A stretch of 27,813 nucleotides of DNA from positions 1 through 27,813 of the IMG/VR virus record IMGVR_UViG_3300012936_002756; one strand, given 5' to 3'. Under the pieces are notes generated by a model. The model saw only the letters and a list, made by a program, of their open reading frames with translations. It did not search any database and was not told where the DNA came from. Source of the DNA: a virus. Both the position numbers and the translations under genes were made by a program. Each line of letters begins with the position of its first letter. Positions within the stretch are counted from its first letter, which is position 1. Shown here in pieces: positions 1 to 27,813 of this stretch.

Positions 1-758
1 CTACACTTTCAACAGGTATATTTGCAGGCATAGGTATAATCTATGGGCATGAACTATCTCACACCAAAGGCATTGCATTTGTAATAAGTCGTTGGATGAT
101 GGGACTATCAGGTTCAGCACATTTCTGTTATGCTCATGTGTACAATCATCACTTGGAACTAGCAAGTGAAGATGATCCTGCAACTGCACCTCGTGGACGT
201 GATCTATATTCACACTTTATCAAATCACACTTAGGACAATCTAAGTTCCTGTTTGAAATGGAGAAAGGTAGATTGAAACGTTTAGGTAAACCTTTCTTAT
301 CCGTAGGTAATAGATGGATAAGAGGTTACATGATGAGTGTACCTACACTTGCATTATTCTTTTATGCAGGTGGTTGGTTAGGAGTTGCATGTATCGGACT
401 TGTTTGGTTAATATCAAACTTCGAACTTGAAGCACTTAACTATCTAGAACACTATGGTTTGATTCGTGTTAAAAGCGAGCCAATAGACTATAGACATTCC
501 TGGGATAACTCAACATTATTCACAAGCTGGTTCTTCATTGAGATTGGTCGCCAGGCTGATCATCATGACAGAGGTGAGACACACTTCTGGGAACTAGATG
601 AAGTAGGTGCACCTAACACAGGTGTAGGTTACTTTACACTCTTTGCGTTAGCATTGATACCTCCCGTGTTTGATCGCTTTATGAAAAAGCATTTAGACAA
701 TTGGGATAAAAACTTTGCAACCGAAGCAGAAAGAGAAATAGCAAAAACATTTGCATAA
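1..758 (+). CDS. AlkB-family membrane di-iron hydroxylase (5' end outside window)
   Basis: The reading frame is open from the left edge, so the true start lies outside; 251 residues are visible. Three histidine clusters of the integral-membrane di-iron family are present: GHELSHTKG near bases 45-71, AHVYNHHLELASEDDPA near 132-182 (alkane hydroxylases have EHxxGHH followed by a similar A-x-x-EDPA stretch), and GRQADHHDRGETHFWE near 547-594. NYLEHYGL near 439-462 matches the fourth conserved box of alkane 1-monooxygenases. Hydrophobic segments alternate with these boxes, as expected for an inner-membrane enzyme that hydroxylates a hydrophobic substrate with O2 and electrons from rubredoxin or ferredoxin. 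The substrate cannot be told. No rubredoxin gene is visible. A terminator follows directly, so the gene ends its transcript. A xylene-monooxygenase or desaturase-like relative remains possible. Confidence 0.82.
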   Translation, partial: TLSTGIFAGIGIIYGHELSHTKGIAFVISRWMMGLSGSAHFCYAHVYNHHLELASEDDPATAPRGRDLYSHFIKSHLGQSKFLFEMEKGRLKRLGKPFLSVGNRWIRGYMMSVPTLALFFYAGGWLGVACIGLVWLISNFELEALNYLEHYGLIRVKSEPIDYRHSWDNSTLFTSWFFIEIGRQADHHDRGETHFWELDEVGAPNTGVGYFTLFALALIPPVFDRFMKKHLDNWDKNFATEAEREIAKTFA

Positions 759-764
759 TCACTT

Positions 765-789
765 GGGGGGTCGGAAACGGCCCCTTTTT
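765..789 (+). terminator. Rho-independent terminator after the AlkB-like gene
   Basis: A six-pair stem (GGGGTC with GGCCCC, one G-T pair) with a GGAAAC loop is followed by five T residues. Confidence 0.75.
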
Positions 790-792
790 GCC

Positions 793-828
793 TTGACATC
801 GTACACATCTGATGTTACTCTATAAATA
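793..828 (+). promoter_or_regulatory. Overlapping sigma70-like and late-type promoters for the phosphate permease
   Basis: TTGACA at 793-798 is followed after exactly 17 bases by TACTCT at 816-821. TATAAATA, identical to the T4 late-promoter box, sits at 821-828. The gene could therefore be read both early by host polymerase and late by a phage-modified polymerase. Confidence 0.6.
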
Positions 829-859
829 AAGTCGAACAATGCTTGGAAAGAGATAATAA

Positions 860-1819
860 ATGGACGCACTCACCCTATGGATGGCTGTAGGTTTCCTATT
901 CGCAGGTTACGCAGTTATTGCAAATGATTCAGTACAAACGTTAGGCACTTGGATCGCATCAAACAACGACAAATTCAATTGGAAAGTTATGTGGGGAGCG
1001 GCTTCGACTGTTCTACTGTATACACTCTGGTATGGTTGGTACACTAACGGTGGCGACATCAGTTACGGACGACTAAACAAAATACCGTTCCAAGAGATAC
1101 AATGGTACCATGCAATGGCACCAGGACTACTATTAATACTTACAAGGATAGGAGTACCAGTTAGTACTTCTTTTTTAGTATTAAGTGCATTCGCTAGTAC
1201 ATTTGTGCTAGAGAAGATGCTTGTTAAAAGCATGATGGGGTATGCGGTGGCAGCAGTCGCGGCATATGTTATTTGGATAGGAGTAACTAAAATCCTAAAC
1301 GAAGCAAACCCAGTCAAAGAAGAACATAAACGATGGTGGAGAATAGGACAGTGGGTAACCACAGGCTTCTTATGGTTCACTTGGCTAAGCCATGACATGG
1401 CAAACATTGCCGTGTTCCTACCTAGACAGATACCTTGGGATCTAATGATAATGATTTCACTTGTGTTTATTGTAGGCTTAGGCTTTATGTTTAAAGAGGG
1501 TGGAGGTAAGATACAAAATATTATTATTGAAAAGCACAACACAAGATATGTTCGTAGTGCTACAATAATTGATGCAGTATACTTTCTTATACTTTTGTTC
1601 TTCAAAGAACTAAACGATATACCAATGTCTACAACGTGGGTGTTTGTAGGATTGTTATGTGGACGTGAACTTGCTATGGCTACAATGACTGGCAAGGAAA
1701 AGTTCAAAACAGTGTTTCCGTTGATTACCAAAGACTTCATTAAAATGATGATAGGACTAGGTGCATCAGTAGGTGTAGTGTTAATGATACACTATGTTAT
1801 TGTACCAAACGGATACTAG
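860..1819 (+). CDS. PiT/PHO4-family inorganic phosphate permease
   Basis: A 319-residue polytopic membrane protein. It shows the duplicated signature of PiT transporters: ANDSVQTLGT (residues 21-30) matches the N-terminal G-x-ND-x-x-N-x-x-GT motif, and SHDMANIAVFLPR (177-189) matches the second copy. Each is followed by the paired helix motif, GVPVSTSFLVLSA (98-110) and DIPMSTTWVFVG (253-264), which resemble GVPVSTTH and GLPVSTTH in cellular PiT proteins. It is shorter than typical bacterial PiT (about 400-500 residues), with a small central loop. PiT proteins import phosphate with a cation at the inner membrane. It has its own promoter after a terminator and is followed by another terminator, so it is a single-gene unit. 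Next to prs it suggests phosphate capture for nucleotide synthesis. The repeated ND motif makes the family call good; transport activity is inferred. Confidence 0.8.
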   Translation: MDALTLWMAVGFLFAGYAVIANDSVQTLGTWIASNNDKFNWKVMWGAASTVLLYTLWYGWYTNGGDISYGRLNKIPFQEIQWYHAMAPGLLLILTRIGVPVSTSFLVLSAFASTFVLEKMLVKSMMGYAVAAVAAYVIWIGVTKILNEANPVKEEHKRWWRIGQWVTTGFLWFTWLSHDMANIAVFLPRQIPWDLMIMISLVFIVGLGFMFKEGGGKIQNIIIEKHNTRYVRSATIIDAVYFLILLFFKELNDIPMSTTWVFVGLLCGRELAMATMTGKEKFKTVFPLITKDFIKMMIGLGASVGVVLMIHYVIVPNGY

Positions 1820-1828
1820 AATGGATAG

Positions 1829-1855
1829 AGCAGTGTTCGACAGCACTGCTTTTTT
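1829..1855 (+). terminator. Rho-independent terminator after the phosphate permease
   Basis: A perfect seven-pair stem (AGCAGTG with CACTGCT) and an 8-base loop are followed by a T run. The -35 box of the next promoter starts two bases after the T run. Confidence 0.8.
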
Positions 1856-1856
1856 C

Positions 1857-1885
1857 TTGACACAGAGACATTTTTATAATATTAT
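1857..1885 (+). promoter_or_regulatory. Sigma70-like promoter of prs
   Basis: TTGACA at 1857-1862, 17-base spacer, TATTAT at 1880-1885. A strong ribosome binding site (AAGGAAGGA, 1900-1908) follows. Confidence 0.65.
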
Positions 1886-1914
1886 ATAAGTATAATATCA
1901 AGGAAGGACTACAT

Positions 1915-2874
1915 TTGAAAATGAAAATCATTACCGGAAATGCTAATCCTAAATTAGCACAAGAGATCGCCGAACATTGTTTTAGTGATCTTGTCCCAGC
2001 CAAAGTTACAACATTTGCAGACGGAGAATCTAGCGTAGAGTTTTTAGAAAACGTTAGAGGAGAAGACGTTTTTATTATCCAAAGCACAAGCCAACCTGTC
2101 AACGACAGTCTTATGGAACTAATGGTAATGATTGATGCGGCACGTAGATCAAGTGCTAGTCGTATTACAGCAGTTATTCCTTACTATGGTTATGCTAGAC
2201 AGGATCGTAAGAGTGCTAGTCGTACTCCTATTACAGCAAAACTAGTTGCTAACCTATTAACAACATCTGGTGCAGATAGAATCTTAACTATGGATTTACA
2301 CGCAGGACAGATACAGGGCTTCTTTGATATTCCTGTAGATGATTTAACAAGTCGTGTAATATTTGCAAAAGACATCAGACGTAGTATTGGTATTATTGAT
2401 GACCCAGAAGTTAATCAAGCAGGCACAGTATTTGTATCTCCAGATGCAGGTGGTGCAGTAAGAGCTCGTAAGTTTGCTGATATGTTTACAGGTGACATTG
2501 CTATTGTAGATAAAATGCGTCCTGAAGCAGGTAAGTCAGAAGTAATGAATTTGATTGGAGATGTTAAAGGTCGTCATGCTATTCTAGTAGACGACATTAT
2601 TGATAGTGGCGGAACACTTTGCAACGCAGCCAAAGCAATTATGGATGCAGGTGCTCTTAGTGTACGTGCATACATCACGCATGGTGTACTATCAGGTGAA
2701 GCATGTCAGAAGATTGAAAAGAGTGTGCTTGATGAATTAGTTGTTACAGATACTATTTCAAATCGTTGTCCTAAGAACTGTAAGAAAACACGTCAGGTAA
2801 GTGTAGCACCTTTGTTTGGTGAAGCAATGCGTAGAATAACTAACGAAGAATCAGTTAGCAGCCTGTTTGTATAA
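1915..2874 (+). CDS. prs: Ribose-phosphate pyrophosphokinase (PRPP synthetase)
   Basis: Makes PRPP from ribose 5-phosphate and ATP, for purine, pyrimidine and NAD synthesis. At 319 residues it is full length for the class I family (about 310-320). Diagnostic motifs are present: YYGYARQDRK in the ATP-binding loop, DLHAGQIQGFFD, and the PRPP-binding loop ILVDDIIDSGGT. The TTG at 1915 lies seven bases after AAGGAAGGA and is the better start; the ATG at 1921 would be 13 bases away and give a protein two residues shorter. It has its own sigma70-like promoter. Its last 24 bases overlap the end of hemB on the other strand. Some large phages carry prs for NAD salvage, but no nadV is in view, so here it more likely supports nucleotide supply with nrdAB. 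Confidence 0.95.
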   Translation: MKMKIITGNANPKLAQEIAEHCFSDLVPAKVTTFADGESSVEFLENVRGEDVFIIQSTSQPVNDSLMELMVMIDAARRSSASRITAVIPYYGYARQDRKSASRTPITAKLVANLLTTSGADRILTMDLHAGQIQGFFDIPVDDLTSRVIFAKDIRRSIGIIDDPEVNQAGTVFVSPDAGGAVRARKFADMFTGDIAIVDKMRPEAGKSEVMNLIGDVKGRHAILVDDIIDSGGTLCNAAKAIMDAGALSVRAYITHGVLSGEACQKIEKSVLDELVVTDTISNRCPKNCKKTRQVSVAPLFGEAMRRITNEESVSSLFV

Positions 2875-3705
2875 TTCCCTAGCACCGTAAGTAATCATAA
2901 AGTCAGCACCAGCACGTTTAAAAACATCATGTGTTTCTTTTAGTAGTTCTGGAACTAACCAAGTGTTTCGTTGTAAGCCTATGTATTCGCCGCTTGTTTG
3001 ATATACTCCGACAGGTGCTTGATACTTAGTTGCTTCTTTAATAGGCATAATAAGATCAATGCTAGTCATGCCAGGCTTAACCATTAAACTGTTAGCACCA
3101 TCATTAAAATACTTTACACTTCTAGCAATAGCAAGTTCTCTATCGTTTACATCTAATTGATAACTTCTATGTATACCTTTTTCAACTCCAATAGTTTGTC
3201 TAAAGCCATCATAGAATTGTGATCTAAACTTAGTTGAATAGCTCATTACATTTACTTTGTTAATATGTTCTTTAATATTCTTTACAGTATTATCTTGGCA
3301 GTCACTAGGTGCTAAAACATCTGCTCCGGCATCATGTACAATCTGTGCTTGATTAAACAGTTGCTCATCTGTTTTATTTGTATCCTCAGGATAGCAACAA
3401 TGCCCGTCTAGCGTAGTAGAACATAAACATATATCAACATGCAGGTTTACTTTATCTCCGTGTGCTGCTTTGATTTCACTAACAACACGTTTGTTTAGAT
3501 CCCAATCAGGTAAGTCTACTCTATCAGGCATTACAAATATTAAAATGTCTTTGACACCTAAAGCAATATCTCTTCCAATAGTATCTACTGCACCTTTAAC
3601 AGACCACGGGTGATTGTCATTACCAAGAACACATTGCTTGGATGCAAGTACCCAATCATCTCCGTTGCTTTGATTATTAATAAAGTAAGGTTGTATTAGT
3701 TTCAT
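2851..3705 (-). CDS. hemB: Delta-aminolevulinic acid dehydratase (porphobilinogen synthase)
   Basis: Condenses two 5-aminolevulinate molecules to porphobilinogen in the cytoplasm. Both active-site lysines are visible: K159 in MSYSTKF and K210 in SLMVKPG, the latter forming the Schiff base in known enzymes. The zinc-type cysteine triad is intact: DICLC (C93, C95) and GHC (C103). At 284 residues it is about 40 shorter than usual (about 325); what is missing is the N-terminal arm, which in cellular enzymes wraps a neighbouring subunit and builds the octamer. It is the last gene of the hemF-hemC-hemE-hemB operon; its start overlaps the hemE stop as ATGA. Its 3' end overlaps prs, with no terminator seen between them. 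Confidence 0.95.
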   Translation of the reverse strand: MKLIQPYFINNQSNGDDWVLASKQCVLGNDNHPWSVKGAVDTIGRDIALGVKDILIFVMPDRVDLPDWDLNKRVVSEIKAAHGDKVNLHVDICLCSTTLDGHCCYPEDTNKTDEQLFNQAQIVHDAGADVLAPSDCQDNTVKNIKEHINKVNVMSYSTKFRSQFYDGFRQTIGVEKGIHRSYQLDVNDRELAIARSVKYFNDGANSLMVKPGMTSIDLIMPIKEATKYQAPVGVYQTSGEYIGLQRNTWLVPELLKETHDVFKRAGADFMITYGARELYKQAAN

Positions 3706-4679
3706 TCAAAACGTTCCCTAACCATATCTACAAAAAGTTTTACATTCTCTTCTGGTGTTTCTTTATGTATACCGTGTCCTAGTCCACATATCCAACCAGT
3801 TCTATCAATATGCTCCATTTCATCTAGCCACTGACTAATTTCTTCTTTTACATAAGATTTTGGAGTCATCATTAACTTCTCATCAAAGTTACCTTGAATG
3901 AAGCCGTCTTGGTATTTTTTAAATGTTCTTTGTATATCAACTGTGCTGTCAATACCTATACCTGCCCAACCCATTCTATAAAGAGTAGGTAAGCATTTGT
4001 GATTTAGATGTTGTGTGTAATAACCTGTATCAGTTTGTATTAATGGTTGTAGTATATTAACGTAGTGTGTTTTAAAGAATGCTTCGCTCATGTTACCTAC
4101 ACCACTATCAAGTATCATAACTTTCTCTGCACCTGCTTCTAGTTGTAAGTTTATGTTTCTAGTTAACACAGGAACAATAACTTCTTCCATATACGCTGCC
4201 TTCCATTTCAAATCCATGTTAGGCTTTTTACCTGTAGCATAGTTTAGCAAAGTCCATGGCCCACCAACAAAGCCTATTAGGCTTTTTGATTTGTGTAGTT
4301 TCTCTCTAGTTGCAGCAACAGCCACCCTTTGAAAATCCATGTGTTCTACTGCACGTGAAATATCTTTATGTTCTTTATAGTTTTCCTCATCAATATAATA
4401 ATCAAATTGTGGACCTGGTGCAAACTTTAATGGCACACCTAAGCCTTCAATAGGAAATAGTATATCACTGAAAAGGATTGCAATATCAAAATCAAACTGA
4501 TCAATAGGAAGCATTGCTACATCAGCAGCAACCCTTGGAAGTTTACACATTTGCTCAAACGTGAAACTTTGTTTCATATCCATGTATGGTTTTTGATATC
4601 TTCCTGCTTGCCTCATCATCCATATCGGAGGACAAGACTGTTCTACCCTATTACAGGCATTCGTAAATTTTTCATTCAT
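3702..4679 (-). CDS. hemE: Uroporphyrinogen decarboxylase
   Basis: Removes four carboxyl groups from uroporphyrinogen III to give coproporphyrinogen III, the step that commits tetrapyrroles to heme or chlorophyll rather than siroheme or cobalamin. The signature RQAGRY is at residues 23-28, the substrate-binding aspartate is in FSDIL (D72), and GGPWTL, GIDSTVDI, QGNFD and HGIHKETPEENV match conserved blocks. In the usual DSWxG block the sequence reads DSGVG, so the tryptophan is replaced. At 325 residues it is slightly short for the family (about 340-355). Both ends overlap neighbours by four bases (ATGA with hemC upstream and hemB downstream), which implies translational coupling. Confidence 0.95.
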   Translation of the reverse strand: MNEKFTNACNRVEQSCPPIWMMRQAGRYQKPYMDMKQSFTFEQMCKLPRVAADVAMLPIDQFDFDIAILFSDILFPIEGLGVPLKFAPGPQFDYYIDEENYKEHKDISRAVEHMDFQRVAVAATREKLHKSKSLIGFVGGPWTLLNYATGKKPNMDLKWKAAYMEEVIVPVLTRNINLQLEAGAEKVMILDSGVGNMSEAFFKTHYVNILQPLIQTDTGYYTQHLNHKCLPTLYRMGWAGIGIDSTVDIQRTFKKYQDGFIQGNFDEKLMMTPKSYVKEEISQWLDEMEHIDRTGWICGLGHGIHKETPEENVKLFVDMVRERFE

Positions 4680-5497
4680 ATAAGTTTTGTTCCTAGTTGC
4701 TCACCTAATTCGATATAGTTTTCTTTCTTACCAATTACTTCACTATACTTATCAGTTTCGAAGTTGTGAGCTTCCATCATTAAGTAGTCGCCAACAATAC
4801 TAGATATGCAACCAACAGCAGTATGGCAGTCGCCGTTTATAACTTCTAGCATCTTGCGTTCAGCCATTGCACATTTATATGTGTCTGGGTGCGAAGATGT
4901 AGATAATAAATTACTTGCAGAACTTTTCTTTCTTGTTTGTAATGCAATAACTCCTTGCCCAACAGCAGGAAACATTTCTCTAATGGTAAACGTTTTTGTT
5001 ATCTTATCTTGTAACCCTAATGCTTCAAGACCTGCAACAGCAAGTAAAATAGCATCATACTGTCCGCTTTCTACTTTAGAAATACGTGTATCAATGTTTC
5101 CTCTAATAGGAACAATTTCTGCTTGTGGATATAATTTTTTTAGTTGTGCAATTCTACGAGGACTACCTGTTCCTATTTTTGCTCCTGGCTTATCAGGATT
5201 ACCAATTACACAATCTCTAGGATCATTACGTTTTAATACTGCTGATATCTCAAGTACATCATCTGAATCTCTTGTTAAGTCTTTTAAACTGTGAACAGCA
5301 ATATCAATTTCTTTGTCTATTAATTTTTGTTCGATGGCTTTACAGAATACTCCTTTGCCACCCATTTCTAATATAGGAGTGTCTGGATTTATTTCTGCTT
5401 CAGTTGTTACTGTAACTATCTCAGCATTGTTAATTAGAGCTGCTGCCCTACTTGCATACTCCAATGCTAGTTTACTTCCTCTGACACCTATTTTCAT
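4676..5497 (-). CDS. hemC: Porphobilinogen deaminase (hydroxymethylbilane synthase)
   Basis: Polymerises four porphobilinogens into hydroxymethylbilane using a covalent dipyrromethane cofactor. The cofactor cysteine is C224 in NGDCHTAVGC, matching GGCQVPIG in cellular enzymes. The catalytic aspartate is in AVHSLKDL (D73), and GTGSPRR, IRGNIDTR and AVGQG match the substrate-binding blocks. At 273 residues it is about 35 shorter than typical; the loss is in the C-terminal domain. The start overlaps the stop of the 25-residue membrane ORF (ATGA). No hemD (uroporphyrinogen III synthase) follows, although hemC-hemD is a common bacterial pairing, so the product must be cyclised by a host enzyme or by one outside this window. 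Confidence 0.94.
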   Translation of the reverse strand: MKIGVRGSKLALEYASRAAALINNAEIVTVTTEAEINPDTPILEMGGKGVFCKAIEQKLIDKEIDIAVHSLKDLTRDSDDVLEISAVLKRNDPRDCVIGNPDKPGAKIGTGSPRRIAQLKKLYPQAEIVPIRGNIDTRISKVESGQYDAILLAVAGLEALGLQDKITKTFTIREMFPAVGQGVIALQTRKKSSASNLLSTSSHPDTYKCAMAERKMLEVINGDCHTAVGCISSIVGDYLMMEAHNFETDKYSEVIGKKENYIELGEQLGTKLI

Positions 5498-5571
5498 TTT
5501 CTAACCTTCTTTATAATCCAAGCAATGAATGCTAAGATAGCCGCAGTCAATGCACCTATCCCAACGTTCAC
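5494..5571 (-). CDS. 25-residue membrane micropeptide inside the heme operon
   Basis: This GTG-started frame fills the only gap in the heme operon. Its GTG overlaps the hemF stop (GTGA) and its TGA overlaps the hemC start (ATGA), the same 4-base coupling used by the other genes in the operon. The peptide starts MNVGIGALTAAILAFIAWII and ends KKVRK: one hydrophobic helix of about 18 residues followed by a strongly basic tail, so an N-out/C-in single-pass topology is expected. I know of no family for it. The exact fit between two stop/start overlaps is the main evidence that it is real. It could recruit heme enzymes to the membrane or modulate a host membrane enzyme of the pathway; both ideas are guesses. 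It could also be only a coupling device that carries ribosomes from hemF to hemC. Confidence 0.6.
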   Translation of the reverse strand: MNVGIGALTAAILAFIAWIIKKVRK

Positions 5572-6386
5572 GGCCAACTCACATCTGGCGGTAAGCTCAT
5601 TAATATTGCTTCCATGTTGCCGCCTGTTTTAAAACCAAACTTAGTTCCTCTATCATATAATAAGTTAAACTCTACATATCGCCCACGTTTGATTTTTTGT
5701 ATATTTTTATGTTCATCAGTATAGTTGTTGTTCATGTAATTAATTGCAGTTGTTCTAACAACATCTGCAAATCCAGTACCTAAACGCATTACAAATTCAA
5801 AGTCCATATCTTTAGGATCGTAATACTCAAAGAACAATCCTCCTATACCTCTTGTTTCTTTTCTATGAGGCAAGTAAAAGTATTCATCACATGCTTTACT
5901 AAACTTATCGTACCAAGTTGCATCATATGTGTCACAAATCTTTTTAAGGTCTTTATGATATCTAATCTTAAATGTTTCGTTATCCAAGCAAGGTGTTAAA
6001 TCCATACCCCCACCAAACCATTCTTTCTCATGTGTTTTAAGATATCTTGTATTAAAGTGCATCGCAGGCACCCAAGGATTAGTAGGGTGTAATACTACAC
6101 TTATACCTGTGGCATAATACTGTCTATTATCGTCAGTTGTGCCAGGAATCTCTTTTGCGAATTTAGGATCAAACTCTCCTGTTACGCAAGAGTAATTTAC
6201 TGTACCTTTTTCAAATACATTTCCACGTATAACTTTGTGTGTTTGAGTCCAGCCTTCTCTGCTAGAATGTCCACCTTCTTCCATTTTAATAGGATTGTTG
6301 GGTGTAAATCGTGCTTCTACTTCATTTATGTTATCTTCTATGATTTGCGCAAGATTTGCAAACCATTCAGTATACATTGTGTTCAT
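5568..6386 (-). CDS. hemF: Oxygen-dependent coproporphyrinogen III oxidase
   Basis: Converts coproporphyrinogen III to protoporphyrinogen IX using O2, with no metal or cofactor. Diagnostic blocks are GGGMDLTPC, HRKETRGIGGLFFEYYD, RGRYVEFNLLYDRGT and GFKTGGNMEAILMSLPP, ending in VSWP as in family members that end near LVRW. The length of 272 fits the lower part of the family range (about 280-310), with a short N-terminus. It is the first gene of the operon. A TAAATA box (6392-6397) lies exactly five bases before the ATG and no Shine-Dalgarno sequence is seen, so a leaderless late mRNA is predicted. An in-frame ATG three codons later is an alternative start. Confidence 0.95.
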   Translation of the reverse strand: MNTMYTEWFANLAQIIEDNINEVEARFTPNNPIKMEEGGHSSREGWTQTHKVIRGNVFEKGTVNYSCVTGEFDPKFAKEIPGTTDDNRQYYATGISVVLHPTNPWVPAMHFNTRYLKTHEKEWFGGGMDLTPCLDNETFKIRYHKDLKKICDTYDATWYDKFSKACDEYFYLPHRKETRGIGGLFFEYYDPKDMDFEFVMRLGTGFADVVRTTAINYMNNNYTDEHKNIQKIKRGRYVEFNLLYDRGTKFGFKTGGNMEAILMSLPPDVSWP

Positions 6387-6390
6387 GGCA

Positions 6391-6397
6391 GTATTTA
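6391..6397 (-). promoter_or_regulatory. Late-type promoter of the heme operon
   Basis: TTAAATAC on the minus strand, with TAAATA ending five bases before the hemF ATG. By T4 late-promoter geometry the transcript would begin at the A of the start codon. Confidence 0.5.
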
Positions 6398-6408
6398 AGT
6401 TGCACTCA

Positions 6409-6434
6409 AAAGAAAAGGTAGCAACCTGGCTACC
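6409..6434 (-). terminator. Terminator between the 89-residue gene and hemF
   Basis: On the minus strand GGTAGC-CAGGTT-GCTACC forms a perfect six-pair hairpin followed by TTTTCTTTT. It should stop transcription of the upstream gene before the hemF promoter. Confidence 0.65.
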
Positions 6435-6535
6435 CTTTCTCCAATTTAAATGTAATGTTCCTATTATCTGAGGCTATGCCGTTCTATATATAATCTTCAT
6501 CCTGCTATTAGGAAACTATTATGTGCATTACTATT

Positions 6536-6805
6536 CTATTTTGATGTCCCTGTTACGAACTTGTAGAACTCCTCGGCTGTTTCTAAAACTTCTTTAGTGC
6601 CTGGAATGTCTGGCATATCAACTTTGTTGATAATTTGACCAGTCTTTTCATCTCGTTTTGCAGATGTTTCAAAGCCAATCCACTTATTTGAATATTCAAA
6701 CTCTGTGAATGCTTTAGCCATATCTAAAACTTCTGTGCGGATTTCGTAACCATTCTTATTGAATTGCACTTTAGGCAGTGCGTCCTTGATTTTGTCGAGT
6801 GACAT
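6536..6805 (-). CDS. Unknown 89-residue cytoplasmic protein
   Basis: I do not recognise a family. The protein is soluble and mixed in charge, with no cysteine or histidine. It starts MSLDKIKDALPKVQFNKNGY and has a helical middle (VLDMAKAFTEFEY) and a Pro/Gly turn (MPDIPGT) before a helical end. The start is well supported by AAAGGAG eight bases upstream. It has its own sigma70-like promoter (6847-6875) and a terminator about 100 bases after the stop, so it is a single-gene unit. An early-expressed host-modifying protein would fit, but only the promoter suggests this. Confidence 0.8.
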   Translation of the reverse strand: MSLDKIKDALPKVQFNKNGYEIRTEVLDMAKAFTEFEYSNKWIGFETSAKRDEKTGQIINKVDMPDIPGTKEVLETAEEFYKFVTGTSK

Positions 6806-6846
6806 TTCTTTCTCCTTTGTGTGTTTGTGTGTTATGCTACATTAGT

Positions 6847-6875
6847 AATGTAACACTATTATTTATCATTGTCAA
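6847..6875 (-). promoter_or_regulatory. Sigma70-like promoter of the 89-residue gene
   Basis: On the minus strand, TTGACA (6870-6875), 17 bases, TACATT (6847-6852). A GATAAATAA box (core 6860-6865) lies in the spacer and could serve as a late promoter. Confidence 0.55.
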
Positions 6876-6963
6876 CGTAGTTAATAATTTTTCTTTGCCA
6901 AAGGATCGTGTTTGTAGGCGCCGCAAACCATTTATGCTATTTTTACTCTTAGAAACTGTTACC

Positions 6964-6969
6964 TAAATA
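6964..6969 (+). promoter_or_regulatory. Possible late-type box before the 77-residue membrane protein
   Basis: TAAATA 54 bases before the ATG at 7024. A small inverted repeat (CTTCA ... TGAAG) lies in the leader. Weak support on its own. Confidence 0.3.
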
Positions 6970-7023
6970 TTACACTGACTTCAACGCTTGAGTGAAGTTG
7001 GGAAACAAAAGGAGATAACCAAC

Positions 7024-7257
7024 ATGGAAATCTTAAACAAAGTAAAAGGCTGGGCCTCTGCAATTACTGAAGTAGGTGTTTCATTCATCGCTTTAGGCAT
7101 TGTGCTTGAAGTCTTATTCAACGGGCAGAACATTCCGTTCTGGCCAAACATCAGCGTAGTAGACAATATTACTGGAATGATAACAGCGTTATCTGCACAG
7201 GGCTTAGTTGGACTAGTTGCTGTTTGGGTGTTATATCATATATACAATCGCAAGTAA
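7024..7257 (+). CDS. Small two-helix membrane protein (77 residues)
   Basis: The ATG at 7024 follows AAAGGAGATAACCAAC, a strong ribosome binding site; a TTG at 6988 in the same frame has none and is rejected. Two hydrophobic helices are visible, around residues 12-32 (ITEVGVSFIALGIVLEVLF) and 50-72 (up to VGLVAVWVLYHIY), joined by a Pro/Trp-rich loop (NIPFWPNISV), with a basic end (NRK). It has its own terminator (7281-7319). The size and topology would suit a holin or another host-membrane protein, but there is no lysis cassette around it, so I leave the function open. Confidence 0.75.
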   Translation: MEILNKVKGWASAITEVGVSFIALGIVLEVLFNGQNIPFWPNISVVDNITGMITALSAQGLVGLVAVWVLYHIYNRK

Positions 7258-7280
7258 AATCTATAACACTTAGTAATGTT

Positions 7281-7319
7281 ATGACAGAGCCGTCTTGGCG
7301 GACAGCTCTGTCATTTTTT
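7281..7319 (+). terminator. Strong Rho-independent terminator
   Basis: A ten-pair perfect stem (ATGACAGAGC with GCTCTGTCAT), with further pairing inside, is followed by TTTTTT. It ends the plus-strand unit and lies directly against the end of the converging minus-strand mini-gene operon. Confidence 0.85.
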
Positions 7320-7518
7320 ATTTGACTTTCAAATTCGATGGATTATATTGTTCACCATTATAACCTGGATATGTTTTATCTTCAACTCCAAAGTTACAAC
7401 TAGCAACAATTAATAAAAATGCAATAGCGGCATAAGTTGTACGTTTCGACCACAGTATGAAATTAGCAAACGCTTTCTCAGCCTGTGCTTGAGCCGTCGC
7501 CCTTACATCACTTTCCAT
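7318..7518 (-). CDS. Small membrane protein or lipoprotein (66 residues)
   Basis: Last gene of the minus-strand mini-gene chain. An amphipathic N-terminal part (residues 1-27) leads into a hydrophobic stretch (TTYAAIAFLLIVASC). LLIVASC resembles a lipobox with C41 as the modified residue, although a 25-residue N-terminal region is long for a lipoprotein signal. The C-terminal 25 residues are polar and Tyr/Pro/Asn-rich. A small lipoprotein could be an outer-membrane lysis partner, but no inner partner is adjacent. It could equally be a single-pass inner-membrane protein. The family is not recognised. Confidence 0.6.
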   Translation of the reverse strand: MESDVRATAQAQAEKAFANFILWSKRTTYAAIAFLLIVASCNFGVEDKTYPGYNGEQYNPSNLKVK

Positions 7519-7555
7519 TTATCCATTCAGCTTCGTCTTCGGTGTACGGCCACAT
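7508..7555 (-). CDS. 15-residue micro-ORF in the mini-gene chain
   Basis: Encodes MWPYTEDEAEWINGK. Its ATG overlaps the TAA of the 83-residue gene (TAATG) and its end overlaps the start of the 66-residue gene by 11 bases. It may be a real peptide or a translational link. The acidic, Trp-rich composition is not random-looking, but the length makes the call weak. Confidence 0.35.
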   Translation of the reverse strand: MWPYTEDEAEWINGK

Positions 7556-7806
7556 TATGCATGTCCTTTCCAAAATGCTACAGTCTTACCTCTAAAGTAA
7601 TGATCGCCTGGCTCATAGTTTGCTTTAGCTTTCCTTACTCTTTCCAATCTTGCGATTGCTTTTCGTTTGACAGTTTGTAGTCGATGTTGTTCTTTAAGCA
7701 AGCCTTCTGATAGATCCGGTCTTCCTTGCAGACGCATTAAGTTTGCTGCTCTACCGTATCCAGCAATTTCTAAATTGTTATACAGTTTTCTTAGCATCAA
7801 CATCAC
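7555..7806 (-). CDS. Small basic protein related to its DUF1127-type neighbours (83 residues)
   Basis: A basic, helical protein. GYGRAANLMRLQGRPDLSEGLL (near residues 16-37) resembles GRSRAANELARMGYYDQAKKLM in the preceding gene, so the two probably descend from one duplicated unit common in alphaproteobacterial DUF1127-like small proteins. The first ATG gives a 29-base overlap with the upstream gene; ATG codons one and three codons later are alternative starts. Function unknown; a high Arg/Lys content in the middle (VKRKAIARLERVRKAKAN) could suit RNA binding. Confidence 0.6.
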   Translation of the reverse strand: MMLMLRKLYNNLEIAGYGRAANLMRLQGRPDLSEGLLKEQHRLQTVKRKAIARLERVRKAKANYEPGDHYFRGKTVAFWKGHA

Positions 7807-8008
7807 TTCTCTCCGTCATTAGTTTTTTAGCCTGATCGTAGTATCCCATACGAGCAAGTTCATTAGCAGCTCTAGAACGACCTGCTGTTTCACCGAAAGC
7901 AATTGTACCTACCCATAACGTAAACAAAGCGTTACGAATTACAGTACATGCTTTACATGTGAAGTTCCATGTAGTTTGTTTAAATTCAATCGCAGTCATT
8001 ATACCCAA
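7778..8008 (-). CDS. DUF1127-operon small protein (76 residues)
   Basis: The first half is hydrophobic with three cysteines (TCKACTVIRNALFTLWVGTI); the second half carries GRSRAANELARMGYYDQAK, a motif I associate with small alphaproteobacterial proteins that accompany DUF1127. It overlaps the DUF1127 gene by 10 bases and the next gene by up to 29, so it belongs to a tightly coupled chain. The function is unknown. The CxxC pair (TCKAC) could bind metal. Confidence 0.6.
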   Translation of the reverse strand: MGIMTAIEFKQTTWNFTCKACTVIRNALFTLWVGTIAFGETAGRSRAANELARMGYYDQAKKLMTERSDVDAKKTV

Positions 8009-8259
8009 CCTCTTAAATTCTGATTTGTCTTTGCAGCCATTCTATTATCTTGGAATGTGCCTCTAGCAATACTTTCGATATCGCTACGGCCAATTCCTAA
8101 ATCTTTTAGTTCATGGTCTGTAAGGTTACGTAATTCTCTACGAGTTGTTGCAATCATAGCCTTGCGGGCTCTGTTGCGTCTCCATTGTCTAACTAAATCC
8201 ACAAGCCCTTCTAAAGCATCTTGCAGTAAGTGTGATACTGTCATAATCGCTTGTGTCAT
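7999..8259 (-). CDS. DUF1127 (YjiS-like) protein, 86 residues
   Basis: The block TRRELRNLTDHELKDLGIGR followed by SDIESIARG is the DUF1127 signature; family members are small Arg-rich proteins, frequent in alphaproteobacteria, where some bind RNA and affect phosphate, stress or sRNA-linked regulation. An Arg-rich helix (VRQWRRNRARKA) precedes the motif. The ATG overlaps the stop of the upstream gene by one base (TAATG). Presence in a phage-like context suggests that the phage uses a host-type regulator; which target it has cannot be told. Confidence 0.85.
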   Translation of the reverse strand: MTQAIMTVSHLLQDALEGLVDLVRQWRRNRARKAMIATTRRELRNLTDHELKDLGIGRSDIESIARGTFQDNRMAAKTNQNLRGWV

Positions 8260-8444
8260 TAGATATGTACCCCCATCTTAGGGCCACGTCCTTCGTGGGT
8301 TAACATATACTGGTAGGCGAACCTCCAGTCTTTTCCATACTCAGTTTTGGCGTAAGTGAGCATCTCTTTTTCAAACGTAGTAGGACTGCTACTACGAAAG
8401 GATCCAAGCAAACTCACAAGGCCATTGAATAGCATTTTAGCCAT
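8259..8444 (-). CDS. First gene of the mini-gene chain (61 residues)
   Basis: The start is supported by AAGGAGAAAC just upstream of the ATG. The N-terminus is weakly hydrophobic (MLFNGLVSLLGSF); the rest is a charged helical region with aromatic residues (EKEMLTYAKTEYGKDWRFAY). I do not recognise a family. It is preceded by a leader of about 190 nt with several hairpins and begins an operon of six overlapping mini-genes. Confidence 0.65.
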   Translation of the reverse strand: MAKMLFNGLVSLLGSFRSSSPTTFEKEMLTYAKTEYGKDWRFAYQYMLTHEGRGPKMGVHI

Positions 8445-8458
8445 TTTGTTTCTCCTTG

Positions 8459-8640
8459 ATTAAGTTTTGTGGATGCTTGAGGAAAGCAATACCCCGGAAC
8501 TTCCCCGGCGGTGCAACTGCCTTTGGCAGCCGTCAATCACTTGTAAGGCATGGACAATGCCCTGGTCTATCCCAGTGTCTGTATGTATATTCTGACAACT
8601 TTGAGGGTTCCGATCGTCTCCCTGCGTCTTTGTCACCTGT
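8459..8640 (-). ncRNA. Structured 5' leader RNA of the mini-gene operon
   Basis: This gap between divergent genes is much richer in G and C than its surroundings and folds well on the minus strand. From 5' to 3': TGACAA (8630-8635) pairs with TTGTCA (8593-8598), enclosing CAGGG/CCCTC (8620-8624 with 8603-8607) with loop AGACGATCGGAA; GGCAT/ATGCC (8557-8561 with 8547-8551); CTGCC/GGCAG with an AAA loop (8525-8529 with 8517-8521); a CCGG-rich hairpin (about 8493-8508); and TGCTT/AAGCA (8484-8488 with 8474-8478), just before the ribosome binding site. A late-type TATAAATA box at 8640-8647 would start the RNA near 8634. It could be a riboswitch, a protein-binding leader or a processed small RNA. 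I cannot match it to a known class. Confidence 0.5.
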
Positions 8641-8647
8641 ATTTATA
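8640..8647 (-). promoter_or_regulatory. Late-type promoter TATAAATA for the structured leader and mini-gene operon
   Basis: The exact T4 late box on the minus strand, immediately before the first stem of the leader. An 11-base palindrome, CAGTATTACTG (8656-8666), lies nine bases upstream and could be an operator. Confidence 0.5.
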
Positions 8648-8750
8648 TAATAGTACAGTATTACTGCCCTAAATAGAGCGGATTTTCATGCAAGACTGTC
8701 ATGCTATTTTTGCAACAGTCGACTGCAAATAAGTTGGCACATCAATGTTC

Positions 8751-8802
8751 TTGACATGAGTGAATCAATGTTGTATAATTTGTTACATAAAAGGGTAAAT
8801 AC
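8751..8802 (+). promoter_or_regulatory. Consensus sigma70 promoter plus late-type box for the RNA-repair-like cluster
   Basis: TTGACA (8751-8756), 17 bases, TATAAT (8774-8779): a perfect consensus promoter. TAAATAC follows at 8796-8802, 26 bases before the first ATG. Early and late expression of the downstream genes is predicted. The stretch 8660-8750 holds nothing else that I can identify. Confidence 0.65.
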
Positions 8803-8827
8803 AGTTAGTAATATATAGGATAACACG

Positions 8828-9088
8828 ATGAAAATTAAAACAAGGTCGATTTTACAAGAATTAAATGAAATTGCAGATCGTAGAGATACAGAATCTCTGA
8901 TCCAAAGTCGTGCAACCAATATTATCAACTCAGCTATTAATTTAATAGAATCTATGCACAAGCATTACGATCAAACTACAGCGATAGAGCTAGAGCGAAG
9001 ATTTATTAATTCTATAAAAGGCGCGGATGCTTCTAAATTCGATAGAGGCATCAAACGAGTCGTTGAATCAAAGAAACGAGAACGCTAA
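8828..9088 (+). CDS. Unknown helical protein, 86 residues, first gene of the nucleotidyltransferase cluster
   Basis: Almost entirely charged and helical (starts MKIKTRSILQELNEIADRR), with a basic end (VVESKKRER). No domain is recognised. It lies directly after a consensus promoter and a late box, and its stop is one base before the next ATG at 9090. It may be a partner or regulator of the enzymes that follow. Confidence 0.7.
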   Translation: MKIKTRSILQELNEIADRRDTESLIQSRATNIINSAINLIESMHKHYDQTTAIELERRFINSIKGADASKFDRGIKRVVESKKRER

Positions 9089-9089
9089 C

Positions 9090-9866
9090 ATGACACTACT
9101 TTTTGAAGGCGGTAACATATTTAAGGACGCAGAGGGCAAGCCAGCAACTGTAAGAGTTGCTAAGAGCGATGTGCTGCCAACTGTTCAATGGTTAGAAGGA
9201 ATTACAGACCTAGAACTAACAGACAATATGTTAGGTACAACTGGTAAGAAAGATACCAGTGGCGATTTAGATCTTGCAGTCGATGTTTCGAGTACTACAA
9301 AAGCAGACTTAGAAGGTAAACTTCTTGCTTGGGTACAGAAGAATATCGGAGGTGAGGCAAACGCAAAAGAGTGGATACGTAAGTCAGGCATCAACGTACA
9401 CTTTAAAACTCCGATCAAAGGGGATGATTCAAACGGCTTTGTGCAAACAGACTTTATGTTTGGTGATCCAGATTGGATGAAGTTCAGCCTGCAGGGAAGT
9501 GGACCAAACTCACCTTATAAAGGTATGCATCGACACATCTTACTTTCCAGCATAGCAAAAACCAAGGGTATGAAATGGTCAGCAAATGAAGGTCTCAAAG
9601 ACAGAGAAACCAACGAACTGGTATCGCAAGATCCAAACCAGATCGCTAAGGTCCTGTTAGGACAGACAGCAACACCATCAACACTAGAATCAGTAGAGTC
9701 GATTGTTAACTACATTAAGAAGTTACCAAACTACGATGAACTTGTTGCTGACGCTGTAGAGTCTTTCGCAAGAGACGGTTTAGAATTACCGGACAATAAA
9801 CAAGTCGAAACGTATCAAGCGGATCACAATGCTTGGATGCGTAAGATGATAGATATTGTAAAATGA
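9090..9866 (+). CDS. Pol-beta-type nucleotidyltransferase, 258 residues
   Basis: The ATG at 9090 is chosen because it directly follows the upstream stop; a longer frame from 9027 would overlap the previous gene by 62 bases. TSGDLDLAVD (residues 56-65, D59 and D61) matches the G-S/G-x-DxD catalytic motif of the polymerase-beta nucleotidyltransferase superfamily, and FVQTDFMFGD supplies the third acid (D121). The C-terminal half is helical and ends in a lysine-rich tail. Such enzymes transfer a nucleotide to RNA, protein or small molecules. The N-terminus MTLLFEGG contains L-x-E followed by G, like a T4 prohead-protease site. It lies upstream of a CCA-adding-type enzyme and a ligase-like protein in one overlapping unit. 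The target is not visible. Confidence 0.7.
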   Translation: MTLLFEGGNIFKDAEGKPATVRVAKSDVLPTVQWLEGITDLELTDNMLGTTGKKDTSGDLDLAVDVSSTTKADLEGKLLAWVQKNIGGEANAKEWIRKSGINVHFKTPIKGDDSNGFVQTDFMFGDPDWMKFSLQGSGPNSPYKGMHRHILLSSIAKTKGMKWSANEGLKDRETNELVSQDPNQIAKVLLGQTATPSTLESVESIVNYIKKLPNYDELVADAVESFARDGLELPDNKQVETYQADHNAWMRKMIDIVK

Positions 9867-10009
9867 GAATAAGCGAGGTTGTAGACATACGCTATTCTAT
9901 AGCTGACAAACTTTCAAAGATGCATAAAGTAGGACCCGTGTATGGCAAGAAGGATTTAAACGTGCCACATGCAACATACGTAGACAAGACTAAGAAGAAG
10001 AAAAAATGA
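9863..10009 (+). CDS. Small basic protein, 48 residues
   Basis: ATG overlaps the upstream stop (ATGA) and its TGA overlaps the start of the CCA-adding-type gene (ATGA), so it is fully coupled. It starts MRISEVVDIRYSIADKL and ends in an almost pure lysine tail (DKTKKKKK). The first residues (MRISE) resemble the MRAFEF starts of its neighbours and contain I-x-E. A nucleic-acid-binding or packaged internal peptide would fit; no family is recognised. Confidence 0.65.
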   Translation: MRISEVVDIRYSIADKLSKMHKVGPVYGKKDLNVPHATYVDKTKKKKK

Positions 10010-11148
10010 GAGCTTTTGAATTCTTAATAGAAGATAAAAAGCACAAAGACATAATTACCAAAGACATAAAATTTTTAGGTAATTTGTTTAAAAAACACGG
10101 GCATGAACTTAGACTTGTTGGCGGAGCAGTTAGAGATGTTGTACTAGGTAAACAACCTAAAGACATTGACTTTGCTACCGACGCTACTCCAGATGAAATG
10201 ACAAAGTTTTTAGAAAAGTCTAAAATAAAAGTCGTACCAACAGGAGTCGAACACGGAACTATCACAGCCGTGTATAACAACGAGCCATACGAGATTACCA
10301 CACTAAGAGCAGATAAAGAAACAGATGGCAGACATGCTGATGTTGAATTTGTACGTTCGTGGGAACAAGACGCAAAGCGCAGAGATTTAACTTACAATGC
10401 TATGAGTATGAGCATGGACGGTGAAGTTCATGATTACTATAATGGCATGGACGATTTACAAAATAAAGTTTCAAAGTTTGTTGGAGATCCTGAAGAAAGA
10501 ATTAAAGAAGACTACCTACGTATTCTTAGATATTTTAGATTTCAAAGTAGATTAGACAAACCAAGTTTTGATAAAGATACACTTGCTGCTATTAAAAATA
10601 CTGCAAGTGGATTGAAAAAAATAAGTGTAGAACGTGTTTGGCAAGAAGTATCTAAACTACTTACAGGACAAAATGTTGTAGATACTTTAACAGCAATGAG
10701 CAAAACAGGTGTAGCCAACGCTATAGGATTAAAAGTAAACAATGTAAATGCAGTAAAGGATACAAAAGATCCGTTGATAGCATTAGTACAATTAGGTAAC
10801 GAAGGAGATATTGCAAGTCGTTGGAAGATGTCTAATCCAGAAGCACAAACAATTAAGTTTCTAGTTACACACAAAGACAACACACTTGATCAAAACAAAG
10901 TAGAAGATATGTTAGCTGACGGTATAAGCCGTAATTTAATTACATCACTAGCAAAAATGCAAGGTAAGGGCAATTTAGATATAGACTCAGACATTCCTGC
11001 ATTTCCTGTAGACGGGCAGGACTTAATACGCACAGGAATGAAACCTGGACCAGAGATAGGAAATGCACTAAATACTCTAAAAGCAGACTGGAAGAACAGT
11101 AGGTTTAAACTTACAAAAGATGAACTATTACAAAGGATTAAGAAATGA
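10006..11148 (+). CDS. CCA-adding tRNA nucleotidyltransferase / poly(A) polymerase family enzyme
   Basis: A 380-residue class II nucleotidyltransferase. LVGGAVRDVVLG (37-48) and the catalytic pair in KDIDFATDATPDE (D53, D55) form the head motif; DGRHADVEFVRSWEQDAKRRDLTYNAM is the flexible-loop and RRDxTxNA region; EDYLRILRYFRFQSRL is the motif that binds the incoming nucleotide. The family adds or repairs CCA at tRNA 3' ends, or adds poly(A); sequence alone does not separate these well. The first ten residues (MRAFEFLIED) are not part of the enzyme fold, match the start of the next gene, and resemble the T4 capsid-targeting peptide with L-I-E as a potential cleavage site. Both ends overlap neighbours by ATGA. 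A tRNA gene and a tmRNA in the same window already encode CCA, which favours repair over maturation. Confidence 0.88.
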   Translation: MRAFEFLIEDKKHKDIITKDIKFLGNLFKKHGHELRLVGGAVRDVVLGKQPKDIDFATDATPDEMTKFLEKSKIKVVPTGVEHGTITAVYNNEPYEITTLRADKETDGRHADVEFVRSWEQDAKRRDLTYNAMSMSMDGEVHDYYNGMDDLQNKVSKFVGDPEERIKEDYLRILRYFRFQSRLDKPSFDKDTLAAIKNTASGLKKISVERVWQEVSKLLTGQNVVDTLTAMSKTGVANAIGLKVNNVNAVKDTKDPLIALVQLGNEGDIASRWKMSNPEAQTIKFLVTHKDNTLDQNKVEDMLADGISRNLITSLAKMQGKGNLDIDSDIPAFPVDGQDLIRTGMKPGPEIGNALNTLKADWKNSRFKLTKDELLQRIKK

Positions 11149-12257
11149 GAGCTTTTGAGTTTTTAACAGAAGCAGTATTAACAGAAGCAGTAGGTAGAGA
11201 GTTTAATCACTTAGAAGACCTAGTGTTTACCAATCCTAGTGACGGTGCCAAACGTGCAGTTGAAATCCTTAAAAGCATGGAACAGGACGCAAGTGATGTT
11301 GCAGTTAAATGGGACGGCAACCCAACAGTGTACTGGGGACGTGAGGATGACGGACAGTTTAGATTAGTTGGTAAAAACAATTGGGGTAAGGAAGAAGGCA
11401 AGTCCAACTCAGCAGATGAATTAGAAAAGTTTATTAACAGCAGAGGAAAGGGCGAAGACTGGAGACCTAAGTTTGCAAAAGATATGGCTAGCCTATGGCC
11501 AATATTTGAAGCAGCAACACCACCAGACTTTAGAGGTTACATGTATGGAGACTTACTATACCATCCAGGCAAACCATATCAAGGTAGTGACGGCTCAATT
11601 AGTTTTACTCCTAATCAAACTACTTACAATGTTAAAGCACAAAGCGACATTGGACGTAAAATAGGCAAAAGTAAAGTTGGTGTTGCAGCACACTCTGCAT
11701 ACGAATACTTTGGCGATAAGTCAGGAACACCAATAGAAGATGTAAAACAATTTAATGGTACAACAGATCTTTTAGTGCTAGGACAACAGTACGTAAGCAA
11801 AGCACCACCAGTAAATGCAGATAACTTAGGTAACATAGAAAAGGTAGCAAATACAGAACAAGCAAACATTGCTAAGTTTTTTGAGAAGCGTCCTGGACTA
11901 AGTGATATCAGCGACATCATGTATACATTTGTTAATCAAATGAGTAGAGCTAAGAAACTAGATGACCTGAAAGTAGAAAGTTTCCTCAATTGGCTTCAAA
12001 ATTCAAAGGTTTCCGCCAATAAACAGCAAAAGATTATAAGTATTATAGACAGTAGTAAGCAAACTGCTTCAAATATCTTTTATTTGATTACAGAGCTTAT
12101 GAAAGCCAAGAATGAAGTAATTGCAGAGCTTGATAAAGCAGAAGGCGATGTAGTTGCTACAACAGGCGGCAAGCCCGGAGGCGAAGGCTTTGTTAAGACT
12201 AGAGACAAAGTCAAGTTAGTTCCACGTGATAGATGGACGCCTTTTAGAGCAGATTAA
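11145..12257 (+). CDS. Ligase-like (covalent nucleotidyltransferase) protein, 370 residues
   Basis: KWDGNP (K55-x-D-G58) resembles motif I of ATP-dependent DNA/RNA ligases, where the lysine is adenylated. GYMYGDLLY (131-139) could be motif III, GGEGFV (345-350) motif IV and KVKLV (355-359) motif V, in the correct order. The linker between IV and V is short, and a helical region (about 230-330) separates III from IV, so the fold is not standard. The N-terminus MRAFEFLTEAVLTEAVG carries two consecutive L-T-E-A sites that look like T4 gp21 protease sites. It starts inside the stop of the CCA-adding-type gene (ATGA). Similar proteins of unknown function occur in T4-like marine phages as far as I recall. 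RNA ligation is a hypothesis; a non-catalytic virion protein is the alternative. Confidence 0.6.
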   Translation: MRAFEFLTEAVLTEAVGREFNHLEDLVFTNPSDGAKRAVEILKSMEQDASDVAVKWDGNPTVYWGREDDGQFRLVGKNNWGKEEGKSNSADELEKFINSRGKGEDWRPKFAKDMASLWPIFEAATPPDFRGYMYGDLLYHPGKPYQGSDGSISFTPNQTTYNVKAQSDIGRKIGKSKVGVAAHSAYEYFGDKSGTPIEDVKQFNGTTDLLVLGQQYVSKAPPVNADNLGNIEKVANTEQANIAKFFEKRPGLSDISDIMYTFVNQMSRAKKLDDLKVESFLNWLQNSKVSANKQQKIISIIDSSKQTASNIFYLITELMKAKNEVIAELDKAEGDVVATTGGKPGGEGFVKTRDKVKLVPRDRWTPFRAD

Positions 12258-12277
12258 GCGTTTTTAGTCAAAAATCC

Positions 12278-12314
12278 ACCCAAAACCCATAAGTTTTTAC
12301 CCAAAAGATAAATA
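12278..12314 (+). promoter_or_regulatory. Late-type promoter with two ACCCAAAA repeats
   Basis: GATAAATA at 12307-12314 precedes a 60-base leader. ACCCAAAA occurs at 12278-12285 and 12299-12306, 21 bases apart (two helical turns) and directly before the box, so it may be an activator site. Confidence 0.45.
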
Positions 12315-12374
12315 AGAGTGTAAGAAAAAAGCCGGCCTCGGAGAGAGGTCATTAATAATCGAGGAGATAATATT

Positions 12375-12749
12375 ATGGCAGATCTATCAAATGGAAGCTC
12401 AGTATTCCAAACTTATAACAACGCCGGAACAGGTGTTGCAGAACTAGGTGATAACAAATTACCAGCAAACGGTGATACTAACGGTATTGCAGGTTTAACT
12501 AGAGTTATCAAATTAGCTAAATCATCTATTACAGATGCAGAAATCCAAGCAGCTTTAGACTACATCCAAGCTGGTGACGTTTCAGGAACTAACGACGCAA
12601 ACACAGTTGTTGGTTTAGACAAAAACACTAACGATGCATTCGTAGTTGTACAAGGAACAGGCGTAATGACTGCTGGTTCTAACTATGGTGTTGGTTCAAC
12701 TGGTGTTACTATGTCAATTGAAGCTACAATCCCAGGAATTTCTGGCTAA
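12375..12749 (+). CDS. Probable abundant virion protein, 124 residues
   Basis: Rich in Gly, Ala, Asn, Thr and Val, without Cys, His or Trp, and predicted to be mostly beta with one helix (ITDAEIQAALDYIQAG, about 52-67). I do not recognise a family. Strong signals on both sides (late-type box, GAGGAG ribosome binding site, UUCG terminator) mark a single-gene unit built for high expression. This pattern is typical of a capsid decoration, tail or other structural protein, which is an inference from composition and context only. Confidence 0.75.
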   Translation: MADLSNGSSVFQTYNNAGTGVAELGDNKLPANGDTNGIAGLTRVIKLAKSSITDAEIQAALDYIQAGDVSGTNDANTVVGLDKNTNDAFVVVQGTGVMTAGSNYGVGSTGVTMSIEATIPGISG

Positions 12750-12770
12750 TAGTTTTTAAACTAATAGAAA

Positions 12771-12799
12771 GGGTGTCAGTTCGCTGGCACCCTTTTTTT
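12771..12799 (+). terminator. Strong terminator with UUCG tetraloop
   Basis: Nine-pair stem (GGGTGTCAG with CTGGCACCC, one G-T pair), TTCG loop, seven T residues. Confidence 0.9.
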
Positions 12800-12807
12800 A
12801 TGGCTAC

Positions 12808-12813
12808 TAAATA
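12808..12813 (+). promoter_or_regulatory. Late-type promoter for a leaderless mRNA
   Basis: TAAATA with its last A six bases before the ATG at 12820; no Shine-Dalgarno sequence between them. Confidence 0.45.
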
Positions 12814-12819
12814 TGAGTA

Positions 12820-13203
12820 ATGATCAGATACAAATTAGAAACCACCGTAGACATTACTCAGACCAATCCAGACAGGGCTGATACTGACTCGAGAAGGCAT
12901 GCTCAACAATCCAACTTTAATGCGCTGATACAGGGCATTGAACTTAGAGCACTTGTTACTTGGGACGAGGAGCCTGTGATGGTAGAGTACAAAGATATTG
13001 ATACCAAATGGTACTGGTCATTTTTTGTAGAAAGAGAAGACGTGTTTTTAAAAGATGACGACCCAGTAGGATTACTTAAAGATGACTTGAAAGGTATACC
13101 TATTATAGGTAACTTGAATAACAATGTTAACTTTAAAAAGAATTGTTTTATAACTACAGGGCCTGATTGTAATATATGGCTTAGTGCTGCCAATAAAGTA
13201 TAG
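12820..13203 (+). CDS. Unknown 127-residue protein (virion-associated?)
   Basis: No family recognised. It is soluble and beta-rich, with a Trp/Tyr-rich strand pair (TKWYWSFFVERED) and a run of acidic residues (FLKDDDPVGLLKDDLKG). It lies among presumed late genes and has a late-type box directly before its ATG. A tail or baseplate accessory protein would fit the position. A competing ATG at 12813 opens a 22-codon frame that stops early and is not taken. Confidence 0.7.
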   Translation: MIRYKLETTVDITQTNPDRADTDSRRHAQQSNFNALIQGIELRALVTWDEEPVMVEYKDIDTKWYWSFFVEREDVFLKDDDPVGLLKDDLKGIPIIGNLNNNVNFKKNCFITTGPDCNIWLSAANKV

Positions 13204-13228
13204 ACTGAATCCTCAGCCAACTAGCGAG

Positions 13229-13234
13229 TAAATA
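13229..13234 (+). promoter_or_regulatory. Late-type promoter for a leaderless mRNA
   Basis: TAAATA exactly five bases (ATAGT) before the ATG at 13240. Confidence 0.45.
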
Positions 13235-13239
13235 ATAGT

Positions 13240-13524
13240 ATGAAAGATCACCATTGGAATATAATAATGTTTGGAACGAGCTTCTTTATGTTTGTGGGCT
13301 TTCTTCTGGCACTTTTAGGCGTATATGAAGAACTAGATCATTTTGCATATATAGGCATAGTTATAATGTCATCAGTATGCTTTACGTGGTGGGTATGGGT
13401 CATGCTTGTAATAAAAAATATGATCATGCAAACTACTAAAGCAGAAGCAGGTTTAGGCGAAGTAAAAGAAGAATTAGGGCTAATAAAAAAGATGATTAGA
13501 GCCCTAACTTCTAGAGGAAAATGA
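13240..13524 (+). CDS. Small two-helix membrane protein with coiled-coil tail (94 residues)
   Basis: Two hydrophobic helices (about residues 7-27 and 34-60, the second containing FTWWVWVMLVI) are followed by a charged heptad-like helix (AEAGLGEVKEELGLIKKMI). A short N-terminus, two helices and a cytoplasmic coiled coil would suit a holin-like or membrane-anchored phage protein. The next gene is another small coiled-coil/membrane protein, so the pair may be a lysis or membrane unit. No family is recognised. Confidence 0.7.
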   Translation: MKDHHWNIIMFGTSFFMFVGFLLALLGVYEELDHFAYIGIVIMSSVCFTWWVWVMLVIKNMIMQTTKAEAGLGEVKEELGLIKKMIRALTSRGK

Positions 13525-13530
13525 TAAATA
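13525..13530 (+). promoter_or_regulatory. Late-type promoter with a 110-base leader
   Basis: GATAAATAC box; the downstream gene starts at 13647 after an A/G-rich leader containing GGAGAG. Confidence 0.4.
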
Positions 13531-13646
13531 CTTTTGTTGAAAGTAAAAGGCAAACACTAAAAGCATAGGACAGATAACAAGGCACATTCAAAAGGCAATA
13601 CCTAGAGAGTTAATTAAAGATTAACGGTATTCGGAGAGAATGTTAA

Positions 13647-13874
13647 ATGGCAACTAGCCTAGAAAAGAAGAACTTAGAAGCGCATGTTGACTTGTGTCAG
13701 GAAAGATACGAGGCACTAGAGAATCGCATCGGTAACTTAGAAACCAAAGTAGAACATATCCATAAGGATATTACGGACGGCCAAAAGTCCCTTACCAAAG
13801 TAATCATTGGAACAGCAGGTACAATAATTGCAGCAGTATTATCAGTTGTTGTTACTATTATGCTCAAGATGTAA
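13647..13874 (+). CDS. XhlA/holin-like coiled-coil membrane protein (75 residues)
   Basis: A long N-terminal coiled coil (residues 5-50, with repeats such as ALENRIGNLETKVEHIHKDI) is followed by one C-terminal transmembrane helix (VIIGTAGTIIAAVLSVVVTI) and a lysine end. This is the layout of phage hemolysin XhlA-like proteins, which sit at the inner membrane and help lysis. The layout also fits other membrane anchors. Together with the preceding two-helix protein it could form a holin pair; no endolysin is adjacent, the nearest wall-degrading domain being the PAAR-peptidase at 23730. Confidence 0.65.
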   Translation: MATSLEKKNLEAHVDLCQERYEALENRIGNLETKVEHIHKDITDGQKSLTKVIIGTAGTIIAAVLSVVVTIMLKM

Positions 13875-13895
13875 CCCACCAAACTAATTAAGTTG

Positions 13896-13901
13896 TAAAT
13901 A
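13896..13901 (+). promoter_or_regulatory. Late-type promoter followed at once by a terminator-like hairpin
   Basis: TAAATAC; a hairpin with a T run lies between this box and the ATG at 13927. Confidence 0.4.
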
Positions 13902-13904
13902 CAG

Positions 13905-13926
13905 AGGACGAAAGGTCCTTTTTTTT
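13905..13926 (+). terminator. Terminator or attenuator abutting a start codon
   Basis: AGGAC/GTCCT stem with GAAAG loop and eight T residues that run directly into ATG. It would end the upstream transcript, but a transcript from the box at 13896 would also have to pass it. Confidence 0.55.
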
Positions 13927-14367
13927 ATGACTAATATTTCTAAACGTTTTGAACAGCTAGTAACTAAAACTTACAAGCAGTTTCTTGACCAAGGAACCAT
14001 ACTGCCCTCCAAGTCAGATAAGGGTATTCACGTTGGTGATGTACTAATACAGTCAGATGGTCCATATAAGAATATACTGAAAAGAGATAAATTAATATAT
14101 GAGAACATAAGTTTGAATGCAGTAGCAATACGTATAGCAAACTTGTTAGCATGGAACAAGGATAAAGCATTACAAGACAAGTTATTTGCAGCAGACTTGT
14201 ATTACAGCCGTTTTTATACGGATAGTAATATATTTTTAGATAGATATCATAGGGCTTGTAACGCAAAAGACGAGCTAAAAGCTGAAATTATGTGGACTAG
14301 GTATGAAGATGCTAAATTTAGAGCAATAAATGCCAAGTCGGAAGCAGAGCATTTGGCCGCCTTTTGA
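13927..14367 (+). CDS. Unknown 146-residue protein
   Basis: Soluble and largely helical, with a short beta-like segment (HVGDVLIQSDGPYKNI, about 36-51) and Tyr/Arg-rich helices after it. No family recognised. It has no Shine-Dalgarno sequence; the eight T residues of a hairpin touch the ATG. Its stop overlaps the region just before the next TAAATA box. Neighbourhood suggests a virion or morphogenesis role. Confidence 0.65.
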   Translation: MTNISKRFEQLVTKTYKQFLDQGTILPSKSDKGIHVGDVLIQSDGPYKNILKRDKLIYENISLNAVAIRIANLLAWNKDKALQDKLFAADLYYSRFYTDSNIFLDRYHRACNAKDELKAEIMWTRYEDAKFRAINAKSEAEHLAAF

Positions 14368-14368
14368 A

Positions 14369-14374
14369 TAAATA
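14369..14374 (+). promoter_or_regulatory. Late-type promoter
   Basis: AATAAATAC immediately after the stop codon of the previous gene and 30 bases before the ATG at 14404. Confidence 0.45.
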
Positions 14375-14403
14375 CATATAACAACATTTGGGGATTGTAG
14401 ACA

Positions 14404-15210
14404 ATGAAACACAATGAATTATTTAGAACAAAGGCTGCTCAACTTAATGAGACGATGCACAAGACTTTTGGCAAAAAGCTGAATCTTGAAGCATTTGATA
14501 TAGCGAAACTAGAAGATGCACGTAATAAGTTACGTACACAAATCCATGATGCAAAATCAAATTCAAAGTTTAATGAGGATTTGACTGATGACACATTGCA
14601 GACAGCACAATCCATGCTTGATGTTATCAATGCAGAGATTTTAGAACGTGAAGAAGCAGCAATTGATTCTTTAGAAGTTGCAGACGTGGCTCCCCAAGCT
14701 GAAGCAACCGAAGAAGCAGGAGATGAGATGAAAGTAAACGAAGGTGAGATCCAACAAGCAAGTGCAATTGTAACTGCTAAAACAATGGTAGACAGAGTTG
14801 GACGTTGGATTGAAGAACTTTCCGGAATGGAAAATGAAACACTTCTTCAACTCGGCGATTCAATTAGAGACGAAATGGGCCAAGAGCAATCAAAAGCATT
14901 TATTGAAGGCGCAGCCCCTGCAATCCAACAAGCATTAGAAAATCTTAAGACAACACGTGAAACATTAGCAAGTTCTATTAGACAACTTACTGGTGAAGAA
15001 GCAGCAACAGGAATGTTAGGTGCTGAACCAGAAGAGGGTGGAGCAGATGATATGGCAGCACCAGCAGTAGATGCTGAAGCACCAGCTGAAGAGCCAACTG
15101 ATGATTTTGCAACAGCAGAACCAGCAGCAGGCGGAATGGAAACAGCAGGCCGTGAAAAGCGTGAGTCAATTAACTACGAGTCAAACTTACTTAAGACATT
15201 AGCAGGATAA
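14404..15210 (+). CDS. Acidic helical virion/scaffold-like protein (268 residues)
   Basis: A helical N-terminal half is followed by a middle helical bundle and a low-complexity acidic C-terminal part rich in Ala, Glu and Pro (for example EAPAEEPTDDFATAEPAAGG). The last residues (NYESNLLKTLAG) are conserved-looking and may bind a partner. Acidic, Ala/Glu-rich helical proteins with a C-terminal binding peptide are typical of prohead cores and scaffolds; this is inference. It is followed closely by two more small proteins with packaged-protein-like starts (spacers of 4 and 2 bases), so the three probably form one unit. Confidence 0.65.
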   Translation: MKHNELFRTKAAQLNETMHKTFGKKLNLEAFDIAKLEDARNKLRTQIHDAKSNSKFNEDLTDDTLQTAQSMLDVINAEILEREEAAIDSLEVADVAPQAEATEEAGDEMKVNEGEIQQASAIVTAKTMVDRVGRWIEELSGMENETLLQLGDSIRDEMGQEQSKAFIEGAAPAIQQALENLKTTRETLASSIRQLTGEEAATGMLGAEPEEGGADDMAAPAVDAEAPAEEPTDDFATAEPAAGGMETAGREKRESINYESNLLKTLAG

Positions 15211-15214
15211 TACT

Positions 15215-15541
15215 ATGAAACTGTCTGAGTTCGTCAGAAATGATCAAGAACTTGACGAGTTGGTACCTGCACTCGCAAGAGGTGCCGCTGCCTTAGGTAG
15301 AGGTGCTGCTAAAGTAGCACGTGGTACTACAAACGCAGTTGGTACAGCAGCAACTATGATGGGCGAACCTGAAGTTGGTAAAGCATTCAAACAAGACTCT
15401 ACAGGTGCAGTAGCAAACGCTCTAGCAAAACAAGAAAAAGATCCCGCAACACAAGCAGCAGAAAGAAAAGAACTTGCAGACAAAATTCAAGAGCTCGAAG
15501 CACAGATTAGAGAACTTAGAAAAGCACAGCAAGAGGTGTAA
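15215..15541 (+). CDS. Small Ala-rich coiled-coil protein (108 residues)
   Basis: Begins MKLSEFV, similar to the MRAFEF and MRFFEF starts elsewhere in the window, with L-S-E as a possible protease site. An Ala/Gly/Arg-rich segment (ALARGAAALGRGAAKVARGT) could be DNA-binding or membrane-active, and the C-terminus is a clear coiled coil (ELADKIQELEAQIRELRKAQ). Possibly an internal head protein. No family recognised. Confidence 0.65.
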   Translation: MKLSEFVRNDQELDELVPALARGAAALGRGAAKVARGTTNAVGTAATMMGEPEVGKAFKQDSTGAVANALAKQEKDPATQAAERKELADKIQELEAQIRELRKAQQEV

Positions 15542-15543
15542 CT

Positions 15544-15912
15544 ATGAGGTTCTTTGAATTCACAGGAACAGATGAAACTATTGACAAGTACGTAATCTTG
15601 TTAAAGAACATTATTGGTCGTGCTGAAATGAAAAAGTCTCCAGCTAAAATGAATTGGGCTGCACTTTCAAACTTAGCATTAAAAAACAAAATTCAACTTG
15701 CAGCAGATTACGAAACATTCAAAGCAATTTACGATAGCAGTCCTGCAATCCAAAGTCTTGTGAAAAACTTCAATGCTGATGGTATTGAACTAGATGTGCC
15801 AGGTGCACCAGACGCTGATCCAAAATCTCCACAGAGCGATCAAAGCAGCCAAGATGCTGTTGATCAAACAGCAGCAAGTGCAGCGCCACAGCAATTATCC
15901 CAAGAAACATAA
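15544..15912 (+). CDS. Small protein with packaged-protein-like N-terminus (122 residues)
   Basis: Begins MRFFEFTGTDE. A helical domain (residues 12-80) is followed by a disordered, Ser/Gln/Ala/Asp-rich tail. GAGGTG before the ATG lies inside the end of the upstream gene. It belongs with the two preceding genes. Internal head or scaffold-associated role inferred only. Confidence 0.65.
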   Translation: MRFFEFTGTDETIDKYVILLKNIIGRAEMKKSPAKMNWAALSNLALKNKIQLAADYETFKAIYDSSPAIQSLVKNFNADGIELDVPGAPDADPKSPQSDQSSQDAVDQTAASAAPQQLSQET

Positions 15913-15919
15913 TCCACAC

Positions 15920-15948
15920 TTGACAAAATAACAGAAAGGTAGTACTAT
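15920..15948 (+). promoter_or_regulatory. Sigma70-like promoter of the nuclease gene
   Basis: TTGACA, 17 bases, TACTAT; the -10 box ends seven bases before the ATG at 15956, so the mRNA is predicted to be leaderless or nearly so. Confidence 0.6.
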
Positions 15949-15955
15949 ATACAGT

Positions 15956-16666
15956 ATGACTGATGCAACCGTAGAGATTACACCACCACCATTTGTTGAA
16001 CGATTTGAGTATAAGTCACTTAAACAAATTAACGATCCTGCAACACGTAAGCGTGTATACCTAACCCCAGATGATGAGAAGTTACCAAGTGTAACAACTA
16101 TCCTTAGCTCAACTAAGGACATGACACATCTTATTGAATGGCGTAAAAGGGTAGGCGAAGAAAACGCAAAACGAATTACAACTGAAGCAGCCGGTGTTGG
16201 TACTGCAATGCACAATAACCTAGAAAGGTTTGTTGTGGGCGAAAAGCGACAGCCAGGTAATAATCCTGTGCATGTACAAGCAAACAAAATGGCTGATGTT
16301 ATTATTGAGAACGGTCTAAAACATGTAGATGAGATTTGGTCAATAGAACAAGCATTATACTTTCCAGGTTTGTATTCAGGCACAACTGACCTGTGTGGTG
16401 TGTACAAAGGCAATCCTGCTATTATGGACCACAAGCAAACTAATAAACCTAAGAAAGCAGAGTGGGTTGAAGATTACTACCTACAGTTAGTAGCATACGC
16501 TATGGCACACAACGAAGTGTACGGTACTGACATCAAGGAAGGACATATCTTTATGTGTAGTCGAGACTTACAATATCAACAGTTTGATCTTACTCCAGAT
16601 AACTGGAATGAGTATCAAGATAAATGGCTATCTAAAGTAGAAGAATATTACGCACTAAAAGGATAG
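15956..16666 (+). CDS. PD-(D/E)XK superfamily nuclease (236 residues)
   Basis: The RecB/Cas4-like nuclease core is visible: a conserved histidine in GTAMHNNLE (H86), an upstream acid in SIEQAL (E131), D145 in SGTTDL, the DxK pair in IMDHKQT (D158, K160) and the YYLQLVAYA motif (Q177). It should cut DNA with a divalent metal. T4-like marine phages often carry such a gene, probably for host DNA degradation, recombination or DNA processing. It lacks the four-cysteine iron-sulphur cluster of Cas4. Its promoter is of the early type, unlike its late-type neighbours, which suits action on host DNA. Confidence 0.85.
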   Translation: MTDATVEITPPPFVERFEYKSLKQINDPATRKRVYLTPDDEKLPSVTTILSSTKDMTHLIEWRKRVGEENAKRITTEAAGVGTAMHNNLERFVVGEKRQPGNNPVHVQANKMADVIIENGLKHVDEIWSIEQALYFPGLYSGTTDLCGVYKGNPAIMDHKQTNKPKKAEWVEDYYLQLVAYAMAHNEVYGTDIKEGHIFMCSRDLQYQQFDLTPDNWNEYQDKWLSKVEEYYALKG

Positions 16667-16669
16667 TAC

Positions 16670-17761
16670 ATGGAGCGTTTGATCCTCCCTTATCAGGCTA
16701 ATTTTTTTGATCCTGGACAACATAATCTAAATGTTGTGACTGGTTTTTTAGATCAGAATAATAAACTTACTCCAGAAAACTATCATAGTAAATTTCAGAG
16801 TTCACTTGCTCCATTGTATGTGTTTCTTTTAAGAGACAAGTATGGTCCAAAGCAAATGAAGTTTTTAGAAAAACTAATTAATCTCAGAAGAAGAAGACAT
16901 CTTAAAACTTGTATAGTATATGACTTCTCATATGAGAATGGCATTACATCTGATATCTGGCAATCCTTAGAGTTCACTAAGAAACTTCCTTCTTTGATAT
17001 TGCTAAACACTTCAGCACAAGAACTAAGAGAACTTGAGTATCAATCTTATCCTATAGAGTATATAGACTTCTTTGCTCTATCAGCAGTTGAGCGAGAGCG
17101 TTTAGGAACTCCTGTATGTAAAACTCCTGTTAGCGAACGTAAGCCTAATATAAACTTGCTACTAGGTAGAGTATACAAAAATAATAGAGATAAAGCAATA
17201 AGAAAATTGTACGGTAGAAATTTACTTAACAAAGAAACAACAGGATTGATAGGCAGATTAAATCAACTCAGTGAAAAAACTTTACGCAAGTGTCCAACTA
17301 TCAAAGAGTACTGGGGTTCTGTAGATGGTGTTCCTATTCCGCCTGAAACCCGCGATAGCTCGCAAGGATATTCTACAAACTGTAGCGTGTATGAAAACTC
17401 TCAAGTAAGTTACATTTGTGAAACATGGGAACACAAAGATTATAAAGCAAATACATTTATTACTGAAAAAACATATAGGGCTATACTAAACAAAAGCCCG
17501 TTTGTTATACAAGGTGAAAAAGGAACACTGGATAGTCTACGTTCAAAAGGATTTAAAACATTTGACAATTTTATTAAAGAAGATTACGAAAACGATGTAG
17601 ATGCTACGATTGATGCAGCAGAGCGTTTATTAACGCTTATACCGCAGTATAAAGACGAAATACAGCACATTGTAGACCGTAACTATGCAGTATTACAGAA
17701 ACTACATAGGCGGCAGATAACTAAATTGAATCAAGCATTTGAAGGCTTGAGTAGTGATTGA
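16670..17761 (+). CDS. Glycosyltransferase-like protein (363 residues)
   Basis: The C-terminal block TFITEKTYRAILNKSPFVIQ with GTLDSLRSKGFKTFDNFI resembles the nucleotide-sugar-binding region of fucosyltransferase-like (GT10-type) proteins, in which T-E-K-x-x-x-A-I/P is the donor-binding signature; such genes are frequent in large marine phages near tail-fibre genes. The N-terminal half (residues 1-200) has no recognisable motif. It probably modifies DNA, virion or cell-surface glycans. The start is supported by AAAGGATAG. It sits directly before the tail fibre, so virion glycosylation is a reasonable guess. Confidence 0.6.
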   Translation: MERLILPYQANFFDPGQHNLNVVTGFLDQNNKLTPENYHSKFQSSLAPLYVFLLRDKYGPKQMKFLEKLINLRRRRHLKTCIVYDFSYENGITSDIWQSLEFTKKLPSLILLNTSAQELRELEYQSYPIEYIDFFALSAVERERLGTPVCKTPVSERKPNINLLLGRVYKNNRDKAIRKLYGRNLLNKETTGLIGRLNQLSEKTLRKCPTIKEYWGSVDGVPIPPETRDSSQGYSTNCSVYENSQVSYICETWEHKDYKANTFITEKTYRAILNKSPFVIQGEKGTLDSLRSKGFKTFDNFIKEDYENDVDATIDAAERLLTLIPQYKDEIQHIVDRNYAVLQKLHRRQITKLNQAFEGLSSD

Positions 17762-17763
17762 CA

Positions 17764-17769
17764 TAAATA
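17764..17769 (+). promoter_or_regulatory. Late-type promoter of the tail fibre
   Basis: CATAAATAC, 26 bases before the GTG start, directly after the stop of the previous gene. Confidence 0.45.
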
Positions 17770-17795
17770 CTAATAACAATTTCAGGAGCAAATAA

Positions 17796-19367
17796 GTGGC
17801 TGTAGTTCAGATATCAAAAATTCAGATCAGAAGAGGTAAAAAGAACTCTTCTAGTGGTGTACCCCAACTAAGTTCAGCAGAATTAGCATGGGCAGTAGAT
17901 ACACAGGAACTGTATATTGGTAACGGATCAACTACTGAAGGTGCTCCATATGTTGGTAATACAAAAGTATTAACCGAACATGATAACATTTTAGAACTAG
18001 CATCTAGTTACAAATTTGCATCTGATAATCCTTCTATTACACAAAGTCAATCACGTACACTCTTAGGTAAGATTGATGAGATGGAAGTTAGTGTTGCAGA
18101 CTTTGGAGCAGTAGGTGACGGCTCAACAGATAATGTTACAGCATTTGAAAATGCTTTTACACAATTATTTAGAAATGCAGACCCTGACTTTAAAAAAGTA
18201 TTAACTGTACCTAATGGTGAATATCTATTTACTAGTGAACTTGATATTCCTAGTAACGCAATCATTAGAGGTGAAACAGCAGGCGGCGCAATACTAAAAT
18301 TAGACACAAGAAATATACAGCTCATTAGTTCACAAGGAACTTCACTTGCATCGTTTACAAGTAGCGACAGACCAACGAACATACATATTAGTAACCTTAC
18401 TATTAAACGTTCGTCAGGCGCACTTGTTCTTACAGGTGCTAAAGGTATAGAGCTAGACGGAATTATATTCGATGGAGAATATAGCTTAGGTGCACCAGTC
18501 ACAAACTATGCTACAGAGAGTGCATCAATAATATGGAACAACGACTTAGCAGGTCTTAAAGTAGACGATGTTAAAATAAAAAATTGTAAGTTCAAAAATA
18601 ACTCCATCAGTATAAAGTGCAACCAAACAGTAAACACAGCAACTAAAGTTGAAATCACTAACAGTGACTTTAATGTTAATGACACATCAATTTACATTGC
18701 CGGAGTAACAGGGCAAGGTAACAATTGGATCATTAATGATTGTAACTTTACTGAGATTGCCAAACAAGCATTCAATGCAAACTATGGATACGGTACAAAA
18801 ATTAGTAGATGTGATTTTGTAAGTTGTGGTAACAACACAGGATCATCTGCAAATCCAACTTCAACTATTGTTGAGTTTGGTGAAAGTAGAAACAACGTAG
18901 TCCGTGAGTGTACGAGTGATAGACAACAAGACGCAGGTGTTGTGAACACAGAAACTGTAGCAGCCATTGCAGAAGTGCAAGGTAGTGACTTTACTAGTTT
19001 TACTGACAAGAACTATTCAGAGATTTATACAACTGACAGTTTTAGACCTGTTGCAGTGTTTTCAGCACTTAACGCATTTATGAAAGTCAACTACACACTA
19101 AGACTTGCAAACCATGTTCGTAGGGGTTCAGTTCACATTACGATCGGTGATGATATCTCTAAGTTATCAATTTCAGATAATTACGAATACTCCGACACAA
19201 GCACAGCATCAACAGGTGGTGTACTTATGACGGGTTTTGAATTTTCCGCTGCTCTGCGTGACAACGACACAGATAGCGGAACCGACACTATCGTACTGTC
19301 TTACAAGAACCCAATTGCTACAGGCGCTACAGGGTCTCTGTCGTTCGACATTCAGTACGGAGTTTAG
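17796..19367 (+). CDS. Tail fibre/tailspike with beta-helix (523 residues)
   Basis: The N-terminal module (VQISKIQIRRGKKNSSSGVP, then SSAELAWAVDTQELYIGNG) is a repeat unit found in many marine phage fibre and structural proteins and probably attaches the fibre to the virion. VADFGAVGDGSTDN (about 99-112) is the pectate-lyase-like entry motif, followed by a right-handed beta-helix with many short Asn/Ile-rich rungs up to about residue 400. The last 120 residues form a separate Ser/Thr-rich domain, probably for receptor binding. Function: adsorption, possibly with glycan cleavage. The GTG start follows CAGGAG. Confidence 0.85.
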   Translation: MAVVQISKIQIRRGKKNSSSGVPQLSSAELAWAVDTQELYIGNGSTTEGAPYVGNTKVLTEHDNILELASSYKFASDNPSITQSQSRTLLGKIDEMEVSVADFGAVGDGSTDNVTAFENAFTQLFRNADPDFKKVLTVPNGEYLFTSELDIPSNAIIRGETAGGAILKLDTRNIQLISSQGTSLASFTSSDRPTNIHISNLTIKRSSGALVLTGAKGIELDGIIFDGEYSLGAPVTNYATESASIIWNNDLAGLKVDDVKIKNCKFKNNSISIKCNQTVNTATKVEITNSDFNVNDTSIYIAGVTGQGNNWIINDCNFTEIAKQAFNANYGYGTKISRCDFVSCGNNTGSSANPTSTIVEFGESRNNVVRECTSDRQQDAGVVNTETVAAIAEVQGSDFTSFTDKNYSEIYTTDSFRPVAVFSALNAFMKVNYTLRLANHVRRGSVHITIGDDISKLSISDNYEYSDTSTASTGGVLMTGFEFSAALRDNDTDSGTDTIVLSYKNPIATGATGSLSFDIQYGV

Positions 19368-19373
19368 TTAGAA

Positions 19374-19475
19374 ATGGCTAAGAAAAATAAATTTTTTTCT
19401 TGTCCAACGAAGCATCTGACTGTACAATTAAACAAATACTATAGAAAGTCCACTGGTATTAAATTTAGCCACTAA
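19374..19475 (+). CDS. Possible 33-residue basic peptide
   Basis: ATG seven bases after the tail-fibre stop; encodes MAKKNKFFSCPTKHLTVQLN and a basic, Tyr-rich end. No Shine-Dalgarno sequence is evident. Spacing and composition make it possible; no family recognised. Confidence 0.35.
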   Translation: MAKKNKFFSCPTKHLTVQLNKYYRKSTGIKFSH

Positions 19476-19501
19476 GATCCTACATTTGTAGGGACTAAAA
19501 C

Positions 19502-19507
19502 TAAATA
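19502..19507 (+). promoter_or_regulatory. Late-type box before nrdA
   Basis: CTAAATAC 29 bases before the ATG. A small inverted repeat (CCTAC-ATTT-GTAGG, about 19479-19492) lies just upstream. Confidence 0.35.
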
Positions 19508-19536
19508 CCTCTGTACACAAAATAAACGAGAGAAAC

Positions 19537-21861
19537 ATGAGCAAAGATATATACATTACAAAGAGAAACGGTACCAAAGAGCTTTTAGATTTAGATAAAA
19601 TGCACTTTGTTGTCGAAGAAGCATGTGATGGTCTTGCCGGCGTTAGTAGTTCACAGATCGAGATGAACGCTGACTTACAGTTTTACGACGGCATGTCATC
19701 CGATGAAATCCAAGAAATTTTAATTAAGAGCGCAAACGATCTTATTTCGTTAGAAAATCCTAACTATCAATATGCGGCAGCAAGGTTGTTGTTGTATGGA
19801 CTACATAAAAAAGTATACACAAAGTATGAACATGATTCTCTCTCTACAATAATTGATAGAAATATTGAGCGTGGTGTATACGACTCTGCTATTAAAGAAA
19901 AGTATACCGATACAGAATTAAAGAAAATGAACACATGGTTAAAGCATGACCGTAATGAAGATTTTACTTATGCAGGTCTTCGTCAAGTTGTGGATAAGTA
20001 TTTGTGTCAGGATAGAAGTAATGGCGACATATACGAAACTCCGCAGTTCATGTACATGATGATTGCGGCAACGTTGTTTGCAAACTATCCTAAAGAAACA
20101 AGACTGAGCTATGTAAAGAAATATTATGACGCGACCTCCCTTTTTAAAATCAATATCCCAACCCCAGTCATGGCGGGAGTTCGTACTCCAATCCGCCAGT
20201 TTGCTAGTTGTGTATTGGTTGATGTTGACGATACTTTGCCTAGTATTTTTAGTAGCAATACCGCTATTGGTTATTATATTGCTCAGCGAGCAGGTATTGG
20301 TATTAACTCGGGTCGTACGAGAGCGATTAATTCAAAGATCAGGGGCGGAGAAGTAGCACACACAGGTGTTATCCCATTTCTAAAAGTATATGAATCAACA
20401 GTAAGAAGTTGTACACAAAACGGTGTACGTGGTGGTAGTGCAACTACCCATTTCCCTATATGGCATTATGAGATTGATGACATCCTTGTATTAAAAAATA
20501 ACAAAGGTACTGAAGACAATCGTGTACGTAGACTAGATTATTCAATCCAGATCAACAAATTATTTTATGAAAGGTTATTGGCCGGTCAAGACATTACTCT
20601 TTTCTCGCCACATGAAGTACCAGAAGTATATGATGCTTTCTATTCAGGAGATAATGATTTATTCAAAGACCTTTATGAAAAGGCAGAGCGTAAAACATCT
20701 ATTAGAAAGAAAACAGTAAGTGCAAAAGAGTTGTTTGGTAACATGCTAAAAGAACGTGCAGAAACAGGACGTATCTATATTATGAATGTTGACCATAGTA
20801 ACTCACACAGTTCATTTAAAGAGCCAGTTTACATGAGTAACTTGTGTCAGGAGATTACACTTCCAACTAAACCTATTCAGCATATTGATGATGACAATGG
20901 TGAGATTGCGTTATGTATCCTTTCTGCAATTAATGTAGGTTTGATTAACAAACTAGAAGAACTTGAGCCGTTATGTGATCTTGCTGTTAGAGCATTAGAA
21001 GAAATTATTGACTATCAAGGTTACCCTGTTAAGGCAGCAGAAATTAGCACAAAAGCAAGACGTAGTTTAGGTATTGGTTACATTGGACTTGCACACTATC
21101 TTGCTAAGAATAAAGTTAAGTATGATGATCCACAAGCATGGAAACTTGTACACGAACTTACAGAAGCATTCCAGTACTACTTACTGGCTGCAAGTAATGA
21201 ACTTGCACAAGAACGTGGACCTTGTGAATACTTCGATCGTACTAAATATGCTGATGGTATCTTACCGATTGATACATACAAAAAAGACATTGATGGAGTT
21301 GTAAAAACAAAACTACAATATGATTGGACTGATCTTCGCAAGGACATCAAAAAGTACGGTTTACGGCACAGCACATTGTCCGCACAGATGCCTTCAGAGA
21401 GCAGTTCCGTTGTGTCGAATGCCACAAACGGTATTGAGCCACCTAGAGGATACCTGTCCGTTAAGAAGTCCAAGAAAGGGCCTCTTAAACAGGTTGTTCC
21501 GCAGTATAGTCAATTAAAGAACTTCTATACTTTATTATGGGACATGCCAAGTAACGATGGCTATATTAATGTTGTTGCAGTAATGCAAAAGTTCTTTGAT
21601 CAATCCATTAGTGGTAATTGGTCATATAACCCTACGCAATTTGAGAACAATGAAGTTCCATTGAGCGTAATGATGAAGGACATGTTGACAACTTATAAGT
21701 TAGGTTGGAAAACAAGTTATTATCAAAACACATACGACTTCAAAGGTGACGATGAAGTTGAAGAACCAAAAGTTGAAATGAATGGACATTCGCACATGAA
21801 TGGTGATCTACAACCTGTAGAAGAACTTGAAGGTGAAGAATGCGAAGCGTGTAATATCTAG
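19537..21861 (+). CDS. nrdA: Class Ia ribonucleoside-diphosphate reductase, alpha subunit
   Basis: Reduces ribonucleoside diphosphates to deoxy forms; a 774-residue protein close to the usual 760. It has an N-terminal ATP-cone-like segment (YITKRNGTKELLDLDKM), the first redox cysteine in FASCVLVD, the radical-site motif MSNLCQEITLPT (N-x-C-x-E), the tyrosine pair in SYYQNTYD, and a C-terminal CxxC shuttle (ECEACNI). All catalytic residues I can check are present. It is followed by nrdB, a short gene and a glutaredoxin, which can reduce the CxxC. Supplies deoxynucleotides for phage DNA synthesis. Confidence 0.97.
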   Translation: MSKDIYITKRNGTKELLDLDKMHFVVEEACDGLAGVSSSQIEMNADLQFYDGMSSDEIQEILIKSANDLISLENPNYQYAAARLLLYGLHKKVYTKYEHDSLSTIIDRNIERGVYDSAIKEKYTDTELKKMNTWLKHDRNEDFTYAGLRQVVDKYLCQDRSNGDIYETPQFMYMMIAATLFANYPKETRLSYVKKYYDATSLFKINIPTPVMAGVRTPIRQFASCVLVDVDDTLPSIFSSNTAIGYYIAQRAGIGINSGRTRAINSKIRGGEVAHTGVIPFLKVYESTVRSCTQNGVRGGSATTHFPIWHYEIDDILVLKNNKGTEDNRVRRLDYSIQINKLFYERLLAGQDITLFSPHEVPEVYDAFYSGDNDLFKDLYEKAERKTSIRKKTVSAKELFGNMLKERAETGRIYIMNVDHSNSHSSFKEPVYMSNLCQEITLPTKPIQHIDDDNGEIALCILSAINVGLINKLEELEPLCDLAVRALEEIIDYQGYPVKAAEISTKARRSLGIGYIGLAHYLAKNKVKYDDPQAWKLVHELTEAFQYYLLAASNELAQERGPCEYFDRTKYADGILPIDTYKKDIDGVVKTKLQYDWTDLRKDIKKYGLRHSTLSAQMPSESSSVVSNATNGIEPPRGYLSVKKSKKGPLKQVVPQYSQLKNFYTLLWDMPSNDGYINVVAVMQKFFDQSISGNWSYNPTQFENNEVPLSVMMKDMLTTYKLGWKTSYYQNTYDFKGDDEVEEPKVEMNGHSHMNGDLQPVEELEGEECEACNI

Positions 21862-21875
21862 AGGAAACAGACACA

Positions 21876-22979
21876 GTGACAAAAACAGTTTTTAATCGTA
21901 ATAAAGTAGACTTCACAAAACAGTATATGTTCTTTGGTGAAGATCAAAATACACAACGCTATGACGTATTCCGTTACCCGGAGTACGACAAACTTAACCA
22001 GACCATGCTTGGTTATTTTTGGAGACCTGAAGAAGTTTCCTTACAAAAAGATAGAGGCGACTATGCAGAATTTACAGATGCACAGAAGCACATCTTTACT
22101 TCAAACTTAAAATATCAAACACTTCTTGATAGTGTGCAAGGACGTGGACCTTGTTTAAACTTTTTACCTTACTGTTCTAATCCAGAATTAGAATCATGTA
22201 TTGTATGTTGGGACTTTCAAGAAACTATTCATAGTCGTTCTTATACACACATTGTAAAAAATGTTTATGCAGATCCTGCAGAAGTTTTTGATACTATCTT
22301 AGATGACAAAGAAATTATTGCAAGAGCAGAAAGTGTATCTCGTGAGTATGATAAGTTTTACGATATGGCAGTAAACTTCTTTCACAAAGGTAAAGGTTCT
22401 GAATACGAAGTTAAGAAACAATTGTACAAAGCAATGATGGTAGTAAATATCTTAGAAGGTTTACGTTTTTATGTTTCATTTGCATGTACATTTGCATTTG
22501 GCGAGCTAAAGAAAATGGAAGGGTCTGCAAAGATTATTTCTCTTATTGCTCGTGATGAAGCAACACACTTAAACTTATCTACACACATTCTAAAGCATTG
22601 GGCAAAAGGAGACGATGATCCAGACTTTGTTAAAATTGCAGAAGAGTGTAAAGAAGAATCATATGAGATGTGGAAAACTTGTGTTGAAGAAGAAAAGCGT
22701 TGGGCAGATTACTTGTTTGAAAAAGGTTCTATTGTAGGACTTAATGCAAACTTGTTACATGCATACGTAGAGTTTATTGCTAACAAGAGACTTAAAGCAT
22801 TAGGACTTGAACCAATTTATGATCGTCCTTTAACAACAAATCCTTTACCTTGGACACAACACTGGCTATCTAGCTCAGGACTACAAGTTGCACCACAAGA
22901 AACTGAAATCGAAAGTTATATTATTGGCGGCGTTAAGCAAGATGTTGATGAGAAGACCTTCGAAGGTTTCCAACTTTAG
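21876..22979 (+). CDS. nrdB: Class Ia ribonucleoside-diphosphate reductase, beta subunit
   Basis: Carries the di-iron tyrosyl-radical site: the first ligand in TLLDS, ETIHSRSY (Glu, His and the radical Tyr), NILEGLRFY (Glu) and RDEATHLNLSTH (Glu, His). The C-terminal peptide (DEKTFEGFQL) binds the alpha subunit. At 367 residues it is of normal length. The start is GTG, about eight bases after GAGGAAA and 14 bases after the nrdA stop, so nrdA and nrdB are co-transcribed. Confidence 0.97.
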   Translation: MTKTVFNRNKVDFTKQYMFFGEDQNTQRYDVFRYPEYDKLNQTMLGYFWRPEEVSLQKDRGDYAEFTDAQKHIFTSNLKYQTLLDSVQGRGPCLNFLPYCSNPELESCIVCWDFQETIHSRSYTHIVKNVYADPAEVFDTILDDKEIIARAESVSREYDKFYDMAVNFFHKGKGSEYEVKKQLYKAMMVVNILEGLRFYVSFACTFAFGELKKMEGSAKIISLIARDEATHLNLSTHILKHWAKGDDDPDFVKIAEECKEESYEMWKTCVEEEKRWADYLFEKGSIVGLNANLLHAYVEFIANKRLKALGLEPIYDRPLTTNPLPWTQHWLSSSGLQVAPQETEIESYIIGGVKQDVDEKTFEGFQL

Positions 22980-22991
22980 ATAAGTAATAGT

Positions 22992-23159
22992 ATGTTCAGA
23001 GTGCAGTTTAAAAGACATTCCCCACTAGAAGCATGGACTACATATGGTTCATACGGGTCTGAAGCTACGGCTATCAATGCTGCAATATCCAAGAAGAACG
23101 CTGGTGCTATCATGGTAAAGGTAATTAATAAGAAGAAAGAAACTATTTACGTAGGATAA
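22992..23159 (+). CDS. Unknown 55-residue basic protein
   Basis: An open frame between nrdB and glutaredoxin: starts MFRVQFKRHSPLEAWTTYGS and ends KKKETIYVG, with an Ala-rich helix in the middle. The pattern of beta-strand, aromatic residues, helix and strand suggests a small folded domain. TAAGTA lies five bases before the ATG with the same ATAGT spacer as the gene at 13240, so it may have its own late-type start. The family is not recognised. Confidence 0.65.
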   Translation: MFRVQFKRHSPLEAWTTYGSYGSEATAINAAISKKNAGAIMVKVINKKKETIYVG

Positions 23160-23162
23160 AAC

Positions 23163-23417
23163 ATGATAGAAATATACGGAAAACCCGCTTGTCCGTTCTG
23201 TGATAGAGCAAAACAATTTTGTGAATCAAACAAATTTGAATTTGTCTACAAACAATTAGACGAAGACTTTACTCGTGAACAACTCTTTGAAAAGTTCCCG
23301 ACAGCACGTACATTCCCACAAATAACTGTTCGTGGCGAAAAGATTGGTGGATACAACGAATTAATCAAATACGTTGAAGATACTGGTTATAACGGCACTG
23401 GACACTCATTAGGATAA
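23163..23417 (+). CDS. Glutaredoxin (84 residues)
   Basis: Active site ACPFC (C10, C13), the cis-proline region TFPQI, and the glutathione-binding GGYNEL. A complete thioredoxin-fold dithiol glutaredoxin. Directly downstream of nrdAB, it probably supplies electrons for ribonucleotide reduction. AGGATAAAAC before the ATG. Confidence 0.95.
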   Translation: MIEIYGKPACPFCDRAKQFCESNKFEFVYKQLDEDFTREQLFEKFPTARTFPQITVRGEKIGGYNELIKYVEDTGYNGTGHSLG

Positions 23418-23421
23418 AAAT

Positions 23422-23712
23422 ATGTTAATTGAAACACCATATAAGGTAGGCGAAAATGTCTCCTTTAAACTTGCGTCAGGCGAAGAAATTGTAGGACGTT
23501 TAGAAGAAGAAAACGAAACACATTATATATTGCACAAGCCAATGGTTCTTATTGCACAGCAAAAAGGATTAGGACTTGCACCATTTATGTTTAGTGTATC
23601 GCCAGACGGTAAGTTCTTGCTTAAAGCAAGTTCAGTAAGTTGTGTCGCTAAGACAGAAGAAAACATCAGCAAACAATATACTCAAACGACTACCGGCATC
23701 GCTCTTCAGTAG
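23422..23712 (+). CDS. Sm/LSm-like small beta protein (96 residues)
   Basis: The segment VSFKLASGEEIVGRLEEENE followed by THYILHKPMVLI has the layout of an Sm1 motif (strands with a G-x-E-x-x-G-x-L core). Such Sm-like proteins of unknown function are frequent in T4-like marine phages. The C-terminal quarter is Thr/Gln-rich. RNA binding is possible but not shown. AGGATAAAAAT before the ATG; it follows glutaredoxin by four bases. Confidence 0.6.
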   Translation: MLIETPYKVGENVSFKLASGEEIVGRLEEENETHYILHKPMVLIAQQKGLGLAPFMFSVSPDGKFLLKASSVSCVAKTEENISKQYTQTTTGIALQ

Positions 23713-23718
23713 TATAGG

Positions 23719-23724
23719 TAAATA
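23719..23724 (+). promoter_or_regulatory. Late-type promoter for a leaderless mRNA
   Basis: TAAATA inside the inverted repeat AGGTAAATACCT, exactly five bases before the ATG at 23730. Confidence 0.5.
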
Positions 23725-23729
23725 CCTGT

Positions 23730-24764
23730 ATGCCAGAAGTAGTAAGAACAAACGTAGACAAGCACAAAGGACACTCAAGTCCTACACCGAACCCTTTTCA
23801 TCAAACAGTGTATGTAGATGGTTCGCCGAATGTGTTTACCAACAACGAGAAAACAGTTAGAATAGATGATAAGACTGAATGCGGTGATCCAGCAGACGCA
23901 GGATCTCCTAATGTGTTCGCGAACAACATCAAAGTTCATCGCAAAGGCGATGCAACAAGAGGACATGATTCTTGGGTAGCCAATAACGCAGAAACAGGTT
24001 CTTCTAATGTTTGGGCTAACGAAGGATATGTACCACCTATTATACTTTCGCCAGCACAGGCAGCAGCAATTAATGCAGTTATACAAGAAGCAATTGAAAA
24101 TCCACCAGACGTAGGTGCAACAGGCGGTGGACAAGCCAACGGCACTATTGCAGAGAATCAAGTTCCAGTAAAGTATGAAGGTGCTCCAGCAGCAGGAGTT
24201 GATGACCTTGGAACAACAACACCACTAGTTGATGCAAGTGCTGCCAATTCAACAGCAGCAGCAGATGGTATACCAGGTTTCTTAACACAACTACTAGACG
24301 AAGCAGCAGCAAATAAATGGGACGAAACTGTTGATCCTAGTAATGGAAACATTATAGGTATATGGAAAGAACTAGGATTCCCAGACACATCATATTGGAA
24401 GACTGACCAAACACCTTGGTGTGCAGGATTTTGTAATTGGGTACTAAAAAGAACTGGCTATCAGTATATGCAAAGTGCTAGAGCATACGACTTTAGAGAT
24501 AAAACAAGTGTATATGGTGGTGTTCCTGTTCCGATATCAGACGGACAACCAGGTGACATCGTAGTTTGGAACTATAGTCATGTTAACTTTATATACACTT
24601 CACCGTCGCCGGGTGTGTATACTTTCGTAGGCGGCAACCAAAGTGACAAAGCAAGTCAAACAAACAACAACCCGTCAGGTGGATCAATCACACACAGTTG
24701 GAGAGGGGGTTGGCAAGCAACCAATGGAAGGATATCGGGTATATTCCGACCAGTCAGATCCTAG
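23730..24764 (+). CDS. PAAR spike-tip protein fused to a CHAP/NlpC-like peptidase (344 residues)
   Basis: Residues 1-98 form a PAAR-type domain: VVRTNVDKHKGH, repeated GSPNVFxNN strands, CGDPADAGSP and a final SSNVWANEG, the layout of the sharp cone on top of gp5/VgrG spikes. A Pro/Ala-rich linker (99-185) leads to a peptidase-like domain: PWCAGFCNWVLKRTG with the candidate nucleophile C231, GDIVVWNYSHVNF with H284, and a GGNQSD motif, as in TIGR02594/CHAP-type wall hydrolases. It would combine membrane puncture with local peptidoglycan cutting during injection. In T4 these jobs are split between gp5 (lysozyme) and gp5.4 (PAAR). The mRNA is predicted to be leaderless. Confidence 0.82.
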   Translation: MPEVVRTNVDKHKGHSSPTPNPFHQTVYVDGSPNVFTNNEKTVRIDDKTECGDPADAGSPNVFANNIKVHRKGDATRGHDSWVANNAETGSSNVWANEGYVPPIILSPAQAAAINAVIQEAIENPPDVGATGGGQANGTIAENQVPVKYEGAPAAGVDDLGTTTPLVDASAANSTAAADGIPGFLTQLLDEAAANKWDETVDPSNGNIIGIWKELGFPDTSYWKTDQTPWCAGFCNWVLKRTGYQYMQSARAYDFRDKTSVYGGVPVPISDGQPGDIVVWNYSHVNFIYTSPSPGVYTFVGGNQSDKASQTNNNPSGGSITHSWRGGWQATNGRISGIFRPVRS

Positions 24765-24793
24765 TTGACAAAAAATACAATATACTATATAAT
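24765..24793 (+). promoter_or_regulatory. Consensus sigma70 promoter of the YbaN-like gene
   Basis: TTGACA, 17 bases, TATAAT: perfect consensus, directly after the previous stop codon. AAGGTGG precedes the ATG. Confidence 0.8.
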
Positions 24794-24812
24794 ATAACAA
24801 GGTGGTACATTA

Positions 24813-25232
24813 ATGAATCAAATAAAAAGATATATGTACATGGGTATTGGTTTCCTTTGCGTAGGTTTAGCCTACATTGGAATCATTACTCCAGGTATTC
24901 CATTCAGCATTTTTTTAGTAATTGCTGCATGGGCATTTGCAAAGAGCTCTCCAAAAATGGAAGCGTGGTTATATAACCACCCGTGGTTTGGTAAGTTCCT
25001 TACAAATTGGAACAAAAAACGTGTTTTCCCTACCAAGGGTAAATACCTAATGATATTGGTAATGGCATCAACTATTATCTTTACATGGTTTGCTACAGAG
25101 AATCTGAAAGCAATTATGTGGAGTGGTGGTGCAATGGTGCTAGTGGCAATTTGGGCTTGGAGATATCCTGGCTCAGAAGAGGAACACGCTCGACGTGTTA
25201 AAGAAGGAAAGCGAGTAGCTTGGTTAAAGTAA
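24813..25232 (+). CDS. YbaN-family (DUF454) inner-membrane protein (139 residues)
   Basis: Matches the family by IGIITPGIPFSIFLVIAAWAF (about 21-41), the W-L-Y-N-H-P-W-F-G motif and NKKRVFPTKGK, followed by two more hydrophobic helices and a basic end. YbaN proteins are small inner-membrane proteins of unknown function, common in proteobacteria. With a perfect host-type promoter it should be expressed from the start of infection. It is probably host-derived. Confidence 0.8.
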   Translation: MNQIKRYMYMGIGFLCVGLAYIGIITPGIPFSIFLVIAAWAFAKSSPKMEAWLYNHPWFGKFLTNWNKKRVFPTKGKYLMILVMASTIIFTWFATENLKAIMWSGGAMVLVAIWAWRYPGSEEEHARRVKEGKRVAWLK

Positions 25233-25233
25233 T

Positions 25234-25551
25234 ATGAAGTGTGAACAAGGCGATCTAGCAAAAATCATTCATTCTGTTCAACCAGAAAATGTTGGCAAGA
25301 TTGTTCTTGTGAAAGAATACATTGGAAAGTACAAGCAAAACGATACTTTTGATTTTAGAGGTGTTGTTTGCATGTGTCCTGTGACAGATCATTACTGGTG
25401 GATTGAAGCAACTGGATTGAAAAATCAGTTTGGAGATTCACCTAAAGCATACATAGCGGACTCATGGTTGGAACCAATCCGACCAGAAACAGGCAAGAAG
25501 TCGGCTACCCATGTCGTGAAAGACAAAGAAGTAGAAAGACAGGCGGCATAA
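25234..25551 (+). CDS. Unknown SH3/KOW-like protein (105 residues)
   Basis: A beta-rich protein beginning MKCEQGDLAKIIHSVQPENV with GKIVLVKEYIG, a pattern typical of small SH3-like barrels in phages and prophages; WWIEATGL and AYIADSWLEPIRP are the other recognisable blocks. The start is one base after the YbaN-like stop, so both share the promoter at 24765. Function unknown. Confidence 0.65.
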   Translation: MKCEQGDLAKIIHSVQPENVGKIVLVKEYIGKYKQNDTFDFRGVVCMCPVTDHYWWIEATGLKNQFGDSPKAYIADSWLEPIRPETGKKSATHVVKDKEVERQAA

Positions 25552-25570
25552 TAATAACTAAGGAAATAAA

Positions 25571-25774
25571 ATGGCAACAGGAAAAGTAAAATGGTTTAAT
25601 GCAGACAAAGGTTTTGGATTCATTACTCCAGACGACGGCGGAAAAGATGTATTCGCTCATTTCTCAGCTATTTCAACTGAAGGCTACAAGACTCTACAAG
25701 AGAATCAAGTAGTAACATACGAAATGGCAGAAGGACCAAAAGGTCCACAAGCATCTAATATTCAACCTCAGTAG
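25571..25774 (+). CDS. Cold-shock domain protein (67 residues)
   Basis: A complete CspA-type single-strand RNA/DNA-binding fold: [15 protein letters not shown] contains RNP1, DVFAHFSAI contains RNP2, and the C-terminus [10 protein letters not shown] is standard. Acts as an RNA chaperone, often in marine phages. AAGGAAATAAA before the ATG; terminator after it. Confidence 0.96.
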
Positions 25775-25787
25775 AATATTTTTAGAA

Positions 25788-25814
25788 AATAGGTCCTTCG
25801 GGGCCTATTTTTTT
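25788..25814 (+). terminator. Terminator with UUCG tetraloop after the cold-shock gene
   Basis: Nine-pair stem (AATAGGTCC with GGGCCTATT, one G-T pair), TTCG loop, T run. Confidence 0.9.
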
Positions 25815-25874
25815 GACTATTAGTTCATAGTTACAGTCTATTAGACAATAATCTTTTTACGTGTTAAATTATTT

Positions 25875-25880
25875 TAAATA
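25875..25880 (+). promoter_or_regulatory. Late-type promoter of the oxygenase gene
   Basis: TTTAAATAC 18 bases before the ATG; TAAGGAG ribosome binding site between. Confidence 0.45.
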
Positions 25881-25898
25881 CATCGTAAGGAGAACTAG

Positions 25899-26954
25899 AT
25901 GCCACCACGTAATCACGTTAACTGGTTAAAGAAACCAGTAGTAGAATCAATTAGTAGCACAGCCTACAACAATCCAAAAATATTTGCACAAGAGCAAGAA
26001 CAGATCTTTAAGAAGGTATGGGTACCTATGTGTCATATAAGTGAAATGTATGAACTTGGTAACTTTAGAACAACACAGATAGCAGGTGTGAATGTTATTG
26101 CGTACAACACAGGCGATAGTGTTCGAGCATATCGAAACTACGGAATTAATCAACCAAGCGGCACACTTGCCGCACCAATAGTAACAGTTGAACCACAACT
26201 ACATTGTGAAGTAAAGCATGGTGGTATGGTATGGGTAACACTTAATCCTAATCCTACACAGAGTGTAGAAGAATGGACAGCAGGTGCATTTGATTGTATC
26301 GCTGATGCTATTGACACAGAAGAGATGGAAGTATTTCATTACCACAAAGCAATTATAGATACAAACTATAAACTGTGGCATGATACAAACAGTGAATTCT
26401 ATCATGATTTCATGCACTACTTCAATAGAGTAAGTGGATTCAATGACGAATACTTTGCACGTAAGAACATACCTTTTGATAACGGACATGTTAATGTAAG
26501 TTCGTTCACTGTTAACTATGAAGAGTACGAAGGCTTTGAAGATAGAGGAGAACTTAGTTTTCCTAACTTGCCTCCTAACCAATGGTATATGGTTGACCTA
26601 TTTCCTGGATTTAACTTTAACCTACGAGGCAGTGCTTACCGTTCGGATAGTGTAACGCCATTAAGTTGTAATCAAGTTCTTATAGAGTTTAGAGGTTACG
26701 GCCTACGCAAAGATACTAAAGAAGAAAGACTTACACGTATCAAACATCACAACAGCATATGGGGACCTTTTGGACGTAATCTACACGAAGACCTAATTGG
26801 TGTAGCAGGACAAGGTACAACCATGCGTGAAGGTACAGAAGCAAGACGCATACTACATGGTAGACACGAGAATGGAACTATACATGATGAAGTTGGTATG
26901 CGCCATTACTACAGCGAATGGGGCAAGTACTTAGATGTTGACCCGTATCAGTAA
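25899..26954 (+). CDS. Ring-hydroxylating oxygenase alpha-subunit homologue lacking the Rieske motif (351 residues)
   Basis: The N-terminal region follows the family pattern (FAQEQEQIFKKVWVPMCHIS, ELGNFRTTQIAGVNVIAY, SVRAYRN), but where normal proteins have C-x-H-R and, about 17 residues later, C-x-x-H, this one reads NYGINQPSGTLAAPIVTVEP and goes straight to HGGMVWVTLNP. The cluster-binding loops are deleted. The catalytic mononuclear-iron site appears intact: NYKLWHDTNSEFYHDFMH supplies H169 and H173 (spacing three residues instead of the usual four), and NLHEDLIGVAGQG supplies the facial aspartate (D298). Without the Rieske cluster there is no internal electron donor, so it may be an iron protein with a new electron source, a ligand binder or a decoy subunit. 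Substrate unknown. Confidence 0.82.
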   Translation: MPPRNHVNWLKKPVVESISSTAYNNPKIFAQEQEQIFKKVWVPMCHISEMYELGNFRTTQIAGVNVIAYNTGDSVRAYRNYGINQPSGTLAAPIVTVEPQLHCEVKHGGMVWVTLNPNPTQSVEEWTAGAFDCIADAIDTEEMEVFHYHKAIIDTNYKLWHDTNSEFYHDFMHYFNRVSGFNDEYFARKNIPFDNGHVNVSSFTVNYEEYEGFEDRGELSFPNLPPNQWYMVDLFPGFNFNLRGSAYRSDSVTPLSCNQVLIEFRGYGLRKDTKEERLTRIKHHNSIWGPFGRNLHEDLIGVAGQGTTMREGTEARRILHGRHENGTIHDEVGMRHYYSEWGKYLDVDPYQ

Positions 26955-27021
26955 ACGTTGGTTTAAACTTTTAGATTGGGTATCAAGAGATGCCGGACCC
27001 AAACACATGGGTAGAAAATAA
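26935..27021 (+). CDS. Possible 28-residue basic peptide overlapping the oxygenase end
   Basis: Starts inside the last codons of the oxygenase in another frame (ATG at 26935) and encodes MLTRISKRWFKLLDWVSRDA with a basic end. An amphipathic, Arg/Trp-rich helix is likely. No ribosome binding site beyond the overlapping gene; support is weak. Confidence 0.3.
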   Translation: MLTRISKRWFKLLDWVSRDAGPKHMGRK

Positions 27022-27035
27022 TTTTCAAAAAACGG

Positions 27036-27066
27036 TTGACAAACCAATAATATGGTAGTATAAATA
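27036..27066 (+). promoter_or_regulatory. Overlapping sigma70-like and late promoters of the tmRNA-tRNA unit
   Basis: TTGACA (27036-27041), 17 bases, TATAAA (27059-27064); the same bases form TATAAATA (27059-27066). The predicted start is near 27072. Confidence 0.65.
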
Positions 27067-27071
27067 TAACT

Positions 27072-27340
27072 GTAACGTTGAAGCCAATCAACGACATATC
27101 GGACTCGGGGGCAGTACCCGACGCCTCCACCATAAGCACATTATTCTAATAGTTGGTAATGTTCTTATGATGGGGGCGAACTAGGATCGACGAGTGTATT
27201 AGAGAACGTGGAGTTACCGGTAGGCGATGACCGTAAATCAAGCAAAACTATAGACGCAAACGAAAACTTTGCTCTTGCTGCCTAGTTACTAGGTGACGGG
27301 GTTGGCAACTTACCTGGCAACAGAAAAGTTGCACCTTTAT
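27072..27340 (+). ncRNA. ssrA: Circularly permuted (two-piece) tmRNA
   Basis: The order is inverted relative to standard tmRNA. First comes the acceptor piece, with a T-arm-like CGGG-GGCAGTA-CCCG hairpin and the 3' end GCCTCCACCA at 27123-27132; then a 39-base spacer (27133-27171); then the coding piece starting GGGGGCGAAC at 27172. GGGGGC pairs with GCCTCC to rebuild the acceptor stem, and GTTGGC (27301-27306) can pair with GCCAAT (27083-27088) to join the pieces. The tag frame at 27256-27285 is GCA AAC GAA AAC TTT GCT CTT GCT GCC TAG, encoding ANENFALAA, preceded by TAGAC as in other tmRNAs. Permuted tmRNA is characteristic of alphaproteobacteria and some cyanobacteria and betaproteobacteria, so it points to the host lineage. 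The outer ends are approximate. Confidence 0.88.
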
Positions 27341-27347
27341 TGACAAA

Positions 27348-27421
27348 GGGTGAATGGTGTAGTGGTAACACGCCGGTCTCCAAAACCGTAGATTGAGGTT
27401 CGATTCCTTGTTCGCCTGCCA
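27348..27421 (+). tRNA. tRNA-Trp (anticodon CCA)
   Basis: A complete cloverleaf of 74 bases: acceptor GGGTGAA with TTCGCCT (two wobble pairs), D-arm GTGT-AGTGGTA-ACAC, anticodon loop CTCCAAA between CGGT and ACCG, T-arm TGAGG-TTCGATT-CCTTG, discriminator G and encoded CCA. The first anticodon-stem pair is mismatched (C-T), and the T-stem has wobble pairs. It follows the tmRNA without a visible promoter or terminator, so both are probably processed from one transcript. Confidence 0.9.
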
Positions 27422-27429
27422 ATAAATTT

Positions 27430-27437
27430 TATAAATA
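27430..27437 (+). promoter_or_regulatory. Late-type promoter TATAAATA for leaderless nfu mRNA
   Basis: The full T4 late box ends exactly five bases before the ATG at 27443; no Shine-Dalgarno sequence. Confidence 0.55.
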
Positions 27438-27442
27438 ATGAC

Positions 27443-27724
27443 ATGAATAAAGAAGAATACGACGAAATAGTAAAAAGAATCAATACCCTTATTGATAATC
27501 AGGTTCAGCCAGCAGTAGAACAGCACGGAGGCTTTATTAAATTTGAAGACTTTGATCAGTCAACAGGCCGTGTAAGTGTTTTACTACAAGGATCATGTTC
27601 TGGTTGTGCAAGTAGCACAGTAACACTCAAGATGGGTGTAGAGAACATGTTGAAACATTACATTCCAGAAGTAACAGGTGTAGACGGAATGGATGACCCC
27701 AACTTTAATAATCCATATTATTAA
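27443..27724 (+). CDS. NifU C-terminal (Nfu) domain Fe-S carrier (93 residues)
   Basis: The whole protein is one Nfu domain: INTLIDNQVQPAVEQHGGFI, VSVLLQGSCSGCASST with the cluster-binding CxxC (C52, C55), and LKMGVENMLKHYIPEV. Two such subunits hold a [4Fe-4S] cluster and pass it to target enzymes. Unlike bacterial NfuA it has no degenerate A-type domain. Likely clients in phage infection are host Fe-S enzymes; the Rieske-less oxygenase nearby does not look like a client. Confidence 0.93.
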   Translation: MNKEEYDEIVKRINTLIDNQVQPAVEQHGGFIKFEDFDQSTGRVSVLLQGSCSGCASSTVTLKMGVENMLKHYIPEVTGVDGMDDPNFNNPYY

Positions 27725-27764
27725 AAATGCACTCAGATCTAGCACATCATCTGCTTAATTGCAG

Positions 27765-27770
27765 TAAATA
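27765..27770 (+). promoter_or_regulatory. Late-type box for a gene beyond the right edge
   Basis: GTAAATAA followed by AAAAGGAAC at the window end, which looks like a ribosome binding site for the next gene. No gene start lies inside the window. Confidence 0.35.
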
Positions 27771-27813
27771 ACATCATACGAATTGTAATACCATTATAAC
27801 TAAAAGGAACTAA

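Follow-up and report, generated by a model that had tools for sequence, protein, structure and literature searches.

The window, meaning the whole stretch of DNA analysed here, is a virus record of 27,813 nucleotides (27.8 kb). Its first gene is an ORF at positions 3-758 (+) that enters from the 5' edge of the contig and ends in a TAA stop at 756-758. It encodes the C-terminal 251 of about 354 residues of a Q-type membrane di-iron oxygenase of the AlkB/XylM superfamily. The contig edge cuts off about 103 N-terminal residues, and the window begins at residue 104 in the numbering of L006, a phage copy that is 96% identical to the window fragment and lies on a 107-kb contig. The missing N-terminus, whose recovery had been proposed in a preliminary description of this DNA, was supplied by full-length relatives (354 aa); most relatives in which the start codon region is present are about 354-365 aa long.

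The 251 oxygenase residues match Pfam FA_desaturase at 1.4e-27 and the AlkB structures 8sbb and 8f6t at 3.6e-26 and 5.4e-24, respectively, and the third-best PDB sequence match is at 0.08 only. Given the first three values, the likeness to the AlkB family is far beyond chance. No NCBIfam model and no PHROGs family fits the protein.

Just past the oxygenase stop lies a terminator-like hairpin with a T-run (GGGGGGTCGGAAACGGCCCCTT TTT; about 765-794, +, the hairpin itself spanning 765-786), found in a hairpin search that returned 7 terminator-like hairpins in the region versus 1.2 expected. The adjoining gene (860-1819, +) codes for a protein of 319 aa that matches nothing in Pfam or PHROG and whose relatives occur in 29 of the 80 best viral loci (out of 219).

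Further along the window, the genes for HemB, HemE, HemC and HemF are adjacent (2851-6386, -), and a DUF1127 small protein is encoded in this phage genome at 7999-8259 (-). A homologue of ring-hydroxylase alpha subunits (25899-26954, +; PF00848, 4.3e-05), initially described as Rieske-type, has no CxH...CxxH Rieske motif; the protein retains a His pair (HDFMH). Such a Rieske-less relative is present in several of these phages, for example at L007 9197-10270. A short protein with a NifU/NfuA C-terminal domain (27443-27724, +; PF01106, 1.8e-24), an Fe-S cluster scaffold, is encoded beside several iron enzymes.

The oxygenase gene in phage genomes

Relatives of the oxygenase are encoded on 219 IMG/VR contig stretches, usually in mid-genome; the best 80 of these make up the viral locus set. 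On viral contigs of up to 120 kb the gene is surrounded by phage genes. In one T4-like group it comes after the major capsid gene (L044, L050, L053 and L066, the last matching phrog_138 at 1e-170), at L081 it adjoins a head-tail adaptor gene (phrog_211), and at L252, L255, L281, L306 and L310 terminase, portal, major head or ribonucleotide reductase genes lie near it. Neck genes are also among its neighbours. Within the window's clade the median dN/dS is 0.11 and the maximum 0.19 (98 pairs); as judged from these ratios, the gene is under purifying selection and kept functional in phages. Its occurrence on so many contigs, its usual mid-genome location, its typical length of about 354 aa and the purifying selection together identify it as a real phage gene. 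The flanking phage genes and dN/dS thus bear out the original reading of a phage gene on a phage-like contig.

The same evidence bears on the possibility of an annotation artefact, in which a chimeric or contaminated contig ends in a bacterial gene that is mistaken for a viral one. The window copy is truncated at the end of its contig, and the AlkB matches in two 'phage' records turn out to be bacterial: both matches to 'Acinetobacter phage MD-2021a' (L162, which is CAKLQH020000011.1, and CAKLQF020000009.1) were rejected as mislabelled bacterial chromosomal DNA, the stretch read containing iscS, hupB, ppiD and alkB1, with alkB amid bacterial genes. However, the relatives on 219 viral contigs, the setting amid phage genes on long contigs and the membership in a phage-only clade make an artefact exceedingly improbable. 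Because the gene is whole inside long phage contigs, the edge position of the window copy does not reflect an assembly junction, and the artefact reading is refuted for the oxygenase family.

Many of the carriers are pelagimyophage-like phages with heme genes. The phage of L050 has a capsid protein that shares 79% identity with that of Pelagibacter phage Mosig, and the window NrdA is 72% identical to Mosig NrdA. The window also contains a permuted alphaproteobacterial tmRNA (RF01849, 143 bits, tag ANENFALAA) followed by a tRNA-Trp (27019-27421, +); an alphaproteobacterial tmRNA is a trait of Mosig/Melnitz-like phages (PMC9004378). A 5-aminolevulinate synthase (AlaS) gene is present on 11 of 16 oxygenase contigs, and on G001 and G003 there are genes for heme oxygenase and bilin reductase as well. 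Together with HemB, HemE, HemC and HemF, these genes cover a large part of the heme pathway in this phage lineage, which has in part been published (PMC11480375, PMC7029224); heme genes are already known in pelagimyophages (PMC7029224). In G001, radical-SAM-like (CxxxCxxC) and SPASM-like genes also form a long series (7009-29229), as judged by eye from its ORFs.

For a pelagiphage-like scaffold in the literature, which has FDBR, HemO and vAlaS, a 'fatty acid desaturase' found with cyanophage desaturase baits has been reported (PMC11480375). G001 and G003 carry the same three companions; since these are shared and AlaS is so frequent on oxygenase contigs, the published 'fatty acid desaturase' may belong to the Q-type family. 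A second, unrelated-looking FA_desaturase gene is present on one contig that also carries the Q-type oxygenase gene (G013, the contig of L040; 42593-43171), so both desaturase kinds occur in such phages. Cyanophage lipid desaturases are reportedly phage-borne proteins of Pfam FA_desaturase that have been proposed to act on lipids. No true carrier of the oxygenase family was found among the cultured phage records searched, those of cyanophages included, and for this reason the family is perhaps undescribed under such a name. Likewise, no description of a phage AlkB-like enzyme or of the glutamine variant was found in the literature searched, subscription papers lying mostly outside it.

Metal-binding site and predicted fold

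Four conserved boxes can be aligned (all on the + strand) with FtAlkB, the AlkB of Fontimonas. The first, HELSH (48-62; His codons 48-50 and 60-62), aligns with FtAlkB His137 and His141, and the second, HVYNHH (135-152; His 135-137, 147-149 and 150-152), with His167, His171 and His172. The EHYG box (447-452) provides the equivalents of Glu271 (447-449) and His272 (450-452). The last box, QADHH (552-566), begins with a glutamine (CAG, 552-554) and ends with two histidines (561-563 and 564-566). In FtAlkB, Fe1 is bound by His137, 141, 167, 172 and 314, and Fe2 by His171, 272, 311 and 315 plus Glu271 (PMC10113152); the glutamine stands where AlkB has the Fe2 ligand His311. The window oxygenase thus contains eight of the nine iron-binding histidines of AlkB and the glutamate. 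All four boxes had been said to match those of alkane hydroxylases; the boxes themselves are present, but the full ligand set is not, the last box reading QADHH instead of HSDHH. Loss of iron-binding histidines, which had been named as grounds against the assignment, extends to a single residue replaced by glutamine, the other eight being kept. Because one conserved iron ligand is a glutamine, the enzyme is not a canonical alkane 1-monooxygenase.

The glutamine and the remaining eight histidines are invariant in a 47-member alignment of viral and cellular sequences. The glutamate preceding HYG is invariant in 16 viral sequences and falls outside the strictly invariant list of the 47-member alignment. 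The last box of the Q-type clade can be written RQxDHH(D/V)RGET(H/Y)FWEL, to which the window copy conforms. A QxxHH box occurs naturally in front-end desaturases, and by analogy with that box the exchange of histidine for glutamine may tune Fe2.

The exchange could also have produced a catalytically altered or inactive homologue that is retained for a structural or iron-storage role, given that one of the nine histidines of AlkB, which have been termed invariant and indispensable (PMC10110569), is replaced across the clade. This is improbable, however, because all other ligands, the glutamate included, are invariant or nearly so in the 47 sequences, dN/dS is only about 0.11, and redox-partner genes lie beside bacterial copies. 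The conserved ligands, low dN/dS and adjoining redox-partner genes instead suggest a working metal site.

An AlphaFold2 model of the L006 protein, built on the 47-member alignment, has a mean pLDDT of 79 and a pTM of 0.84. The pLDDT falls below 50 at residues 280-287 and 291-297, around the last box, and because of this low confidence in the metal-site region the model does not reveal the geometry between glutamine and iron. In a Foldseek search the model matched 8f6t (TM 0.79, E 1.4e-12) and 8sbb (TM 0.78), the only two matches under E 0.001. VIA gave Z scores of 33.6 to 8f6t (344 residues aligned) and 30.4 to 8sbb; stearoyl-CoA desaturase SCD1 (6wf2), with which the Pfam FA_desaturase superfamily is shared, scored 4.3 over 164 residues. 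The Z scores of 10-11 that VIA gave for FtsHi motor chains are too low to be trusted in helical proteins. The predicted fold of the L006 protein is that of AlkB and essentially nothing else. Pfam, PDB sequence matches and the predicted fold all uphold the earlier assignment to an AlkB-type family.

Alkanes enter aerobic oxidation by way of AlkB. The phage enzyme has in common with FtAlkB (8f6t/8sbb) the six-helix fold, the four His boxes, the NYLEHYG motif with its glutamate and eight of nine histidines; it differs in the glutamine at His311, in an identity of only about 22-24%, in having no rubredoxin or AlkG fusion, and in that the redox genes by its Q-type bacterial relatives are of the [2Fe-2S] type. 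XylM belongs to the same superfamily (29% identity) and has a similar G.T.F(W/Y)EL tail past the last HH, but it has a histidine at the glutamine position (NHINHH) and a glutamine in place of the EHYG glutamate, and it lies outside the Q-type clade.

Bacterial relatives and origins

A genome scan found 147 bacterial relatives, of which 80 were kept; their identity to the query is 53-72% in the best segment, and nearly all belong to marine Gammaproteobacteria. Relatives occur in Methylophaga sulfidovorans, in kin of sulfur-oxidisers (Porisulfidus, Thiodiazotropha) and in SAR86, and the last box is Q-type in all scanned relatives in which it is complete and readable. The family was present in only one of 398 random Pseudomonadota genomes at E 1e-60 and is therefore not widespread; in the order to which L128's genome belongs, it was found in 5 of 18 genomes.

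The H-type relatives on plasmids (AlkB, XylM and a Polaromonas fusion) are about 30% identical and fall outside the Q-type clade. The nearest of those found on plasmids is WP_011797842.1 of Polaromonas naphthalenivorans (752 aa; E 6e-45), in which the oxygenase is fused to a [2Fe-2S] reductase and which adjoins genes for a GMC oxidoreductase, an aldehyde dehydrogenase and an acyl-CoA ligase. It differs from the phage enzyme in its HSHHH box, with histidine instead of glutamine, in its location on a bacterial plasmid and in its identity of about 30-34%.

Both the last-box motif and a maximum-likelihood tree of 85 viral and cellular rows place the window oxygenase inside the marine Q-type clade. 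The window's own clade comprises nine rows, all from phages, and is sister to ten marine gammaproteobacterial rows (99/94). The remaining phage rows are scattered in the tree, some near bacterial genes, and well-supported branches demand at least eight changes of viral label. For the viral copies as a whole, a common origin is rejected (AU p 5.8e-6), so unrelated phages took up the gene repeatedly; for the copies in T4-like phages, a single origin is compatible with the data (AU p 0.12). A phylogenetic position within a host clade, with the gene at a contig junction, had been raised as evidence against a viral gene; the gene does derive from marine Gammaproteobacteria, as is usual for metabolic genes of phages, but the window copy itself sits in a phage-only clade. 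The tmRNA suggests a history in alphaproteobacterial hosts, whereas the oxygenase is gammaproteobacterial.

Electron supply and possible function

Among the 80 bacterial loci kept out of 147, 23 contain a BenC/XylA-like [2Fe-2S]-FAD-NAD reductase or a stand-alone Fer2 protein. In part of the bacterial loci the Q-type copy is accompanied by an XylA-like [2Fe-2S] plus FAD/NAD reductase, the kind of partner that XylM has in XylA. In the same set of 80, GST-like proteins are encoded near the oxygenase in 30 loci, a FadL/TodX-like outer-membrane protein in nine and a truncated globin in eight. A divergent MerR regulator with FabA is found in 14-16 bacterial loci, a different set from the reductase loci, and a FA_hydroxylase gene recurs in nine loci of the bacterial sister of the window's clade.

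No [2Fe-2S] reductase or Fer2 gene was found beside the viral oxygenase gene. Rubredoxin, which had been suggested as an adjacent partner, was found neither next to the oxygenase gene nor on the contigs searched: PF00301 is absent from seven long viral contigs, although these are fragments and a host rubredoxin could serve, and the rubredoxin pattern is absent from the 315 sequences searched, the Rhodococcus control excepted. An adjacent ferredoxin, suggested likewise, exists at L044, where a 4Fe-4S (Fer4) ferredoxin gene lies directly upstream of the viral oxygenase gene (7250-7564) and is 52% identical to one on G002. Among 16 viral records, however, a [2Fe-2S] ferredoxin (adrenodoxin-like Fer2) is present only on G003 and a Fer4 ferredoxin only on G002 and G014, so there is no constant viral partner. 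Since most of the 16 records have no ferredoxin of the families searched, a host ferredoxin is assumed to act as partner. The compatibility of such a pair is not obvious, because the phage traits are alphaproteobacterial and the enzyme is nearest to gammaproteobacterial genes.

We give about an even chance to the reading that this auxiliary metabolic gene of phages encodes a [2Fe-2S]-driven membrane oxygenase of acyl or alkyl chains, likely acting on membrane lipids. The enzyme would reside in the inner membrane of the infected cell and would receive electrons from a [2Fe-2S]-type ferredoxin or reductase, supplied by host or phage, rather than from rubredoxin. With O2 it would introduce a hydroxyl group or a double bond into an acyl or alkyl chain, with membrane lipids or fatty acids as the most likely substrate, and membrane properties would be altered as a result. 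These substrates are favoured by the FabA and FA_hydroxylase genes of bacterial loci and by the fact that no alcohol or aldehyde dehydrogenase or acyl-CoA ligase gene was noticed beside the phage oxygenase gene. The idea that the enzyme opens a carbon source during infection accordingly finds no pathway support in the neighbourhood of the phage gene.

An external hydrophobic substrate is favoured by the FadL/TodX-like transporters, and the operons that contain them agree equally well with import and breakdown of an external hydrophobic compound and with a remodelling of lipids. The enzyme might then be a hydrocarbon hydroxylase that oxidises alkanes or some other small hydrophobic molecule and thereby feeds or detoxifies the infected cell; pentadecane and heptadecane, made by cyanobacteria, are examples of such alkanes. 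The AlkB/XylM fold, the bacterial operons with FadL/TodX-like protein, GST-like proteins and BenC/XylA-like reductase, and the catabolic genes near the H-type Polaromonas relative are in line with this function. It is nevertheless rather unlikely, as no genes for the further oxidation of alcohols or aldehydes were noticed next to the phage gene, one Fe2 histidine is missing, no rubredoxin was found, and many bacterial copies are without transporter and reductase genes and lie next to FabA instead.

Under the preferred reading of an oxygenase acting on membrane lipids, the presence of the gene in many marine phages suggests that they alter lipids or other hydrophobic molecules of their host cells. 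That T4-like and other marine phages have captured it more than once indicates an advantage during infection that recurs and probably concerns the membrane. More tentatively, the Q-type clade may represent a distinct, unnamed family with a site of eight histidines, one glutamine and one glutamate and a [2Fe-2S] electron supply, captured repeatedly by several unrelated kinds of marine phages for the remodelling of host membrane lipids. A large natural clade with glutamine at an Fe2 position, retained in phages and bacteria alike, offers a direct test of the role of that ligand, which could bear on the choice between hydroxylation and desaturation and on substrate range. If the proposal is true, the Q-type oxygenase would be the first phage system of the AlkB fold with a chemistry of its own.

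Follow-up and report, generated by a model that had tools for sequence, protein, structure and literature searches.

A Rieske oxygenase homologue without its cluster in marine viruses, possibly the catalytic half of an enzyme split with SAR116 hosts

A viral gene that keeps the iron site and lacks the Rieske site

The window analysed here is the whole of the 27.8-kb virus record IMGVR_UViG_3300012936_002756 (27,813 nucleotides). An intact open reading frame of 351 amino acids occupies positions 25899–26954 of its plus strand, with the ribosome binding site AAGGAG (25887–25892, plus strand) 6 bases 5' of the ATG. The sole Pfam match of its product was PF00848, the catalytic domain of Rieske oxygenases, at 24.0 bits against a cut-off of 24.9. 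The Rieske domain PF00355 was not found in this Pfam search; a full-length relative matched both families. PHROGs assigned the product to no family. The product shares 70% identity with gp61 of the Puniceispirillum phage HMO-2011, which is annotated as the alpha subunit of methanesulfonate monooxygenase (MSAMO alpha, MsmA). We call this Rieske-less catalytic protein alpha_C and its Rieske-bearing partner, described below, alpha_R; both labels are coined here.

All four ligands of the Rieske cluster (C-x-H and C-x2-H) are absent from the window alpha_C. In the alignment, a deletion scar covers residues 81–106 (26139–26216, plus strand), where both cluster-binding loops are gone and the stretch from VRAYRN to HGGMVW is 26 residues long, versus 73 in a full-length relative. 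An earlier note on this DNA, written from the letters alone, had described a Rieske oxygenase homologue that had lost its cluster, and the ligand and Pfam results bear this out. The segment that it gave as roughly half the usual length is indeed shortened, but to about a third. The predicted iron ligands that it had named, H169 (26403–26405), H173 (26415–26417) and D298 (26790–26792, all on the plus strand), are retained and, together with E297, are invariant in an alignment of 88 sequences that includes ordinary Rieske oxygenases. The H-x3-H spacing of the two histidines, which the note had called shortened, is real, but its tie to the loss of the Rieske site does not hold: the same spacing is seen in full-length MsmA whose Rieske site is intact. 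It is therefore unconnected with the loss, and we rejected it as a marker; judging from the alignment, H-x3-H is a trait of the MsmA family.

Three residues before the first histidine, an alignment of alpha_C, full-length MsmA and alpha_R places E166 (26394–26396, plus strand) at a position that we take to be that of the bridging acid of the CntA E205/NDO D205 type. It is a glutamate in 32/32 viral alpha_C, 19/19 other alpha_C and 24/24 full-length sequences, and is K, Q or deleted in all 12 alpha_R.

AlphaFold2 modelled the window alpha_C with a pLDDT of 90 and a pTM of 0.90 from the 88-sequence alignment, which contained full-length oxygenases; an earlier model from 20 near-identical sequences had a pLDDT of 55 and was set aside. 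The best Foldseek match of the predicted model was terephthalate dioxygenase (TPADO; 7vju, E 4.9e-20, TM 0.75), and TPADO and salicylate 5-hydroxylase, at a TM of ~0.75, were its top matches among solved structures. A fold search of a viral library gave weak, partial matches only. TPADO (7vju, 7q04) and salicylate 5-hydroxylase (7c8z) are the closest solved structures by both profile and fold; they differ from alpha_C in that the alpha subunit is complete and bears a Rieske cluster, and their identity to it is ~14–18%. According to the model, the overall fold of an alpha subunit is retained in alpha_C.

Each of three scans of IMG/VR gave at least ~597 confirmed contigs with an alpha_C homologue among the matches listed. 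The CxH...CxxH motif was absent from all 229 viral homologues examined, whereas the iron site was present in 228, the remaining one being cut by the end of its contig. Over the whole of the viral alpha_C genes, pairwise dN/dS was 0.081; it fell to 0.048 in the catalytic domain and to 0.016 in the iron-binding helix, and rose to ~0.44 across the deletion scar. As far as its sequence allows us to judge, alpha_C is thus a Rieske-oxygenase scaffold that has no cluster, keeps a predicted 2-His-1-carboxylate site and is no pseudogene. One viral contig carries a second, partial alpha_C-like reading frame 3' of the first (L265, 5853–6482).

The region just 3' of alpha_C in the window contains a permuted tmRNA of the alphaproteobacterial type (RF01849, 143 bits; tag ANENFALAA) followed by a tRNA-Trp (27019–27421, plus strand), and then a gene for a NifU-like domain, an Fe-S carrier (27443–27724, plus strand), which might serve the Rieske cluster of the host; such a gene is found no more than 3 kb from alpha_C in 13 of the viral loci. 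A tmRNA was predicted in 39 of the viral loci scanned. The permuted tmRNA fits an alphaproteobacterial host, and SAR116 would be our candidate; the tag pattern of the window occurred in 0 of 136 SAR116 genomes. Four genes of the heme pathway lie on the minus strand at 2851–6386, namely HemB, HemE and HemC, with overlapping ends, and HemF. Relatives of this HemE with 70–92% identity were found in only 13 IMG/VR contigs, and there was no close match among annotated phages. Further auxiliary metabolic genes encode a fatty-acid desaturase-family (AlkB-like) protein (3–758, plus strand) and a PRPP synthetase (1915–2874, plus strand).

The SAR116 operon and a reciprocally decayed partner

The SAR116 operon has the order alpha_R, MsmB, MsmC, a gene of unknown function and alpha_C, and is adjoined by LysR and the sulfite exporter TauE; genes for an msmE-type transporter lie near some of the bacterial alpha_C copies. 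MsmC is a Rieske ferredoxin. The protein encoded between MsmC and alpha_C (281 aa; L085, 3951–4796) is conserved in SAR116 operons, has no Pfam match and is a candidate extra subunit.

The partner, alpha_R, is an MsmA-like protein of ~796 aa, in which the Rieske motif CPHRG...CMFHAW is intact with its 26-residue spacer (CxH-X26-CxxH) and the iron site is destroyed. Its Pfam matches are PF00355, Pyr_redox_2 and Reductase_C, without PF00848. In most cases it forms one polypeptide with an FAD reductase. The losses in the two proteins are reciprocal. The four Rieske ligands are present in all 12 alpha_R sequences, every one of which has lost the bridging acid and the first iron histidine; E166, H169, H173 and D298 are present in all 51 aligned alpha_C rows, none of which has the Rieske ligands; and full-length MsmA has every Rieske, iron and bridging residue in 24/24 sequences. 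The same reciprocity is seen in the identity to full-length SAR116 MsmA: for the Rieske domain it is 83% in alpha_R and 37–40% in alpha_C, and for the catalytic domain 39% and 73–74% (the latter over 242 columns), respectively. The Rieske site missing from alpha_C is thus found, in bacteria, on a second MsmA-like protein that has no iron site.

Among 136 Puniceispirillales genomes, alpha_C was found in 12 and alpha_R in the identical 12; as the count was made inside one order, these genomes are not independent. One further genome has a complete MsmA, and the remaining genomes have none of the three. The 12 include a genome in a single contig (2,753,527 bases), which we take to be IMCC1322, the host of HMO-2011. 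In its alpha_R the iron-site helix is substituted (E to K and H to Q in the alignment) and not deleted, a milder stage of iron-site decay. The alpha_C gene lies ~12 kb away from the alpha_R operon in three SAR116 loci. Two MAG loci (L081 and L096) have alpha_C without alpha_R, and both resemble viral contigs; another MAG locus with alpha_C (L084) ends at the end of its contig. In one genome (G006; L145, 14189–16575), two overlapping reading frames of 330 and 465 aa encode alpha_R and its reductase individually, the result of either fission or a sequencing frameshift.

In the tree, alpha_R is nested among full-length MsmA and alpha_C forms a separate, older branch, so that a single duplication followed by reciprocal loss is unsupported. 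All cellular alpha_C form one clade (support 100/100) placed among the viral alpha_C. Hence, a viral origin of the bacterial gene may be considered. The direction of transfer is not settled, as a tree constrained to keep the viral alpha_C together was not rejected (AU p = 0.144).

How electrons might reach the viral iron site

In CntA, the Rieske cluster and the iron are >40 Å apart within a monomer and adjacent between neighbouring monomers, with glutamate E205 bridging them (PMC7948474). A 2025 review gives the distance as ~12 Å and lists alpha3-alpha'3 assemblies (PMC12445004). Because Rieske electrons cross between subunits, the reciprocal alpha_C and alpha_R can be read as a split oxygenase: with cluster and iron adjacent only across subunits, a cluster-only subunit beside an iron-only subunit can form a working interface, and an acid that is invariant in alpha_C and lost in alpha_R fits such a transfer. 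We consider it likely that a Rieske monooxygenase of the MsmA kind has been split, that the window protein is its catalytic half and that the virus depends on the Rieske half of its host. The reciprocal loss of ligands, the common operon, the exact co-occurrence, the purifying selection on the iron site and the fold all support such a split.

In this enzyme, alpha_C would hold the mononuclear iron and the substrate and would have no electron-relay cluster of its own, and the SAR116 alpha_R would keep the Rieske cluster, without an iron site and usually with a fused FAD/NAD reductase. The two half-dead subunits would form a mixed complex with MsmB in which the interfaces work. Electrons would be supplied by the reductase and by MsmC, the Rieske ferredoxin, and each would pass from the Rieske cluster of alpha_R, across the bridging acid, to the iron of the neighbouring alpha_C.

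Neither alpha_R nor MsmB, MsmC, MsmD or MsmE was found in 228 viral loci (2.1 Mb), in which viral alpha_C differs from MsmA in its surroundings; bacterial alpha_C resembles MsmA in this respect, lying near msmB, msmC and TauE. A search of viral contigs found no alpha_R either, and in 24 viral records of 53–222 kb the only matches were to alpha_C itself. As the partner was found in none of the viruses examined, the virus would supply the catalytic half and use the Rieske half of the host. During infection, viral alpha_C would join the host alpha_R, MsmB and MsmC, and the benefit would probably be that more methanesulfonate (MSA), the presumed substrate, is turned into formaldehyde and sulfite. 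The organisms for which growth on MSA has been proved all have a complete MsmA (PMC4433239). On balance we lean, if only slightly, towards a wider picture in which a SAR116 Rieske monooxygenase is split over two reciprocally decayed alpha subunits, abundant marine viruses carry its catalytic half and form a hybrid virus–host enzyme, and the bacterial alpha_C may be derived from viruses.

Both the presence of a Rieske ferredoxin, MsmC, in the operon and the case of NdmC would allow alpha_C to be a terminal oxygenase that is fed directly by a separate Rieske or ferredoxin protein, namely the host MsmC, with alpha_R outside the complex. NdmC, of the caffeine N7-demethylase NdmCDE, is a characterised Rieske-less mononuclear-iron oxygenase, the Rieske domain of which has become detached and joined to a reductase; it is fed by this extra Rieske domain of NdmD, which shows that a protein other than an alpha subunit can be the donor (PMC4408171). 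However, alpha_R tracks alpha_C genome by genome, and its trimer-type Rieske domain has stayed 83% identical while its catalytic half decays. This is hard to account for unless alpha_R is the donor, and we regard direct feeding as unlikely.

It is very improbable that viral alpha_C acts as a decoy or a poison, joining the oxygenase of the host to block or redirect it. Such a protein would enter host complexes without the required cofactor, and viruses do carry alpha_C only, but within the viral gene constraint is strongest at the iron site (see the dN/dS values of the helix and the catalytic domain above) and bacteria hold the same Rieske-less form within their own operon. The idea of the earlier note, a new type of mononuclear iron enzyme without the cluster, here read as an oxygenase that has a reductant of its own, would explain why the iron site and the predicted fold are retained when the cluster ligands are gone. 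We give it equally little credence, as the bridging acid for inter-subunit transfer is invariant in alpha_C and a Rieske-only partner is encoded in the same bacterial operon. Finally, an assembly deletion, a misprediction or a decaying gene, for which no supporting point was found, is ruled out for practical purposes by strong purifying selection and by a deletion common to cellular copies and to 229 viral copies on separate contigs, the outcome of the viral metagenome search that the note had proposed; its remarks on a strong ribosome binding site and an undisrupted, non-decaying gene stand as well.

The reading of alpha_C as one half of a split enzyme accounts for the fact that the viral protein alone cannot take up electrons in the usual way. 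It predicts that the hosts able to use the viral gene are those with alpha_R. Furthermore, a natural parting of the two redox centres offers a direct test of the long-assumed electron transfer between subunits.

Known relatives and an independent recurrence

The missing motif itself has been in print for some time. HMO-2011 gp61 and one 'MsmA' of IMCC1322 (Kang et al. 2013; Henriques & De Marco 2015) belong to the same family and lack the same motif. Henriques & De Marco (2015) wrote that, of the two MsmA of P. marinum IMCC1322, a single one has the motif, and noted its absence from many MsmA of marine metagenomes and viromes, including that of HMO-2011 (PMC4433239). On alpha subunits that lack a Rieske site, or on an MSAMO that is split, the literature yielded only this 2015 observation and the NdmC case. 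No publication that we found speaks of reciprocal loss in a partner, of the common operon logic or of dependence on the partner, and a Rieske-bearing, iron-site-less partner of alpha_C seems to be unreported. Because the loss is already published, H-x3-H is an MsmA trait and NdmC is a precedent, the claim of a new type without a relay is unsupported; the relay has apparently moved to a second polypeptide of the bacterial operon and has not been dispensed with.

The likeness to NdmC, a Rieske-less catalytic protein with a Rieske domain on a reductase polypeptide, is one of design and is not put forward as one of descent. The SAR116 donor differs in being an entire alpha subunit in decay, with an FAD reductase of the glutathione-reductase type fused to it, and no counterpart of the GST-like NdmE was identified in SAR116. 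The viral 'msmA' has been reported as an auxiliary gene for the breakdown of organosulfur compounds in the ocean, and it is unsafe to count a viral or SAR116 msmA as a complete MSA monooxygenase.

A comparable arrangement occurs in MsmA-like operons of other Alphaproteobacteria, in distant relatives with 32–41% identity. Here a second alpha gene comes after a complete one, and its product retains the iron site but lacks Rieske ligands. The loss is complete in two such loci (L355 and L356) and partial in a third (L357), where C-P-Q-C replaces C-P-H-R. In the tree, these second alphas form a clade separate from alpha_C; therefore, loss of the Rieske site in a tandem alpha subunit arose at least two times.
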